Assembly: GCF_013113715.1 (NCBI RefSeq)
Contig: NZ_CP053344.1
Coordinates: 1,860,001 to 1,924,000 of the forward strand
Direction: 5' to 3'
Origin: Herbiconiux sp. SALV-R1
Lineage (GTDB): Bacteria > Actinomycetota > Actinomycetes > Actinomycetales > Microbacteriaceae
DNA length: 64,000 nt
Shown: piece by piece, positions 1 to 64,000 of the stretch
Position numbering within the stretch: position 1 is the stretch's first letter
Layout: every line of letters begins with the position of its first letter
The notes under the pieces: model-generated
Databases searched by the model: none
What the model was told of the DNA's origin: nothing
Seen by the model: the letters and a program-made list of their open reading frames with translations, nothing else
Program-made: the position numbers and the translations under genes

Positions 1-405
1 GGGGCGGGGCTTGCCGTGACGGTGGCCTTCATAGCGGGGCTGAGCGGATGCTCGTTCCTCCCCGGCAGCCGGAGCGCGTGCCTTCCCGTGCTCGAGGTCG
101 CGCCCTCCCCGGCGGTGGCGGGCGACTCCATCACCGTCACCGCGCCCGACCCCTGCGAGGTCGACGTGCCCGACGGCGGCTGGGAAATCGTCGTCACCCT
201 CGAGGGCGGCGACCCCGTGCTCACCCGCACCACCACGCAACCCTTCGACGGCGCCTTTGAACTGACGCTTGACCTCCCGGCCGACCTCCCGCCCGGCCAG
301 GCCTACGTCGACATCGCCAACTGGACATCCGTCCCCTGCGACGACACCGGCACCTCGAGCTGCGCCTCCCCCGCCCGCCCCTTCGAGGTCGTCGCCCCCG
401 AGTAG
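1..405 (+). CDS. Putative lipoprotein, 5' partial
   Basis: The open frame is already open at base 1, so the true start probably lies upstream; an internal GTG at 16 is possible but would leave a very short signal. The first residues are hydrophobic and end in LSGC, a lipobox, which predicts lipid attachment and export to the outer face of the membrane. The remaining roughly 115 residues have no recognised family but look like a beta-rich extracellular domain with paired cysteines. Only the last 27 bases of the gene resemble the 3' end of each downstream repeat unit. Function unknown. Confidence 0.6.
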   Translation, partial: GAGLAVTVAFIAGLSGCSFLPGSRSACLPVLEVAPSPAVAGDSITVTAPDPCEVDVPDGGWEIVVTLEGGDPVLTRTTTQPFDGAFELTLDLPADLPPGQAYVDIANWTSVPCDDTGTSSCASPARPFEVVAPE

Positions 406-415
406 CCCTGCCCCC

Positions 416-670
416 GCCGAAAGAGCGCGAAGTGCCCCCTCACGTGCGGGGAGGGGGCACTGTGCGCTCTCTCGGCACCCCCTCGAGGTCGTCGACCCCG
501 AGTAGCCCCGCCCGCCGAGAGGGCGCGAAGTGCCCCCTCACGTGCGGGGAGGGGGCACTGTGCGCTCTCTCGGCACCCCCTCGAGGTCGTCGCCCCCGAG
601 TAGCCCCGCCCCGCCGAGAGGGCGCGAAATGCCCCCTCACGTGCGGGGAGGGGGCACTTCGTGCTCTGTC
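416..670. repeat. Three tandem ~98-bp units with a palindromic core
   Basis: Units begin with GCCGA at 416, 514 and 613 (periods 98 and 99). Each carries a 10-bp stem, GTGCCCCCTC with GAGGGGGCAC, at 432-441/451-460, 530-539/549-558 and 629-638/648-657; the third has one mismatch. The spaces between cores repeat the end of the lipoprotein gene, including its stop codon (381-405, again 481-504 and 580-603). The stretch between the lipoprotein stop and the next stop codon at 695 holds nothing else. The hairpins probably act as bidirectional terminators between convergent genes. Confidence 0.85.
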
Positions 671-694
671 GAGCGGCTGGAGGGGCCGGGGGGC

Positions 695-1558
695 TTACAG
701 GAGGCTCTTGGTGTGCCAGACGGTCTTGGTTTCGGTGAAGGCGGTGATGCGGTCGAGGGTGGGGGTGGCGGCGTCGGGGCCCTGCTCGGGCGGGAGCACG
801 CGCTTGAGGGTCTCGGCGGCGGCGATCTCGAGGTCGATCCAGTCGAGGTCGGCGGCGCCGGTGAGGTCGAGCGCGTTGACGTCGGCGTGGGTGGCGAGCC
901 ACGGGGCGATCTCGGCCGGCGAGCCGGTGAGCACGTTCACGACGCCCTTCGGGAAGTCGCTCGTGGCGAGCACCTCGGCGAGCGTGATGGCCGAGAGCGG
1001 ATGCTTCTGGCTGGCCACCACGACCACGGCGTTCCCCGACACCAGGGCCGGCGCGATCACGCTGACGAGCCCGAGCAGCGCAGAGTCCTGCGGGGCGATC
1101 ATCGCGACCACACCCGTGGGCTCCGGCACCGAGATGTTGAAGTAGGGCCCCGCGACCGGGTTGGCGTTGCCCGCCACCTGCGCGAACTTGTCGGCCCAGC
1201 CGGCGTACCAGACCCAGCGGTCGATGGCCTCGTCGACCTGCGCGCGGGCGGCCCCGCCCGACACACCCTCCTGCTTCACGATCTCGTCTTCGAACTGTGC
1301 GCGCCGGCCCTCGAGCACCTCGGCCACCCGGTACAGCACCTGCCCGCGGTTGTAGGCGGTGGCGCCGGCCCAACCCGAGACGGCGGCGCGGGCGGCGACG
1401 ATGGCGTCGCGCGCATCCTTCCGCGACGCCTGGGCCGCATTCGCGAGGAACGCGCCCTTCGCCGTCACGACCTCGTACACGCGACCCGACTCGCTGCGCG
1501 GGAACGCCCCGTTCACGAACAGCTTGTAGGTCTTCGGAATGCTGATGTGCGCGCTCAT
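695..1558 (-). CDS. Short aldehyde dehydrogenase-like protein, catalytic residues missing
   Basis: This 287-residue protein matches only the N-terminal NAD-binding half of the aldehyde dehydrogenase family (usual length near 490). The start ATG overlaps the stop of the full-length enzyme upstream (ATGA), so the two are probably translationally coupled. The catalytic-cysteine domain is absent. The conserved PWN is replaced by PQD (residues 156-158), which removes the oxyanion Asn, and the cofactor-contacting Lys is Val181. It ends with a normal stop and no frameshift is visible. It is probably a non-catalytic partner or regulator of the neighbouring enzyme; this role is inferred. It is the last gene of the deoC operon. 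Confidence 0.8.
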   Translation of the reverse strand: MSAHISIPKTYKLFVNGAFPRSESGRVYEVVTAKGAFLANAAQASRKDARDAIVAARAAVSGWAGATAYNRGQVLYRVAEVLEGRRAQFEDEIVKQEGVSGGAARAQVDEAIDRWVWYAGWADKFAQVAGNANPVAGPYFNISVPEPTGVVAMIAPQDSALLGLVSVIAPALVSGNAVVVVASQKHPLSAITLAEVLATSDFPKGVVNVLTGSPAEIAPWLATHADVNALDLTGAADLDWIDLEIAAAETLKRVLPPEQGPDAATPTLDRITAFTETKTVWHTKSLL

Positions 1559-3024
1559 GCGAGCCCTCCCGTGCGGTCGGCGGTGAGCCCGGCGGGCTTG
1601 AGGTACGCGGCGAGGCCGTGACGCCCGCCCTCGCGCCCGTAGCCCGACTCCTTGTAGCCGCCGAAGGGCGACGCCGGGTCGAAGCGGTTGAAGGTGTTGG
1701 CCCAGACGACGCCCGCGCGCAGCTTGTCGGCGACGGCGAGGATGCGCGACCCCTTGTCGCTCCAGATGCCGGCCGACAGGCCGTAGGGCGTGTTGTTCGC
1801 CTTGGCGATGGCCTCGGCGGGCGTGCGGAAGGTGAGCACCGACAGCACCGGGCCGAAGATCTCCTCGCGCGCGATGCGGTGCGAGGTCGACACGTTGGTG
1901 AAGATGGTGGGCGCGAACCAGAACCCGTTCTCGGGCAGCTCGCACGCGGGGCTCCAGCGCTCGGCGCCCTCGGCCTCGCCGATCTCGGAGAGCTCCCGGA
2001 TGCGCGCCAGCTGCTCCGCGCTGTTGATCGCCCCGACGTCGGTGTTCTTGTCGAGCGGGTCGCCCACGCGCAGCGTCGAGAGGCGGGTCTTGAGGCGCTC
2101 GACGACGTCGTCGTGGATCGACTCCTGCACGAGCAGCCGCGATCCGGCGCAGCACACGTGCCCCTGGTTGAAGAAGATGCCGTTGACGATGCCCTCGACA
2201 GCCTGGTCGATGGGGGCGTCGTCGAAGACGATGTTGGCCGCCTTGCCGCCGAGCTCGAGGGTGAGCTTCTTGCCGGTGCCCGCGGTGGAGCGCGCGATCT
2301 CGCGACCGACGGCGGTCGAGCCGGTGAACGCCACCTTGTTCACGTCGGGGTGGTTGACGAGCGCCCGGCCGGTCTCCCCCGCACCGGTGACGATGTTCAC
2401 CACACCGGCGGGCAGGTCGGCCTGCTGCAGGATCTCGGCGAACAGCAGCGCCGTGAGCGGCGTCGTCTCGGCGGGCTTCAGCACGACGGTGTTGCCGGCG
2501 GCCAGGGCGGGCGCGATCTTCCACGCGAGCATGAGCAGCGGGAAGTTCCACGGGATGACCTGGGCCGCCACACCGAGCGAGCGCGGGTTCGGGCCGAGGC
2601 CGGCGTGATCGAGCTTGTCGGCCCAGCCGGCGTAGTAGAAGAACCAGGCGGCGACGAGGGGGACGTCGACGTCGCGGCTCTCCTTGATGGGCTTGCCGTT
2701 GTCGAGCGACTCGGCGACGGCGAGCTCGCGGGCGCGCTCCTGCACCAGGCGCGCGATGCGGAAGAGGTACTTGCCGCGGTCGCGGCCGGAGAGCTTCGAC
2801 CAGGTCTTGTCGTAGGCCTTGCGGGCCGCGGCGACGGCGCGGTCGACGTCACCGGCGTCACCCGCGGCGATGCGGGCGATGACCTTTTCGGTGGCCGGCG
2901 AGATGGTGGCGAAGGTCTCGCCCGACCCCGCGGTGAAGTCGCCTCCGATGAAGTGCCCGTACTCGGGCTTCAGGTTGAGGATCGCCGTCGACTCGGGGGC
3001 CGGCGCGTATTCGAGGAATGACAT
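1555..3024 (-). CDS. Aldehyde dehydrogenase (NAD-dependent), deoC operon
   Basis: A full-length 489-residue member of the aldehyde dehydrogenase superfamily. It has PWNF around Asn160, the cofactor Lys183, the general base Glu257 in LELGGK, the nucleophile Cys291 in NQGHVCCAG, EIFGPV and a C-terminal PFGGYKESGYGRE. It oxidises an aldehyde to the acid with NAD(P)+. It starts 10 bp after deoC, so the natural substrate is likely acetaldehyde, or another short aldehyde, released from deoxyribose-5-phosphate. The exact substrate cannot be read from sequence. Confidence 0.9.
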   Translation of the reverse strand: MSFLEYAPAPESTAILNLKPEYGHFIGGDFTAGSGETFATISPATEKVIARIAAGDAGDVDRAVAAARKAYDKTWSKLSGRDRGKYLFRIARLVQERARELAVAESLDNGKPIKESRDVDVPLVAAWFFYYAGWADKLDHAGLGPNPRSLGVAAQVIPWNFPLLMLAWKIAPALAAGNTVVLKPAETTPLTALLFAEILQQADLPAGVVNIVTGAGETGRALVNHPDVNKVAFTGSTAVGREIARSTAGTGKKLTLELGGKAANIVFDDAPIDQAVEGIVNGIFFNQGHVCCAGSRLLVQESIHDDVVERLKTRLSTLRVGDPLDKNTDVGAINSAEQLARIRELSEIGEAEGAERWSPACELPENGFWFAPTIFTNVSTSHRIAREEIFGPVLSVLTFRTPAEAIAKANNTPYGLSAGIWSDKGSRILAVADKLRAGVVWANTFNRFDPASPFGGYKESGYGREGGRHGLAAYLKPAGLTADRTGGLA

Positions 3025-3034
3025 GGGCGTGCTC

Positions 3035-4042
3035 CTAGTCGATCGTCACGTAGTCGGCGCCGGAGTAGTGCCCCGTGCGCAGCTTCTGCCGCTGCAGCAG
3101 CACGTCGTTCAAGAGGCTCGAGGCCCCGAAGCGGAACAGGTGCGGCACGAGCCACTCCTCCCCCACGGTCTCGGCCACGGTGACGAGGTACTTGATCGCA
3201 TCTTTCGACGAGCGGATGCCGCCGGCCGGCTTCACCCCGATCTTCTCGCCGGTGAGCCGGTGCCAGTCGCGCACGACCTCGAGCATGAGCAGCGTCACCG
3301 GGAGGGTGGCCGCGGGGGCCACCTTGCCGGTGGAGGTCTTGATGAAGTCGCCCCCGGCCAGGATGGAGAGCCAGGATGCGCGGCGCACGTTGTCGTAGGT
3401 GTTGAGCTCCCCGGTCTCGAGGATGACCTTGAGGTGCGCGAACGAGCCGTCGGCCCGCTGACAGGCCTCCTTCACGGCGACGATCTGGTCGAACACCTCG
3501 CCGTAGCGGCCCGCCAGGAACGCGCCGCGATCGATGACCATGTCGATCTCGTCGGCCCCCGCCGCCACGGCGTCGGCGGTGTCGGCGAGCTTGACGGCGA
3601 GAGACGCGCGACCCGAGGGGAAGGCGGTCGCTACGGCGGCGACGTTGATGCCCTGGTCGGTGCCCGCGGCGTGCGCCGAACCCAGCGCTTCGACGGCGTA
3701 GGGCACCATGTCGCCGTAGACGCAGACGGCCGCCACCCGCGGGGTGGTGGGGTCTGAAGCATCCGGAACCAGCGCCTTCGCCACGAGCGACCGCACCTTG
3801 CCGGGCGTGTCGGCGCCCTCGAGCGTGGTGAGGTCGATGAGCTCGATGATGCGGTCGAGCGCCCACGCCTTCGAGGTGGTCTTGATGGAGCGGGTGCCGA
3901 GGCCGGCCGCCCGCTGTTCGAGGCCCACGGCGTCGACGCCGGGGATGCCCTCCAGGTAGCGCTTGAGGGTCGACTCGGTGAGATCGTCACCGAGCACCTC
4001 GAGCGCGCGTTGTGCGGGGTTGACCGCTCTGTCGATGGTCAC
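3035..4042 (-). CDS. deoC: Deoxyribose-phosphate aldolase
   Basis: Cleaves 2-deoxyribose-5-phosphate to acetaldehyde and glyceraldehyde-3-phosphate in deoxynucleoside catabolism. Class I aldolase motifs are clear: EIDMVID near 165, LKVILETG around Lys205, FIKTSTGK with Schiff-base Lys235, and VKPAGGIR near 275. GTG at 4042 was chosen because a GGAGG sits just upstream and the residues before it are low-complexity Arg-rich sequence. That gives 335 residues, matching the longer DeoC form. It heads an operon with the two aldehyde dehydrogenase genes. Confidence 0.93.
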   Translation of the reverse strand: MTIDRAVNPAQRALEVLGDDLTESTLKRYLEGIPGVDAVGLEQRAAGLGTRSIKTTSKAWALDRIIELIDLTTLEGADTPGKVRSLVAKALVPDASDPTTPRVAAVCVYGDMVPYAVEALGSAHAAGTDQGINVAAVATAFPSGRASLAVKLADTADAVAAGADEIDMVIDRGAFLAGRYGEVFDQIVAVKEACQRADGSFAHLKVILETGELNTYDNVRRASWLSILAGGDFIKTSTGKVAPAATLPVTLLMLEVVRDWHRLTGEKIGVKPAGGIRSSKDAIKYLVTVAETVGEEWLVPHLFRFGASSLLNDVLLQRQKLRTGHYSGADYVTID

Positions 4043-4108
4043 GACGCCTCCGTGTCTGTCTCGTCGTTCGCGGCACCTCGGCCGCAGGGGCGCCTCACGG
4101 CGCACCCG

Positions 4109-5491
4109 TCAATTGTGCCACTGGTCTTCGAGCATCCGCGGTTTAGCGACCACTGCACCGGCTATCCACAGGGCGAGTGCACTGCCGATGAGCACGAGCA
4201 GCGCGGCGGTCCAGCCGCCGGTGAGGTCGTGCAGCACTCCGAGCAGAAGGGGGCCGAGCGCGCCGAGCACGTAGCCGAAGCTCTGCACGAAGGAGCTCAG
4301 CGCGACGGTGCCCTGCGGGGTGCGGGTGCGCAGGTTGATGAGCACGAGGCAGAGCGGGAACAGCAACGGCCCGAGCCCGATGAACGCCACCCAGAGCCAG
4401 AGCGGGCCGCCCGGCAGGAGGAGCAGTCCGCCGTAGCCGGCCAGGTAGAACAGCACCCCGGCGGTGAGCAGCGACCCCACCGAGCCGAGCCGGGTGGCGA
4501 GCACGGGCACGAAGAGCGAGGCGGGCAGGCCCATCACCGAGAACAGCGAGAGCAGCAGGCCCGCGGTGGCCTGGTCGACGCCGGCGACCTGCGTGAGGAT
4601 CTCGGGCAGCCAGGCGAACATCGCGTACGCGTTCATCGAGGTGATGGCGAAGGTGAGCATGAGCGACCAGGCGATGGGCGAGCGCACCATCCTGCCGAAG
4701 GTGGCGGAGGGGCCGTCGGATGCGCGGGGCGCGGCGGCCGGGCGCGGTGCGGCCGATGAGGTCTCGCCCACCGAGGCGCGGGGTGTCGCGACCCCGCCGG
4801 GTGCGCCCGTGCGCGCCGAAGGCGTGCCGGGTGCGTCGGCCGTGCCGGGTGTGCCGGCGGTGGTGGTGCCCGACCGTGCACCGGATGCGCGCATCCGTTC
4901 CGACACCGTGAGTGAGATGAGCGGGGCCAGGGCCAGCACCGCGAACACCGCCCACAGCGCCACCGAGGTGCGCCAGCCCGCCGCCTCGGCGACCGGTACG
5001 GCGATGAGCGGCGGCACGGTCGCGCCGATGGCCATGACGGTGGCGTAGACCGAGGTGAGGAGACCGATGCGGTCGGGGAAGTAGCGGCGCACGAGGGGCG
5101 GCAGCAGGATGTTCGCCACGCCCATACCGGCGAAGGCGAGCGTGCTCCCCACGACGAGCACGAGGTAGTCGCCCGAGCTCGCCCGCACCAGGTGACCGGC
5201 GAGCAGCACCACCATCGCTCCGATGACGGTGGGCTGGAGACCGAAGCGGCGCTGCAGGAAGGGGGCGACGAGGCCCACCACGCCGAAGCAGACGGGCGGG
5301 AGCAGCCCGAGGAACCCGATGCCGATGCTGCCGAGCGCGATGTCGTCGTCGATCTGCTCGAAGATGGGCGAGAGCGCCCCGACCGCCGTGCGCAGGTTGA
5401 GCGCCACGAACACGATCGTGAACAGGGCGAGCGCCCGGCCGCGCCAGAGCGGCCCGGGGCGGTCGGCCCGCGGCACCTCAGTCTGCGGCAC
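4109..5491 (-). CDS. MFS transporter, CynX/NimT type
   Basis: A 460-residue polytopic membrane protein with about 12 predicted helices. The first helix region carries ALNLRTAVGALSPI, typical of the CynX/NimT branch of the major facilitator superfamily (cyanate, nitroimidazole and related transporters or exporters). A central Ala/Pro/Thr/Gly-rich cytoplasmic loop, about residues 200-265, is longer than usual. The GTG start overlaps the 3' end of ribF by 14 bp, so it is probably co-transcribed with it. The substrate is unknown. Confidence 0.85.
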   Translation of the reverse strand: MPQTEVPRADRPGPLWRGRALALFTIVFVALNLRTAVGALSPIFEQIDDDIALGSIGIGFLGLLPPVCFGVVGLVAPFLQRRFGLQPTVIGAMVVLLAGHLVRASSGDYLVLVVGSTLAFAGMGVANILLPPLVRRYFPDRIGLLTSVYATVMAIGATVPPLIAVPVAEAAGWRTSVALWAVFAVLALAPLISLTVSERMRASGARSGTTTAGTPGTADAPGTPSARTGAPGGVATPRASVGETSSAAPRPAAAPRASDGPSATFGRMVRSPIAWSLMLTFAITSMNAYAMFAWLPEILTQVAGVDQATAGLLLSLFSVMGLPASLFVPVLATRLGSVGSLLTAGVLFYLAGYGGLLLLPGGPLWLWVAFIGLGPLLFPLCLVLINLRTRTPQGTVALSSFVQSFGYVLGALGPLLLGVLHDLTGGWTAALLVLIGSALALWIAGAVVAKPRMLEDQWHN

Positions 5492-6416
5492 GGAGGATGG
5501 CGCGCACGCCCTCGACGTCGCGGTTCATCTGGTCGATCAGCGGGTCGATGCCGGTGTACTTCACCATGCCCCGGATGCGCGCCACGAACGCCACCTCGAC
5601 GACGTGACCGTAGAGGTCGAGGTCTTCGTCGAGCACGAACGCCTCGACCTGCTTCGGCGGCACCCCGTCGAAGGTGGGGTTGCTGCCCACCGACACGGCG
5701 GCCGGGTAGCGCTCGACGCCGTCGGTGAGCCAGCCGGCGTAGACGCCGTCGGCCGGGATCATGCCCTCAGACTCCGGCGAGAGGTTCGCGGTGGGGAAGC
5801 CCAACTCGCGTCCGCGCTTGGCGCCGTGCACCACTTCGCCGCGCACGGCGGGCGCGCGGCCGAGGAACTCGCCCGCCCGGGCGACGTCGCCCTCGGCGAG
5901 CAGCTGTCTGATCCAACTCGACGACACCTTGCGGGTGTCGCCCGGCTTCACCTCGGGGATGAGGTCGACGTCGAAGCCGAACTCGGCGCCCAGCTCGCGC
6001 AGGGTGTCGACGTCACCGCTGCCGTCGACGCCGAAGCGGAAGTCGTCTCCCACCATCACCACCGACGCCCCGCACACCTGCACCAGCACGCGCTCGACGA
6101 ACTCGCGCGGGCTCATCGACGCGAACGCGGCGTCGAAGCTGAGGAAGAGCGTGGTGTCGACACCGGTCGCGTCGAGCAGCTCGAGCCGCTGCTGGTTGCT
6201 CACCAGCACGTCGGGCCGGGCCTGCGGGTCGAGCTGGGCGAGCGGATGCCGGTCGAAGGTGATGACGATCGACTCCAGCCCGCGGTCACGGGCGACCTCG
6301 ATGAGCTCGCCGATGACGGCCTGGTGGCCGATGTGCACGCCGTCGAACTTGCCGATGGTGACGGCCGACGGGCCGAGCGGCGCGGGGACGGAGGGCAGGT
6401 CGAAGTAGGTCTTCAT
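5478..6416 (-). CDS. ribF: Bifunctional riboflavin kinase/FAD synthetase
   Basis: Phosphorylates riboflavin to FMN and adenylates FMN to FAD. The N-terminal nucleotidyltransferase domain shows IGKFDGVHIGHQ near residue 20 and VGDDFRFG in the middle. The C-terminal kinase domain shows GRELGFPTANL. The 312-residue length is normal. ATG at 6416 was chosen over an upstream start because the extension is Arg/Ala-rich and it gives a 4-bp ATGA overlap with the upstream membrane-protein gene. It lies in the truB region, as in many actinobacteria. Confidence 0.95.
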   Translation of the reverse strand: MKTYFDLPSVPAPLGPSAVTIGKFDGVHIGHQAVIGELIEVARDRGLESIVITFDRHPLAQLDPQARPDVLVSNQQRLELLDATGVDTTLFLSFDAAFASMSPREFVERVLVQVCGASVVMVGDDFRFGVDGSGDVDTLRELGAEFGFDVDLIPEVKPGDTRKVSSSWIRQLLAEGDVARAGEFLGRAPAVRGEVVHGAKRGRELGFPTANLSPESEGMIPADGVYAGWLTDGVERYPAAVSVGSNPTFDGVPPKQVEAFVLDEDLDLYGHVVEVAFVARIRGMVKYTGIDPLIDQMNRDVEGVRAILRAAD

Positions 6417-6826
6417 CGCGTGCGCCGCAGCCAGAGCATGCCGAGCACGGGGAGCACGAGCGGGATGAACAGGTACCCCATGCCGTACCACGACCACACC
6501 GAGGCCTTGGCGAACAGCTCGGGCAGGAACAGGCTCAGGGTGCCGACGGTGAGCACGCCGACGAGCTCGAAGGTGATGGTCACCCAGGCGACGCGGTACC
6601 AGACGGGCCCGGGCGCGATGAGCGCGACCGTCGCGACGATGTACACGACGGCGGCGACCGCCGAGAGCGTGTAGGCGAAGGGCGCTTGGTCGAACTTGCC
6701 GATGATCTCCACCACCGAGCGCCCGGTCGCCCCGAGGGCGAGGATGGCGTAGACGACGATGAGCACCCGGCCCACGCCGCGGGCACGGGTTCTGGGCGCG
6801 GGTGGTGCGAGGGTGTCGTTGGTCAT
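6413..6826 (-). CDS. Small membrane protein of unknown function
   Basis: A 137-residue protein with four predicted transmembrane helices and a short basic N-terminus. It lies between truB and ribF with an ATGA overlap into ribF. Its composition is that of an integral membrane protein with no charged catalytic motif. No family is recognised with confidence. Co-transcription with ribF suggests a housekeeping role, but no function should be assumed. Confidence 0.75.
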   Translation of the reverse strand: MTNDTLAPPAPRTRARGVGRVLIVVYAILALGATGRSVVEIIGKFDQAPFAYTLSAVAAVVYIVATVALIAPGPVWYRVAWVTITFELVGVLTVGTLSLFLPELFAKASVWSWYGMGYLFIPLVLPVLGMLWLRRTR

Positions 6827-6851
6827 GGCAGTACGAGTTTATGGCACCGGC

Positions 6852-7220
6852 TCAGGCCAGCTGCACGAACCAGATGACGTTCATGCGGTACACCATCACG
6901 GCGACGGCGAGGCAGACCGCCCCCAGCACGACGGTGCTCCAGCGGGTGCGGTCGATGAGCGCCCAGAATCCGCCGGCGAGCGGCAGCAGCACCGCCGAGA
7001 CGAGGTACACCCAGAACTCGAGCGGGTCGCCCGTCGGTGTGTTGCCGAACGCGGGTGCGACCAGCGCGACGACCAGTTGCACCACGAGCAGCACCTCGAC
7101 GAGCGCGGTGGCGCCCATGGTGAGGTCGTTCGGCACCTTGCCGGCGAGACCGAGGACGACGCAGAGGAGCCCGGCCACGACGGCGACCGCGACCTGGGTG
7201 TAGCTGAACCACTCGATCAT
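6852..7220 (-). CDS. Small membrane protein of unknown function
   Basis: A 122-residue protein with four predicted membrane helices. ATG at 7220 overlaps the truB stop (ATGA), indicating translational coupling to truB. The next gene, another four-helix protein, starts 25 bp further on, so the two may act together. The N-terminal MIEWFSYTQ segment is short and no export signal beyond the first helix is evident. Function unknown. Confidence 0.75.
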   Translation of the reverse strand: MIEWFSYTQVAVAVVAGLLCVVLGLAGKVPNDLTMGATALVEVLLVVQLVVALVAPAFGNTPTGDPLEFWVYLVSAVLLPLAGGFWALIDRTRWSTVVLGAVCLAVAVMVYRMNVIWFVQLA

Positions 7221-8206
7221 GCCGAGACCTCGCGTTCGTCGGGCGGGAAGTTCACGACGCTCTTCGCCGCTCCGCCCCTCACCTCGACGAGCCCCAGCAG
7301 GGCGCCACCCGGGGTGATCGCCGCGACGGGTGCTCCCGCCCGGGCGGCGTCGCGCAGCTCGGTGGGGGCCTCGACGCGCTGCCCGTGACCGAGCGCGACG
7401 GCCTGTGCCTCGTCGAGCCGCCAGACCGGGAACAGCGTCTCGGCGGCTGCCGCAGCGGCCATGAGCGGCACGGATGCGCCCGAGTCCACGACGGAGCCGA
7501 GCTGGTCGAGCGAGCTCGCCTGGTCGACGGAGAACGGCCCGATGCGCGTGCGGCGCAGTGCCGTGAGGTGACCTCCCACGCCGAGGGCTGCGCCGACGTC
7601 GCGCGCGATGGCGCGGATGTAGGTGCCGGAGGAGCACACGACCCGCACGTCGACGTCGACGACCTCGGCGCCGGCGGCCGGCGCACCGTCGTCGGCCACG
7701 ACGCGCCGGGGGGCGCCGAGCAGCTCGATCTCGGAGATGGTGACCGATCGCGCGGCGAGCACGACCTCCTCCCCCGAGCGCACGCGGGCGTAGGCCCGCT
7801 TGCCGTCGACCTTGATGGCGCTCACGGAGCTCGGAACCTGCTCGACCTCTCCGGTCTGGTCGGCGAAGGCGGCGGCGAGGCGCGCATCCGTCAGCCCGGC
7901 GAGGAGCTCGGTGCCCGCGGGCTCGCCGAGCGCCTCGCCCTCGGCGTCGTCGGTGGTGGTCGCGACGCCGAGCCGCACGGTCGCGCGGTACTCCTTGTCG
8001 AGGCCGACCACGTAGGTGAGCAGGCGCGTCGAGCTGTTGACGCCCAGGATGAGGAGGCCGGTGGCCATCGGGTCGAGCGTTCCGGCGTGCCCCACCTTGC
8101 GGGTGCCGGCGAGGCGCCGCGTGCGCGCGACCACGTCGTGGCTCGTCATGCCGCCGCTCTTGTCGACGAGCAGGATGCCGCTTGCCGTGCTCGTCGCGTT
8201 TTTCAC
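7217..8206 (-). CDS. truB: tRNA pseudouridine(55) synthase
   Basis: Converts U55 of the tRNA T-loop to pseudouridine. The catalytic Asp sits in GHAGTLDPMATG near residue 44. KEYRATVRLG, GTYIRAIARD and the C-terminal substrate-binding segment follow the family order. It has 329 residues with a GTG start. In many actinobacteria truB follows rbfA directly; here mutY on the opposite strand and a kinase-like gene lie between them. Confidence 0.95.
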   Translation of the reverse strand: MKNATSTASGILLVDKSGGMTSHDVVARTRRLAGTRKVGHAGTLDPMATGLLILGVNSSTRLLTYVVGLDKEYRATVRLGVATTTDDAEGEALGEPAGTELLAGLTDARLAAAFADQTGEVEQVPSSVSAIKVDGKRAYARVRSGEEVVLAARSVTISEIELLGAPRRVVADDGAPAAGAEVVDVDVRVVCSSGTYIRAIARDVGAALGVGGHLTALRRTRIGPFSVDQASSLDQLGSVVDSGASVPLMAAAAAAETLFPVWRLDEAQAVALGHGQRVEAPTELRDAARAGAPVAAITPGGALLGLVEVRGGAAKSVVNFPPDEREVSA

Positions 8207-8216
8207 GCCTGCAACG

Positions 8217-8831
8217 CTAACAGGAGTCGGCGAAGCTCCGGCGCGGCCGCTCGGGGTCGTTCACGTCGACGATCGCGCTCGCGCCGAAGCGCGGCCCGGC
8301 CTCGGCCTGGTAGAGCTCGTCGGCCCCCGCGACCACCTCGGGGAGGCCGAACCCGCGGGTCTCGAGGTAGGCCGTGAAGTTCAGCTGGCCGCGCAGCCCC
8401 GGTCGCTGCAGGAACGGGCCGTCGAGCACGAGCACCGCGTCGGCAGGGGCCGTGAGCCAACGCGACTCGCGGGCCGTGTCGCGCTCGGCGTCGAACGCCG
8501 CGGTCTGGAACCCGGCGCTGCCGCCGAGGCGGAACGGCTCGATGAGCACGCGCTTCAGGGTGGAGTCGTCGTAGCGGTCGAAGTAGTACCCGGCCGCCGA
8601 GTCGGCGCCGCGCAGCTCGCGCTCGACCCTGGGCCGCTGGAAGTCGTCGAGCGAGGCCCGGAAGGTGTCGACGCCGTCGCGCCGGAACGCCTCGGCGAGG
8701 GCGTCGGCGAAGCGGGCCGTGCCCTCGACGCCGTCGACGCCGACGATCACCCGCCCGCGTCGGTAGTTGTGCCTGATCTCGCCCACGAGGGCGTCGGCGA
8801 ACTCGGACTCCGGGGTCGGTGGCTGCACCAT
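8217..8831 (-). CDS. Uridine-kinase-like P-loop protein with degenerate Walker A
   Basis: A 204-residue protein resembling the uridine kinase/phosphoribulokinase-like NTPases: an N-terminal nucleotide-binding segment, an ASLDDFQRPR motif like the SxDDF of these kinases, and a YYFDRYDD segment. Residues 31-40 read GVDGVEGTAR, where the family has a GK[ST] loop. The GK pair appears to be missing although the frame is intact. It may be a pseudokinase or bind a different ligand. It lies 10 bp upstream of truB. Confidence 0.7.
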   Translation of the reverse strand: MVQPPTPESEFADALVGEIRHNYRRGRVIVGVDGVEGTARFADALAEAFRRDGVDTFRASLDDFQRPRVERELRGADSAAGYYFDRYDDSTLKRVLIEPFRLGGSAGFQTAAFDAERDTARESRWLTAPADAVLVLDGPFLQRPGLRGQLNFTAYLETRGFGLPEVVAGADELYQAEAGPRFGASAIVDVNDPERPRRSFADSC

Positions 8832-8873
8832 GCTCCGAGTGTACGACCGTGCGGGCCGCGGCTCGCCGCCGCC

Positions 8874-8879
8874 TACAGT
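8874..8879 (+). promoter_or_regulatory. Candidate -10 element of mutY
   Basis: TACAGT fits the actinobacterial TANNNT -10 pattern and lies 6 bp before the mutY ATG. This places the likely transcription start at the ATG itself, giving a leaderless mRNA. No good -35 was found. Confidence 0.55.
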
Positions 8880-8885
8880 GGAAGG

Positions 8886-9776
8886 ATGCCCGCATCCGCC
8901 CCACCGCGCGAGGAGTTCGCGCGCCTCGTGGTCGAGTGGTTCGCGGTGCACGCCCGCGACCTGCCGTGGCGGCGCCCCGGCTTCCCGCCCTGGGGAACGC
9001 TGGTGAGCGAGTTCATGCTGCAGCAGACACCCGTGGTGCGGGTCATTCCGCGCCTCGAGGAGTGGCTGCGGCGCTGGCCCACCCCCGCCGATCTCGCGGC
9101 CGAGCCCCCGGGCGAGGCGGTGCGCGCCTGGCAGTCGCTCGGCTACCCGCGTCGCGCACTGCGGCTCCACGCCTGCGCGGTGGCGATCGCCGAGCGCTAC
9201 GACAACGCCGTTCCCGACGACGTCGAGGCACTGCTCGGCCTGCCGGGCGTCGGCGACTACACGGCGCGTGCGGTCGCCGTCTTCGCGTTCGGCTCGCGCC
9301 ATCCGGTCGTCGACACGAACATCCGCCGGGTGATCGCGCGCGCCGTCGACGGGCTCCCGGATGCGCCCGCCCCCAACGCCAAGCGCGACCTGCCCGCGAT
9401 GAGCGCGCTGCTGCCCGCCTCCGACGACGACGCGGCGCGGTTCAACGCGGGGATGATGGAGCTCGGGGCGCTGCTGTGCACCGCCCGGTCCCCCAGGTGC
9501 GAGCGCTGCCCGCTGGCCGAGGTGTGCGCGTGGCGGACTGCCGGGTACCCCGAGACGGAGGTGGCGCGGCGACCGGTGCAGAAGAAGTACGAGGGCTCCG
9601 ACCGGCAGGCGCGCGGCATGGTGCTGCGCGAGCTGCGCGCCGCCGACGGTGCAGTTCCGCACGCCCGCCTCAGCGCCGTGCTGCCCGAGGCGGCGCGCCT
9701 CGGCCGCGCCCTCGACGGCCTGCTCGCCGACGGGCTGGTCGTCGCCGTGGGTGACGACCTGTACGCCCTGCCGTAG
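8886..9776 (+). CDS. mutY: A/G-specific adenine glycosylase
   Basis: Removes adenine mispaired with 8-oxoguanine in base excision repair. The 296-residue protein has SEFMLQQTPV (catalytic Glu helix), the helix-hairpin-helix LLGLPGVGDYTA, the catalytic Asp in VVDTNIRRV, and a C-x6-C-x2-C-x5-C iron-sulfur ligand set in LCTARSPRCERCPLAEVC. It lacks the long NUDIX-like C-terminal domain of E. coli MutY, and the short C-terminus resembles that of many actinobacterial homologues. It is a single gene on the plus strand inside a minus-strand block. Confidence 0.93.
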   Translation: MPASAPPREEFARLVVEWFAVHARDLPWRRPGFPPWGTLVSEFMLQQTPVVRVIPRLEEWLRRWPTPADLAAEPPGEAVRAWQSLGYPRRALRLHACAVAIAERYDNAVPDDVEALLGLPGVGDYTARAVAVFAFGSRHPVVDTNIRRVIARAVDGLPDAPAPNAKRDLPAMSALLPASDDDAARFNAGMMELGALLCTARSPRCERCPLAEVCAWRTAGYPETEVARRPVQKKYEGSDRQARGMVLRELRAADGAVPHARLSAVLPEAARLGRALDGLLADGLVVAVGDDLYALP

Positions 9777-9786
9777 GCACCGGCCC

Positions 9787-9846
9787 GCCGAGAGAGCGCG
9801 AAGCGCCCCCTCCCGGTGCAGGAGGGGGCGCTTCGCGCTCGTTCGA
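9787..9846. terminator. Bidirectional terminator, same repeat family as 416-670
   Basis: A perfect 20-bp inverted repeat (9794-9813 with 9821-9840) has a 7-base loop and lies between the convergent mutY and rbfA stops. Its flanks (GCCGAGAG and GCGCGAAG) and its CCCCCTC core match the tandem units at 416-670, so the two loci share one dispersed palindromic element. Confidence 0.85.
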
Positions 9847-9853
9847 CGAGGGG

Positions 9854-10288
9854 CTACTCGTCTTCGGGGGTCTTCGGCTTGACGTAGGGGTCGGCCTCGC
9901 CGGCGTACTGGGCGCCCTTGGCGAGGCCTTCGACCTCGGCGTCGCGGGCGCGTGCCTGCGCCAACAGGTCGTCGAGCACCTTGGCGTTCTCGGGCAGCGC
10001 GTCGGCGATGAACTCGAGCGACGGCGTGAGCCGCGCGGTGATGTTCTTGCCGACCTCGCTGCGCAGCATCCCGGTCGCCGACTTCAGTGCGGCGGCCGAG
10101 TCGGCCCGCTCCTTCTCGTCGCCGTACACGGTGTAGAAGATCGACGCGTGCTGCAGGTCGCCCGTCACCCGCACGTCGGTGATGGTCACGAAGCCGAGCC
10201 GAGGATCCTTGATCCCCTTCTCCAGCCGTCGAGCCACGATCTCCTTGATCCGATCCGCCATCTTGGCGGCCCGCTGGGGATCAGCCAT
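9854..10288 (-). CDS. rbfA: 30S ribosome-binding factor A
   Basis: Assists late 16S rRNA 5'-end maturation and 30S assembly. The KH-like fold is recognisable from [38 protein letters not shown] and the following ASIFYTVYG. It has 144 residues from ATG 10288. That ATG is preferred to ATG 10294 because AGGAGG lies 6 bases upstream of it but directly abuts the other. It is the last gene of the nusA-infB block. Confidence 0.93.
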
Positions 10289-10380
10289 GATCATCCTCCT
10301 TCGTTGTTGCGACGAGAGAAGGAGTGGTGAGACCTTCGCCTCACCACTCCTTCATCAGGTTATGCCACTGCTAGCCGATG

Positions 10381-13194
10381 CTAGACCCGCGGCTTCTCCT
10401 TCATCTCGATGGTCTCGATCTCGTCGCCGACCTGGATGTCGTTGAACTTGCCGAGCCCGATACCGGCCTCGAAGTCCGTGCGCACCTCGGTGACGTCGTC
10501 CTTGAAGCGACGCAGCGACTCGATCGCCAGGTTGTCGCCGACGACGACGCCCTCGCGGATGACCCGCGCCTTGGCGTTGCGGGTGATGGTTCCCGACCGC
10601 ACGATGACACCGGCGATGTTGCCGAACTTCGACGAGCGGAAGATCTCGCGGATCTCGGCGACGCCCGACTGCACCTCTTCGAACTCGGGCTTGAGCATGC
10701 CCTTGAGCGACGACTCGATGTCGTCGAGCGCGTTGTAGATGACCGAGTAGAAGCGGATGTCCACACCCTCGCGGGCTGCACGCTCGCGCGCCTTCGTGTC
10801 GGGTCGCACGTTGAACCCGATGATGATGGCGTTGTCGACGGTGGCCAGGTTGACGTCGGACTCGGTGACCGCACCCACACCGCGGTGGATGATGCGGAGC
10901 TGAACCGAGTCGTCGACCTCGATCTTGAGCAGCGACTCCTCGAGTGCCTCGACGGCACCGGAGACGTCACCCTTGATGATGAGGTTGAGGGCTTCGACCT
11001 TGCCTTCTTCGAGGGCGCGGGTGAAGTCTTCGAGCGAGATGCGCTTGCGGGCCTTGGCGAGCGACGCGTTGCGCTCGGCCGCCTCACGCTTCTCGGCGAT
11101 CTGACGGGCCGTGCGGTCTTCCTCGGTGACGAGGAAGGTGTCGCCGGCGCGGGGCACGGTCGACAGACCCTGCACCTGCACCGGGCGCGACGGGGTCGCT
11201 GCGGTCACGGTCTCGCCGTTCTCGTCGACCATCGCACGCACGCGGCCGTAGGCCGTGCCCGCCACGATGGCGTCTCCGACGTGCAGCGTTCCCGACTGGA
11301 TGAGCACGGTCGCGACAGCACCGCGGCCCTTGTCGAGCTTGGCCTCAATGGCCACGCCTCGCGCATCCTTGTTCGGGTTCGCTCGCAGGTCGAGGCCCGC
11401 GTCGGCGGTGAGGAGCACCGCGTCGAGCAGCTCCTGGATGCCGATGTTGTTGCGCGCCGACACGTCGACGAACATGACGTCGCCGCCGTACTCCTCGGCC
11501 ACCAGGTTGTACTCGGTGAGCTGCTGGCGCACCTTCGCCGGGTTCGCGTCCTCTTTGTCGATCTTGTTGACCGCGACCACGATCGGCACGTCGGCCGCCT
11601 GGGCGTGGTTCAGGGCCTCGATCGTCTGCGGCATGATGCCGTCGTCGGCGGCGACCACGAGGATGGCGATGTCGGTCACCTGCGCACCACGGGCACGCAT
11701 GGCGGTGAACGCCTCGTGACCCGGGGTGTCGATGAAGGTGATCGGGCGCTCGACGCCCTCGTGCTCGGTGACGACCTGGTAGGCACCGATGTGCTGGGTG
11801 ATGCCACCCGCCTCGCCGGCGACCACGTTGGCGTTGCGGATCGCGTCGAGCAGGCGCGTCTTACCGTGGTCGACGTGACCCATGACGGTGACGACCGGGG
11901 GACGGATCTCCAGGTCTTCGTCTGTCTCGTCTTCCAGCTCCTGGTCGAGGTCGATGTCGAAGCCCTCGAGGAGCTCGCGGTCTTCGTCTTCGGGCGACAC
12001 CATCTGGATCTTGTAGCCGAGCTCTTCGCCGAGCACCTGGAAGGTGGCCTCGTCGAGCGACTCGGTCGCCGTCGCCATCTCACCGAGGTGGAACAGCACG
12101 GTCACCAGGTTGCCGGGGCTGGCGTCGATCTTGTCGGCGAAGTCGGTGATGGAGGCACCACGACGCAGACGGATGACTGTCGAACCGTCGCCGCGGGGAA
12201 CGCTCACGCCGCCCAGCGACGGGGCTTCCCTCAGCTCGAATTCGGCCCTCTTTGTACGCTTCGACTTGCGCGCCTTGCTCTTGCCGCCACCGCGACCGAA
12301 GGCACCTGCGGTACCACCGCCGGGGCCACGGCCACGGCCGCCGCCACCGGGGCGCGAGAAGCCGCCGGCGCCGGGAGCGCCGCCACCCGGGCGGAACCCG
12401 GGCGAACCGGGAGCCGGGCGTGCACCGCCGCCCTGCGGGGCGCCGGGACGGAAGCCACCCGCGGCGCCGGGACGAGGTGCACCCGGGCGCGGAGCGCCGG
12501 GACGGGGAGCACCGGGGCGCGGGGCACCGGGACGGGGAGCACCGGGGCGCGGGATGGCGCCGTTGGCGCCGCCACCGCTGCGGCCCATGCCCTGCTGGCT
12601 GGCGAAGGGGTTGTTGCCGGGGCGCGGCGCACCCGGGCGCTGCATGCCCTGCTGGCTCGCGAACGGATTGTTGCCCGGGCGCGGGATGCCGGGGCGCGGG
12701 GCGCCCGGACGCGGTGCGGCGCTGCCGCCCGACCCCGGGGTGGGGGTGGAGGACGACGGAGCCGACGGGGTCTGCGCAGCCGGCGCCGCGGGGGCGGCCG
12801 GGGCCGGAGCCGAGGGGCTCTTCGGCGCGGGTGCGGCGGGAGCCTGCGACGCGGCCGGGGCGGCCGGGGTCGAGGCGGCCGGAGCCGCGGGGGCCGCCGG
12901 CGCCTGCGGTGCCGGAGCACCGGGGCGTGCGCTCGAGGGCGTGGGCGCGCCGGGGCGTGCGCCCGGACGGGGCGCGTTCGACCGAGGCGCAGCGGGAGCC
13001 GCTGCGGCGGCGGAGTCGCCACCGGCGGCGCCGGCCTTGATCAGAGCTTCTTTGAGGCGTCGGGCCACGGGCGGCTCGATGCTCGACGACGGGCCCTTGA
13101 CGAACTGGCCCATCTCCTTCAGGGTCGCGAGTGCGACCTTGCTGTCGACGCCGAGTTCGGCGGCGACTTCATGTACGCGTGGTTTTGCAGCCAC
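10381..13194 (-). CDS. infB: Translation initiation factor IF-2
   Basis: Delivers fMet-tRNA to the 30S P-site and promotes subunit joining with GTP hydrolysis. The 937-residue protein has an N-terminal IF2-N domain ([15 protein letters not shown]), a long Pro/Ala/Gly-rich region (about 60-310) and the GTPase domain with GHVDHGKT near 440, DTPGHE and NKID. Domains II-IV follow. The linker contains tandem PGAPR repeats and two copies of [14 protein letters not shown] start is preceded by AGGAG. Confidence 0.97.
12462..12552 (-). repeat. Short in-frame tandem repeat within infB
   Basis: Fifteen-base units, mostly variants of GCACCGGGGCGCGGG on the plus strand, are repeated in tandem. On the coding strand they give PGAPR-type pentapeptides at about residues 214-244 of IF-2. 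A second duplication of roughly 60 bp lies close by at about 12586-12690. Both are in-frame, consistent with a length-variable disordered linker. Confidence 0.75.
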
Positions 13195-13278
13195 AATTCT
13201 CCTGTCTGGGGCCCGCCCCGGACAGGGCAGGCGTTAGTTGCGGACGGATCTCATTTCGAGCCGCTCATCAGTTGCCAC

Positions 13279-13551
13279 TCATGGGTTCACGGTGCCGTTC
13301 AGCCTGTTCTCTACTGTCGACGTGTCGAGGGTTCCCTCGACACGGAGCGCGCGCCCGAAAGCCCGCCGCGTGACCGCGGCACGGAAGCATTCGGGTGAAG
13401 GATGGAGCCACGCGCCTCGGCCGGGAAGAGTGGCCGTCTCGTCGACGACCAGTTCAAGCCCTGTCGGGCCATCGGCCCTGGCCACGACCCTCAGCAAGGA
13501 GGACCGGTTGGCGCGCGCGCGGCATCCCACGCACGTTCTAACGGGTTCCAT
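13279..13551 (-). CDS. ylxR: YlxR/RnpM family RNA-binding protein
   Basis: A 90-residue protein of the YlxR (DUF448) family, encoded between nusA and infB as is usual. The signature RTCVGCRAR near the N-terminus and the GRGAWLHPSPEC segment are clear. In Bacillus the homologue binds and modulates RNase P, and it is also described as a nucleoid-associated regulator. Basic residues are spread across the protein, as expected for RNA binding. Confidence 0.9.
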   Translation of the reverse strand: MEPVRTCVGCRARANRSSLLRVVARADGPTGLELVVDETATLPGRGAWLHPSPECFRAAVTRRAFGRALRVEGTLDTSTVENRLNGTVNP

Positions 13552-13617
13552 CGTACTCCATATTCGCTGAACGCTCGCCGACCGACCCGGCCGAGCCGAG
13601 CATCCGGAACGAGGCGA

Positions 13618-14616
13618 TCAGTCTTCGTCGAGGATGGAATCGGGTTGAATATCGATTTTCGCGCCAGTGAGCTTCGCGGCCAGGCGGGCGTTCTGGCCCT
13701 CCTTGCCGATGGCGAGGGAGAGCTGGTAGTCGGGCACCAGGGCGCGCACGGCCTTGGTGTTCGCGTCGATGACGAAGGCGCTCGACACCTTGGCGGGCGA
13801 GAGGGCGTTGGCCACGAAGGTGGGCAGGTCGTCGGAGTAGTCGACGATGTCGATCTTCTCGTTGCCGAGCTCGGCGGTGACCGCGCGCACGCGCTGCCCC
13901 AGCTCGCCGATGCAGGCACCCTTGGCGTTCACGCCAGGCTCGGTGGCCCGCACCGCGATCTTGGTGCGGTGGCCGGCCTCGCGGGCGAGCGACACGATCT
14001 CGACGACACCCGAGGCGATCTCGGGCACCTCGAGCGCGAACAGCTTGCGCACGAGCGAGGGGTGGGTGCGGGACACCGTGATCGACGGGCCCTTCGGCCC
14101 CTTCGCCACACTCGTGACGTAGACGCGGATGCGCGAACCGTGCGCGTACTCCTCGCCCGGCACCTGCTCCTCCGGCGGCATGATCGCCTCGATCGTGCCG
14201 AGGTCGACGTGCACCATCTTGGGGTTCGGCCCCTGCTGGATGACGCCGGCGACGATGTCGCCCTCGCGGCCCTTGAACTCGCCGAGCACCTTGTCGTCGC
14301 CGATGTCGCGCAGGCGCTGGTTGATGACCTGCTTGGCGGCGAAGGCGGCGATGCGCCCGAAGTCGCTCGGGTTCTCCTCGGCCTCGCCACTCACCACGCC
14401 GTCGTCGTCGATCTCGGGCACGAAGACGCTGATGTGCCCCGACTTGCGGTCGAGGTGCACCCGCGCCGACGGGGTGCCGTCGTCGAAGGAGGCGGGCCGG
14501 TCGGTGTGCTTGAGGTACGCCGTGAGGATGGCCTGCTCGATGATCACCACCAGTTCCTCGAAGGGGATCTCTCGTTCACGCTCCAGGAGACGTAAGACGC
14601 TGAGGTCGATGTCCAC
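13618..14616 (-). CDS. nusA: Transcription termination/antitermination factor NusA
   Basis: Binds RNA polymerase and modulates pausing, termination and antitermination. The 332-residue protein has the N-terminal polymerase-binding domain, an S1 domain (GDIVAGVIQQG near 125) and two KH domains (VNAKGACIGELGQRVRAV and LSLAIGKEGQNARLAAKL). It ends after KH2 and lacks the C-terminal acidic repeats of E. coli, as in other actinobacteria. The GTG start is only 58 bp from the end of proS, leaving no room for rimP. Confidence 0.95.
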   Translation of the reverse strand: MDIDLSVLRLLEREREIPFEELVVIIEQAILTAYLKHTDRPASFDDGTPSARVHLDRKSGHISVFVPEIDDDGVVSGEAEENPSDFGRIAAFAAKQVINQRLRDIGDDKVLGEFKGREGDIVAGVIQQGPNPKMVHVDLGTIEAIMPPEEQVPGEEYAHGSRIRVYVTSVAKGPKGPSITVSRTHPSLVRKLFALEVPEIASGVVEIVSLAREAGHRTKIAVRATEPGVNAKGACIGELGQRVRAVTAELGNEKIDIVDYSDDLPTFVANALSPAKVSSAFVIDANTKAVRALVPDYQLSLAIGKEGQNARLAAKLTGAKIDIQPDSILDED

Positions 14617-14674
14617 TTCCGGCCTCCTCTGTTCAGATCTCGATGCCGAAGTCTCCGGCAGTCAAACGTCTAGG

Positions 14675-16438
14675 TTACCCGAAGCTCGCCGCGACGTCAT
14701 CCAGGGCCACCGTCGTGCGCTCCCCCGTCGACCGGTTCCACAGCTCGACCTTGCCCTCGGCGACACCGCGGCCCACGATGACGATCATCGAAACGCCGAT
14801 GAGCTCGGCGTCGCCGAACTTCACGCCGGGCGAGACCTTGGGGCGGTCGTCGTAGAGCACCTCGAGACCCGAGGCCTCGAGGTCGGCGACCACGGACTCG
14901 GCGGCCTGGTACACCTCGGCGTCGCGGCCGGTGGCGATGACGTGCACGTCGAACGGCGCGACCGAGGCGGGCCAGACGAGACCCTTCTCGTCGTTGTTCA
15001 GCTCGGCGATGATGGCCAGGATGCGCGTGACACCGATGCCGTACGACCCCATGGTCACGGTCACCAGCTTGCCGTTCTCGTCGAGCACCTTGAGGCCGAG
15101 CGCCTCGGCGTACTTGCGGCCGAGCTGGAAGACGTGGCCGATCTCCATGCCGCGGGCGAGCTCGACCGGGCCGGAGCCGTCGGGCGCGGGGTCGCCCGCG
15201 CGCACCTCGGCCACCTCGACCACGCCGTCGGCGGTGAAGTCCCGCCCGGCGACCAGCCCGAACACGTGCTTGCCGTGCTGGTTGGCGCCCGTGATCCACC
15301 CGGTACCCGACACCACGCGGGGGTCGACGACGTAGCGGATGCCCGTGCTCGACTCCTCTCCGAGCACGGCGCCCTCGGGCGACCAGGGCCCGATGTAGCC
15401 CTTCACGAGGCCGGGGTGCTTGGCGAAGTCGGCCTCGGTGGCCGCCTCGATCTCGGCGGGGGCGAAGGCCACCTCGGCGCGCTTGACGTCGACCTCGCGG
15501 TCGCCGGGGAGCCCGACGACGACGAGTTCGCGCGACCCGTCGAGGTTCGTGAGCGCGAGCACCACGTTCTTCAGCGTGTCGGCTGCCGTCCAGGCGCGGC
15601 CGTCGGGCCGGGGGTGCGCCTCGTTGGCCCGGTCGACGAGCGTCTGGATGGTGGGCGTGTCAGGGGTGTCGAGCACCTCGGCGGGGGTGAGCCCGTCGAA
15701 CGAGCGGGGCTCGGGCGGCAGGGTCGTGTACGCCTCGACGTTCGCCGCGTAGCCGCCGGCCGAGCGCACGAAGGTGTCTTCGCCGACGGGGGTGGGGTGC
15801 AGGAACTCCTCGCTCTTCGAGCCGCCCATCGCGCCGGCGTCGGCCTTCACGATGACGTACTCGAGGCCGAGGCGGGTGAAGATGCGCTCGTAGGCGTCTC
15901 GCTGAGCCTGGTAGGAGGCGTCGAGCCCCGCATCCGTGTAGTCGAAGGAGTACGCGTCTTTCATGGTGAACTCGCGGCCGCGCAGGAGGCCGGCGCGGGG
16001 CCGCGCCTCGTCACGGTACTTGTCCTGGATCTGGTAGATCGACAGCGGCAGGTCTTTGTAGCTCGAGTACAGGTCTTTGACGAGCAGCGTGAAGACCTCC
16101 TCGTGGGTGGGAGCCAGCACGAAGCCGGCCTCTTTGCGGTCGTTCAGCCGGAACATGCCGGGGCCGTACTCGACGTAGCGGCCGGTCGCTTCGTAGGGCT
16201 CCTTCGGCAGCAGCGCGGGGAAGTGCACCTCGAAGGCGCCGGCGGCCGCCATCTCCTCGCGGATGATCGCCTCGATCTTCGCCTTCACGCGCAGCCCCAG
16301 CGGCAGCCACGCGAAGATGCCCGGAGCCTGACGGCGGATGTAGCCGGCCCGCACGAGCAGGCGGTGGCTGGTCACCTCGGCGTCGGAGGGGTCTTCGCGG
16401 AGCGTACGGAGGAAGTAGTTCGAGAGGCGTGTAGGCAC
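14675..16438 (-). CDS. proS: Prolyl-tRNA synthetase
   Basis: Charges tRNA-Pro. The 587-residue bacterial-type class II enzyme shows motif 1 around [13 protein letters not shown], motif 2 with [16 protein letters not shown], an editing-type insertion between motifs 2 and 3, motif 3 [10 protein letters not shown] and a C-terminal anticodon-binding domain. GTG at 16438 was chosen because homologues begin near this VPTRLSNYF and because a TACACT -10 lies 7 bp upstream, which predicts a leaderless mRNA. Confidence 0.95.
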
Positions 16439-16445
16439 GAGAACG

Positions 16446-16451
16446 AGTGTA
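16446..16451 (-). promoter_or_regulatory. Candidate -10 element of proS
   Basis: TACACT on the minus strand lies 7 bp before the chosen GTG start of proS. The likely transcript would start at or within a base or two of that codon, so the mRNA would be leaderless. Confidence 0.5.
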
Positions 16452-16550
16452 GCCGCGAGCCGCACGGCGGTCTGTTCTGCACAGGCGAGCGGATGCGCGC
16501 CCCTCTCCACATACCGGCTCACGACGCCACCGGGGTCGGGAAGGGGTGCC

Positions 16551-16556
16551 TAGCGT
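16551..16556 (+). promoter_or_regulatory. Candidate -10 element of the alkyltransferase gene
   Basis: TAGCGT fits TANNNT and lies 7 bp before ATG 16564. No Shine-Dalgarno sequence precedes that ATG, so a leaderless mRNA is likely. Confidence 0.45.
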
Positions 16557-16563
16557 CGCGCCC

Positions 16564-17079
16564 ATGGACACACTGACGCAGATCCGCTCGGCCTCGCCCT
16601 ACCTGCAGCGCTGCAGCACGCCCATCGGGCGCGTGGAGGTGATGAGCGACGGCGAGTGCATCACGGGGGTGGGTCTGGAGCACAACGGCATGCTCCCCCA
16701 CGACGGGCTCGCCTTCGACTCCACGGCGGTCGCCGACGAGGCGATCGCCCAGCTGCTCGACTACTTCCAGGGCACCCGGCGACGTTTCTCGGTGCCGATC
16801 GCGCACTACGGCACGCCGTTCCAGCTGCAGGTCTGGCGGGTGCTGGCGGCCATCCCCTGGGGGCACTGCACGAGTTACGGCGCGATCGCCGCGACGGTCG
16901 GGCGGGTGGGTTCGGGGCGGGCGGTGGGCGGCGCGATCGCCTCGAACCCGACTCCCCTGCTCGTCGGCTGCCACCGCGTGCTCTCGGCAGCCGGGAAGGT
17001 CACGGGGTGGAGCTGGGCCGACGGCACGCGCACCAAGTCGTGGCTGCTGCACCACGAGCGCATCCCGCACCTGCTGTGA
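16564..17079 (+). CDS. Methylated-DNA-protein cysteine methyltransferase
   Basis: Repairs O6-alkylguanine by suicidal transfer of the alkyl group to a cysteine. The 171-residue protein has FQLQVWRVLAAIPWG, TSYGAIAATVG, the arginine-finger segment GRAVGGAIASNP and the active-site loop around Cys136. The loop reads GCHRV where nearly all family members have PCHRV. The downstream GKVTGWSWADGTRTKSWLLHHE completes the domain. It is a stand-alone gene on the plus strand. Confidence 0.88.
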   Translation: MDTLTQIRSASPYLQRCSTPIGRVEVMSDGECITGVGLEHNGMLPHDGLAFDSTAVADEAIAQLLDYFQGTRRRFSVPIAHYGTPFQLQVWRVLAAIPWGHCTSYGAIAATVGRVGSGRAVGGAIASNPTPLLVGCHRVLSAAGKVTGWSWADGTRTKSWLLHHERIPHLL

Positions 17080-17095
17080 CGCTCCGCGGTGACGC

Positions 17096-17851
17096 TCAGA
17101 CCTCGAGCAGCAGCTCGCCTTCGGGGGTCAGGGACAGGCGGTGGCCGCTGGTGGCACCCCACTCGATCAGCTCGTCGACCTCGCCGAAGTTCTCGCCGTG
17201 CTGCACCAGGGCGCGCACGAGCTCGCCCTTGCCCTTCTTGTTGAAGTGGTTGAGCGCGCGACGCACCCCGTCGTCGCCCGTCGTGACCACCCGGAGGAAG
17301 TACGCCCGCGAGACGGCCGCCGGCACCGGGCCGAGATGCACATAGGCCTCCGAGCGCAGATCGAGCACCAGTTCGTCGCGGTGGGCGAGCAGCTCCTTCG
17401 AGATCGCCTCGGCCCACACCGACTTGATCGACGGGGCGTCGAGTCGGGAGTCGTGCGAGAGACGGTAGGCCGGGAGCGGATCACCGGCGCCGACGAGCCC
17501 GAACAGCGCGGAGTGGATGCGCACGTGCTCCGCGGCGAACGCGCGCGCGGTGGGGTCGAGTTCGGGCGCGTCGAGTGCCTCGTACAGCACGCCCGTGTAC
17601 CGATCCATCGCGGGCATGGTCGGGCTCTTCGCGACGACACGGTTGCGCTCGACCTCGAAGGCGAGCTTCTGCCCGAGCTTCAGCCGCTGCATCATCTCCT
17701 CGGGGGTGCGGGCGAGCGCGGCGACCCGGCGCACGAGAGGCTTGCGCACGCGCGTGAGCGCCGGATGCGACAGCGCCGCGTAGTCGAGCGCAGCGCCTTC
17801 TCCGCCGTCGCGTTTGGTCTCGGAGGGTGGCAGCAGAATGAGCACGCGCAT
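17096..17851 (-). CDS. yaaA: YaaA (UPF0246) peroxide-stress family protein
   Basis: A 251-residue member of the YaaA family, which in E. coli limits free intracellular iron during peroxide stress and binds DNA. Family landmarks are LLPPSETK at the N-terminus, YTGVLYEAL, a RIHSALFGLVGAGDPLPAYR-like core (residues about 110-128) and HFNKKGKGELVRAL. The stop faces the alkyltransferase stop across 16 bp. It begins 17 bp after the terminator of the ATP synthase operon. Confidence 0.88.
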   Translation of the reverse strand: MRVLILLPPSETKRDGGEGAALDYAALSHPALTRVRKPLVRRVAALARTPEEMMQRLKLGQKLAFEVERNRVVAKSPTMPAMDRYTGVLYEALDAPELDPTARAFAAEHVRIHSALFGLVGAGDPLPAYRLSHDSRLDAPSIKSVWAEAISKELLAHRDELVLDLRSEAYVHLGPVPAAVSRAYFLRVVTTGDDGVRRALNHFNKKGKGELVRALVQHGENFGEVDELIEWGATSGHRLSLTPEGELLLEV

Positions 17852-17868
17852 CCCCTTTCACGAAGAAA

Positions 17869-17907
17869 GACCGCCGCACCCGACTCCGAGGAGCGGGTGC
17901 GGCGGTC
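17869..17907 (-). terminator. Terminator of the ATP synthase operon
   Basis: A 13-bp perfect stem (17869-17881 with 17895-17907) follows atpC by 13 bp on the minus strand and is followed on that strand by a T-rich run. This is a typical intrinsic terminator separating atpC from yaaA. Confidence 0.85.
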
Positions 17908-17920
17908 GTGTGTCTTGCGG

Positions 17921-18187
17921 CTACTTGATCAGCTCGGCGTCGCGAGCCACGATCGTGACGGTGTCGTTCTCCACGGAGAGGAACCCGTCGTCGGCGCGAG
18001 CCACCAGGCGCTCACCGCTCGCGGCGTTCACGCGCACCTCGCCCGCCGAGAGGATGGCGAGCAGTGGCTCGTGACCGGCGAGGATGCCGATCTCGCCCTC
18101 GACCGTCTTGGCGATCACCATCGTCGCGTCGCCGGCCCAGATCTGCTGATCGGCCGAGACGACGCTGACGCTGAGGTTCTTCGCCAT
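17921..18187 (-). CDS. atpC: ATP synthase epsilon subunit (short form)
   Basis: Central-stalk subunit of F1. At 88 residues it contains only the N-terminal beta-sandwich (SVSVVSADQQIWAGDA, GEIGILAGHEPLLAIL) and ends at the point where the two C-terminal inhibitory helices normally begin. ATG at 18187 is 3 bp from the atpD stop. The missing C-terminal domain means epsilon-helix inhibition of ATP hydrolysis is not possible in the usual way. Confidence 0.93.
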   Translation of the reverse strand: MAKNLSVSVVSADQQIWAGDATMVIAKTVEGEIGILAGHEPLLAILSAGEVRVNAASGERLVARADDGFLSVENDTVTIVARDAELIK

Positions 18188-18189
18188 GA

Positions 18190-20579
<2,390 letters not shown>

Positions 20580-20581
20580 CT

Positions 20582-22219
20582 CTAGCGGCGACCCTTGACG
20601 ATCTTCTCCTGGCCGACGTCTTCCTTGGCGGTGGCGTCGAACTGCTCCTTGCCCACCGAGGCGAGCGGCTTGCCCTCGCCCGTCTGGAACTCGAGCTTGA
20701 ACTGGTCGACCGCTTTGTCGAGCGCGGCGACGGTGTCGTCGTCGAGCTTGTTGGTCTCGCGCAGGGTGGTGAGGATGTCGGTGGTGCGGCCGATGTAGTC
20801 GAGGAGCTCCGCCTCGAAGCGCAGGATGTCTTCGACCGGAACCTCGTCGAGCTTGCCCTTGGTGCCCGCCCAGATCGAGACGACCTGCTGCTCGACCGGG
20901 AACGGCGAGTACTGCGGCTGCTTGAGCAGCTCGGTGAGGCGGGCGCCCCGGGCGAGCTGACGGCGCGACGCGGCGTCGAGGTCGGAGGCGAACATCGCGA
21001 AGGCCTCGAGCGAACGGTACTGGGCGAGCTCGAGCTTGAGCGTTCCCGACACCGACTTGATCGACTTCACCTGGGCGTCGCCACCGACTCGCGAGACCGA
21101 GATGCCGACGTCGACAGCGGGGCGCTGGTTGGCGTTGAACAGGTCGGACTGCAGGAAGATCTGGCCGTCGGTGATCGAGATCACGTTCGTGGGGATGTAG
21201 GCCGAGACGTCGTTCGCCTTGGTCTCGATGATCGGCAGACCGGTCATCGAGCCGGCGCCCAGCTCGTCGGAGAGCTTGGCGCAACGCTCGAGCAGACGCG
21301 AGTGCAGGTAGAACACGTCGCCGGGGTAGGCCTCACGCCCCGGCGGGCGGCGCAGGAGCAGCGACACGGCGCGGTAGGCCTCGGCCTGCTTCGACAGGTC
21401 GTCGAAGATGATGAGCACGTGCTTGCCGCCGTACATCCAGTGCTGGCCGATGGCCGAGCCGGTGTAGGGGGCGAGGTACTTGAAGCCGGCGGGGTCGGAG
21501 GCCGGCGAGGCGACGATGGTGGTGTACTCCATCGCTCCGGCGTCTTCGAGCGCGCCCTTCACCGAGGCGATGGTCGAGCCCTTCTGGCCGATCGCCACGT
21601 AGATGCAGCGCACCTGCTTGTTGACGTCGCCCGACTCCCAGTTGGCCTTCTGGTTGATGATGGTGTCGATCGCGATGGCGGTCTTGCCGGTCTGGCGGTC
21701 GCCGATGATGAGCTGACGCTGGCCACGGCCGACGGGGATCATGGCGTCGATGGCCTTGATACCGGTCTGCAGGGGTTCGTGCACCGACTTGCGCTGCATC
21801 ACGCCGGGGGCCTGGAGCTCGAGCTCGCGGCGACCTTCGGCGGCGATGTCGCCGAGACCGTCGATCGGGTTGCCGAGCGGGTCGACCACGCGGCCGAGGT
21901 AGCCGTCGCCGACGGGCACCGAGAGCACCTCGCCGGTGCGGGTGACCTCCTGGCCCTCCTCGATGCCGGTGAACTCACCGAGCACCACGACACCGACCTC
22001 GTCCTCGTCGAGGTTCTGGGCGAGGCCCAGGGTGCCGTCGGCGAAGCGGATGAGCTCGTTGGCCATCACACCGGGGAGTCCTTCGACGTGCGCGATGCCG
22101 TCGGCGGCGTCGACGACGTAACCCACCTCGGTGGTCGCCGCCTTGCCGGGCTCGTACGCCGCGACGAAGTCTTTGAGAGCGTCGCGGATCTCATCGGGGC
22201 GGATCGTAAGTTCAGCCAT
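20582..22219 (-). CDS. atpA: ATP synthase alpha subunit
   Basis: Non-catalytic nucleotide-binding subunit of F1. The 545-residue protein has Walker [23 protein letters not shown] and [14 protein letters not shown]. The C-terminal extension beyond about residue 510, with charged [14 protein letters not shown]-like sequence, is typical of actinobacterial alpha subunits. In mycobacteria this extension suppresses ATP hydrolysis, and a similar role here is inferred. Confidence 0.98.
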
Positions 22220-22272
22220 CGTTTTCCCTTTTCTGATGGGGTATGCCCCCAGTGTGTTCCTGTGCGCGCCGA

Positions 22273-23070
22273 TCAGCCGGCGAGCTGAAGTCTCAAATCG
22301 TTGATGCGGGTGGCGACACTGCCGTCGATGACGTCGTCGCCGATCTGGATGCGCACGCCTCCCACCACCGACGGGTCGACGACCTGGTTCACCTGCACCG
22401 CACGGCCGTACTGACCGGCGAGGGCCGACTCGAGCCGCCCGCGCTGAGCCGCACTGAGCGGCGCTGCGGTGGTGACCGTGGCTACGGCCGAACCGGACTG
22501 GTCGGCGACGACGCTGGAGGCGAAGCGCAGCAGCTCGCCGATGCGGCGGCCGCGGGGCTGGGTGATGAGCTGGCGCACGATGGCCACCGTCTGCGCCGAG
22601 AAGCGACCGCCGAGCAGCCGCTCGACGAGGGCGCGCTTCTGGTCGGTGGAACCGAGCTTCGACCCGAGGGCCAGCTCGAGCTCGGAGGCGCCGGAGACGG
22701 CGCGCGCGAACTCGAACAGCTCCGAGTCGATGGCGACACCGGCCGGGGCCGAGCTCGCCACGGCACGGATGCCGATCTCCTCGATGCCGGCGAGCAGGTC
22801 GCTCTGCGTCGACCAGCGGCTGGTCGCCACCGTCTCGAGCAGACCGACCGTCACGGCCGAGTACGACGGGCCGAACAGCCGCGAGACGAGCGCGGCCTTG
22901 GCGGCCGGCTCGGCTCCGGGGTCGGAGAGGGCTCCGAGCAGGTGAGACGAATCACCGATGATCCGACCAGCGGCGAAGAGCTCTTCTCCCGTGGCCAGAT
23001 CGACCTGGGAGCCCAGGGCCGCGAGGCGGTCTCTGGCGTCTCCGAGGGCTACTCTGGTCGCGCTTCCCAT
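22273..23070 (-). CDS. atpH: ATP synthase delta subunit
   Basis: Peripheral-stalk subunit linking b to the top of F1. It has 265 residues, longer than the E. coli subunit (177), as in several actinobacteria, but it is not the b-delta fusion found in mycobacteria because a separate atpF is present. The C-terminal [21 protein letters not shown] and [18 protein letters not shown] segments are the family signature. It starts 4 bp after atpF. Confidence 0.93.
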
Positions 23071-23074
23071 CGTG

Positions 23075-23641
23075 TTACTTCTTTCCCGAGGTGTCTGCGC
23101 CCGCGGAGCCGGAAGCTTCGAGGTCGGCGAGGAACCGGTCGACGAGGGCCGTGGCCTTGGCGTCGTCGGAGAGCGACTCCCCGATCACGCCGGAGGCCAG
23201 GTCGATCGCCAGCGTGCCGACCTCCGAGCGGAGCGAGACGAGGGCTGCCTGACGGTCTGCCTCGATCGCCACCTGGGCGTTGGACTTCACACGCTCGGCG
23301 TCGCTCTGCGCCTGGGCCTGGATGTCGGCGCCGATGCGCTGGGCGTCGACACGGGCCTGCTCGCGGATCTTCGCGGCCTCGGCACGCGCCTCGGCGAGCT
23401 GAGCGGTGTACTGCTGGAGAGCGGCCTCCGCTTCGCGCTGGGCGATGTCGGCCTTCTCGATGTTCCCCTCGATCGCGGCGGCACGCTCGTCGAGGAGCTT
23501 CTTCATGCGAGGCAGGACGAGCCTCCAGAAGAAGAAGAGGATGACGACGAAGCACACCGCAGACCAGATGATGTCGTACGGGGCCGGGATGAGCGGGTTC
23601 GTCGATTCGCCCTCGGTCGCAGCCAGAACTGCTTGAAGCAT
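23075..23641 (-). CDS. atpF: ATP synthase b subunit
   Basis: Peripheral-stalk membrane subunit. The 188-residue protein has one transmembrane helix (about residues 27-47, IWSAVCFVVILFFFWRLVLP) followed by a long Ala/Glu/Arg-rich coiled coil that dimerises and reaches F1. The short C-terminal Ser/Gly tail is disordered. ATP synthase operon order is conserved. Confidence 0.96.
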   Translation of the reverse strand: MLQAVLAATEGESTNPLIPAPYDIIWSAVCFVVILFFFWRLVLPRMKKLLDERAAAIEGNIEKADIAQREAEAALQQYTAQLAEARAEAAKIREQARVDAQRIGADIQAQAQSDAERVKSNAQVAIEADRQAALVSLRSEVGTLAIDLASGVIGESLSDDAKATALVDRFLADLEASGSAGADTSGKK

Positions 23642-23671
23642 TCCAGCCTCCTTATCGATCGAAGCGGGCTA

Positions 23672-23956
<285 letters not shown>

Positions 23957-24757
23957 TTAGTGTTCCTCAGCCAGCGCGAGCTGGATGTAGACAGTGGTGA
24001 GCAGGGCGAAGACATAGGCCTGGAGCACGGCGACCAGGATCTCGAACAGCGTGAAGACGAAGCCGAACGCCAGGGTGCCGACGCCGAACAGCGACCAGAG
24101 ACCGCCTGCGGTGAAGAAGAAGAACTGGGTGGCCGCGAAGAAGAGCACCAGGAGGAGGTGACCCACGACCATGTTCATGAGGAGTCGGAGCGTCAGCGTG
24201 ATGGGCCGGAGCACGAAGGTGGAGACCAGCTCGATCGGCGTGACGATGATGTAGAGCGGCCACGGCACACCGGGCGGGAACAGCGCGTTCTTGAAGAACG
24301 CCCCCGGGTGCTTCTTGAGACCGGCGTAGATGAACGCGACCCAGGCGACGACGGCGAGCACGAGCGGCACACCGATGACGGAGGTTCCGGCGATGTTCAG
24401 GAACGGGATGATTCCCGTGATGTTCATGAACAGCACCATGAAGAAGATCGTGGTGATCAGCGGCAGGAAGCGCCGGCCGTCTTTCTTGCCCAGCAGGTCT
24501 TCGGCGATGTTCACCCGCGCGAAGTCGAGGCCCATCTCGACGACCGACTGGAAGCGACCCGGGACCACCTTCATGCGGCGGGTGCCGATCCAGAAGATGA
24601 GGACGATGGCCAGCACCGCCAGGAAGCGGATGAGGATGATCCGGTTGATCTCGAACGGCGTGCCAGCGAAGAAGATGACCTCGGGGAAGAATTCCTCGAT
24701 CGATGGGCCGTGGAAACCGCCGTCATCGGAGGTGGCCATCGGGGCTAGCAGGTTCAC
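23957..24757 (-). CDS. atpB: ATP synthase a subunit
   Basis: Forms the proton half-channels of Fo. The 266-residue protein has six predicted membrane helices. The essential Arg is in ITLTLRLLMNMVVGH and the final helix carries the conserved Gln in AVLQAYVFALLTTVYI. The 174 bp between it and the upstream atpI-like gene show no gene and may hold an internal promoter, but no clear -10 was assigned. Confidence 0.97.
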   Translation of the reverse strand: MNLLAPMATSDDGGFHGPSIEEFFPEVIFFAGTPFEINRIILIRFLAVLAIVLIFWIGTRRMKVVPGRFQSVVEMGLDFARVNIAEDLLGKKDGRRFLPLITTIFFMVLFMNITGIIPFLNIAGTSVIGVPLVLAVVAWVAFIYAGLKKHPGAFFKNALFPPGVPWPLYIIVTPIELVSTFVLRPITLTLRLLMNMVVGHLLLVLFFAATQFFFFTAGGLWSLFGVGTLAFGFVFTLFEILVAVLQAYVFALLTTVYIQLALAEEH

Positions 24758-24931
24758 AGCGTTAGCTATCAGCGCTATCTCCTGTTTCGGGGCGTGGAAC
24801 TGGTCAGAGTTCTCGCGACGACGAACGGTGGGGGGTTGTGCGAACTCCGGACGCTGAAGGCGACTTCGGTCGGCGGAACGTGCATCCTCACCCTATCAAG
24901 TCTTGGAGGCTCCTGACGAATCGGCAGCCTC

Positions 24932-25402
24932 TCAGTGCCCGCCCGGAAGCTTCACATCGGAGGCATAGGGCATGCGGCTCCTGGCCACCACCACGACGTC
25001 GACGACGAGGGTGCCGATGACCGCCACGACGATGCTGAGGAAGAGGATGAGGTCGTTCACGAACGGCTGTCCGCGCAGCAGCACCACGAGCACGATGAAG
25101 AGCACGAACTTCACGATCCACGAGCCCAGCACGATGACGAAGAACAGGGTCGTGTAGAGCGGGGAGGCGGTGAACCGGTTGGCCACGAGGATGCTCGCGG
25201 CGGTGATGCCGGCGAACACCAGCACCATGGCGGTGCCGATGAGCGCGCTCACCGTTCCCGTCCATCCGTCGGCGAGGTAGCCGACCACTCCCCCCACCAC
25301 GGCGATGACCACGGCGAGAATCGCGTCGAACTTGAGGATCGTGGCGAAGACGCCGCTCGAGGCGGGAGTCGGGTAGTTGCCTTTGATCACGGGGTCGGTC
25401 AC
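24932..25402 (-). CDS. AtpI-like membrane protein
   Basis: A 156-residue protein with four predicted membrane helices, starting with GTG 3 bp after the wecA-like gene and preceding atpB. Its position and topology match the AtpI-like or conserved hypothetical protein that leads many ATP synthase operons and helps c-ring assembly. Sequence alone does not prove that it is AtpI. Confidence 0.7.
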   Translation of the reverse strand: MTDPVIKGNYPTPASSGVFATILKFDAILAVVIAVVGGVVGYLADGWTGTVSALIGTAMVLVFAGITAASILVANRFTASPLYTTLFFVIVLGSWIVKFVLFIVLVVLLRGQPFVNDLILFLSIVVAVIGTLVVDVVVVARSRMPYASDVKLPGGH

Positions 25403-25405
25403 GGC

Positions 25406-26602
25406 TCAGGGCTCCTTGATGGGGTCGGCTGCCGCGTCGAGCGGGTCGTCGCCGGCTTTCATGTCGGCTTCGAGGGTACCGGCATCGGCTGACTGGGCAG
25501 CGATCTCCCGGCGCTTGAGGGGGCTGAGGGGGGCGAGCGTGAACGCGGCGCAGACCACGATGCCCACCCCGAGGAACACGAAGGCGAGCCAGTACGGCGT
25601 CAGCACGAACAGCAGCAGGCAGCCCACCGAGATGACCGCGGTCCAGCCGTAGAAGATGAGCACGGCCTGCAGGTGCGAGTGCCCCATGTCGAGCAGGCGG
25701 TGGTGCAGGTGCTTGCGGTCGGCGCTGAACGGGCTCTTGCCCGCCCGCAGCCGCCGGATGACCGCGAGGCTGAAGTCGAGCAGCGGCACCACCAGGATGG
25801 CGAACGGCAGGAGGATCGGCAGGAAGGCCGGGAACAGCTGCGAGCGGCCGAGCTGGGCCGGGTCGACCTGGCCGGTGACCGCGATGGCGCTGGTGGCCAT
25901 GAGGAGACCGACGAGAAGCGCCCCCGCGTCACCCATGAACAGTTTCGCGGGGTGGAAGTTGAGCGGGAGGAACCCGGCGCAGGCCCCGATGAGCACGGCC
26001 GTGATGAGCGAGGCGAGGTTGAAGTAGTCGGTGGGCGAGGTGTCGCGGGCCAGCAGGTAGCTGTAGAGGAAGAACACGCCGTTGGCGACGAGGGCGACGC
26101 CGGCCACCAGGCCGTCGAGCCCGTCGATGAAGTTGATGGCGTTCATCACGAGCACCACGGCCAGGATGGTGATGAACAGCGACATGCCGCTCGAGCCGAT
26201 GGTGAGTCCGCCGATGGGCAGCGACACGATCTGCACGCCCTGCCAGGCCAGGAGGCCGGCGGCGATGATCTGGCCGGCGAGCTTGGTGAGCCAGTCGAGG
26301 TCCCAGATGTCGTCGGCGACGCCGATGGCCACGATGATGAAGGCGGCGCCGAGGATGGCCCACACCTTGCCGGGTTCGGCGAACACGAGGTGGAACCAGC
26401 TGATCTGCGAGGCGACGCCGATGGCCACCACCACACCGAGGAACATGGCGATGCCGCCGAGCCGTGGGGTGGGGCGCGTGTGCACGTCGCGCTCGCGGAT
26501 CTTCGGGTACAGCCGGTAGCGGTGGCTGAGTTTGTAGATGACCCAGCTCAGGCCGAAGCTGACGACCGCCGAGACGAGTGCGACGAGGAGGTAGAACCGC
26601 AT
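25406..26602 (-). CDS. Undecaprenyl-phosphate sugar-1-phosphate transferase (WecA/TagO family)
   Basis: Transfers a sugar-1-phosphate, usually GlcNAc-1-P, from UDP-sugar to undecaprenyl phosphate, starting wall glycopolymer or arabinogalactan-linker synthesis. The 398-residue protein has about 11 membrane helices, with PRLGGIAMF, the Mg-binding DDIWDLD, the NAINFIDGLDGL catalytic loop, FHPAKLFMGDAGA and HLHHRLLDMGHSH. The last 45 residues are a charged cytoplasmic tail. It starts 3 bp after tsaC. Confidence 0.92.
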   Translation of the reverse strand: MRFYLLVALVSAVVSFGLSWVIYKLSHRYRLYPKIRERDVHTRPTPRLGGIAMFLGVVVAIGVASQISWFHLVFAEPGKVWAILGAAFIIVAIGVADDIWDLDWLTKLAGQIIAAGLLAWQGVQIVSLPIGGLTIGSSGMSLFITILAVVLVMNAINFIDGLDGLVAGVALVANGVFFLYSYLLARDTSPTDYFNLASLITAVLIGACAGFLPLNFHPAKLFMGDAGALLVGLLMATSAIAVTGQVDPAQLGRSQLFPAFLPILLPFAILVVPLLDFSLAVIRRLRAGKSPFSADRKHLHHRLLDMGHSHLQAVLIFYGWTAVISVGCLLLFVLTPYWLAFVFLGVGIVVCAAFTLAPLSPLKRREIAAQSADAGTLEADMKAGDDPLDAAADPIKEP

Positions 26603-26605
26603 CGA

Positions 26606-27268
26606 TCAGGCGCCGGGTCCAGGCGCCAAGAGCTCCCCCACGACCTCGCGGATGCGCTCCTCGGGCACTGCCCCGGCCCGCACGATGCGCAGCAGCCCGT
26701 CGTCACCCGTCGCGTCGACGATGGTCGAGGCGAGCGTGTCGGAGCGCTCACCGGCGTCGAGGTAGACCTCGACGCTGTCGCCGAGCATCTCCACCGCCTC
26801 GGCGGCGCTGGTGGCGGCGGGCCGGCCGGTGAGGTTCGCGCTCGAGACGGCCAGCGGCCCGGTCTCCTGCAGCAGCTCGAGGGCCAGCGGGTCGGCGGGC
26901 ATGCGCAGGGCGACGGTGCCGTTGGTGTCGCCCAGGTCCCACATCAGCGACGGGGTGGCACGGAGGATGAGCGTGAGGCCGCCCGGCCAGAACTCGGCGA
27001 CCAGGGTGCGCGCCACCTCGGGGATGTCGGTGGCCAGCGCATCCAGCGTCGCGAGCGACGGGATGAGCACGGGAGGCGGCGACTGGCGGGTGCGGCCCTT
27101 GGCGTCGAGCAGCTGCTGCACCGCGCGCGGCGAGAAGGCGTCGGCGGCGATGCCGTAGACCGTGTCGGTGGGGATGACGACGAGCGCGCCCCGGCTGATC
27201 GCGCCGCGGGCGAGACGCATTCCGGAGAGGAGCTCGGAGGACACGGAGCAGTCGAATGTGGCAGCCAT
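26606..27268 (-). CDS. tsaC: L-threonylcarbamoyladenylate synthase
   Basis: Makes threonylcarbamoyl-AMP from threonine, bicarbonate and ATP, the first step of t6A37 tRNA modification. This 220-residue YrdC/Sua5 domain shows LVVIPTDTVYGIAADAF near residue 30, the KGRTRQSPPPVLI substrate loop, FWPGGLTLIL and VALRMPADP. It lacks the extra Sua5 C-terminal domain. It is encoded near prmC and prfA, as in most actinobacteria. Confidence 0.94.
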   Translation of the reverse strand: MAATFDCSVSSELLSGMRLARGAISRGALVVIPTDTVYGIAADAFSPRAVQQLLDAKGRTRQSPPPVLIPSLATLDALATDIPEVARTLVAEFWPGGLTLILRATPSLMWDLGDTNGTVALRMPADPLALELLQETGPLAVSSANLTGRPAATSAAEAVEMLGDSVEVYLDAGERSDTLASTIVDATGDDGLLRIVRAGAVPEERIREVVGELLAPGPGA

Positions 27269-27314
27269 CGAGCCTCCATGATAGTCGCGGCGGCCGGGAG
27301 AGGCCCGCACGAGG

Positions 27315-27503
27315 TCAGCGGTTGACGCGACCGCGCCCGAAGATGAGCCAGAGGATCGACCCGAGGATCGACAGGAAGAACGCCACCAGGATCCAGACGA
27401 ACTTGCCGAGCCCGCCGTGGTTCGGGTTCTTGACGATCGACACGACGGTGACGATGAAGATGATGAGGCCGATGAGGCCGGCGGTGAAGGAGACGGGTTC
27501 CAT
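27315..27503 (-). CDS. Small PLDc_N-like membrane protein
   Basis: A 62-residue protein with two predicted membrane helices separated by NPNHGGLGKFVW. This resembles the phospholipase D N-terminal (PLDc_N) membrane domain found alone in many actinobacteria. No catalytic residues are present. It sits between prmC and tsaC on the same strand. Function unknown. Confidence 0.72.
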   Translation of the reverse strand: MEPVSFTAGLIGLIIFIVTVVSIVKNPNHGGLGKFVWILVAFFLSILGSILWLIFGRGRVNR

Positions 27504-27527
27504 GCTGCCGAGTGTACCGGGGCCGGG

Positions 27528-28421
27528 TCAGCGCACGGCGGTGGTGGCGCGGTCGCGGCCGGTGAGGTCGCGGTGCGTCGCCGCGGCGCGCCAGCCGTCG
27601 GCGGCGAGGAGCTCGCGCATCTCGGCACCCTGGAGGTCGCCGTGCTCGACGACGAGGGCGCCGCCCGGGCGGAGCAGCCGGCGCGCGGTGGCCGAGACCT
27701 CGCGCACCACGACGAGACCGTCGTCGCCCCCGTAGAGCGCCTGCTCGGGGTCGAACAGCCGCACCTCGGGGTCGCGCGGAATCGCGCCGAGCGGAATGTA
27801 CGGCGGGTTCGACACCACGACGTCGACGGTGCCGTCGAGCTCGGGCAGGGCGTCGGCCAGGTCGATGAACACCAACCGCGCGTTGCCCGGGTCGACGCGC
27901 CGGAGGTTCTCCTTTGCCCAGACGAAGGCGCGCGGCGAGTTCTCGACGCCCACCACGGCGGCGTGCGGCACCTCGACGGCGAGCGACAGCGCGATGGCGC
28001 CGCTCCCGGTGCCGAGGTCGACCGCCACGGGCGGGTTCTCCCCCGCCGGCACCACCGCGCGCAGGGCGTCGATGGCGAGCCCGGCGACGAACTCGGTCTC
28101 GGGCCGCGGCACGAAGACGCCGGGACCCACCGAGAGCTCGAGCGAGCGGAACCAGGCGACACCCGTGATGTGCTGCAGCGGCTCGCGCGCGGCGCGGCGC
28201 TCGACCGCCTCGACGATGGCGAGGGTGTCTTCGGGGCCGACCGGAGCATCCGTCACCGTCATCGACTGCACCCGCCCGCGCGAGGCGCCGAGCACGTGGC
28301 CGATGAGGAGCTCGGCGTCGACCTGCGGGTCGAGCACGCCGCTGGCGGCGAGGATCTCGACCGAGCGCTGGTAGAGCGAGCGCACGGTGACGGGTCGTTC
28401 CATGGTGTCGGAGACGGTCAT
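27528..28421 (-). CDS. prmC: Peptide chain release factor N5-glutamine methyltransferase
   Basis: Methylates the Gln of the GGQ motif in release factors, using S-adenosylmethionine. The 297-residue protein has an N-terminal helical substrate domain, the SAM motif VAVDLGTGSGAIALSLA, and the catalytic NPPYIP in VVSNPPYIPLG. It begins 10 bp after prfA, its substrate gene. An internal Met at residue 7 is an alternative start. Confidence 0.95.
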   Translation of the reverse strand: MTVSDTMERPVTVRSLYQRSVEILAASGVLDPQVDAELLIGHVLGASRGRVQSMTVTDAPVGPEDTLAIVEAVERRAAREPLQHITGVAWFRSLELSVGPGVFVPRPETEFVAGLAIDALRAVVPAGENPPVAVDLGTGSGAIALSLAVEVPHAAVVGVENSPRAFVWAKENLRRVDPGNARLVFIDLADALPELDGTVDVVVSNPPYIPLGAIPRDPEVRLFDPEQALYGGDDGLVVVREVSATARRLLRPGGALVVEHGDLQGAEMRELLAADGWRAAATHRDLTGRDRATTAVR

Positions 28422-28431
28422 CGCCCGCCGC

Positions 28432-29511
28432 CTAGCCTTCGGTGCCCACCGCCGCGAGCCGCGACTCCTCGTCGGCGGCGATGGCCGACTGGATGATGGG
28501 CTCGAGCGCGCCGTCCATCACCTGGTCGAGGTTGTAGGCCTTGAAGCCGGTGCGGTGGTCGGCGATGCGGTTCTCGGGGAAGTTGTAGGTGCGGATGCGC
28601 TCCGAGCGGTCGACCGAGCGGATCTGGCTCTTGCGCGCGGCGCTGGCCTCGGCGTCGAGCTCCTCCTGCTGCTTGGCCAGGATGCGCGCACGCAGCACGC
28701 GCATCGCCGCCTCGCGGTTCTGCAGCTGGCTCTTCTCGTTCTGCATCGACACCACGATGCCCGTGGGCAGGTGGGTGATGCGCACGGCGGAGTCGGTGGT
28801 GTTCACCGACTGGCCACCGGGGCCGGAGGAGCGGAAGACGTCGATCTTGAGGTCGTTCTGGTTGATCTCGACCTCTTCGGGCTCGTCGACCTCGGGGAAG
28901 ACGAGCACGCCGGCGGCGGAGGTGTGGATGCGGCCCTGCGACTCGGTGGCGGGCACCCGCTGCACGCGGTGCACCCCGCCCTCGTACTTCAGGTGCGCCC
29001 AGACGCCCTCGGCCGGGTCGCTGGAGCGCCCCTTCACCGCGATCTGCACGTCTTTGTACCCGCCCAGATCGCTCTCGGTGCGCTCGAGGAGCTCGGTCTT
29101 CCAGCCCTTCGACTCGGCGTAGTGCAGGTACATGCGCAAGAGGTCGGCGGCGAAGAGCATGCTCTCGGCGCCGCCCTCCCCCGCCTTGATCTCCATGATC
29201 ACGTCACGTGCGTCGTCGGGGTCGCGCGGGATGAGCAGGCGCCGCAGCTTCTCGGCGTTCTCGTCGAGACTCGCCTCGAGGGCGGGGATCTCGTCGGCGA
29301 ACGCCGGGTCTTCGGCGGCCAGCTCACGCGCGGCCTCGAGGTCGTCGACGTTCTGCTGCCAGGCGGCGTGCGCGGCGACGATGCGGCTGAGCTCGGCGTA
29401 GCGCCGGTTCACCCGCTTCGACCGCGCCGGGTCACCGTGCAGTTCGGGGTCGGAGAGCTGCTGCTGCAGGTCGTCGTGCTCGGCCCGCAGCGCGGCCACG
29501 GACTCGAACAT
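28432..29511 (-). CDS. prfA: Peptide chain release factor 1
   Basis: Recognises UAA and UAG and triggers peptide release. The GGQ motif lies in [17 protein letters not shown], and the PAT tripeptide in [10 protein letters not shown] fits the PxT anticodon-like motif of RF1. ATG at 29511 was chosen, giving a TGATG overlap with the rho stop; a GTG one codon upstream is equally possible (360 residues). It is linked to its methyltransferase prmC. Confidence 0.96.
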
Positions 29512-31754
29512 CACTCCCCCTTGTGGTGACCGTTGCCGTTGTGCGAACCGCCGGCCGGCGTGGGCATCGACTTCTGCACCTGCATGAGGAACTCCACGTT
29601 GGAGGAGGTCTCCTTGAGGCGCGACAGCACGATCTCGAGGGCCTGCTGCTGGTCGACACCGGCGAGGGCACGACGCAGCTTCCAGGTGATCTTGGTCTCG
29701 TCGGCGCCCATGAGCAGCTCTTCGCGCCGGGTCGACGACGCGTTCACGTCGACGGCCGGGAAGATGCGCTTGTCGGCGAGCTGGCGCGAGAGGCGGAGCT
29801 CGGAGTTGCCGGTGCCCTTGAACTCCTCGAAGATCACCTCGTCCATCTTCGAGCCGGTCTCGACCAGAGCGGTGGCGAGGATGGTGAGCGAGCCGCCGTT
29901 CTCGATGTTGCGCGCCGCGCCGAAGAAACGCTTCGGCGGGTAGAGGGCGGAGGCGTCGACACCGCCCGAGAGGATGCGCCCGGAGGCGGGCGACGCCAGG
30001 TTGTAGGCGCGGCCGAGGCGGGTGATGGAGTCGAGCAGCACGACCACGTCGTGGCCGAGCTCGACCAGGCGCTTGGCGCGCTCGATGGCGAGCTCGGCGA
30101 CCGTGGTGTGGTCTTCGGCGGGGCGGTCGAAGGTGGAGGCGATGACCTCGCCCTTCACCGTGCGCTGCATGTCGGTGACCTCTTCGGGCCGCTCGTCGAC
30201 CAGCACCACCATGAGGTGCACCTCGGGGTTGTTGGTCGAGATCGCGTTCGCGATCTGCTGCAGCACGATGGTCTTGCCGGCCTTCGGGGGCGCGACGATG
30301 AGGCCGCGCTGGCCCTTGCCGATGGGGGCGACCAGGTCGATGATGCGCTGCGTGAGCTTCGCCGGCTCGGTCTCGAGGCGCAGGCGCTCCTGCGGGTAGA
30401 GCGGGGTGAGCTTGCCGAACTCGACGCGGTTCTGCGCCTCGTCGACGGGCAGGCCGTTGATCGACTCGATGCGCACGATGGCGTTGTACTTCTGGCGGCC
30501 GCCCGCGTCGCCCTCGCGGGGCTGGCGGATGGAGCCGACGACGGCGTCGCCCTTGCGCAGGTTGTACTTCTTCACCTGGCCGAGCGAGACGTAGACGTCG
30601 CTGTTGCCGGGGAGGTAGCCGCTCGTGCGCACGAAGGCGTAGTTGTCGAGGATGTCGAGGATGCCGGCCACGGGCAGCAGCACGTCGTCTTCGCTGATCT
30701 CGGGCTCGACGTCGTCGCCACCCGACTGGCCGCGGCGCTTGCGGTCGCGGTAGCGGTTGCGGGCACCGCGCTCGCTGCGCTCCTCGTCGGCGGGGCCGTT
30801 GCGGTCGTTGCCGCGCTGGCCCGACTGCTCGCCCTGCTGCTTCGGCTCCGCCTGCGCGTTGCCGTTCTGCGAGGTGGAGTTCTGCGCAGTGCCGTTGTTC
30901 TGGCCGCTGCCGTTCTGGCCGCTGCCGCCCTGGCCGCTGCCGTTCTGCGCGTTGCCGTTCTGGCCCTGCGCGTCGGCGTTCTGGTTCGCACCGCCGTTGT
31001 TGTTGCGGTTGCGACCACGACGGTTGCGCCCACGGCCACCCTCGGGCCGCTCGTTCTGATCGGGCTGCGCACCCTGCTCGGTACCGTCGGCAGTGGCGGC
31101 GGCCTCGGCGACGTCGTTCTGCTCGCCCTGCTCGGCGGGGACGAGGCCCGCCACGGTGGCGTCGTCACGGTTCAGGTGGCCGCCGGCCGGCACGCGCTCG
31201 GTGCCACGGCGGGAGCCGCCGCGCTCGGCTGCGGGAGCCTCGTCGCCGCCGCGGCCGGAGGTGGTGCGCTCGATGGCGTAGCCGCCGTCGACCGAGGTGA
31301 CGCGGCGCGAGCCGCGGCGCTTCGGGGCGACGGGGCCCTCGGGCAGCTCGATGACGATCTGCTCGCGGGGGGCGCTCTGCGTCGCCGGAGCGGCGCGCAG
31401 CAGCTCGTCGGGAACGATCGGGCCGTCGACGGGGGCGGCCGGTTCGGCGGCGGGGGTGTCGAAGTCGAAGGTGAGGGGCGCGGAGGCGGATGCCTCGGCG
31501 GCGGGCTCCTCGGCCACGGCGGCCTCGGGCGCAGCGGCCCCGGCCTCCGCGGCTCCGGCCTCCGCAGCGACGGGCTCCAGGGTCACCGGCAGGTCGGCGG
31601 GCAGCTCCTGGCCCTCCTGCACCTTGCGGATGGCCTCGATGAGCTCGCCCTTGCGGAGTTTGGAAGCGCCGGCCATGCCGAGCTGCGAGGCGATCGCCTG
31701 CAGCTGGGAGACCTTCAGTGTCGAGAGCTCGGCGCTTGAGTTGACGTCAGTCAC
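29511..31754 (-). CDS. rho: Transcription termination factor Rho
   Basis: Hexameric RNA-dependent ATPase that ends transcription. It has 747 residues, against about 420 in E. coli. Residues 5-50 form the Rho N-terminal SAP-like domain. A disordered insert of about 300 residues follows, Ala/Glu/Pro-rich, then Arg-rich, then Asn/Gln/Gly-rich at 242-320. The cold-shock RNA-binding domain starts near 355, and the RecA-like motor has [20 protein letters not shown] start. A leader of nearly 190 bp precedes it and may carry autoregulation. Confidence 0.96.
30795..31031 (-). repeat. Asn/Gln/Gly-rich low-complexity segment within rho
   Basis: Codes for about residues 242-320 of Rho, made of short QNGN, GSGQ and NNG-type units. 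The DNA shows imperfect repeats of GCCGTTCTG and similar blocks. It is in-frame and within a high-G+C gene, so the Asn/Gln content appears to be selected and is not explained by base composition. Confidence 0.75.
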
Positions 31755-31948
31755 GGGAGAATTGTGTCCTTCCCCTGCCGGCAGGATGAGCCAGACAGAG
31801 ACTGCCTGCGCACCGCTACGTCGTCGGTGTGCGGGTGATCGACGGGATCGCCCACGGGGCCGGAACGTCTCTGCACGCGGCAGGAATGAGTTGAGGAAAT
31901 ACAGCCGGGACGGGATTCGAAGAACCCCGGAGCTTGGTCGCTCGGAGG
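31755..31948 (-). other. Intergenic region upstream of rho
   Basis: These 194 bp between thrB and rho hold no gene. The length is unusual for this compact window. It probably contains the rho promoter and leader, and possibly the end of the thr transcript. No convincing riboswitch or intrinsic terminator was recognised. Confidence 0.4.
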
Positions 31949-32923
31949 TTACTTGCCTTCGTCCGGGTGCAGCACAACTGTAGCACCTTTGAAGTCGACG
32001 GCCAGAACGAGCGACTGCCAGGGTGTCGCCGACCGCTCGGCCACCAGGTCGACCGCCGCCTGCCGCTGCCCCGGGTCGCTGCAGAGCACCAGGATGCTGG
32101 GGCCGGCACCCGACACCACGGCCGGGAAGCCCGCGGCACGGAGCTCCTGGATGAGCCTGTCGGTCTCGGGCATGGCGCTCGCCCGGTAGCTCTGGTGCAG
32201 CTTGTCCTCCGTTGCGGCGAGCAGCAGCTCGGGGCTCTGGATGAGGGCGGCGATGAGCAGCGTCGAGCGCGACACGTTGAAGATGGCGTCGGCGTGCGGC
32301 ACCGACTCGGGCTGAAGGCTGCGCGCCAGCGCGGTCGACATCGTCTCCTGCGGCACCAGCACGAGCGGCGAGACGCCGCGGTGCACGTTGAGCTTCTTGA
32401 ACTGGGGGCCCTCGGGGGTGACCCAGGCGATGGTGAGGCCTCCGAACAGACCCGGAGCGACGTTGTCGGGGTGGCCCTCGAGCTCGGTCGCCCGCGCCAG
32501 GAGGCCGAGCTGATCGATCTCGACGATGCCCGAGAGCAGGCCCTTGGCCGCCATGATGCCCGAGACGATCGCCGCGCCCGAGGAGCCGAGGCCCCTGCCG
32601 TGCGGGATGACGTTGCGCGCGGTGAGGTGGAGCCCGGGGAGCTGCTGCCCGTAGGCGGCGAAGGTGTGCGCGATCGCGCGCACCACGAGGTTGCTCTCGT
32701 CGGTCGGCACCTCGCCCGCGCCGACACCGTTCACGTCGACGAAGGCGCCGGGCTCCTCGCGCGCCGTGACGGTGAGCTCGTCGTAGAGCGCCAGGGCGAG
32801 CCCGAGGGTGTCGAAGCCGGGGCCGAGGTTCGCGGTGGTGGCGGGGACCCGCACCGTGACCGTGCGGCCGACGGGCACCGAGGCCCCTGCGGTGCTCTCG
32901 ATCGAGGTGGTGGCGTCGGTCAC
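31949..32923 (-). CDS. thrB: Homoserine kinase
   Basis: Phosphorylates homoserine in threonine synthesis. A 324-residue GHMP kinase with VPATTANLGPGFDTLG near residue 26, the ATP-binding HGRGLGSSGAA, and the C-terminal VVSGAGPSILVL glycine-rich segment. GTG at 32923 overlaps the thrC stop by 3 bp (GTGA), indicating translational coupling. It is the last gene of the hom-thrC-thrB run. Confidence 0.96.
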   Translation of the reverse strand: MTDATTSIESTAGASVPVGRTVTVRVPATTANLGPGFDTLGLALALYDELTVTAREEPGAFVDVNGVGAGEVPTDESNLVVRAIAHTFAAYGQQLPGLHLTARNVIPHGRGLGSSGAAIVSGIMAAKGLLSGIVEIDQLGLLARATELEGHPDNVAPGLFGGLTIAWVTPEGPQFKKLNVHRGVSPLVLVPQETMSTALARSLQPESVPHADAIFNVSRSTLLIAALIQSPELLLAATEDKLHQSYRASAMPETDRLIQELRAAGFPAVVSGAGPSILVLCSDPGQRQAAVDLVAERSATPWQSLVLAVDFKGATVVLHPDEGK

Positions 32924-34026
32924 GACGCGTCCTTGGCGAGCCCGAGCACGCCCGCGATCTCGGCGGCGTCGACGGGCACGATGGTGGGCTGCACCTCGGA
33001 GCCGTCGGCCGACTTGAGGGCCCACTGCGGGTCTTTCAGGCCGTGCCCGGTCACGGTGATGGCGACCGTCGCGCCGGCGGGGATGACCCCGGCGGCCGAG
33101 CGCTCGAGGAGGCCTGCGACGCCGATGGCGGAGGCCGGCTCGACGAAGATGCCGACCTCGGCCGAGAGCAGGCGGTGGGCGGCCAGGATGTCGGCGTCGC
33201 TGATGGCGCCGAAGTAGCCGTCGGTGCGGTCGCGCGCCTCGAGGGCGAGCTCCCACGACGCCGGGTTGCCGATGCGGATGGCGCTGGCGATGGTGTCGGG
33301 GTCGAGCACGGGGTGACCGAGCACGATCGGGGCGGAGCCCTCGGCCTGGAAGCCGAACATGCGGGGCAGCTTCGTGGTGACGCCGCGTTCGAGCTCTTCG
33401 CCGTAGCCGCGGGAGTAGGCGGTGTAGTTGCCCGCGTTGCCGACCGGCAGCAGGTGGAAGTCGGGCGCATCCTGCAGCACCTCGACGACCTCGTAGGCTG
33501 CCGTCTTCTGGCCGTTGATGCGGTCGGGGTTCACCGAGTTCACGAGGTGAACCGGGTAGTTCTCGGCGAGCTCGCGGGCGAGGTCGAGGCAGTCGTCGAA
33601 GTTGCCCTGCACCTGGATGAGCTCGGCGTTGTGCGCGATGGCCTGGCTGAGCTTGCCGAGCGCGATCTTGCCCTCGGGCACCAGCACGGCGGCCGTGATG
33701 CCGGCGTGGGTGGCGTAGGCGGCGGCCGAGGCGGAGGTGTTGCCGGTGGAGGCGCAGATGACGGCCTTCGCGCCGTGCTCGACGGCCTTCGAGATGGCCA
33801 TGGTCATGCCGCGGTCTTTGAACGAGCCCGTGGGGTTCATTCCCTCGAACTTGATGTACACCTTGGCGCCGGTGCGGGCGGAGAGCGCGGGAGCGGGGAT
33901 GAGCGGGGTGCCGCCCTCCCCCAGGGTCACGACGGGGGTGGCGTCGGTGATGTCGAGCCGGTGGGCGTACTCGTGAAGGACCCCGCGCCACTGGCGGGAG
34001 GGGATGCGGGGCGTGCTGTCGGCCAC
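32920..34026 (-). CDS. thrC: Threonine synthase
   Basis: PLP enzyme converting O-phosphohomoserine to threonine. The 368-residue protein has the PLP-Lys in NPTGSFKDRGM, the CASTGNTSASAAAYA phosphate-binding region and LLPVGNAGN. The GTG start shares one base with the hom stop codon (TAGTG). Its length matches the short, actinobacterial type threonine synthase. Confidence 0.96.
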   Translation of the reverse strand: MADSTPRIPSRQWRGVLHEYAHRLDITDATPVVTLGEGGTPLIPAPALSARTGAKVYIKFEGMNPTGSFKDRGMTMAISKAVEHGAKAVICASTGNTSASAAAYATHAGITAAVLVPEGKIALGKLSQAIAHNAELIQVQGNFDDCLDLARELAENYPVHLVNSVNPDRINGQKTAAYEVVEVLQDAPDFHLLPVGNAGNYTAYSRGYGEELERGVTTKLPRMFGFQAEGSAPIVLGHPVLDPDTIASAIRIGNPASWELALEARDRTDGYFGAISDADILAAHRLLSAEVGIFVEPASAIGVAGLLERSAAGVIPAGATVAITVTGHGLKDPQWALKSADGSEVQPTIVPVDAAEIAGVLGLAKDAS

Positions 34027-35366
34027 TAGGGCGTTTCTCCTTCGACTCGTAGGACTGATTCGACCCGCACGACGGCGTCGTGCGAGGAAACAGCCGCCAC
34101 CGTGGCCGAGAGGGCCGCGTCGGTGGCTTCGTGCGTGACTATCACAAGGGTAGCGGTGAGCGGCTCGTCGCCCGACCGCCCGGGCGGCGCGGTGGCGACG
34201 GTCTGCTGCACGGCCTCCACCGAGACGCCGTGCTCGCTGAACAATCCGGCGATCTGGGCGAGCACACCCGGCTTGTCGGTGACCACGAGGGTGAGCTGGT
34301 AGCGGGTGGTGACGGCGCCGATGGGGAACACCGGCAGGTTCGCGTGGGTCGACTCCCCCACACCGGGGCCGCCCGCGAGGTGCCGCCTGGCGGCGGAGAC
34401 CAGGTCGCCGAGCACTGCCGACGCCGTCTCGGTGCCGCCGGCGCCCGCGCCGTAGAACATGAGGTCGCCGGCCGCCTCCGACTGCACGAACACGGCGTTC
34501 TTGGCGTCGTGCACGGCGGCGAGCGGATGACGCCGGCTGATGAGAGAGGGGTGCACGCGCGCGACCACGCCCTCGACGCCGGTCTCGGGGTCGGTGAGCC
34601 GCTCGCAGATGGCGAGCAGCTTCACCACGAAGCCGGCCCTCTCGGCGGCCTCGACCTGGGCCGCGGTGACGGTGGTCATGCCCTCGCGGTACACGGCCTC
34701 GACCGGCACCACGGTGTGGAAGGCGAGGCTGGCGAGGATTGCCGCCTTCTGCGCAGCGTCGAACCCCTCGACGTCGGCGGTGGGGTCGGCCTCGGCGTAG
34801 CCGAGCTCGGTCGCCACGGCCAGGGCGTTCTCGAACGAGTCTCCCTCGAGGTCCATGCGGTCGAGGATGAAGTTCGTGGTGCCGTTGACGATGCCCATCA
34901 CCCGGTGCACGCGGTCGCCCGCGAGCGAGTCGCGGAGCGGACGGATGATCGGGATGGCCCCGCCGACCGCCGCCTCGTAGTAGAGCTGGGCGCCCACCTG
35001 GTCGGCCACGGCGAACAGCTCCGGGCCATGGGTGGCGAGCAGCGCCTTGTTGCCGGTGACGACGTCGGCGCCGGAGTTCATCGCGAGCGTGATGTACTCT
35101 CGCGCCGGCTCCAGACCGCCCATGAGCTCGATGACGATGTCGGCCGACTGGATGAGCGCCGTCGCGTCGGTGGTGAGGAGTTCGCGCGGGATGGCGCTGT
35201 CGCGCGGGGCGTCGAGGTCGCGCACGGCGACGCCCACGAGCTCGAGGCCCGCGCCGACGCGGGCGGCGAGCTCCTCGCCGTGCTCGAGGAGGAGCCGGGC
35301 GACCTGCGAGCCGACCGAGCCGGCTCCGAGCAGGGCGATCCTGAGGTTGCGGTATTCGATCATCAT
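34026..35366 (-). CDS. hom: Homoserine dehydrogenase
   Basis: Reduces aspartate semialdehyde to homoserine. The 446-residue protein has an NAD(P)-binding LLGAGSVGSQVARLL, VTGNKALLATHG, the catalytic EAAVGGAIPIIRPLRDSLAGD-like segment (about 158-178) and a C-terminal ACT domain (LTLVVTDKPGVLAQIAGLFSEHG-like, residues about 360-440). The ACT domain usually gives threonine feedback inhibition. ATG at 35366 overlaps the lysA stop (ATGA), with a second ATG directly after. Confidence 0.96.
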   Translation of the reverse strand: MMIEYRNLRIALLGAGSVGSQVARLLLEHGEELAARVGAGLELVGVAVRDLDAPRDSAIPRELLTTDATALIQSADIVIELMGGLEPAREYITLAMNSGADVVTGNKALLATHGPELFAVADQVGAQLYYEAAVGGAIPIIRPLRDSLAGDRVHRVMGIVNGTTNFILDRMDLEGDSFENALAVATELGYAEADPTADVEGFDAAQKAAILASLAFHTVVPVEAVYREGMTTVTAAQVEAAERAGFVVKLLAICERLTDPETGVEGVVARVHPSLISRRHPLAAVHDAKNAVFVQSEAAGDLMFYGAGAGGTETASAVLGDLVSAARRHLAGGPGVGESTHANLPVFPIGAVTTRYQLTLVVTDKPGVLAQIAGLFSEHGVSVEAVQQTVATAPPGRSGDEPLTATLVIVTHEATDAALSATVAAVSSHDAVVRVESVLRVEGETP

Positions 35367-36766
35367 CGACCTCCGAGGTAGGCGGTGTCGCGCGCGAGCA
35401 GGTCGTGCTCGGTCTCGCGGCGGATCAGCACCCGGGCCTCGCCGTCCACCACGGCGACGACCGCGGGGCGCCCGAGGTAGTTGTAGTTGCTCGACAGCGA
35501 CCAGCAATAGGCGCCGGTGGCGGGAACCATCACCAGGTCGCCGGGGGCGACGTCGCCCGGCAGGTAGTCGGACTGCACCACGATGTCGCCGCTCTCGCAG
35601 TGCTTGCCGACCACGCGCACGAGTGCCGCATCCGCATCGCTGTTGCGGCTCGCGAGGCGCACGGAGTAGTCGGCGCCGTAGAGGGCGGGCCGGGCGTTGT
35701 CGCTCATGCCGCCGTCGACGCTCACGTAGCGCCGCACGTGGTCGGTGCCGTCAGCGCCGACGAGCACGTCTTTGATGGTGCCCACCTCGTAGAGGGTGGC
35801 CCCCGAGCGGCCGATCACGGTGCGGCCGGGCTCGAAGGCGAGCGCGGGAACCGGGATGCCGAGGCGCGCGCACTCGCGCGCGACGGTGCCGACGATGAGC
35901 GACGCCAGCTCGGTGATGGGCGTCGGGTCGTCGGCGGTGGTGTAGGCGATGCCGAAGCCGCCGCCGAGGTTGAGCTCGGGCACCTCGCCGCCCGCGAGCA
36001 GCTCGGCCTGGAGCTCGAGCAGGCGCGCCGCCGACTCGGCGAAGCCCTCGGAGCCGAAGATCTGCGAGCCGATGTGGCAGTGCAGGCCGAGGAACCGCAG
36101 TGACGCGTGCGAGCGGATGGCGGCGACGTACTCGGCGGCCTGGTCGAGCCGCACGCCGAACTTCTGGTCTTCGTGGGCGGTGGCGAGGAAGTCGTGGGTG
36201 TGCGCGTGCACGCCGCTGTTCACCCGCAGGCGCACCTCCTGCACCCGCCCCAGACGCGCGGCGGTCGCGGCGACCCGCTCGATCTCGATCGCGCTGTCGA
36301 GCACGATCACGCCGACGCCGGAGGAGACGGCGCGCTCGATCTCGTCGAGCGACTTGTTGTTGCCGTGGAGGCCGAGGTGCGCGGGGTCGACACCGGCGGC
36401 CAGGGCGACGGCGAGCTCTCCCCCGCTGCAGACGTCGATCGAGAGGCCGGCCTCGCTCATCCAGCGCGCGATCTCGATGGTGAGGAACGCCTTGCCCGCG
36501 TAGTACACCTTCGCGCGGGTGCCGGCCTCGGCGGCGGCGGTGTCGAAGGCGGTGCGCACCTCGACGGCCCGGGAACGCGCATCCGTCTCGTCGATGACGT
36601 AGAGCGGGGTGCCGAAGCGCTCGGCGAGGGCGGAGGCGGTGATGCCGCCGATCTCGATCTCGCCGGCGGCCGTCCGCTGCGCGGTGGCGGGCCAGATGAG
36701 CGGCGGGAGCGCGTCGGCGTCGGCGGGCTCGGCGAGCCACCCGGGTGCGAGCGGGCTGGAGGTCAT
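35363..36766 (-). CDS. lysA: Diaminopimelate decarboxylase
   Basis: Makes L-lysine from meso-diaminopimelate with PLP. The 467-residue fold-III enzyme shows the PLP-Lys in VYYAGKAFL, the HCHIGSQIF motif, the LNLGGGFGIAY phosphate loop, EPGRTVIG, and the C-terminal catalytic KHCESGDIV and YCWSLSSNYN. ATG at 36766 was chosen because the longer frame adds only Pro/Arg-rich sequence. It is coupled to hom by an ATGA overlap. Confidence 0.96.
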   Translation of the reverse strand: MTSSPLAPGWLAEPADADALPPLIWPATAQRTAAGEIEIGGITASALAERFGTPLYVIDETDARSRAVEVRTAFDTAAAEAGTRAKVYYAGKAFLTIEIARWMSEAGLSIDVCSGGELAVALAAGVDPAHLGLHGNNKSLDEIERAVSSGVGVIVLDSAIEIERVAATAARLGRVQEVRLRVNSGVHAHTHDFLATAHEDQKFGVRLDQAAEYVAAIRSHASLRFLGLHCHIGSQIFGSEGFAESAARLLELQAELLAGGEVPELNLGGGFGIAYTTADDPTPITELASLIVGTVARECARLGIPVPALAFEPGRTVIGRSGATLYEVGTIKDVLVGADGTDHVRRYVSVDGGMSDNARPALYGADYSVRLASRNSDADAALVRVVGKHCESGDIVVQSDYLPGDVAPGDLVMVPATGAYCWSLSSNYNYLGRPAVVAVVDGEARVLIRRETEHDLLARDTAYLGGR

Positions 36767-36836
36767 GAACGGTTCCCTTGGCGGTGTCGTCGACGTGCGG
36801 GGGCACGGCCTGGCGAGTGGAAGGGGCGAGCGGACC

Positions 36837-36856
36837 CGGCTTGGTCCCTGAAGCCG
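36837..36856. terminator. Possible hairpin between the LmeA-like gene and lysA
   Basis: A 6-bp perfect inverted repeat (CGGCTT with AAGCCG, 8-base loop) lies in the 137-bp gap between these two genes. There is no T-run on the minus strand. It could be a weak terminator, a leader structure of lysA, or chance. Confidence 0.3.
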
Positions 36857-36903
36857 TTCCCGGGGTGCGATCACCCGGGTACCGAAAGCTTAGCGGCTCC
36901 GGC

Positions 36904-37680
36904 TCACCCGCAGCTGCCGAGCGTGCGGAGGCTCTGCTCGTCGGCGACGAAGTCGTCGGCCGAGAGCGTGGCCGTGGCGCGGCCACCGGTGATCTCGAGC
37001 GAGTCGACCGTGGTGCCCTCCGGCAGGTACTGGGCGACGCACGCCGAGATGGGGTCGTCGGCGAGGGTGCCGAGCAGCTGGTCGAGGTCGATGTCGAGGT
37101 TGCCGGCGCCCTGCGTGAGCGAGGCCGAGCGCGGCTCGACCAGCACGCGGTCGCCCTCCGCGGTCACCACGCCGGTCACCTGGTAGCCGAGCTGGAACCC
37201 GAAGATGGAGAGGGTGCCCTGGTACGACACGTCGCCGTCGCCGAGCACGAGCCCCGAGTCGCCCGGGATGTCGACGATGTCGTTCACCGCGTCTTGATCG
37301 ATCGAGATCGAGGCGTCGACGGTGTCGATCGGCTTCGTGAGGTCGGTGGGCACCCCGTTCGCCACGGCGTGCGCGGCGAGCGGCACGCCGTTCACCGAGA
37401 GCTCGGGGGCGTCGAGCACGACCTCGGAGAGCCGGCCGGTGAGGGCCTGGGCGAGGAAGGAGAAGCCGCCGATCTCGACGGTGACGTCGCCCTCGACGTT
37501 CTCGGGCAGCCGCTCCTCGATCTGGGCCGCGGCCTGCGACTCCACCGAGGCGCGCACCGCGATGTCGGCGATCACGAGACCCACCGCGACGAGCACGAGC
37601 ACCACGACGAGCACCCACGGCCAGCGGCGCCTCTTCCGGGTGGTCGGGGCGGGCGGCGGAGTCAGCGGCTCGGTCGTCAT
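36904..37680 (-). CDS. LmeA-like (DUF2993) phospholipid-binding protein
   Basis: A 258-residue protein with a basic Arg/Lys cluster and one membrane anchor (about 20-43), followed by a DUF2993 domain. Typical features are SISIDQDAVNDIV-like and VEPRSASLTQGAGN segments. In mycobacteria the homologue LmeA is a periplasmic phospholipid-binding protein needed for full lipomannan elongation. A cell-envelope lipid role here is inferred. It lies between argS and lysA. Confidence 0.78.
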   Translation of the reverse strand: MTTEPLTPPPAPTTRKRRRWPWVLVVVLVLVAVGLVIADIAVRASVESQAAAQIEERLPENVEGDVTVEIGGFSFLAQALTGRLSEVVLDAPELSVNGVPLAAHAVANGVPTDLTKPIDTVDASISIDQDAVNDIVDIPGDSGLVLGDGDVSYQGTLSIFGFQLGYQVTGVVTAEGDRVLVEPRSASLTQGAGNLDIDLDQLLGTLADDPISACVAQYLPEGTTVDSLEITGGRATATLSADDFVADEQSLRTLGSCG

Positions 37681-37737
37681 GCGTCAATCCTGCCGTGTGC
37701 GGCGCGCATCCGCTTCGTCGACGGAGGCGCGCACGGC

Positions 37738-39414
37738 TCACATGCGGTCGGGAGCGGAGACGCCGATGAGGTCGAGACCGTTGCGGATGACCTGGCCGGT
37801 GGCGTCGTTCAGCCACAGGCGGGTGCCGTGGATCGCCGAGATCTCCTCGTCGCCGAACGGCAGCACGCGGGTGGCGTCGTACCAGCGGTGGTAGTGGCCG
37901 GCGAGGTCTTCGAGGTAGCGGGCGACGCGGTGGGGCTCCCGCAGCTCGGCGGCGTGGGCGAGCACCCGCGGGTACTCCTGCAGCGCGCCGAGCAGCGCGG
38001 TCTCGGTGGCGTGGTCGAGCAGCGCCGGCTCGAAGGCGTCGCGGGTGACCCCGGCCTCGGCGGCGTTGCGGGCGACCGAGCGGGTGCGGGCGTGCGCGTA
38101 CTGCACGTAGAACACGGGGTTGTCGTTGGTGCGCGAGCGCAGCTTCTCGCCGTCGAGCGAGAGCGGGGAGTCGGCCGGATAGCGGGCCAGCCAGAAGCGC
38201 AGGGCGTCGGCGCCGAGCCAGTCGAGCAGGTCGTCGAGCTCGATGATGTTGCCGGCGCGCTTGGAGAGCTTCGCCCCGTTGAGGTTCACCAGCTGGCCGA
38301 TGAGCACGCTCAGGCCGGTGTCGGGGTCGTCGCCGGCAGCGGCGGCGAGAGCCTTCAGGCGGCCGACGTAGCCGTGGTGGTCGGCGCCCAGGAGGTAGAT
38401 CTTCTCGGGGAAGCCGCGGTCTTTCTTCGACAGGTAGTAGGCGGCGTCGGCGGCGAAGTAGGTGACGATGCCGTTGCCGCGGGTGAGCACGCGGTCTTTG
38501 TCGTCGCCGAAGTCGGTGGTGCGCACCCAGACCGCGTCGTCGGCCTCGAACACGTGCCCCTGGGCGCGCAACCGCTCCTCGGCGTCGTCGATGGCAGTCT
38601 TGCCGGTCACCGCATCCGGGGTGTGCAGGGTGCGCTCGGAGAAGAACACGTCGAAGTGCACGTGGAAGTTCGCCAGCGACTGCTTGATCTCGGCGAGCTG
38701 GTACTCGTAGGCGAGGTCGCGGGCGATCGCCACCGCCTCGTCGTGCGGCTTCTCGAGCAGCTCGGGCTCGGCCTCGAGCACGCGCTGGGCGAGGGTCTGG
38801 ATGTAGGCGCCCGGGTACCCCTTCTCGGGAGTCGGCTCGCCCTTCGCGGCGGCGAGCACCGAGAGGCCGAAGACGTCCATCTGGCTGCCGGCGTCGTTGA
38901 TGTAGTACTCGGCGGTGACCTCTGCTCCGGATGCGCGCAGCACCCGGGCGATCGAGTCGCCGAGAGCGGCCCAGCGGGTGTGGCCGATGTGCAGCGGGCC
39001 GGTGGGGTTGGCGGAGACGAACTCCATGTTGATGGTGTGGCCGGCGAGCACGTCGCTGCGGCCGAACGACTCCCCCGCCTCGACGATGGTGCGGGCGATC
39101 TCGGCGGCCGCCGCCGTCTCGAGGGTGATGTTGATGAAGCCGGGGCCCGCCACCTCGACGGAGGCGACGCCGTCGATGGCCTCGATCGCCGGGGCGAGCT
39201 CGAGGGCGAAGGCGCGCGGGTTGGTGCCGAGGCGCTTGGCGAGCTTCATGGCGATGTTCGACGCCCAGTCGCCGTGCTCGCGGTTGCGCGGGCGCTCGAG
39301 GGCGGTGTCGGCCTCCGTGACGGTGAGCGCGGGCTCGCCGTTCTCGGGCGCGACCGCGGCCAGGCGGGCCGTCACGATGGCGAAGAGGTGGGCGGAGAGG
39401 TCTTCGGGAGTCAC
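37738..39414 (-). CDS. argS: Arginyl-tRNA synthetase
   Basis: Charges tRNA-Arg. The 558-residue class I enzyme has the Add-1 N-terminal domain, the HIGH motif in NPTGPLHIGHTRW, the KMSK counterpart GAKLSKRAGN, and a C-terminal DALR anticodon-binding domain ending LIGVSAPDRM. The GTG start was kept because homologues begin with the same TPEDLSAHLF-type helix. It heads the argS-lysA-hom block. A tRNA-Arg gene lies about 1 kb away. Confidence 0.96.
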   Translation of the reverse strand: MTPEDLSAHLFAIVTARLAAVAPENGEPALTVTEADTALERPRNREHGDWASNIAMKLAKRLGTNPRAFALELAPAIEAIDGVASVEVAGPGFINITLETAAAAEIARTIVEAGESFGRSDVLAGHTINMEFVSANPTGPLHIGHTRWAALGDSIARVLRASGAEVTAEYYINDAGSQMDVFGLSVLAAAKGEPTPEKGYPGAYIQTLAQRVLEAEPELLEKPHDEAVAIARDLAYEYQLAEIKQSLANFHVHFDVFFSERTLHTPDAVTGKTAIDDAEERLRAQGHVFEADDAVWVRTTDFGDDKDRVLTRGNGIVTYFAADAAYYLSKKDRGFPEKIYLLGADHHGYVGRLKALAAAAGDDPDTGLSVLIGQLVNLNGAKLSKRAGNIIELDDLLDWLGADALRFWLARYPADSPLSLDGEKLRSRTNDNPVFYVQYAHARTRSVARNAAEAGVTRDAFEPALLDHATETALLGALQEYPRVLAHAAELREPHRVARYLEDLAGHYHRWYDATRVLPFGDEEISAIHGTRLWLNDATGQVIRNGLDLIGVSAPDRM

Positions 39415-39466
39415 GAGGGTCGATTCTATCCCGCAGGGTGCGGGGCGATCGGCGGGCGGAGGCCGG

Positions 39467-40261
39467 TCAGCCGAGCTCGACGAGGAGGTCGAGGTCGTCG
39501 ATGGGCAGGAGGTCGGCGGTGGCGGTCACTTCGAGGCGGTCGAGGGTGAGGTAGCCGCCGTGGTTGGTGAGGAACGCCGTGTCGGCGGCGTCGCGGCCCG
39601 TGGCGATGCGCAGCAGGCTCTGCCGGGGCGCCAGCACGGTGGCGTCGATGACGTGCCAGGCGCCCTCGACGTAGGCCTCGGCGACGGCGTGGAAGTCCAT
39701 CGGCGAGAGGCCCGGCGCGTACACCGAGACCAGTCGAGCGGGCACGTCGAGCGCGCGCAGCAGGGCGATGGCGAGATGGGCGTAGTCGCGACACACCCCT
39801 TGGCGCAGCAGCAGCGTCTGCACCGCACCGTCGGTGGGGGCGCTCGACCCCGGCACGTAGCGGAGCTCGGCGCCCACCCACGAGCTCACCGCGTCGAGCA
39901 GGGCCCGGCCCTCGAGCCCGCGGAACTCGGCGACGGCGGTGGGCAGCAGCCTGTCCGACTCGCAGTAGCGGCTCGGCCGCAGGTAGCGGATGAGGTCGAG
40001 CTCGTCGACGGGCGCCGGCTCGGCCTTCCCGTCGACCTCGGCGCGGTAGCGCGCGGTGAAGCCGCCCGGCGGAACGTCGAAGCGGTGCAGGCGGGTGCCC
40101 AGCGCATCCGTCAGCTCCACCGGTTCGATCGGCTCGCCGTCGATGCGGTAGTCGATCGACTCCTCGACCAGGTCGGCGCCCTGGGCGACGGCGAGGGAGA
40201 ACACGACGGTGGTGGCGCGGTCGACGGTGGCGTCGATCTCGGCGGACACGATGCGCTTCAT
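39467..40261 (-). CDS. Transglutaminase-like family protein
   Basis: A 264-residue protein with an N-terminal beta-rich half and a C-terminal transglutaminase-like domain. The Cys-His-Asp triad is visible in GVCRDYAHL, DFHAVAEAY and WHVIDAT. Such bacterial proteins act as proteases or amidases, and the substrate is unknown. There is no signal peptide, so it is cytoplasmic. It lies next to argS, running in the same direction. Confidence 0.82.
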   Translation of the reverse strand: MKRIVSAEIDATVDRATTVVFSLAVAQGADLVEESIDYRIDGEPIEPVELTDALGTRLHRFDVPPGGFTARYRAEVDGKAEPAPVDELDLIRYLRPSRYCESDRLLPTAVAEFRGLEGRALLDAVSSWVGAELRYVPGSSAPTDGAVQTLLLRQGVCRDYAHLAIALLRALDVPARLVSVYAPGLSPMDFHAVAEAYVEGAWHVIDATVLAPRQSLLRIATGRDAADTAFLTNHGGYLTLDRLEVTATADLLPIDDLDLLVELG

Positions 40262-40320
40262 GACACGATCCTCACACGGCTGGCGAGGTGGTGATGACGG
40301 TGGCGGCCCCCGCGGCCTGC

Positions 40321-40326
40321 TACCCT
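40321..40326 (+). promoter_or_regulatory. Candidate -10 element of tRNA-Arg
   Basis: TACCCT lies 17 bp before the mature 5' end of the tRNA. It fits TANNNT and would allow a short 5' leader for RNase P to remove. No clear -35 is present. Confidence 0.4.
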
Positions 40327-40342
40327 GGACAACGCACCCCGG

Positions 40343-40415
40343 GCCCCCATAGCTCAGGGGATAGAGCGTCTGCCTCCGGAGCAGAAGGCCGTAGGTTCAA
40401 ATCCTACTGGGGGCA
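40343..40415 (+). tRNA. tRNA-Arg (anticodon CCG)
   Basis: A 73-base cloverleaf. The acceptor stem is GCCCCCA with TGGGGGC, the D arm GCTC/GAGC, the anticodon stem TCTGC/GCAGA with loop CTCCGGA (anticodon CCG, reading CGG), the T arm TAGG/CCTA with TTCAAAT, and the discriminator A. The 3' CCA is not encoded and must be added. CGG should be a common codon in a genome of this G+C. Confidence 0.96.
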
Positions 40416-40476
40416 CATCGTTCGCCGCCTCGAGTGTTCTCGGCGGATTTCCTCTCGCAGCCCCTCTCCCCGGCTC

Positions 40477-40482
40477 TACAAT
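40477..40482 (+). promoter_or_regulatory. Candidate -10 element of the 66-residue protein gene
   Basis: TACAAT is one of the best -10 matches in the window. It predicts a leader of about 50 bases that includes AAGGAG 7 bp before the GTG start. Confidence 0.55.
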
Positions 40483-40538
40483 GCTGGGCACGGCCCACCC
40501 AGCCGTACCCGTGTCATCGTCAGCGAAGGAGCGCGATC

Positions 40539-40739
40539 GTGACAGCCGTCGAGACGTTCAGGAGCCACAACATGTGGCACAACCGCATGGAGGGTGAGGA
40601 GGCGGACCTCTCCACCCACGTCATCCGCACCCAGGCCATCGCCGAGGGCCGCACCTGGGCCATGACCCGCCGGTGCGACCACATCGTGCGCAACGCCGAC
40701 GGCACCGTCGAGTCGATCACCTCCTACGCCCGCGACTGA
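40539..40739 (+). CDS. Small protein of unknown function (66 residues)
   Basis: GTG at 40539 has AAGGAG at the right distance, and a TACAAT -10 lies about 60 bp upstream. The protein is hydrophilic with no membrane helix, signal or cysteine pair. It has a Trp/Met-rich N-terminal part (SHNMWHNRMEGEEADLSTHV) and a C-terminal part resembling a beta-strand pair (CDHIVRNADGTVESI). No family is recognised. The strong expression signals argue that the gene is real. Confidence 0.7.
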   Translation: MTAVETFRSHNMWHNRMEGEEADLSTHVIRTQAIAEGRTWAMTRRCDHIVRNADGTVESITSYARD

Positions 40740-40752
40740 GCGCCCGCGACCG

Positions 40753-40779
40753 CGACCGCGGACGGCCGGACCGCGGTCG
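40753..40779. terminator. Hairpin between convergent genes
   Basis: A 9-bp perfect stem (CGACCGCGG with CCGCGGTCG, 9-base loop) lies between the 66-residue protein gene and the NlpC/P60 gene. There is no T-run, but its position fits a bidirectional terminator. Confidence 0.5.
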
Positions 40780-40801
40780 GCCGCGCCCCGGACGGCTGAG
40801 C

Positions 40802-42103
40802 TCAGACGAGGCGGACGAAGTAGTAGCTGCCCCAGAGGCCGGTGGCGTGGGTGACGTAGCGGCCCCAGTCGGGCGAGTGGATGACGCCGCCGTGGCCGTC
40901 GTAGATGCCGATGTGGGCGCCGGGCCAGACCACGAGGTCGCCGGGCTGGGCGTCTTGCGGTGAGACGCGCACGCCCATGGCGGCCTGACGGCTCACCAGG
41001 CGCGGCAGGGAGATGCCGAACTGGCCGTAGACGTACTGGGTGAGTCCGTCGCAGCCGAAGCTGTCGTTGGGGTTCGCGCCCCAGCCGTAGGGCACGACGC
41101 CGACGAACTGCTCGGCGTAGTCGACGACGGCCTGGCCGCTGTACGACTGGGCGGGCGGGGAGACCGAGATGCCGCCACCGCCGCCACCGCCTGACGAGCC
41201 GCCACCGCCGCCCGACGAGCCGCCGCCACCGCCGGCAGCCTCACGATTGCGCGCCTCCTCCTCGGCGGCAGCAGCGGCCGCGGCGGCCGCAGCCTGCTCC
41301 TCGGCGATGCGGCGCTGGCGCTCGGCCTCGACGCCGGCCTGGTACTGGGCCTCGGTGGTGATCGTGTTCTGCTGCAGCGCCGCGAGCTGCACGGTGAGCT
41401 CCGCCTGGTGCTTCTCCTGCTCGAGCAGCGCGCCCTGCACCGCCTTCTGCGCCTCGACCGCCGCCTGCAGCGACGCGTCGGCGGCAGCGGCGAGCGAGGC
41501 CAGCGCAGCCTGGGCGACATCGGCCTGGTCGCTCAGCGAGGAGGCGGTGTTCGCATCCTGCTTCGCCTTCTCGAACACGCCCTGGCTGGTCTCGCTGAGC
41601 TTCGACATGGCACCGAGCTGGTAGAGCAGGTCGTCGCTGCCGTCGCCCGAGACCATGAGCCGCGAGGTGAGGTCGTTGCCGGCGCTGCGGGCGAACTGGC
41701 CGGCGAGGGCGGCCGCGCGCTTGTTCGACTCCGCCGAGCGGGTGGCGGCGGCTTCGGCGCCGGCGCGCAGCTCGTCGGCCTTCCTGGTGCCGTCGCTGAG
41801 CGCCTGCTGCGCGGCCTGGTCGGCCTGCCAGGCCTGGTCGGCCACGGCTTCCGCAGCGTCGACCTCGGCCTGGAGGCCGCTGATGAGGCCCTGCAGCTCG
41901 GAGATCTGAGCCGACTTCGCCTCTTCGTTGCTCTTCGCCGCGATCACGTCGTCCCACGACGGGTAATCGGTGGCGGCGGCGGGCGAGCCCGCCATCAGCG
42001 TGGCGACGAGGGCGCCCACCGCCACGAGCACGCCCGACGAGCGCACGGCTCGCTGCCGGCGCGTCTGCACGACGCGAGTGTTCTTGTGGGCGGTGGTGTG
42101 CAT
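40802..42103 (-). CDS. Secreted NlpC/P60 peptidoglycan hydrolase
   Basis: A 433-residue exported protein. A Tat- or Sec-type basic signal (about 1-44, ending AAA) is followed by a long coiled coil (about 55-295), then a poly-Gly/Ser linker (about 297-320), then an NlpC/P60 domain. The nucleophile is Cys351, in GCDGLTQYVY where most members have DCSG; His is in AHIGIYDG. This RipA-like layout suggests cleavage of D-Glu-DAP bonds at division, and the coiled coil may regulate it. Confidence 0.9.
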   Translation of the reverse strand: MHTTAHKNTRVVQTRRQRAVRSSGVLVAVGALVATLMAGSPAAATDYPSWDDVIAAKSNEEAKSAQISELQGLISGLQAEVDAAEAVADQAWQADQAAQQALSDGTRKADELRAGAEAAATRSAESNKRAAALAGQFARSAGNDLTSRLMVSGDGSDDLLYQLGAMSKLSETSQGVFEKAKQDANTASSLSDQADVAQAALASLAAAADASLQAAVEAQKAVQGALLEQEKHQAELTVQLAALQQNTITTEAQYQAGVEAERQRRIAEEQAAAAAAAAAAEEEARNREAAGGGGGSSGGGGGSSGGGGGGGISVSPPAQSYSGQAVVDYAEQFVGVVPYGWGANPNDSFGCDGLTQYVYGQFGISLPRLVSRQAAMGVRVSPQDAQPGDLVVWPGAHIGIYDGHGGVIHSPDWGRYVTHATGLWGSYYFVRLV

Positions 42104-42186
42104 AGGGATTCCCGACCGATCGGATGCTGCGCCGACAACCCAAGCCCGTCACTTGTGTCTCACTCGTCACAGAAACAACAGCAATC

Positions 42187-42192
42187 ACATTA
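42187..42192 (-). promoter_or_regulatory. Candidate -10 element of the NlpC/P60 gene
   Basis: TAATGT on the minus strand predicts a leader of about 75-80 bases before ATG 42103. The leader was checked for a c-di-AMP riboswitch, which is common upstream of such hydrolases, and none was recognised. Confidence 0.4.
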
Positions 42193-42272
42193 GCAACACA
42201 CCGGCGATTCGCCCAGCGCGCGCAGAAAGCAGACGTATAGTTCGCGCCCTGGTCGGGCGTGTCGGGAGAGGG

Positions 42273-43010
42273 TCAGGCGGCGAGACGGAGCGCGGGCGTC
42301 GCCAGACCGGCGAGCAGCGCGCCAAGCTGGCCGCGCGGCGCGCGCGGGTCTTCAGGGTGCCACTGCACTCCCGTGATGGGCGCCGTCTCGTGCTCGACCG
42401 CCTCGACGAGACCGTCGGATGCGCGGGCAGCGACCCGGAGGCCAGCACCCAGCCGGTCGATCGCCTGGTGGTGCGCGCTGCGGGTGACCACGCGGTCGCC
42501 GAGCGCACGGTGCAGGCGCGTGCCGCGCAGCAGCTCGACGTCGTGGTCGCTCATCACCCGGTGGATCTCCACACCGTCGTTGCGGTGCCCCGAGTGCTCG
42601 CCAAGGTCTTGCACCAGCGTGCCGCCGAGGGCGACGTCGATGATCTGGTGCCCGCGGCAGATGCCGAGCAGCGGCGTTCCACGGTCGAGCGCGCGGCCGA
42701 CCATCAGGATCTGCGCCTCGTCGGCGCGCTCGGCGTGGGCGCCCTCGGCGCGGTAGCCGCGGGCGGCGCCGTAGAACTCGGGGGCGATGTCCTCTCCCCC
42801 GAGCAGCACCAGGGCGGCTGCACGCTCGGTGCGGCGGAGCGAGGTGCCGACGGAGACGTCGGCGGCGGCGACCCGCTCGACCCGCCAGCCCGCCTCACGC
42901 GCCTCGTGCGCGGTGCGCTCGGCCAGCATCGCCGAGTACGCGTGGTACTCGGGGGCGTGCGGGCGCGCCTCCGTCACGGAGACGATGCTGAGCAGAGGGG
43001 CTGACGACAC
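42273..43010 (-). CDS. Class I glutamine amidotransferase-like hydrolase (peptidase C26)
   Basis: A 245-residue gamma-glutamyl-GABA hydrolase-type protein (PuuD-like). The nucleophile elbow GICRGHQ is near residue 118, the catalytic His is in VQWHPED, and LLGGEDIAP is a family landmark. Such enzymes hydrolyse gamma-glutamyl amides in polyamine catabolism. No puu pathway genes lie next to it, so its substrate is open. GTG start. Confidence 0.85.
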   Translation of the reverse strand: MSSAPLLSIVSVTEARPHAPEYHAYSAMLAERTAHEAREAGWRVERVAAADVSVGTSLRRTERAAALVLLGGEDIAPEFYGAARGYRAEGAHAERADEAQILMVGRALDRGTPLLGICRGHQIIDVALGGTLVQDLGEHSGHRNDGVEIHRVMSDHDVELLRGTRLHRALGDRVVTRSAHHQAIDRLGAGLRVAARASDGLVEAVEHETAPITGVQWHPEDPRAPRGQLGALLAGLATPALRLAA

Positions 43011-43094
43011 CCCTCCATCCTGACGAGCGGGTCGGCCGCGCGCATCCGTGACGTCACACGGCGCAACACAGCCGCCCGCGCTCCGAGTCCGGGA

Positions 43095-43108
43095 GACTCC
43101 CGGGAGTC
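43095..43108. promoter_or_regulatory. 14-bp perfect palindrome in a divergent intergenic region
   Basis: GACTCCCGGGAGTC lies between the divergent amidotransferase and TPM-protein genes, about 60 bp before the TPM start. It could be an operator. No regulator was assigned. Confidence 0.35.
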
Positions 43109-43155
43109 ATCGGGAGCGCATTCAGATTCCATAGACGCTTTCGAGCGGTCCCTCC

Positions 43156-43161
43156 TAGACT
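43156..43161 (+). promoter_or_regulatory. Candidate -10 element of the TPM-protein gene
   Basis: TAGACT lies 8 bp before ATG 43170. The AGGAGGG between them abuts the ATG, too close for a normal Shine-Dalgarno, so a leaderless or near-leaderless mRNA is likely. Confidence 0.45.
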
Positions 43162-43169
43162 CAGGAGGG

Positions 43170-45425
43170 ATGAGAGCTCAGCACCGAACTCGCCGTGTCG
43201 CGAGCATCCGATCCGTCCTCGCCGCCGTCGCCGGCCTCGCCGCAGCGCTCCTCGTGCCTGTGCTGCTCATCGCGTCTCCCGCCTCCGCCACCGACCCGAT
43301 CGACCTGGCCGGGCGGTACGTCGTCGACGACGCGGGCGTGCTCGACGCGGCAGCCGAGCAGCAGGTGCAGGACGCGGTCGACGAGCTCGCCACCGAGCAG
43401 GGCGTCAATCTCTTCGTCGTCTACACCGACTCGTTCACGAACCCCTCCGACCGCCAGGCCTGGACCGACGAGGTCGCCTCGATCAACCAGTTCGGCCGCA
43501 ACGACGTGCTGCTCGCGGTGGCCGTCGACGACCGCGTCTACCAGCTCTCGGTCGACTCCTCGTTCGCACTCGACGACGATCAGCTCGCCTCGATCGAGAC
43601 CGACGACATCGTGCCGCAGCTGCGCGACTCCGACTGGGCGGGTGCGGGAGTGGCGGCGGCCGACGGCATCTCGCGCGAGCTCGGCGGCGACGGGGTCACC
43701 GGCGGCTCGGGCCACGCGCCCGAGGGTCTCGGCATCGGCGGGTTCATTTGGGTGATCGCGGGCATCATCATCGTGGCCGGGCTGGCCGTGCTGGTGATCG
43801 TGCTGGTGCGCCGCCGCAAGACGCTCGACAAGCGGGCCACTGAGCAGGCCGCGCTCGCCGGCCCCACGCAGAAGGAGCTCGACCAGCGGGTGGGCGCCGT
43901 GCTCATCGACCTCGACGACGCCGTGACCTCCAGCGAGGAGGAGCTCGGTTTCGCCGTCGCCCAGTTCGGCCAGGAGGCGACGGCCCAGTTCACCACCGTG
44001 CTCGGCGAGGTGAAGGGCTCGCTCTCGCAGGCCTTCGCCCTCAAGCAGAAGCTCGACGACGCCGTCCCCGACACCGACGAGGAACGGCGCGCCTGGTCGG
44101 AGCAGATCATCCAGATCTGCGACGCCGCCGCCGACCGCCTCGACGACCAGCTCGAGGCCTTCACCGCACTCCGCGACCTCGAGCGCGACCCGGCTCCCGC
44201 ACTCACCGCCGCGCGGCAGACCCTCGCCGCGGTGGGCGCCTCCGAAGACGACGCGAGGGCACGGCTCGCCACGCTCGGCGCGAACTACGACCCCGCCGCC
44301 CTCGGCACGGTGGCCGACAACGTCGACCAGGCCGACAAGCTGCGCGACTTCGCCGAGGCCGAGCTCGAGACGGCATCACGGCTCATCGAGCAGACGGATG
44401 CTGCGGCAGCGGGTGCGGCGGCGGCAACGCCCGCGGCTCCCGCGAGTGCGGCGGCACCCGGGGGTGCAGCATCGGCAGCAGCAGCGCCTGCGGCACCAGC
44501 CACCGCACAACTCGGCGGGCGCGCCGAGGCCGCCCTGCGCATCCGCAACGCCCAGCAGGCCCTGGCCCAGGCGGTCACCCTGCTCGACTCGCTCGCCACG
44601 CTCGAACGCGACCTCGGCGCCGCCCAGTCGGGCCTCGGCGCGGCGGTCGACGACGCCGCCCTCGACATCGCCGAGGCCGAGAAGCTCGTCGCAGCCCAGC
44701 CCGGGGCGAACGCCGAGATCGAGCGCATGGCGGCAGCCCTCCGCATCGAGCTCGAGCGAGCCCGCTCGCTCGGCGCCCGCGACCCCCTGAACGCCCGCAG
44801 CACCCTCGTGAAGGCGAACGCGCCGCTCGACACCGCCCTCGCCGCCGTGCGCGACGAGCGCGAGCGGGTGGCGCGGCTGGAGTCGCAGCGCGACCGGGCC
44901 ATCGCCTCGGCGCAGAGCGAGGTGGCCGCCGCCCAGAGCTACCTGCAGACCCGCCGCGGCGCGGTCGGCACGGATGCGCGCACCCGCCTCTCGGAGGCGC
45001 AGCGACACCTGGAGCAGGCGATCGCCCTGGCCGCCACGGATGCCGCGAGGTCGCTCGACGAAGCGACCCAGGCCTCCCGGCTGGCCTCCCTCGCCACGAC
45101 CTCCGCCCAGCAGGACGTCACCTGGGCGCGGGACAGCAACTGGGGCTCCACCACCTCGGGGTCGTCGCGCGACGACAGCTTCGGCGGTGCCGTGCTCGGC
45201 GGCATCCTGGGCGGGCTCTTCGACGACGACGACCGCGGCGGCAGCAGCTGGTCGAGCGGGTGGAGCGGCGGCTGGGGCGGCGGGAGCCGGGGCGGCAGCA
45301 GTTGGTCGAGCAGCCGGCGCTCGAGCGGCGGGAGCTTCGGCGGCGGCCGCTCGAGCAGCAGGTCGAGCCGGTCGAGCAGCCGCTCGAGCGGCGGGGGCCG
45401 GCGCGGCGGAGGCGGCCGATTCTGA
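43170..45425 (+). CDS. Secreted/anchored TPM-domain protein
   Basis: A 751-residue protein with a signal peptide (about 1-41), an extracytoplasmic TPM domain (about 45-175, with YVVDDAGVLD and VAVDDRVYQL), one membrane helix (about 190-215, FIWVIAGIIIVAGLAVLVIV), then about 450 residues of Ala/Glu/Arg-rich helical coiled coil. A Ser/Gly/Arg low-complexity tail closes it. TPM proteins are linked to membrane-protein repair or wall stress in other groups. It lies directly upstream of pspA. Confidence 0.85.
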   Translation: MRAQHRTRRVASIRSVLAAVAGLAAALLVPVLLIASPASATDPIDLAGRYVVDDAGVLDAAAEQQVQDAVDELATEQGVNLFVVYTDSFTNPSDRQAWTDEVASINQFGRNDVLLAVAVDDRVYQLSVDSSFALDDDQLASIETDDIVPQLRDSDWAGAGVAAADGISRELGGDGVTGGSGHAPEGLGIGGFIWVIAGIIIVAGLAVLVIVLVRRRKTLDKRATEQAALAGPTQKELDQRVGAVLIDLDDAVTSSEEELGFAVAQFGQEATAQFTTVLGEVKGSLSQAFALKQKLDDAVPDTDEERRAWSEQIIQICDAAADRLDDQLEAFTALRDLERDPAPALTAARQTLAAVGASEDDARARLATLGANYDPAALGTVADNVDQADKLRDFAEAELETASRLIEQTDAAAAGAAAATPAAPASAAAPGGAASAAAAPAAPATAQLGGRAEAALRIRNAQQALAQAVTLLDSLATLERDLGAAQSGLGAAVDDAALDIAEAEKLVAAQPGANAEIERMAAALRIELERARSLGARDPLNARSTLVKANAPLDTALAAVRDERERVARLESQRDRAIASAQSEVAAAQSYLQTRRGAVGTDARTRLSEAQRHLEQAIALAATDAARSLDEATQASRLASLATTSAQQDVTWARDSNWGSTTSGSSRDDSFGGAVLGGILGGLFDDDDRGGSSWSSGWSGGWGGGSRGGSSWSSSRRSSGGSFGGGRSSSRSSRSSSRSSGGGRRGGGGRF

Positions 45426-45507
45426 CCACGCCCCACTGACCTCCCGGCTCCGGGATGACCATCACACGTCACGAACGATCACGCACGACACGAAGGAGAA
45501 CCATCAC

Positions 45508-46251
45508 ATGTCCACCAAGCAATCGATCTTCGGCCGCATCGCCCAGCTCGCGAAGGCGAACATCAACGCGCTGATCGACCAGGCCGAAGACCCCCAGCTC
45601 ATGCTCGACCAGCTGGTGCGCGACTACACCTCGAACATCGCCGACGCCGAGAGCGCCATCGCCCAGACCATCGGCAACCTGCGGCTGCTCGAAGACGACC
45701 ACCGCGAAGACGTCGCGGCCGCCGCCGACTGGGGTCGCAAGGCCCTCGCCGCGAGCACCAAGGCCGACGAGTTCCGCGCCGCCGGCAACACCGTCGACGC
45801 CGACAAGTTCGACGCCCTCGCGAAGGTGGCGCTCACGCGTCAGCTGCAGTCGGAGAACGAGGCCAAGAGCGCCGAGCCGTCGATCGCCTCGCAGACCGAG
45901 TCGGTCGAGAAGCTCAAGGCGGGTCTGGCCGCCATGAAGGAGAAGCTCAACCAGCTGAAGACCAAGCGCGACAACCTGGTCGCCCGCGCCAAGACCGCCG
46001 AGGCGCAGGGCAAGGTGCAGGATGCGCTGAAGAACATCAACGTGCTCGACCCGTCGAGCGACCTCGGCCGTTTCGAGGACAAGATCCGCCGCGAGGAGGC
46101 CCGCGTGCGCGGCCAGGAGGAGCTCAACGCCTCCAGCCTCGACGCGCAGTTCGAGAGCCTCGAAGACCTCGGCGAGCTCACCGAGGTCGAGGCTCGGCTC
46201 GCCGCGCTCAAGGCCGGATCGCCCGCCAAGGCCGTCACGAGCGGCGAGTAG
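45508..46251 (+). CDS. pspA: PspA/IM30 family membrane-stress protein
   Basis: A 247-residue almost wholly alpha-helical protein, with MSTKQSIFGRIAQLAKANIN as amphipathic helix, LIDQAEDPQLMLDQLVRDY, and long coiled coils. PspA assemblies bind and stabilise stressed membranes and belong to the ESCRT-III superfamily. AAGGAG lies 9 bases before the ATG. It follows the TPM-protein gene by 82 bp, suggesting a joint membrane-maintenance unit. Confidence 0.92.
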   Translation: MSTKQSIFGRIAQLAKANINALIDQAEDPQLMLDQLVRDYTSNIADAESAIAQTIGNLRLLEDDHREDVAAAADWGRKALAASTKADEFRAAGNTVDADKFDALAKVALTRQLQSENEAKSAEPSIASQTESVEKLKAGLAAMKEKLNQLKTKRDNLVARAKTAEAQGKVQDALKNINVLDPSSDLGRFEDKIRREEARVRGQEELNASSLDAQFESLEDLGELTEVEARLAALKAGSPAKAVTSGE

Positions 46252-46266
46252 CGGGGTCGCGCCGCC

Positions 46267-47106
46267 ATGCCCGCGAGCTTCGTCGTGGTGCCGCAGTGGC
46301 AGGGCTCGAGCTCGAGTCGCGCCATGCGGTTGATCGACGGCGCCGAGGCGATCCGCGGCGACCTGCCGTCGGCGGCCACGCGCACCGTCGAGATCCCGGC
46401 GGGAGCCGGAGAGTCCCTCGAGACGGGGATCCTCCGCTTCTCGTCGATCTCGGCGGTGGCCGAGGCGCTCGACGCCGCCCTCGGCGAGACGGCCCCCGGC
46501 ACGACGCCGGTCGTCATCGGCGGCGACTGCGGTGTCGAGTTCGCCGCCGTGCGCCACGCGGTGACGAAGGCGGGCGGGCCCGTGGCCCTGGTGTGGTTCG
46601 ACGCGCATCCCGACATCCACTCGCCGTCGACCTCGCCCTCGGGCGCCTTCCACGGCATGGTCGTGCGGGCCCTGCTCGGCGACGCTCCCGAGGAACTCAC
46701 CGGCGGGCGACGTGCCGTGGCGGCCGAACACCTCGTGCTCGCGGGCACCCGCGCCTGCGACGACGAGGAGGCCGCCTACCTCGACAGCGCCCCGATCGCC
46801 GTCGTCGACGCCGATCGGCTCGCCTCCGCGCCCGAGACGGTCGTCGAGGCGGTCCGTGCCACCGGGGCGCGGGCCGTGTACATCCACGTCGACCTCGACG
46901 TGCTCGACCCCGCCGAGATCGGCGGCATCACGCATCCGGAGCCGTTCGGGCTGACCGTCGCCGCCCTCACCGACGCCGTGCGCGCGGTGCGGGCGGAGTT
47001 CGAACTGGTCGGTGCGGGCATCACCGAGTTCGCGCCGAGCGCGCCGGACGCCGTCGTCGACGACCTCCCCGCCATCCTCCGCATCGTCTCGGCCCTCGTG
47101 CGCTGA
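46267..47106 (+). CDS. Arginase/agmatinase/ureohydrolase family protein
   Basis: A 279-residue ureohydrolase-fold protein. Manganese ligands are readable in FDAHPDIH and HVDLDVLDP. The first His position of the canonical GGDH is Cys (GGDCGVE), a substitution known in some family members. The substrate could be arginine, agmatine, formiminoglutamate or another guanidino compound; nothing nearby decides it. It starts 15 bp after pspA. Confidence 0.82.
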   Translation: MPASFVVVPQWQGSSSSRAMRLIDGAEAIRGDLPSAATRTVEIPAGAGESLETGILRFSSISAVAEALDAALGETAPGTTPVVIGGDCGVEFAAVRHAVTKAGGPVALVWFDAHPDIHSPSTSPSGAFHGMVVRALLGDAPEELTGGRRAVAAEHLVLAGTRACDDEEAAYLDSAPIAVVDADRLASAPETVVEAVRATGARAVYIHVDLDVLDPAEIGGITHPEPFGLTVAALTDAVRAVRAEFELVGAGITEFAPSAPDAVVDDLPAILRIVSALVR

Positions 47107-47158
47107 ACGCGCGCCGACCGTCTCCACCCCTCCCCCGAAAGCAACCCCAGGAGTAGTC

Positions 47159-48607
47159 ATGACCCAGGAATTCGACGTCATCGTGATCGGTGCCGGGGCG
47201 GTGGGCGAGAACGTCGCCGACCGTGCGGTGCAGGGCGGACTCTCGGTCGCGCTCGTCGAGGCGGAGCTGGTGGGCGGCGAGTGCTCCTACTGGGCCTGCA
47301 TGCCGTCGAAGGCGCTGCTGCGGGCCGGCGAGGTGGTGCACGCGGCGAAGACCGTCGACGGAGCAGCCCAGGCCGTGACGGGCGAGATCGACGTCCACGC
47401 CGTGCTGAAGCGCCGCAACTCGTTCACCAGCGACTGGAACGACAGCGGCCAGGTCGACTGGGTGCGCGGTGCGGGCATCGACCTGGTGCGCGGGCACGCC
47501 GTGTTCACGGGGGTGAAGGAGCTCTCCGTCACGGGCTCCGACGGCTCCGTCTCGAAGCTCACCGCGCGGCACGCCGTGGTGGTCTCCACCGGTTCGACGG
47601 CGCTGCTCCCCGACATCCCGGGACTCGCCGACGCCAAGCCCTGGACCAGTCGCGAGGCGACCAGCGCCCAGAGCATCCCCGAGCGCTTCACCGTCATCGG
47701 CGGCGGGGTCGTCGCCTGCGAGCTGGCCACCGCGTACGCCACGCTCGGCTCCCGCGTCTCCGTCGTCTCCCGCGGCGCGCTGCTGGCGAACCAGGAGCCC
47801 TTCGCCGGCGAGGCCGTCGCCGAGTCGCTCCGCTCCCTCGGGGTGGAGCTGCATCTCGGCGCCTCGCCCGCCTCGGTCGAGCGCCGCCCCGACGGCGTGG
47901 TCGTCACCACCCTCGACGACGGCGCCACCCTCGAGGCCGACGAACTGCTCGTGGCCACCGGCCGGCTCCCCCGCACGAGCGACCTCGGGCTGGAGACGAT
48001 CGGGCTCGAGCCGGGCGAGTGGCTGCGCACCGACGACACCCTGCTCGTGCTCGGGGCCGACGGCAAGCCGCTCGAGGGCGAATGGCTGTACGCCACCGGC
48101 GACGTGAACCACCGCGCGCTGCTCACCCACCAGGGCAAGTACCAGGCGCGGGCGGCCGGTGACGTCGTGGCGGCGCGGGCCAAGGGCGAGCCCGTCGACG
48201 ACGCGCCCTGGGGCCGGCACGTGGCGACCGCCGACCACGACGCGGTTCCGCAGGTCACCTTCACCGACCCGCAGGTCGCTTCGGTGGGTCTCACCGCCGC
48301 GGCCGCCGAGAAGGCCGGCCACAGCATCCGTGTCGTCGACTACGAGATCGGCAACGTCGCGGGGGCGAGCGTGCACACCGACGGTTACAAGGGAACCGCC
48401 CGCGCGGTGGTCGACGAGGAGCGCAAGGTGCTGCTCGGCGTCACCTTCGTGGGCCCCGACGTGCAGGAGCTGCTGCACTCCGCGACGGTCGCCGTGGTGG
48501 GCGAGGTGCCGCTGTCGCGGCTGTGGCACGCGGTGCCCTCCTACCCCACGATCAGCGAGGTCTGGCTGCGGCTGCTCGAGACCTACGGCCGGGACGCCAG
48601 CGCGTGA
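47159..48607 (+). CDS. Flavoprotein disulfide reductase, dihydrolipoamide-dehydrogenase-like
   Basis: A 482-residue FAD/NAD(P) two-dinucleotide-domain protein. It has the FAD motif VIGAGAVGENVADRA, the redox disulfide C-x4-C in GECSYWACMPSK, the second Rossmann GGGVVACELATAYATLG, and ATGDVNHRALLTHQGKYQAR-like FAD contact (about 318-337). The usual HAHPT near the C-terminus is replaced by HAVPSYPT, so the classic His-Glu pair is altered. The physiological substrate is unknown, perhaps quinone or NADPH oxidation. CAGGAG precedes the ATG. Confidence 0.85.
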   Translation: MTQEFDVIVIGAGAVGENVADRAVQGGLSVALVEAELVGGECSYWACMPSKALLRAGEVVHAAKTVDGAAQAVTGEIDVHAVLKRRNSFTSDWNDSGQVDWVRGAGIDLVRGHAVFTGVKELSVTGSDGSVSKLTARHAVVVSTGSTALLPDIPGLADAKPWTSREATSAQSIPERFTVIGGGVVACELATAYATLGSRVSVVSRGALLANQEPFAGEAVAESLRSLGVELHLGASPASVERRPDGVVVTTLDDGATLEADELLVATGRLPRTSDLGLETIGLEPGEWLRTDDTLLVLGADGKPLEGEWLYATGDVNHRALLTHQGKYQARAAGDVVAARAKGEPVDDAPWGRHVATADHDAVPQVTFTDPQVASVGLTAAAAEKAGHSIRVVDYEIGNVAGASVHTDGYKGTARAVVDEERKVLLGVTFVGPDVQELLHSATVAVVGEVPLSRLWHAVPSYPTISEVWLRLLETYGRDASA

Positions 48608-49005
48608 GCGACGACGGCGCGATGGCCCGGGTGCGGGCCGTGCTGTACGCACCGCCCCTCGCCCGGGCGGGGTACCTCTACGCGACCGGGGTCGCCCTCG
48701 TCATCGGGAGTGTGTTCGGCACCGGGCGCATCCGCCGTGTCGACGGGCTGTTCGTGTGCACCGGTCTGCCGCGATGGGCCTTCCGCCGCGGCGGCACCTG
48801 CGTGGGCGGGGTGTACCTCACCGACGACAACGACGCGCCCGCCGTGCTGCGGCACGAGAAGGTGCACCGGCAGCAGTGGAAGCAGTACGGCATGATGTTC
48901 CCGCTGCTCTACGCGCTGGCGGGGCAGGACCCCCTGCAGAACCACTTCGAGGTCGAGGCGGGGCTCGAAGACGGCAACTACGTCACGCGGCGCCGCGCGC
49001 AGTAG
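48604..49005 (+). CDS. HExxH-containing protein of unknown function
   Basis: A 133-residue protein whose GTG start overlaps the flavoprotein stop (GTGA), so it is likely translated together with it. It has an N-terminal hydrophobic stretch (YLYATGVALVIGSVFG) and RHEKVHRQQWKQYG, an HExxH zinc-protease-like motif, in the second half. Whether it is a protease is unproven, as no third zinc ligand could be assigned. Confidence 0.7.
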   Translation: MSDDGAMARVRAVLYAPPLARAGYLYATGVALVIGSVFGTGRIRRVDGLFVCTGLPRWAFRRGGTCVGGVYLTDDNDAPAVLRHEKVHRQQWKQYGMMFPLLYALAGQDPLQNHFEVEAGLEDGNYVTRRRAQ

Positions 49006-49016
49006 CGGGCGACGGC

Positions 49017-49403
49017 TCAGACCCCGGCGAAGTCGTTCGGCACGTCGCGGCCGAACCACAGGCACACCGCGTCGCCGTCGATCTCGGCGTCGCCCGTCGA
49101 CATCTCGCCCACCCACGCGCGCACGGCGCGGCGCAGAGCCTGGCCGGGGGCGCAGGCGAGGCCCGTGCCCATCTCGCCGGAGCGGAGATCGCGGCGGAGC
49201 CAGGTGACCGTCACGCGCTCGGGCGTGGCGATCGGGTCGATCTCGGCGGCCGAGGGCACCTCGACGAACACCTGACCGTGGGCGCGCTCGCCCAGGGTGG
49301 CGACGACGGCCCGCACCTCGTCGAGGTTCGACTCGGTGGCGGCGATCAGCACGCGACCGGATGCTCGGGAGACGACGGTGGCGTCGGTAGCGATCTCATA
49401 CAT
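49017..49403 (-). CDS. Siderophore-interacting-protein (SIP) C-terminal-domain protein
   Basis: A 128-residue protein resembling the NAD(P)H-binding half of siderophore-interacting ferric reductases (VLIAATESNLDEVRAVV and VTVTWLRRD), without the FAD-binding half. Its promoter carries an IdeR/DtxR-like operator that overlaps the -10, which strongly suggests iron repression. It may act with a separate flavoprotein. The fold assignment is by pattern only. Confidence 0.7.
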   Translation of the reverse strand: MYEIATDATVVSRASGRVLIAATESNLDEVRAVVATLGERAHGQVFVEVPSAAEIDPIATPERVTVTWLRRDLRSGEMGTGLACAPGQALRRAVRAWVGEMSTGDAEIDGDAVCLWFGRDVPNDFAGV

Positions 49404-49410
49404 GTCGAGA

Positions 49411-49439
49411 TCAGTATAGGCATACCTAAGTTAGGCATG
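49411..49439 (-). promoter_or_regulatory. IdeR/DtxR-like iron box overlapping the promoter of the SIP-domain gene
   Basis: 49411-49429 matches the 19-bp consensus TTAGGTTAGGCTAACCTAA at 14 of 19 positions. 49421-49439 forms a 9-1-9 inverted repeat with one mismatch. A minus-strand TATACT at 49413-49418, 9 bp from the ATG, lies inside the box, so a bound repressor would block transcription. Confidence 0.7.
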
Positions 49440-49448
49440 CCACACCTC

Positions 49449-50579
49449 TCAGCCGGCGCCCGGCTCCGACAGCACCCACCCGCCGACGATCTCCTGACTG
49501 AACGGCACGGAATAGGCCATCAGCGCCCCCGCCTGGGCGTCGCGGAAGATGCGCTGGATGGGCGAGCGCGCGAGGTAGGCACTCCCTCCGCCCACCTTCA
49601 GGGCGAGGGCCGCGGCCTTCTTCGCCACCTCGTTGGCGAGCATCTTGGCCTCGGTCGCCGCGGCCATGGCCTGGGGGTCGCGGCGGTCGGCGAGCCAGGC
49701 CGTCTGCTCGGCGAGCAGCCGCGCGGCGCGCAGCTCGGCCCACACCATCGCGGTCTCCGACTTGACCCAGGAGGCGTCGGCGAGCCGCTCCGCCGCGGGC
49801 CCCTTCGCCACCGACGCCGATGCCGTCAGCGCGTCGATCGCCGACTCGGCGATGCCGATCGACAGCGAGGCGAAGCCGACGGTGATGAGGTTCGCGTAGT
49901 CGGCCGGCGGCATTCCGCAGCGCCTCGAAGCCGGCAGCAGCGTTCGGTCGAACACGATCGTGCGGCTGCGGGTCGCCCGCATGCCGATGGTCTGGTCGAA
50001 GTCGGGCAGCGAGAAGGTCTCGTCGCGATCGACGCCGAAGAAGCCTGGCGCACCGTCGACACGGGCGTTGAGGAAGACGTGGTCGGCGATCTCCGCCCCC
50101 GACACGAAGAGCTTGCGGCCGGTGAGGGTCCAGCCGCCGTCGGCGGGCTCGAGGTCCTGCTGCGAAGCGAGGAAGAAGTTGCCTCCGGCGGGCTCCGAGA
50201 GCGCGTTCGAGAAGCGTGCGCCCGAGCGCAGCCGCTCGGCGAAGTACGCCGCCGTCGACGGCGTCGAGAGCGTCACCAGGGCGTGGGCCGCGCCCAGGTG
50301 CATGAGCCACACGGCCGCGGCGGCGGGATGCGCGGCGGCGAAGAGGCGCACCACCTGCGCCAGCGCGGCGTACGACAGCGCTTCGCCACCGAACTCGGTG
50401 GGCAGGAACGCCGCGTCGAGGCCGCTCGCCGAGATCGCGCGGAGGCGCTCGGCGGGCAGCTCTCCCGAGACGTCGTCGGCCTCGACCTGCAGGCGGAGGT
50501 CGGCGGCGAGCGCTGTGGCGGTCTCGATCCACGGCAGTTCGTGGTGCGGAACCTGCACCGGGGAGGGGCGGGTGAGCAT
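49449..50579 (-). CDS. Acyl-CoA dehydrogenase family flavoprotein
   Basis: A 376-residue protein of the acyl-CoA dehydrogenase fold: N-terminal helical domain, middle beta domain (SNALSEPAGGNFF, DGGWTLTGRKLFVSG) and C-terminal helical domain. It is a divergent member; no catalytic Glu could be assigned at either usual position, and a monooxygenase of the DszC-like branch is possible. It follows the purine cluster regulator by 75 bp of G-rich spacer, so it may be an end gene of that operon. Confidence 0.78.
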   Translation of the reverse strand: MLTRPSPVQVPHHELPWIETATALAADLRLQVEADDVSGELPAERLRAISASGLDAAFLPTEFGGEALSYAALAQVVRLFAAAHPAAAAVWLMHLGAAHALVTLSTPSTAAYFAERLRSGARFSNALSEPAGGNFFLASQQDLEPADGGWTLTGRKLFVSGAEIADHVFLNARVDGAPGFFGVDRDETFSLPDFDQTIGMRATRSRTIVFDRTLLPASRRCGMPPADYANLITVGFASLSIGIAESAIDALTASASVAKGPAAERLADASWVKSETAMVWAELRAARLLAEQTAWLADRRDPQAMAAATEAKMLANEVAKKAAALALKVGGGSAYLARSPIQRIFRDAQAGALMAYSVPFSQEIVGGWVLSEPGAG

Positions 50580-50654
50580 CGAGGGGTCCTTTCGGGGGCG
50601 GGACGGGAGCGGGACGGGCGGGGCTGGCGGGGCTGACGGGCGCTCCGCCCGGGG

Positions 50655-51395
50655 TCAGAACTGGTAGCGCGCGGTCGAGAACACCTGCGGCGGCCGCACG
50701 GTGCGCATCATCGAGTACGAGACGGTCTTGGGGTCGTGCAGCTCACGAGCGTGGAACAGCCGACGGCCGCTCAGCCCGATGCCCACGATGTCGAGCGTGA
50801 GCACCGGCGTGCCCACGGGCTGCTCGAACAGCGCAGCATCCTGCTCGCCGAGCACCTCGGCCGAGGGGGTCGCGACCTCCCAGGCGACGGCCTCGCCCCA
50901 CACCCGGGTGGCCGCCGTGTAGATCGAGTCGCCCAGGTCGACCTCGTCGCGCGGGAACGGCAGCGGCATGATGCTGAACGCCAGCATCGCCACGGCGCCG
51001 TCGGCGCGCCAGCGCTTCACGATGCGGGCGGAGGGCCGGCCGGGCTCCACCATGAGCAGCCCGGCGCTCTCCTGCGGCATCGGGACGTCGGAGATCTCGA
51101 GCACGTCGACACTGCTGACGTAGCCGAGCTGGCGCAGCAGCACGCTGTACTCCAGCTGGTCTTCGAAGCGCACGCTCATGCGGGTGGCCACGGGGTCGAC
51201 CTCGGTCGCCGCGCCCTGGCGCCGCAGCACCACGCCCTGCTGCTCGAGCGAGGCGAGCACGTCGCGCACCTGCCGTCGGGTGCACCCGACCCGCTCGGCG
51301 AGCTCGACCTCCCCCGGCAGGGTGGAGCCGGATGCCGCGGCATCGCGCACGAAACGCAGCACCCCGGCGAGCACGCGCTGGTCTTCGTCGGTCAT
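50655..51395 (-). CDS. GntR-family regulator, UTRA (HutC) type
   Basis: A 246-residue repressor-like protein. The N-terminal winged helix has GEVELAERVGCTRRQVRDVL near 30-45, and the C-terminal UTRA domain ends with SGRRLFHARELHDPKTVSYS, which binds a small effector. ATGA overlaps the permease stop, so it is the last gene of the purine transport operon. It probably controls that operon in response to a nucleoside or base (inferred). Confidence 0.88.
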   Translation of the reverse strand: MTDEDQRVLAGVLRFVRDAAASGSTLPGEVELAERVGCTRRQVRDVLASLEQQGVVLRRQGAATEVDPVATRMSVRFEDQLEYSVLLRQLGYVSSVDVLEISDVPMPQESAGLLMVEPGRPSARIVKRWRADGAVAMLAFSIMPLPFPRDEVDLGDSIYTAATRVWGEAVAWEVATPSAEVLGEQDAALFEQPVGTPVLTLDIVGIGLSGRRLFHARELHDPKTVSYSMMRTVRPPQVFSTARYQF

Positions 51396-52312
51396 GATGG
51401 GCTCACCTTCGTGCTGCGGTACAGCCTCCGCAGCTGCCGGCGTGACGTGATGACGAGCACCACGAGGGTCACCAGATACGGTATCGACTGGTACACCTCG
51501 CTCGGGAGCGTCAGCGCCGTCGACTGCGACAGCAGGGCGAAGCTCTGCAGGAAGGCGAACAGCAGGGCGCCGAGCGCGATGCCGACCGGGCGGCTGCGCC
51601 CCATGATCACGATGGCCAGGGCGATGTAGCCGCGGCCCGCGGTGATGTCGGGGGTGAACGACCCGATGGTGCCGATCGTGATGACGGCACCGCCGAGACC
51701 GGCGAGCGCTCCCCCGATGAGGAGTGCCGACGCGCCGGTGCGCTCCACCCGCACCCCGCGGAGGGCGGCCGACGCCGGGTCGGTGCCGACCGCCCGCACC
51801 GCGAGACCGAAGCGGGTGAACCGCATCACGGCCCACGCGACGACGAGCAGCAGCGCGGCGAGGTAGACGAGCGGGCTCTGGGCGAAGAGCACGGGCCCGA
51901 TCACCGGGATGTCGGCCAGCGGCCCGAGACCCGTGCGGGGAACGGTGGCCACGGTGACGTTCGTCTGGCCGCTCGGCACCCAGAGCTGGAACAGGTAGGT
52001 GCTGAGCCCGAGGCCGAGCATCGTCACGCCGAGGCCCACGACGATCTCGTTGGCGTGCAGGCGGTAGATCACGAGGTTCATCGCTACCGCCATCAGAAGG
52101 CCCACCGCGACACCGGCGACGAGCCCGAGGAGCGGTCCGCCGAGGCTCGCGCCCCACACGCCGGCGAGGGCGCCCATGATCATCATCCCCTCGATGCCGA
52201 GGTTGATGCGGCCGGCCCGCTCCACGAATCCCTCGCCGATGCCGGCGAAGACGAGCGGAGCGGCGAGCGCCAGGGTGCCGGCCAGGATGGCGACCCAGAG
52301 TTCGACGGTCAC
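51392..52312 (-). CDS. ABC transporter permease, nucleoside (BMP) type
   Basis: A 306-residue inner-membrane permease of the branched-chain/BMP superfamily (like Bacillus YufQ/NupQ), with about nine helices. It has ERAGRINLGIEGMMIMGALAG near the N-terminus and GRGYIALAIVIMGRSRP, a family signature. The GTG start overlaps the partner permease stop (GTGA). It pairs with the 391-residue permease to form the channel for the BMP binding protein. Confidence 0.92.
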   Translation of the reverse strand: MTVELWVAILAGTLALAAPLVFAGIGEGFVERAGRINLGIEGMMIMGALAGVWGASLGGPLLGLVAGVAVGLLMAVAMNLVIYRLHANEIVVGLGVTMLGLGLSTYLFQLWVPSGQTNVTVATVPRTGLGPLADIPVIGPVLFAQSPLVYLAALLLVVAWAVMRFTRFGLAVRAVGTDPASAALRGVRVERTGASALLIGGALAGLGGAVITIGTIGSFTPDITAGRGYIALAIVIMGRSRPVGIALGALLFAFLQSFALLSQSTALTLPSEVYQSIPYLVTLVVLVITSRRQLRRLYRSTKVSPS

Positions 52313-53484
52313 GGGCGGCCTCCCTCGTGCTCGGCTTCCACCAGGGTTCCGACGGTGGCCTCGCGGGCCCCTGCCGCATCCGGTGGCTCTGCGGCCGGCA
52401 CGGCCGGCTCGTCGGCGGCCTCTCGCCCGCCCGCAGGCTGCACGACCGCGGCCGGCTTGCGCTGGTACGCGGCGATGCAGGCGACGCCGACGAGCAGCAC
52501 GCCCTTGATCACCTCGGCGATGGAGGCGGGCACCGTTCCGGTGGCCGACTGCATGCCCACCGCACCGGCGGTGAGCGCCGAGAAGAACAGCGCGGCGACG
52601 ACGATGCCGACAGGCGCCAGCCCGCCGAGCAGCGCGACGGCGATGCCCGAGAACCCGACCCCTCCCGAGACCGAGCTGAGGAGCCGGTCGTTCACGCCCG
52701 CGACCTGGATCCAGCCCACGGCCCCGGCTCCGATGCCCGAGATCGCCATGGTCGAGTAGACGGTGCGGGCGCGGGTGGCGCCGAGACGGAGGGCGAGCTT
52801 CGGCCGGCTCGCGAACACGGTGAGGCGCGTGCTCGCGGCGGAGCGGTTCCAGAGCACGAGCACGACGGCGATCACGACGACGAGGAGGATGCCCCAGTGG
52901 GCCCGCGTGCCGGGGATGAGCGCAGGGAGCGACGCCGCTTCGGGGAGCTTCGCGCTCTGCGGCGTCGCGGTCTCCTCGGGTGTGGCGAGCCAGGTGCGCA
53001 ACGTCCAGCCGAGGAACCCCGCGGCGAGGTAGTTGAGCAGCAGGGTGCTGAGGATCTCGTTCACCCGCCAGCGCACCGCGAGGAAGGCGGGCAGCAGAGC
53101 CGTCGCCGCTCCCCCGGCGGCCCCGGCGAGAAGCCCGACGGGCCAGAGCACGAGGCTCGGGGCGGCGCCGCCGAAGAGGCGGTCGACGGCGAAGACGGCG
53201 CCCGTCGCCGCGATCGCCCCGACGACGATCTGGCCTTCCGCGCCCACCGAGAACACCCCCGCCCGCAGGGCCGGGATGAGGGTGAGGGCGACGATGCCGA
53301 TCGGCACGGCACCGACGAGCACCTCCCCCACCCGGTACGGGGAGCTCGACACCCCCTCGGCGAGACCCCGCAGGCCGACCAGCGGGTCGGCGCCGGCCAC
53401 GAGGATGAGCGCACCGGCCACCAGCAGCACCGCGGCCACCACGGAGGCGGTGAGCAGCCAGCGCCGTCGGTCGAGCGTTCTCAC
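52309..53484 (-). CDS. ABC transporter permease, nucleoside (BMP) type
   Basis: A 391-residue permease (like YufP/NupP) with about ten helices. Markers are LIPALRAGVFSVGAEGQIVVG and VNEILSTLLLNYLA. The last 50 residues are an Ala/Pro/Glu-rich cytoplasmic tail. The GTG start overlaps the deaminase-like gene (GTGA). With the 306-residue permease it forms the transmembrane part of a purine nucleoside importer. Confidence 0.92.
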   Translation of the reverse strand: MRTLDRRRWLLTASVVAAVLLVAGALILVAGADPLVGLRGLAEGVSSSPYRVGEVLVGAVPIGIVALTLIPALRAGVFSVGAEGQIVVGAIAATGAVFAVDRLFGGAAPSLVLWPVGLLAGAAGGAATALLPAFLAVRWRVNEILSTLLLNYLAAGFLGWTLRTWLATPEETATPQSAKLPEAASLPALIPGTRAHWGILLVVVIAVVLVLWNRSAASTRLTVFASRPKLALRLGATRARTVYSTMAISGIGAGAVGWIQVAGVNDRLLSSVSGGVGFSGIAVALLGGLAPVGIVVAALFFSALTAGAVGMQSATGTVPASIAEVIKGVLLVGVACIAAYQRKPAAVVQPAGGREAADEPAVPAAEPPDAAGAREATVGTLVEAEHEGGRP

Positions 53485-55280
53485 GACGCCTCCTCCTCGT
53501 GCGCGCAGCGGTCGACGCGGCCGGGCAGCAGCACGTCGACGAACGACTGCGAGGTGGTCTCGATCAGCCCGAGTTCGGTGATGCCGAGATCGGGCACCAC
53601 GTACAGGCCGACGAACGAGAGGATGATGTAGGGCGAGGGGATGGTGCAGCCGAGGGCGTGCGTCGCCTCGTGCCCCGCCCGCAGCGCTTCCGCCGTCTCC
53701 TCGAAGGGCGCGGCGCTCATCATGCCGCCGACCGGCAGCGGCACCCGCCCGACGACCTCGCCGTCGGCGACGGTGACGAAGCCGCCCTGCATCGCTCGCA
53801 GCTCCTCCACCGCGTGCAGCATCGCCGCGTCGTCGACGCCCACGACGGCGATGTTCATGTTCGGGCAGTTCATGGTGATGGCGATGGCGCCCCGGGTGAG
53901 ACCGAAGCCCTTGACGAAGCCGAGTCCGGTGAGGGCCTCCCCGTGATGGCGGTCGACGACCGCGATCTTCAGCACGTCGTTCGCGGTGTCGGTCTGCACG
54001 AGACCGTCGACCACCTCGAGCTCGGCCTCGAAGGCGCGCTTGAAGTAGCCCTTGTACATCTCCATCGCTCGCACCCGCGCCGTGTCGCCGGAAGCGGGCA
54101 GCGCGAACATCTGCGGATCGAGGGTGTCGGGAAGCCGCACCGTGTCGGTCATCCAGCCGGGGAGCACATCCGTGTTGGCGAACAGGGCCACGCCGTCGCG
54201 AGCCACGACCCGGCCCTCCACCACGACGACCGACGGCCTGACCTCGGCGAGGTCGGGGATGAGCTGCAGGTCGGCGAGGCGCGACGGGGCGAGCACCCCG
54301 AGCACCTGGTCGAGCCGGTAGTACGCGGCCGGCTGGGTCGTGGCCATGCGGTAGGCCAGCTGCGGGTCGACGCCGAAGCGGATGGCCTGCCGCACGTGGT
54401 GGTCGATGTGCCCCTCGGTGTGCAGGTCGAGCACGTGCTTGTCGTCGGCGCAGAAGCAGAGGCTGCGGAGGGCGGGGGCGACGCGGTCGAGGTCGGAGAA
54501 GATCGGCACGGTGTTGTCGGTGAGGGAGGCCCCCATCACGGTGATCATCGCGCCCAGGCGCACCCGTTCGAGCACCTCGTCGATGGTCGAGGAGTTGTGG
54601 TCGTCACCCACCCCCGCGGCGAGGTAGCCCCAGAGCGACTCCTCGGTCTGGGCGGCGGTGTGGCCCGTGATGCGTCGGCCGGCGACCAGCGCCTCCCGGA
54701 ACCTCCCGGTCGACTCCTCGCCGTAGTCGAACGGGTTGCCCTCACCGAGGTTCGTCGTCACCTGGTCCCAGAGGCGGCCGCGCACCTCGGCCTCGGGGAT
54801 GACGGCGCCACCTCGCTCGAGCTGCGGCGAGCCGGGGGTCTTCGGCGACACCTGCTGGAAGATGTGCAGCGGCGTCGAGGTGTGCAGCAGCGCATCCATG
54901 CCCCTGGTGCCCCACACGTTCGCGGCGCCGTTCGGGTCGGTCAGCACCGTTCCGGTGCCCCGGGCCACGCTCAGCCGGCCGAGCTCGCCCGGCGTGAGGT
55001 TCGTGTACTCGATGTGCAGATGGGCGTCGATGAAGGTGGGCACCACGTGGCATCCGGATGCGTCGATCTCCTCGCCCGCGGCGGGCACGTGCCCCCACGG
55101 CGTGAGTGCGGCGATGTGCCGCCCCGCCACGAGGACGTCGCGCTCCAGCCACTCCTCCGTTCCCGGGGACTGCACCAGGCCGCCGCGGATGACGAGGTCG
55201 GGTCGCTCCGCACCGGACGCGACGGCACGGAGCCTGCCGAGTTCGGCCGCGGTCGGGTAGAGGTCGGTCTTGTCGGTCAT
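53481..55280 (-). CDS. Adenine-deaminase-like amidohydrolase with altered active-site motifs
   Basis: A 599-residue protein with the adenine deaminase layout: N-terminal beta domain, metal-dependent barrel (FIDAHLHIEYTNLTPGE near 84, DDHNSS, FCADDKHVLDLHTEGHID) and a C-terminal Ade domain. Three family motifs differ. HIESS is HIEYT; DPHEIANV is DPNGAANV (115-122); HDSHN is NCPNMN (471-476). It may deaminate another purine or amide. It lies between the ATPase and permease genes, overlapping both. Confidence 0.82.
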   Translation of the reverse strand: MTDKTDLYPTAAELGRLRAVASGAERPDLVIRGGLVQSPGTEEWLERDVLVAGRHIAALTPWGHVPAAGEEIDASGCHVVPTFIDAHLHIEYTNLTPGELGRLSVARGTGTVLTDPNGAANVWGTRGMDALLHTSTPLHIFQQVSPKTPGSPQLERGGAVIPEAEVRGRLWDQVTTNLGEGNPFDYGEESTGRFREALVAGRRITGHTAAQTEESLWGYLAAGVGDDHNSSTIDEVLERVRLGAMITVMGASLTDNTVPIFSDLDRVAPALRSLCFCADDKHVLDLHTEGHIDHHVRQAIRFGVDPQLAYRMATTQPAAYYRLDQVLGVLAPSRLADLQLIPDLAEVRPSVVVVEGRVVARDGVALFANTDVLPGWMTDTVRLPDTLDPQMFALPASGDTARVRAMEMYKGYFKRAFEAELEVVDGLVQTDTANDVLKIAVVDRHHGEALTGLGFVKGFGLTRGAIAITMNCPNMNIAVVGVDDAAMLHAVEELRAMQGGFVTVADGEVVGRVPLPVGGMMSAAPFEETAEALRAGHEATHALGCTIPSPYIILSFVGLYVVPDLGITELGLIETTSQSFVDVLLPGRVDRCAHEEEAS

Positions 55281-56818
55281 GGGAGCTCCTTCTCGGCGCC
55301 GGGGGTGTCGCCCGTGAGGCCGGCCATGGCGCGGCCGATGCGATCGGTGGTGGCCTCGGCGGCGCTGAGGTCGGCGACCACCCGCCCGCCGAACATCACG
55401 ACGACGCGATCGGCCACCCCGAGCACCTCCTCGAGGTCGTGCGAGGCGACCACCACGGCGGCGCCCGCGGCGGCCAGGTCGACCAGCCGCCCCCGGATGG
55501 CCTGCGCCGCCCTCAGGTCGAGGCCCTGCGTGGGGCCGTAAGCCAGCACGGCGCGGGGCGCGGTGGGTGCTCCGAGCTCGCGGGCGGCGAGCAGCTTCTG
55601 CTGGTTGCCGCCGGAGAGGCCGGCTGCCGGGAGGTCGGGGCGGGCGGGACGCACGTCGAACGCTCCGAGCGCCGCCTCGACCTCGGTGCGGGTGCGCTCG
55701 GTGCGGGTGCGCTCGGTCGCGACGGTGCCGCGGGCCGAGGAGTACAGGTCGAGGTTCTCGCGCAGCGAGAGCCCGGGCACTAGCGCCTCGGCGCGCTCCT
55801 CGGGAATCCAGGCCAGCCCGGCGTTCAGCAGCTGCACCGCGGATGCGCCCGGTGCGCATCCGTCGAGGGTCACCGTGCCGAGTTCCGGCGTCACGAAGCC
55901 GCCGAGCACGTCGAGCAGGAGGTTCTGCCCGCTGCCCGCCACCCCCGCGATGCCGACGATCTCGCCGGCCCGCACCTCGAGGTCGACGCCGTCGAGGCGG
56001 GCGTCACGGGTCGACCCGACGACGAGTCCGCGCGCCGACAGCACGACGTCTCCGGGGGTGCGCGTCACGCGGGCCGAAGGCGGCGGCAGCTCGCCGACCA
56101 TCAACCGGGCGATCCCGGCCGAGTCGAGCCCGGCCGCCGAGCCGTGGTGCACGGCCTCGCCGTGCGAGAGCACGGTCAGGTCGTCGGCGACCTGACGCAC
56201 CTCGTCGAGGCGGTGGGTGATGAGCAGCACGGCCGTGCCGAGATCGCAGAGCGACCGCAGGTGCTCGAACAGTCCGCCCACCTCGAGCGGGCCGAGGCTC
56301 GCCGTGGGTTCGTCGAGGATGAGGGTGTGGGCGCCCTCGGCCAGCGCCACGACGATCTCGCCGAGCTGGCGGTGGGCCTGGGTGAGCGACGAGGCGGGCG
56401 TGTCGAGGTCGACCTCCACCCGGGCGCGGTCGAGCGTCTCGCGGAGCAGCGCCTTGGCCGACCGGCGATCGGCGAGACGCCGCGGCCCGACCAGGAGGTA
56501 GTTCTCGACCAGGCTCAGCTCGCCGACGAGGCTGAGCTGCTGCGGCACCATGTTGATCCCGCGGCGCTTCGCCTCGCTCCGGTCGCGCGGCGCGAAGGCC
56601 TGGCCCCCGAGCGTCATGGTGCCGGAGGTGGTCCGTTCGATGCCGGCGAGCACCTTGGCGAGCGTCGACTTGCCGGCGCCGTTCTCGCCCACGAGGGCAT
56701 GCACGGCACCCGGCCGCACGACGATCGAGACGTCGCGGAGCGCCGCCACCGGGCCGAAGCTCTTGGAGATGGACCGCGCCTCGACGACGCGGTCCACCTC
56801 CTCGGGAGAGACGACCAT
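55277..56818 (-). CDS. ABC transporter ATP-binding protein, nucleoside (BMP) type
   Basis: A 513-residue protein with two ABC modules, as in YufO/NupO and RbsA. The first Walker A is GENGAGKST and the first signature is SLTQAHRQLGEIV. The second module has the degenerate Walker A VAGSGQN and the LSGGNQQK signature. It starts with a 1-bp overlap with the binding-protein stop (TGATG), so it is translated with it. It energises the import of a purine nucleoside. Confidence 0.93.
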   Translation of the reverse strand: MVVSPEEVDRVVEARSISKSFGPVAALRDVSIVVRPGAVHALVGENGAGKSTLAKVLAGIERTTSGTMTLGGQAFAPRDRSEAKRRGINMVPQQLSLVGELSLVENYLLVGPRRLADRRSAKALLRETLDRARVEVDLDTPASSLTQAHRQLGEIVVALAEGAHTLILDEPTASLGPLEVGGLFEHLRSLCDLGTAVLLITHRLDEVRQVADDLTVLSHGEAVHHGSAAGLDSAGIARLMVGELPPPSARVTRTPGDVVLSARGLVVGSTRDARLDGVDLEVRAGEIVGIAGVAGSGQNLLLDVLGGFVTPELGTVTLDGCAPGASAVQLLNAGLAWIPEERAEALVPGLSLRENLDLYSSARGTVATERTRTERTRTEVEAALGAFDVRPARPDLPAAGLSGGNQQKLLAARELGAPTAPRAVLAYGPTQGLDLRAAQAIRGRLVDLAAAGAAVVVASHDLEEVLGVADRVVVMFGGRVVADLSAAEATTDRIGRAMAGLTGDTPGAEKELP

Positions 56819-57840
56819 CAGCCGATCGTGACGGATCCGTCGCCGATGCCCGCGATGAGCTCGTCGAGCTTGGTCGCGACGTCGTCGGAGACCTTCCCGT
56901 CGACCGTGTTGACGGGCTGGTAGACGATGCCGCCGTTCTGCACGGTGGAGGTCACGCCCTTGCCGCCGAAGTCGCCCGCGGCGACCTCCTCGACCCAGGC
57001 CTTCACGATCGGGTACATGTCGAGGTCGACCGTCGAGACGTTGGTGGCCAGCGCCGCTTCACCCGCCGCCGAGGAGACCCCGACGCTCAGCACGCCGGCG
57101 TCGGCCGCCGCCGAGCCCACGCCCGTCGCGATGCCGTCGCCCGTGGTGTAGACGAGCTGGGCGCCCTGGCCCACGAGGCCCGTGGTGGCCGCGGCTGCCG
57201 CCTGCGCGTCGTCGAAGCTGCCCGCGTAGACCACCGGGAGCAGGGTGGCCGAGGGGTTGGCCGCCGTCACGCCCTGCTGGAAGAAGGCGTCGGTGGCCTT
57301 GACGAAGTCGAGCTCGAGGCTCTCCACGCGCCCGATCGGCGTCGCGCCGGTGAGACCGGCGATGTAGCCGGAGAGGTAGCCGACCTGGGGGGTGTCGTAG
57401 GTCCAGGTCTCGACGTTGTCGGTGTACTTCTCCAGGATGTCGGGCCCGCCCGAGGCGGTGAACTTCACGTCGGGGAACTGCTCGGCCACCGAGAAGACCG
57501 CGTCGCCCAGCTCGATGCCGTGCCCGATGATGAGGTCGTAGCCCTGGCTGGCGAAGTCGGCGATCACCGGCTCGCTCTCGGCGGGGTCGGACATCTGGTC
57601 GCGCAGCTCGTAGTCGATGAGCCCTTCGTCTTCGAGCTTCTGCAGCGCGTCGGCGAGTGCCTGGTTGAAGGCACCGTCGTTCGTGTTGCCGGGGGTGAGT
57701 GCGCCCACCTTGATGACCTCGGCGGCCGAGGTGGCGGTTCCGGTCGAGGTGCCGGCGCTGCTCGAGCTGCACCCGGCGAGGCCGAGGGCGGCGACTGTGG
57801 TGAGAACGGCTCCGGTGAGGAGTGCTCCGCTTCTTCTCAT
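56818..57840 (-). CDS. BMP-family ABC transporter substrate-binding lipoprotein
   Basis: A 340-residue lipoprotein: signal with lipobox LAGC (Cys24), Ser/Thr-rich linker, then the BMP/PnrA periplasmic-binding fold (KVGALTPGNTNDGAFNQAL, GHGIELGDAV, TTGDGIATGVG). Relatives bind purine nucleosides. It probably captures the nucleoside, and adenosine is suggested by the adjacent adenosine deaminase gene (inferred). It is the first gene of the transporter set. Confidence 0.92.
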   Translation of the reverse strand: MRRSGALLTGAVLTTVAALGLAGCSSSSAGTSTGTATSAAEVIKVGALTPGNTNDGAFNQALADALQKLEDEGLIDYELRDQMSDPAESEPVIADFASQGYDLIIGHGIELGDAVFSVAEQFPDVKFTASGGPDILEKYTDNVETWTYDTPQVGYLSGYIAGLTGATPIGRVESLELDFVKATDAFFQQGVTAANPSATLLPVVYAGSFDDAQAAAAATTGLVGQGAQLVYTTGDGIATGVGSAAADAGVLSVGVSSAAGEAALATNVSTVDLDMYPIVKAWVEEVAAGDFGGKGVTSTVQNGGIVYQPVNTVDGKVSDDVATKLDELIAGIGDGSVTIG

Positions 57841-57902
57841 GGTGTTCCTTTCGGGAGGTGGGGCAGGGAGGTGTTCGGGTGTGATCCGGGGTGATGCGGT
57901 GG

Positions 57903-58592
57903 TCAGTCCGGCCGATCGACGAGCCCGTCCGCGAGGGTCGGGCCGACGAAGGCCGAGCTGGGGGTCGACCAGTGCCCGAGCAGGGCGCCGGTCGCGATCG
58001 AGAAGCACGGATCGAGCCCCTCGACGACGGGAGGTGAGTCGGGGTAGAGCATCCGGTCGGTGACGCACACCACGGCGTGACCGTGCAGGGTGCGTGCCGT
58101 GCCGACGGCATCGGGGCCGAGCACGCCGCGCTGCAGGGCGCCGAGGAGGGCGGCCTGGGCCAGGAAGCCGCGGAGGCCCGGGTCGTCGGCGCACTCCGCT
58201 GCGGTCTTCGTGCATCCGTCGACCCAGCGGATGCGCCCGTCGGCTTCGAGCTGGACCGAACCGTGCTGCACGCCGAGCGCGCTCTGGCCCTGGGACTCCA
58301 CGTCGATGGTGAGCGTGAACCGGTCACCGTTCCGTAGCGAGGTGATGTGCTCGACGTAGAGCGGCTCCGACTTCGTGCCGGTCACCTCGTACCCGTCGGG
58401 CCAGGCCGCGACGATCGGCGCGAGCGCGATGGTGTCGCCGTCGGGTGCGGGTGCGGGCACCGAGGGGTGCGCGGTGACGGGAGCCGAGCCCGCGCTGTCC
58501 GCAGCCCCGAACAGGGCCGAGACGAGCATCGCCACGGCCGCGACGCCGCCGAGGGCGAGCAGCCCCGCGCGAGGGAGGGTGAGATCGATCAC
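57903..58592 (-). CDS. Membrane-anchored protein of unknown function
   Basis: A 229-residue protein with an N-terminal membrane helix (about 9-30), a Pro/Ala-rich linker and an extracytoplasmic domain of about 180 residues with four cysteines likely in two pairs (GCTKTAAEC, and a C-terminal pair). GTG at 58592 overlaps the adenosine deaminase stop (GTGA). No family is recognised. The position suggests a role at the cell surface in nucleoside uptake or sensing. Confidence 0.65.
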   Translation of the reverse strand: MIDLTLPRAGLLALGGVAAVAMLVSALFGAADSAGSAPVTAHPSVPAPAPDGDTIALAPIVAAWPDGYEVTGTKSEPLYVEHITSLRNGDRFTLTIDVESQGQSALGVQHGSVQLEADGRIRWVDGCTKTAAECADDPGLRGFLAQAALLGALQRGVLGPDAVGTARTLHGHAVVCVTDRMLYPDSPPVVEGLDPCFSIATGALLGHWSTPSSAFVGPTLADGLVDRPD

Positions 58593-59698
58593 CGCACCGT
58601 CTCCGGTTCGGCCGAGCGGGCGAGCTCGGCGAGGAGGTCGCGCTTGAGGTCGTCGTCGGCGAACGACGCCCGGATCGACTCGGCGGCGAAGCCCGCGAGC
58701 TCGCCGAGGCCGTAGCCGAACACCGACGCGGTGACGGCCCAGTCCTCGTCGAGGGTGCAGCCGAGGGGCGCGGGGTCGTCGGTGTTGATCGTCACCCGCA
58801 CACCGGCGTCGACGAGGCGGGGCAGCGGATGCGAGGCCCAGTCGGGGTAGACACCGAGCGTGATGTTCGACCGGGGGCACACGTCGAGCGGGATGCCCTC
58901 GTCGGCCAGGCGGCGCACGAGCACCTCGTCCTCGATGGAGCGCACCCCGTGGTCGATCCGTTCGGCGTGCAGGTGGTCGAGCGCATCCCACACCCCTTCC
59001 GGCCCGCTCGACTCGCCCGCGTGCACGGTGCGGTGCAGTCCCCCGGCCTCGGCGAGCCGGAACGCCCCGCGGAACTTCTCGCCGGTGCGGCCGCTCGCCT
59101 TCTCGTCGCCGTCGACGCTCAGCGCCACCACCCGGGCGGGCCGCCGGTCGAGGAGTGCGGAGACGGCCTGCTCGGCCTCGGCCGCCGTCTGGGTGCGCAG
59201 CAGCGAGTAGGCGATGCCGGTGGCGCACAGGCCGTCTTGCTCGGCCTCCGCGAAGCCCGCGGAGAGCGCCTCCATGAGCGCGACCTCGCGGCCCCGCCAG
59301 GCGCTCCAGTGGGTGGGGTTCACGATCACGTCGGAGTAGCGGATTCCGGAGGCGGTCTGCCGGGCGGCGAAGGAGTAGGCGATGCGGGCCGCCTGCTGCG
59401 GCGTGCGCACGAGGCCGCACTGCCAGTCGAGGAAGCGCAGGAAACCGGTGAGTCCGGCGCCGCCCACCCCGCGACCGGTGCCGCCGGTGGTGACGGCGGG
59501 CATCGCGAAGGAGTCGTGGGTGCTCACGTCGAAGATCGTGGCGGGCGGCCCGGGCAGGGTGGCGCCGTTCTCCTTCGCCAGCGTGAGCAGGTCGACGAGT
59601 GCGAAGGTGCCCTCGAGGTGCACGTGCACCTCGGCCTTCGGGAGCAGCCGGATGTCCTGTTCGTCGACTCGGGGCTCGGTGGGCACGTGCGCGGGCAT
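58589..59698 (-). CDS. add: Adenosine deaminase family protein
   Basis: A 369-residue enzyme that should deaminate adenosine (or deoxyadenosine) to inosine. Family motifs are complete: the HxH in KAEVHVHLEGT, HAGESSGPEGVWDAL with the catalytic Glu, RIDHG, and NTDDPAPLG carrying the last zinc-binding Asp. The ATG at 59698 faces the divergent deaminase gene. It leads the purine nucleoside operon. Confidence 0.93.
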   Translation of the reverse strand: MPAHVPTEPRVDEQDIRLLPKAEVHVHLEGTFALVDLLTLAKENGATLPGPPATIFDVSTHDSFAMPAVTTGGTGRGVGGAGLTGFLRFLDWQCGLVRTPQQAARIAYSFAARQTASGIRYSDVIVNPTHWSAWRGREVALMEALSAGFAEAEQDGLCATGIAYSLLRTQTAAEAEQAVSALLDRRPARVVALSVDGDEKASGRTGEKFRGAFRLAEAGGLHRTVHAGESSGPEGVWDALDHLHAERIDHGVRSIEDEVLVRRLADEGIPLDVCPRSNITLGVYPDWASHPLPRLVDAGVRVTINTDDPAPLGCTLDEDWAVTASVFGYGLGELAGFAAESIRASFADDDLKRDLLAELARSAEPETVR

Positions 59699-59764
59699 GG
59701 CGACCTTTCACAGGGGATGAGCGCACGCGACCGCGGCGCGACAGCAGGCTAACCCGAGCCGTCT

Positions 59765-59791
59765 ACTTGTGAACAAGTTGAGCGCAAGTTG
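59765..59791. promoter_or_regulatory. Palindrome-rich operator candidate between add and the nucleoside deaminase gene
   Basis: ACTTGT-GA-ACAAGT is a perfect 6-2-6 palindrome at 59765-59778. CAAGTTG is repeated at 59774-59780 and 59785-59791, an 11-bp spacing that places both copies on the same face of the helix. The 196-bp divergent gap holds no gene, so this is the most likely regulator site. Confidence 0.55.
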
Positions 59792-59894
59792 TCTCAGGAC
59801 GGTAACCGCGCCGTAACACTCCGTCGCATTCGCGGTGTTCCATGGCATCGTGGAGACAGTTTCCGCACGGCTTGTGCACAGGTGAGAGGACACG

Positions 59895-60395
59895 ATGAGC
59901 GATCAGACCACGACAGAGCTCGGGAGCACCGACGCGCACTTCCTGCGGGAGAGCATCCGGGTGGCGGAGCAGTCACGAGCCGACGGCAGGCATCCGTTCG
60001 GCGCCGTCGTCGTCGATGCGACGGGCGCCATCGTGGCCTCCTACGGCAACAACTCCCTTCCGCCGGAGGGCGACCCCACCCAGCACGCGGAGCTGCGCGC
60101 GGTGGCGGCCGCCTTCCGCAGCGTGGGGACGGACGGCATGGTCGGCAGCACCCTGTACACGAGCGCAGAACCCTGCGCGATGTGCTCGGGGGCCGTCTAC
60201 TGGACCGGGATCGATCGGGTGGTGTACGCCCTGTCGGAGCAGCGTCTGCTCGAACTCACCGGCGACCACCCCGAGAACCCGACCTTCTCCCTCCCCTGCC
60301 GCGAGGTGTTCGCCCGCGGCCAACGCACCATCGCCGTCTCGGGCCCCCACCTGGAAGACGAGGCAGCCGAAGCGCACCTCGACTTCTGGAGCTGA
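59895..60395 (+). CDS. Nucleoside/nucleobase deaminase (CMP/dCMP family)
   Basis: A 166-residue zinc-dependent deaminase. It has the HAEL motif (catalytic His-Glu) near residue 62 and PCAMCSG near 95-101, which gives the two zinc Cys ligands. The length and the flanks GRHPFGAVVV and STLYTSAEPCAMC fit guanine deaminase/tRNA-adenosine deaminase-type members, so the substrate could be guanine, cytosine or adenosine. It is divergent from the adenosine deaminase operon and likely shares its control. Confidence 0.87.
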   Translation: MSDQTTTELGSTDAHFLRESIRVAEQSRADGRHPFGAVVVDATGAIVASYGNNSLPPEGDPTQHAELRAVAAAFRSVGTDGMVGSTLYTSAEPCAMCSGAVYWTGIDRVVYALSEQRLLELTGDHPENPTFSLPCREVFARGQRTIAVSGPHLEDEAAEAHLDFWS

Positions 60396-60405
60396 CCGGG
60401 AACGC

Positions 60406-60434
60406 CCCCGTGCGCTCGCTGAGCGCCACCGGGG
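60406..60434. terminator. Hairpin between convergent deaminase and amidohydrolase genes
   Basis: The core stem GCGCTC-GCT-GAGCGC at 60412-60426 extends outward with a CCCCG/CGGGG arm, interrupted by single-base bulges. It lies between the two stops and probably terminates both transcripts. Confidence 0.5.
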
Positions 60435-60444
60435 CGGGCGGCTC

Positions 60445-61638
60445 TCAGTCGGGTAGGCGACCGGAGAGCACCTTCCCCCGGCTCACCACGGCGACGATGC
60501 GTTCCGGGGTCAGCTCGGCGAGATCGAGCCAGGGTCGCCCGCGCACCACGACGAAGTCGGCTGCGAAGCCCTCGTCGAGGCGACCGAGGCGGTTGCCGAG
60601 CCCGAGACCGTCGGCGGCGTCGGAGGTGCCGGCGACCAGCGTGCGCTCGTCCGACCAGCCGAAGACCGCCTTCATCGCCCTGAGCTCGTCGAGCTGCCCG
60701 CCGTGCTGCACAAAGCGACCGTTGGCATCGGTGCCGAGCACGAAGCGCACCCCGGCCTGCGCCGCCTCGCGGAACGCGGGGTCACGTCCCGCGATGGCCT
60801 CCCGGGCCTTCGCACGAGCGTCGGGCCCCACACTGTGCGCGCCCTGCGCCACGAGATCGTTGATGAGCAGTGTCGGCGCGACCGGGATGCGCCGGGCGAC
60901 GAGGGCCTCGACCTGCCGGGAGACGACACCGGTGGCGTGCTCGAGGGAGTCGGCGCCCTCCTCCATCGCGATGTCGATCCCCTCCGCGGTGTGCGCGTGC
61001 GCCGCCACCAGCATCCCCAGGGCGTGGGCCTCGTCGACCGTCGCGGCGATCTCCGCCCGCGTCTGGTTGCGCCAGCCGACCCGATCGCCCATCGAGAGGA
61101 TGCCACCGCTGGTGTAGATCTTGATCCCGGTCGCGCCTTCCCTGGCCCACTGGCGCACCAGGCGACGGCATTCGTCGGGCGAGTCGGCGACCGGCGGTCG
61201 CTCGCGGAACCGGGGAGGTGTGAACAGGTCGCCGTGGCCGGCGGTCATGCCGACCGGGCCACTGGCGAGGAGCCGGGGCCCGTCGACGACGCCCTGCTCG
61301 AACGCGCGGGCTACCGAGATCTGCACCGGCGAGGCGGCGAGATCGCGCATCGTCGTCACACCGAACGAGGCGAAGCGGAGGGCGTGGGCGACGACGTGCA
61401 CCGCCTTCTCGGCGTCGGGGGTGACGAGCGGCCAGGCATCGCCGGCGCCCGCGCCGTCGAGAACGCTCGTGTCAAGATGCACGTGCGTGTCGATGAGCCC
61501 GGGGATGACGGCGAGGCCCTGGTGGCGATCGTCGGCGGGCACCACCTCCTCGATGCGGTCACCCGACCAGCCGAGACGCACGGCCCCGCGTTCCGCCGAG
61601 CCGTCCCACAGCGTGATCCCGTCGAGAATGCGAGTCAT
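60445..61638 (-). CDS. Metal-dependent amidohydrolase
   Basis: A 397-residue amidohydrolase-superfamily protein: IPGLIDTHVHLDT with the HxH, the GIKIYTSGG carboxylated-Lys segment, VAAHAHTAEGIDIAMEEG, EHATG and VRFVLGTDANG with the last Asp. It is closest in style to Xaa-Pro dipeptidase/imidazolonepropionase-like enzymes; the true substrate is unknown. It shares its start region with the divergent PPC-domain gene. Confidence 0.85.
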   Translation of the reverse strand: MTRILDGITLWDGSAERGAVRLGWSGDRIEEVVPADDRHQGLAVIPGLIDTHVHLDTSVLDGAGAGDAWPLVTPDAEKAVHVVAHALRFASFGVTTMRDLAASPVQISVARAFEQGVVDGPRLLASGPVGMTAGHGDLFTPPRFRERPPVADSPDECRRLVRQWAREGATGIKIYTSGGILSMGDRVGWRNQTRAEIAATVDEAHALGMLVAAHAHTAEGIDIAMEEGADSLEHATGVVSRQVEALVARRIPVAPTLLINDLVAQGAHSVGPDARAKAREAIAGRDPAFREAAQAGVRFVLGTDANGRFVQHGGQLDELRAMKAVFGWSDERTLVAGTSDAADGLGLGNRLGRLDEGFAADFVVVRGRPWLDLAELTPERIVAVVSRGKVLSGRLPD

Positions 61639-61655
61639 GACGCTCCTGTCCGCGT

Positions 61656-61668
61656 GTCGTCAGACGAC
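61656..61668. promoter_or_regulatory. Operator candidate between divergent amidohydrolase and PPC-domain genes
   Basis: GTCGTC-A-GACGAC is a perfect 13-bp palindrome that contains the FadR-type GntR consensus TNGTNNNACNA. It lies beside TANNNT-like -10 candidates in both directions (about 61669-61674). The regulator in the cluster is UTRA/HutC type, so a different GntR protein may act here. Confidence 0.5.
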
Positions 61669-61713
61669 TACGCTATCGGTCGGCGGCCCACACCCCCGTC
61701 CGGAAGGATGCCC

Positions 61714-62178
61714 ATGTTCGCGGCGACTGCTGAGACCGGCCGCACGGTGATCGCCGTGCTCGAACCGGGCGACAGCGTGCTCGAGGCCCTCGCGGCGGCC
61801 TGCTCACGGTTCGCCATCGAAGGCGCCGTCATCCCCGTGTTCCTCGGCGCCTTCACCGAGCTCGCGTTCATCGGCGCCGAGGAGCCTCCGCTCGACGAGG
61901 ACGAGCCGATGACGTCGGTCTCGATCGTGCGCAACTGCGAGGGCCTCGGCTCCGGCACGGTGACCGCGGGCCCGGACGGGCCGCAGGTGCACCTGCACGC
62001 CTCCGTGGGAGCGAAAGGCGACCGGGCGCGGGCGACGGCGGGCCACGTGCTGCGCGGCACGGTGCAGTACCCCACCGAGGTCGTGATCATCGAGATCCTG
62101 TCCCCCGCGCTCTCGCGCCGGGCGAACGACCGGGCGCGAGGCATCGCCACGCTCCACATCGAGGGCACGGCCGACTGA
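61714..62178 (+). CDS. PPC (DUF296) domain protein
   Basis: A 154-residue single-domain protein of the PPC/DUF296 type. The core is TVIAVLEPGDSVLEALAAAC followed by the Gly-rich AIEGAVIPVFLGAF and a histidine segment VHLHASVG that could hold a metal. In plants this domain accompanies AT-hooks, and in bacteria its role is not settled. ATG at 61714 is preferred to ATG 61708 because GGAAGG is 6 bases upstream of it. The stop abuts the creatininase-family stop. Confidence 0.75.
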   Translation: MFAATAETGRTVIAVLEPGDSVLEALAAACSRFAIEGAVIPVFLGAFTELAFIGAEEPPLDEDEPMTSVSIVRNCEGLGSGTVTAGPDGPQVHLHASVGAKGDRARATAGHVLRGTVQYPTEVVIIEILSPALSRRANDRARGIATLHIEGTAD

Positions 62179-62940
62179 TCAGACCGACGGGTCGTGCCTC
62201 CGGTCTCCCGACGCCCAGCCGCGGTGGGAGTCGATCTGCTCGATCGAACGGGCGACCACGAACGAGATGATGGTCTCGCCCTTCTCCGCGGTCGAGGCGC
62301 GCGGGTCACCGAACACGCCGCTCGGCGAGAGGGTGTCGAAGGGGATGGGCCGCGTGCCGAAGTCGGCCGGCAGCTGGGGATAGGCTGCCTCGTAGCGCTC
62401 GGGCCTCACCAGGCTCGGCTCGATCGCGAGCACCATGGAGGTCTCGAGCTCGTCGGCGTGGCAGAGACCGGGAGCCGCCCAGGGCGACTCCTTCACCGCG
62501 TCGCCCACCTCCACGAGCCCCGGGTAGTCGAGCACCAGCACGTCGCCGGCCCCGCCAAGGGCAGCGGCTGCGGCGTGCACCGGCGCGCGATTGCCGTAAT
62601 CGCCGTTCACCACGACGAGGGTGGTGACGCCGAACGACCAGACGGCTTCGACGATGTCGGTGCAGAGGGCGGCGACGGTGGAGGGCTTCAGCGACACCGT
62701 TCCGGGAAACGCCGCGTTGTCCCAGGTGCTGCCGTAGCAGACCGGCGGCAGGAGCAGGGCCGAGTAGTGCTCGGCGAGCCGCTCGGCGATCGCCGTGCAC
62801 TGAAGGGTGTCGGTCGAGAGCGGGAGGTGCGGCCCGTGCTGTTCGAGCGCGCCGAAAGGGAGGAACGCGAGGGTGCCGCCCGCGTCGACATGGTCGCGCA
62901 CGTCGGTCCAGCTCGCCTCGCCCAGTCTCAGCAGCGTCAT
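62179..62940 (-). CDS. Creatininase-family amidohydrolase
   Basis: A 253-residue protein with FLPFGALEQHGPHLPLSTD near residues 27-45 (Glu and His metal ligands) and GNRAPVHAAA, plus HADELETSMVL. The family includes creatininase and enzymes of riboflavin-like or mycofactocin pathways; no such genes are adjacent. The stop TCA directly meets the PPC-gene stop TGA in TGATCA with no base between. Confidence 0.86.
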   Translation of the reverse strand: MTLLRLGEASWTDVRDHVDAGGTLAFLPFGALEQHGPHLPLSTDTLQCTAIAERLAEHYSALLLPPVCYGSTWDNAAFPGTVSLKPSTVAALCTDIVEAVWSFGVTTLVVVNGDYGNRAPVHAAAAALGGAGDVLVLDYPGLVEVGDAVKESPWAAPGLCHADELETSMVLAIEPSLVRPERYEAAYPQLPADFGTRPIPFDTLSPSGVFGDPRASTAEKGETIISFVVARSIEQIDSHRGWASGDRRHDPSV

Positions 62941-62998
62941 GCCCTCACGATAGCGCCAGGATAGAGCGGGCCGGGATCGAGCAGCCCCAGCGCCCCCC

Positions 62999-64000
62999 TC
63001 ACCACTGCGGCGGGTGCATCCGGTCGCCGTGCAGGCGGCGTTCAAGTTGCCGTGCAAGGGCGAGCAGGGTCGCCTCTCCCCCGGGTCGGCCGATGAGCTG
63101 GGCGCCCATCGGGAGGCCCTCCGCCGTCTGCAGCACGGGGAGGGTGATGGCCGGCAGCCCGCTCACGTTCACGAAGGAGGTGAACGGGGTGAACAGCACC
63201 TGCTGCTCGAAGTTGTGCTCCCCGTCGTCGGGGTCGTACCAGCCGAGGGGGCGCGGAGGCAGCGCGAGCGCGGGCGTGAGCACGGCGTCGAAGCGCCCGA
63301 GCTGGGCGAGGAGCGAATGCTCGTACAGCGACAGCGTGCGCAGCGCCCAGGCGAGCTCGGAGGCAGGCAGTGCTCGCCCGCGGTGCAGGAGCCACCGGGT
63401 GAGGGGCTCGAGCAGGTGCTCGTTCGACTCGTCGGCCGGCAGCTGCGAGGCACCGGCCTGCCAGATGACGCGGAACGCGCGACCGTAGTCGGGAGCCGGC
63501 TCGAGCGCGAGGCCCTCGACGCCGTGGCCGAGCGCGTCGAGGGTGTCGCGGGCGAGGTCGAGGGCGGCCTGCGCCTCGGGGGCGACGACGACGTCGTAGT
63601 CGGCTGCCCACGGGGTGTCGGTGGTGACGCCGATCTGGAACCGGCCCTCGCCGCGGATGGCGGCGCCGAGGAAGAGCCCGTCGTCGTACTCCGGCGGCCT
63701 CAGCGTGTGGGTGAAGGCGATGCGGTCGCCCCGGCGCTCGATGAGCCCGTCGAGCAGGAACGCCGCGTCGGTGACCGTGCGGGCGAGCGGCCCGGCCACG
63801 GGCAGCCCGGCGAGGGCGTCGAGCCCGGAGCCGGCGGGCACCAGCCCGCGCGACGGCTTCAGCCCCACCAGCCCGCAGGCGGCGGCCGGGATGCGCACCG
63901 AACCGCCGCCGTCGGACCCGGGAGCGAAAGGCAGCAGCCCCGCAGCCACGGCGACCGCCGCGCCTCCGCTCGACCCTCCGGGGCTAAGCGTGGTGTCGTA
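62999..64000 (-). CDS. Amidase signature family enzyme, 5' partial
   Basis: The 3' end of an amidase (334 residues present); the start lies beyond base 64000. The signature region is here: [16 protein letters not shown] followed by [13 protein letters not shown], with the cis-Ser and nucleophile Ser of the Ser-cisSer-Lys triad; the Lys is outside the window. The rest matches the amidase C-terminal half ([23 protein letters not shown]-like, about residues 280-305 of the partial sequence). Substrate unknown. Confidence 0.85.

Follow-up and report, generated by a model that had tools for sequence, protein, structure and literature searches.

The gene at 53481..55280 on the minus strand of the window (the whole stretch of 64,000 nucleotides that was analysed) encodes an adenine deaminase (ADE)-like amidohydrolase of 599 amino acids, P0001. 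As judged from its sequence, this cousin of the adenine deaminases has probably moved to another purine-like substrate. Of the residues around the base that are constant in adenine deaminases, most are replaced, the metal site is kept, and an ADD deaminase and a flavin enzyme are encoded alongside, a combination that makes such a change of substrate probable. On balance, the protein would be a functional metal-dependent hydrolase with a part in the breakdown of nucleobases, and its substrate would be a purine-derived heterocycle that has been modified or oxygenated, rather than adenine itself. The gene belongs to a module that includes an adenine-type ADD deaminase, an SfnB/DszC-like flavoprotein and, often, a BMP importer. 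Naming by similarity would yield "adenine deaminase" despite the loss of an adenine-reading residue and of the conserved residues next to it, and would thus lead to wrong pathway reconstructions. The family also offers a natural experiment on how a binuclear amidohydrolase may change its substrate with the metal site fixed.

Domains and active-site motifs of P0001

The reading frame runs from an ATG at 55280 to a stop at 53481. It overlaps by four bases the upstream gene for an ABC transporter ATP-binding subunit (55277..56818, minus strand) and likewise the downstream gene for ABC permease A (52309..53484, minus strand). A Pfam scan detected Amidohydro_1 (PF01979) and Adenine_deam_C (PF13382), and these predicted domains and the alignment agree with the preliminary description, according to which the fold remains. 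Three motifs had been described there as rewritten, HIEYT (residues 89–93), DPNGAANV (115–122) and NCPNMN (471–476). All are present, and residue-by-residue mapping of a phmmer alignment places them at HIESS, DPHEFGNV and HDSHN of Atu4426, not elsewhere, which confirms that homologous positions have changed. The rewriting is, however, partial in the first motif, where the metal-binding His residues of HxHIE are kept.

The relevant elements all lie on the minus strand. In HLHIEYT (residues 87–93; 55002..55022) the two metal His are retained and the canonical Ser92 is Tyr. Alignment with the variants and other members shows DPNG (115–118; 54927..54938) in place of DPHE and NCPNMN (53853..53870) in place of (S)HDSHN. 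Glu180 (54741..54743) is the predicted bridging metal ligand from alignment and spacing, equivalent to the ligand YerA Glu179 named in PMC12133300. In DHN (227–229; 54594..54602) the metal His228 is retained and the canonical Glu229 is replaced by Asn, and in CADD (277–280; 54441..54452) the metal and general-base Asp279 follows Ala in place of the canonical Thr278. Met249 (54534..54536) maps to Atu4426 Arg260, to which PMC12133300 assigns base recognition. The preliminary description had mentioned neither the replacement of Arg by Met and of DHE by DHN, nor the Cys/His tail of the relatives, nor the strongest gene partners (ADD and the flavoprotein).

It is improbable that P0001 has kept ordinary adenine deaminase function through a drift of its motifs. 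TIGR01178 is the best NCBIfam match, which favours drift, but its 348 bits fall below the equivalog cut-off of 472.5. This cut-off alone is a weak argument, because L055, a tandem copy in which the canonical motifs are intact, falls below it too (368.4). The changes nevertheless hit positions that are fixed in 32/32 other members.

Conservation and relationships of the variant clade

The 49 clade members examined come from Actinomycetota, Alphaproteobacteria and Gammaproteobacteria. Near-copies are among them; rows L072 and L075 are truncated, and row L076 is frame-shifted near the C-terminus. Part of the variant loci was retrieved by the patterns CFCADDK and AMEMY[KD]G, and conservation in those stretches is built in. 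The comparison set of 32 other members comprises four references and 28 sequences from 28 similarity-found loci; the latter are 17 controls and the 11 best-scoring non-variant loci from a scan of 240 alphaproteobacterial genomes, and are not a random sample. The predicted metal ligands H87, H89, E180, H207, H228 and D279 are kept in 49/49 variants, the invariance of D279 being built in for most of them because the CADD stretch lies within a retrieval pattern. Ligand roles in the family were taken from PMC12133300. Since all six ligands, including the general-base Asp, are invariant, P0001 is expected to have kept the ability to activate water at its binuclear metal centre.

Around this metal site, the variants differ consistently from the other members. 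Tyr92 occurs in 49/49 variants against Ser in 32/32 others. His117 and Glu118 are each found in 32/32 others; the variants carry Asn (44) or Asp (5) at position 117 and Cys (32), Gly (13) or Ala (4) at position 118. The resulting forms are DPNC in 19, DPNG in 13, DANC in 8, DPNA in 4, DPDC in 3 and DADC in 2, DPNG being the form of the window protein's own clade. Asn229 is present in every variant, where the 32 others have Glu (28) or Cys (4), and Met249 likewise, against Arg (28) or Gln (4). HDSHN is replaced mostly by NCxNxN, with Cys472 in all 48 variants that have letters there, against His472 and His475, each in 32/32 others. Near the variants, 12 further ADE-family genes were found; ten of these have H117, E118, H472 and H475 intact, and two (L065, L077), from one divergent lineage, have neither DPHE nor HDSHN. 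Four pairs of variants have evolved under purifying selection, with dN of 0.04–0.18 and dS of 0.45–1.38.

Most variants carry a C-terminal Cys/His tail, (C)CRCPxHxH, a pattern picked after inspection of the tails, which accompanies the Cys of DPNC. Both have been lost in the window clade, where Cys592 of P0001 (53505..53507, minus strand) may be a remnant of the tail. With the carboxylates of DPHE and DHE gone, a ring amide is weakly favoured over an exocyclic amine as the bond that is cut. A tentative proposal goes further: the reaction of the subfamily might be new for ADE-type enzymes (e.g., amide-ring opening of an oxygenated purine), within an undescribed oxygenase-dependent nucleobase pathway made up of ADD, the P0001-type enzyme and the SfnB/DszC-like flavoprotein. 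Most members would then carry an extra Cys/His site, in which the Cys of DPNC, the invariant Cys472 and the CxCPxHxH tail stand in for His and Glu of DPHE and for the His of HDSHN.

A phylogeny had been recommended to find out whether the motifs define a subfamily, and they do mark one. With 11 near-copies and two truncated rows removed beforehand, the 36 remaining variant rows fall on one side of a single branch of the family tree with an SH-aLRT of 98, obtained by a quick method with long-branch warnings. Across 240 alphaproteobacterial genomes a clear score gap was observed, with a single match, from the seed genome, at 668 bits and the rest at or below 286 among the matches listed. On sequence grounds, the clade is a separate, previously uncharacterised subfamily of ADE-type amidohydrolases. 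In this tree, built without YerA, it groups with Frankia-type pseudo-enzymes, apart from the other sampled rows. In 19/19 rows of this sister clade five metal ligands out of six have been lost (Glu180 is left in 4), with the C-terminal domain retained. The existence of such a clade lends something to the idea that the variants, as this related group may have done, have lost enzyme function and become sensors or scaffolds. Such a loss is very improbable for the variants, as the invariance of the six ligands in 49/49 is hard to explain without catalysis.

The gene module and its hosts

NCBIfam scans identified the two ABC genes that overlap P0001 and a second permease, B (51392..52312, minus strand). 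A BMP-family solute-binding lipoprotein is encoded at 56818..57840 (minus strand; NF047927, 68.3 bits, cut-off 400). The NCBIfam name "putative B6 transporter" for the ABC subunits was rejected, their scores being far below the cut-offs. Also on the minus strand are a GntR-like regulator (50655..51395), named from sequence and with homologues in other loci, the SfnB/DszC-like flavoprotein of acyl-CoA-dehydrogenase fold (49449..50579), and the ADD-type deaminase with an RIDHG motif (58589..59698). A CDA-fold deaminase detected by Pfam, putatively guanine-deaminase-like, lies at 59895..60395 (plus strand) and recurs in 17/47 loci. A second amidohydrolase, Xaa-Pro-dipeptidase-like (60445..61638, minus strand; 202.3 bits, cut-off 500), has homologues in 13 loci.

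A relative of the adenine-type ADD deaminase is present in 39/47 variant loci against 1/17 ordinary-ADE controls, and a relative of the flavoprotein in 38/47 against 0/17; the partners were searched for at E 1e-12 with queries from the variant loci themselves, which favours detection there and lowers sensitivity in the controls. Among the 37 loci with 4 kb on both sides, ADD was found in 35, the flavoprotein in 33 and the BMP protein in 27. The controls are eight of ten full-length ordinary ADEs (two on short contigs were dropped) and nine of 15 non-variant PF13382 matches, mainly the higher-scoring ones, from five variant-bearing alphaproteobacterial genomes. Fisher values for partners and tail overstate independence, because the loci and genomes are related. 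Flanking genes were called by a simple script, not a standard gene finder, and in L069 and L070 the flavoprotein match runs ~20–30 bases into the end of the variant gene. Generic ABC ATPases (33/47 against 10/17) and TRZ/ATZ amidohydrolases (14/47 against 3/17) are not enriched. The suggested link between the motif subfamily and BMP transporters is borne out in part. The BMP binding protein occurs in 31/47 variant loci and 0/17 controls, but the link is weaker than it appears, because related permease genes, found in 28/47 variant loci, also occur in 3/17 controls (L105–L107), and in some variant loci no BMP gene was detected, the binding proteins there being of SBP_bac_5 or NMT1 type.

That two phyla share a module in which a flavoprotein is joined by two deaminase-type hydrolases suggests a nutrient resembling a nucleobase. 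In the proposed pathway, the ADD enzyme would deal with the adenine-type amino group, and P0001 would hydrolyse a modified or oxygenated purine-derived heterocycle in a step adjoining the flavoprotein. The module was not found in titles and abstracts of the literature searched, topics on cytokinins and N6-alkyl purines included. The Nesterenkonia locus (L045) additionally carries an NtaA/DmoA-type oxygenase and a sulfopyruvate-decarboxylase-like gene. A sulfur-compound substrate, considered in view of this locus and of the SfnB/DszC kinship, was not adopted, as the flavoprotein fold serves many substrates.

The genomic context also bears on drift with unchanged function. Eleven of the 22 host genomes have another PF13382 (ADE-family) gene; the other 11, including the window's host, have none, and in these the variant might still fill the role of adenine deaminase. 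Against this stand the adenine-type ADD in the same cluster and the canonical ADE (DPHE/HDTHN) that directly adjoins the variant in seven loci (L055, L058, L059, L062, L068, L072, L078). HIU hydrolase and OHCU decarboxylase are each present in 19/22 hosts, which indicates an ordinary urate route in most of them and gives no hint of a bypass; PF01014 uricase is present in 10/22. It is therefore unlikely that the flavoprotein and P0001 generally replace urate oxidase and HIU hydrolase. All three of these (HIU hydrolase, OHCU decarboxylase and PF01014 uricase) gave no match in the three Acidimicrobiia-type genomes tested, all metagenome-assembled.

Comparison with known systems

The closest solved relatives of the partner ADD are PDB 3rys and 3ou8, which have the RIDHG motif in common with it and bear on the partner gene only. 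Both carry the PDB name "adenosine deaminase", and we take them to be adenine deaminases of the adenosine deaminase family. The closest relatives of the flavoprotein partner are SfnB, DszC and methanesulfinate monooxygenase flavoproteins. The L066 protein matches DszC at 2e-47 and scores 232.6 bits for SfnB, below the cut-off of 430.9. The window flavoprotein is more distant (SfnB, 117.2 bits), and its best solved match is cyclohexanecarboxyl-CoA dehydrogenase.

The N6-methyladenosine deaminase YerA/Bh0637 (PDB 9jql for the C-terminal domain) resembles the variant in having lost HDSHN, as seen in the alignment, and in its binuclear metal site, as described in PMC12133300; its C-terminal domain matches P0001 only weakly (1.7e-05). 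A YerA-like role is a somewhat unlikely alternative. The variant would then be a hydrolytic C6 deaminase whose substrate is an N6-substituted adenine or its nucleoside (N6-methyladenine, cytokinin type), and the flavoprotein would work on the side chain or else on related bases. According to the same paper, YerA deaminates N6-methyladenosine although it lacks third-metal residues (HDSHN being absent by alignment), and the adenine-type ADD of the module would put adenine-like chemistry to hand. However, YerA keeps the base-contacting Arg252, whereas 49/49 variants have Met there (mapped through Atu4426 Arg260), and the tree, in which YerA was not included, groups the variants with the Frankia-type pseudo-enzymes. 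Motif loss alone is no proof of a new reaction, because YerA still deaminates N6-methyladenosine without HDSHN, and L065 and L077 have neither DPHE nor HDSHN either.

The canonical ADEs (E. coli AdeD; Agrobacterium Atu4426, PDB 3nqb) share with the variant the two-domain architecture and the six metal ligands of the binuclear HxH, E, H, H, D site (49/49). They differ in DPHE, HDSHN, HIES, DHE and the base-contacting Arg, all of which are replaced in the variant, in its score under the TIGR01178 cut-off, and in its gene partners. Of the features that mark the family, the variant has the domains and the metal site and has lost His and Glu of DPHE and both His of HDxHN, motifs whose roles in ADE are deduced from conservation and from what PMC12133300 reports for YerA and Atu4426. 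The base-contacting Arg is not strictly needed for membership, because 4/32 other members have Gln. Still, in the published model adenine is recognised by this Arg (Atu4426 Arg260), according to PMC12133300. The preliminary description had proposed a different purine or cyclic amide and possibly a new activity; with the base-contacting residue changed, a different substrate would indeed be the best reading of P0001.

Active site and C-terminal tail of the variant

The ADE-like amidohydrolase is encoded by a single gene of 599 codons on the minus strand (53481-55280). At each end it shares 4 bases with a neighbour, its start with the stop of an ABC ATPase gene and its stop with the start of a permease gene, which places it inside a transporter operon. 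The protein comprises the Pfam domains Amidohydro_1 and Adenine_deam_C and scores 348 bits against TIGR01178, the curated adenine deaminase model, below the cut-off of 472.5. The best solved relative is the adenine deaminase Atu4426 (PDB 3nqb, 1.9e-51), and a Herbiconiux assembly holds the closest relative found under a name (93% identity). No second PF13382 gene is present in the window genome.

A genome_contigs scan with a two-sequence alignment yielded 47 variant loci, which together with the window protein and its homologue at locus L003 (61%) make 49 members. H87, H89, E180, H207, H228 and D279, which match the metal ligands named in the available text of PMC12133300, are retained in 49/49 variants, the retrieval patterns of the scan spanning residues 275-281 and 405-411, so that invariance is built in there and other positions are unaffected. 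With these ligands conserved, a binuclear metal centre and a general-base Asp would activate water, as in ADE. The three motifs described preliminarily as rewritten align with HIESS, DPHE and HDSHN of Atu4426, confirming that observation. Tyr replaces Ser92 and Asn replaces Glu229 in all 49 variants, Cys replaces His472 in the 48 having letters there, and the canonical HE at residues 117-118 is lost, residue 117 being N in 44 and D in five variants and residue 118 being C in 32, G in 13 and A in four. Met249 is found in 49/49, at the position of Arg260 in Atu4426, which touches the base in the published model according to the same available text (PMC12133300). Among 32 other family members, Ser92, His117, Glu118, Thr278, His472 and His475 occur in 32/32 each, Arg249 in 28 (Gln in four) and Glu229 in 28 (Cys in four).

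The C-terminus reads CxC followed by His in 29 of the 46 variants with a readable end (CRCP in 26 of these); CxC is absent from all 25 non-variant rows whose tail can be read. This conserved (C)CRCPxHxH-like tail, as in loci L054, L055 and L066, co-occurs exactly with the Cys of DPNC: Cys118 is present in 29/29 CxC-tailed variants, and the remaining 17 carry Gly or Ala118. Tail and Cys118 are absent from the window clade of Herbiconiux, Microbacterium, Demequina and Nesterenkonia and retained in two other Microbacteriaceae (L048 and L074). On the 79-row tree the pattern looks like one joint loss, so that the Fisher value of 6e-13 is not independent evidence; the common loss suggests that both form one putative site.

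Phylogeny and distribution

Whether the motifs define a subfamily is answered favourably by a maximum-likelihood tree of 79 rows, from which eleven near-copies and L004, L027, L031, L072 and L075 had been omitted: a branch with an SH-aLRT of 98, obtained by a quick method and with a program warning of long branches meeting, separates 36 variants from the remaining rows. In the same tree, the variants group with the Frankia-type pseudo-enzymes at an SH-aLRT of 99. These sister sequences (L012, L014-L031), from genomes of one family, probably Frankiaceae, have lost five of the six metal ligands in 19/19 rows and keep a well-conserved C-terminal domain. Genes for HIU hydrolase and OHCU decarboxylase lie about 10-15 kb away in genome G100, and in G305 by a like match; the group may therefore represent a regulatory pseudo-enzyme of purine breakdown.

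Scores in 240 alphaproteobacterial genomes are bimodal, with 668 bits for the seed genome and at most 286 for every other among the matches listed. Among the matches listed for 296 genomes of the same class as the window, only those of the window genome and G100 are close relatives of full length. The variant clade is thus rare yet widespread. The copy in G132 (L004), one of the 296 genomes, is internally deleted and still adjoined by an ADD gene, and the reading frame of the L076 gene shifts near its 3' end.

Gene neighbourhood and partner proteins

Variant loci were compared with 17 ordinary-ADE neighbourhoods, eight from Actinomycetes and nine from alphaproteobacterial genomes also carrying the variant. 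An ADD-type deaminase is found in 39/47 variant loci against 1/17 controls, an acyl-CoA-dehydrogenase-fold flavoprotein in 38 against none, a BMP binding protein in 31 against none, and a CDA-fold guanine-deaminase-like gene in 17 against none. The 37 loci with at least 4 kb on both sides contain these genes in 35, 33, 27 and 16 cases, respectively. Generic ABC ATPases (33/47 and 10/17) and TRZ/ATZ amidohydrolases (14/47 and 3/17) showed no difference. The proposed link to BMP transporters is supported in part by the binding-protein counts; related permease genes, however, occur in 28/47 variant loci and also in 3/17 controls, and a BMP-type transporter too divergent to be recognized by the query may thus be present in some controls.

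A short-form module of regulator, ADD, variant and flavoprotein is found in Demequina and some Microbacterium loci (L043, L044, L046). SBP_bac_5-like binding proteins, recognized by similarity to the L039 copy, occur in these three loci and L048, and an NMT1 binding protein in L045; the BMP gene was undetected in all five. In L045 (Nesterenkonia) the variant is surrounded by a different set of partners: NMT1-type binding proteins, an NtaA/DmoA-type oxygenase and sulfopyruvate-decarboxylase-like genes. From Herbiconiux to Rhizobium, a gene between ADD and BMP encodes a small protein of secreted or lipoprotein-like type (window about 57903-58570, minus strand; L036:6695-7363, this copy having no Pfam match; L054:6836-7453). 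Beyond the cluster, window positions 60445-63949 encode a second amidohydrolase, a protein that we take from its sequence to be PCC/DUF296-like, a creatininase-family protein and an amidase. Their recurrence in some relatives suggests additional steps of amide hydrolysis.

Among solved structures, the ADD protein is nearest to 3rys and 3ou8, which the PDB labels adenosine deaminases and which we take to be adenine deaminases. All three share RIDHG, present in 37/40 sequences of the ADD cluster, in contrast to RVGHG in 2ada and RIGHG in 6n91. For the L066 flavoprotein, matches were obtained with DszC (2e-47) and methanesulfinate monooxygenase (2e-37), and its SfnB score is 232.6 bits (cut-off 430.9). 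The window flavoprotein is more distant (SfnB, 117.2 bits) and its best match of known structure is a dehydrogenase of acyl-CoA type, making the label of oxygenase less sure.

Host purine genes and the probable substrate

A canonical ADE (DPHE and HDTHN) directly adjoins the variant in seven loci (L055, L058, L059, L062, L068, L072 and L078). Ten of 12 additional ADE-family genes near variants retain Ser92, His117, Glu118, His472 and His475. The other two (L065:15751-17511 and L077:18923-20683) form a separate divergent type with HVHTEV, AFDQIAPV and SPDDEN, in which DHE (Glu229) and Arg249 are kept; the L065 gene adjoins glutamine-synthetase-like and acetyl-CoA-hydrolase-like genes. The variant stands alone in 11 of 22 host genomes and accompanies a further PF13382 gene in 11, including a pseudo-enzyme in two Frankia-type hosts. 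It is not a simple replacement of ordinary ADE. The ordinary urate pathway is present in most of these 22 hosts (HIU hydrolase 19, OHCU decarboxylase 19, PF01014 uricase 10).

With the adenine-contacting Arg replaced by Met and two conserved carboxylates gone, the substrate pocket is probably different from that of ADE. Plain adenine is an unlikely substrate, since the cluster contains an adenine-type deaminase and half of the genomes tested another ADE-family gene. The preliminary suggestion of another purine or a cyclic amide is thereby partly upheld: pocket residues and gene context make a good case for a substrate other than that of ADE. The nearest reading would be a modified or oxygenated purine, on which the variant would act jointly with the flavoprotein. 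No description of the subfamily or gene module was found in the literature searched (titles and abstract openings, subscription papers being mostly outside the scope). A rival reading is a shift like that of YerA, an ADE relative whose substrate is N6-methyladenosine, according to the alignment and the available text of PMC12133300. This precedent indicates that substrate shifts in the ADE family go with the loss of such motifs, HDSHN being lost in YerA as it is in the variants.
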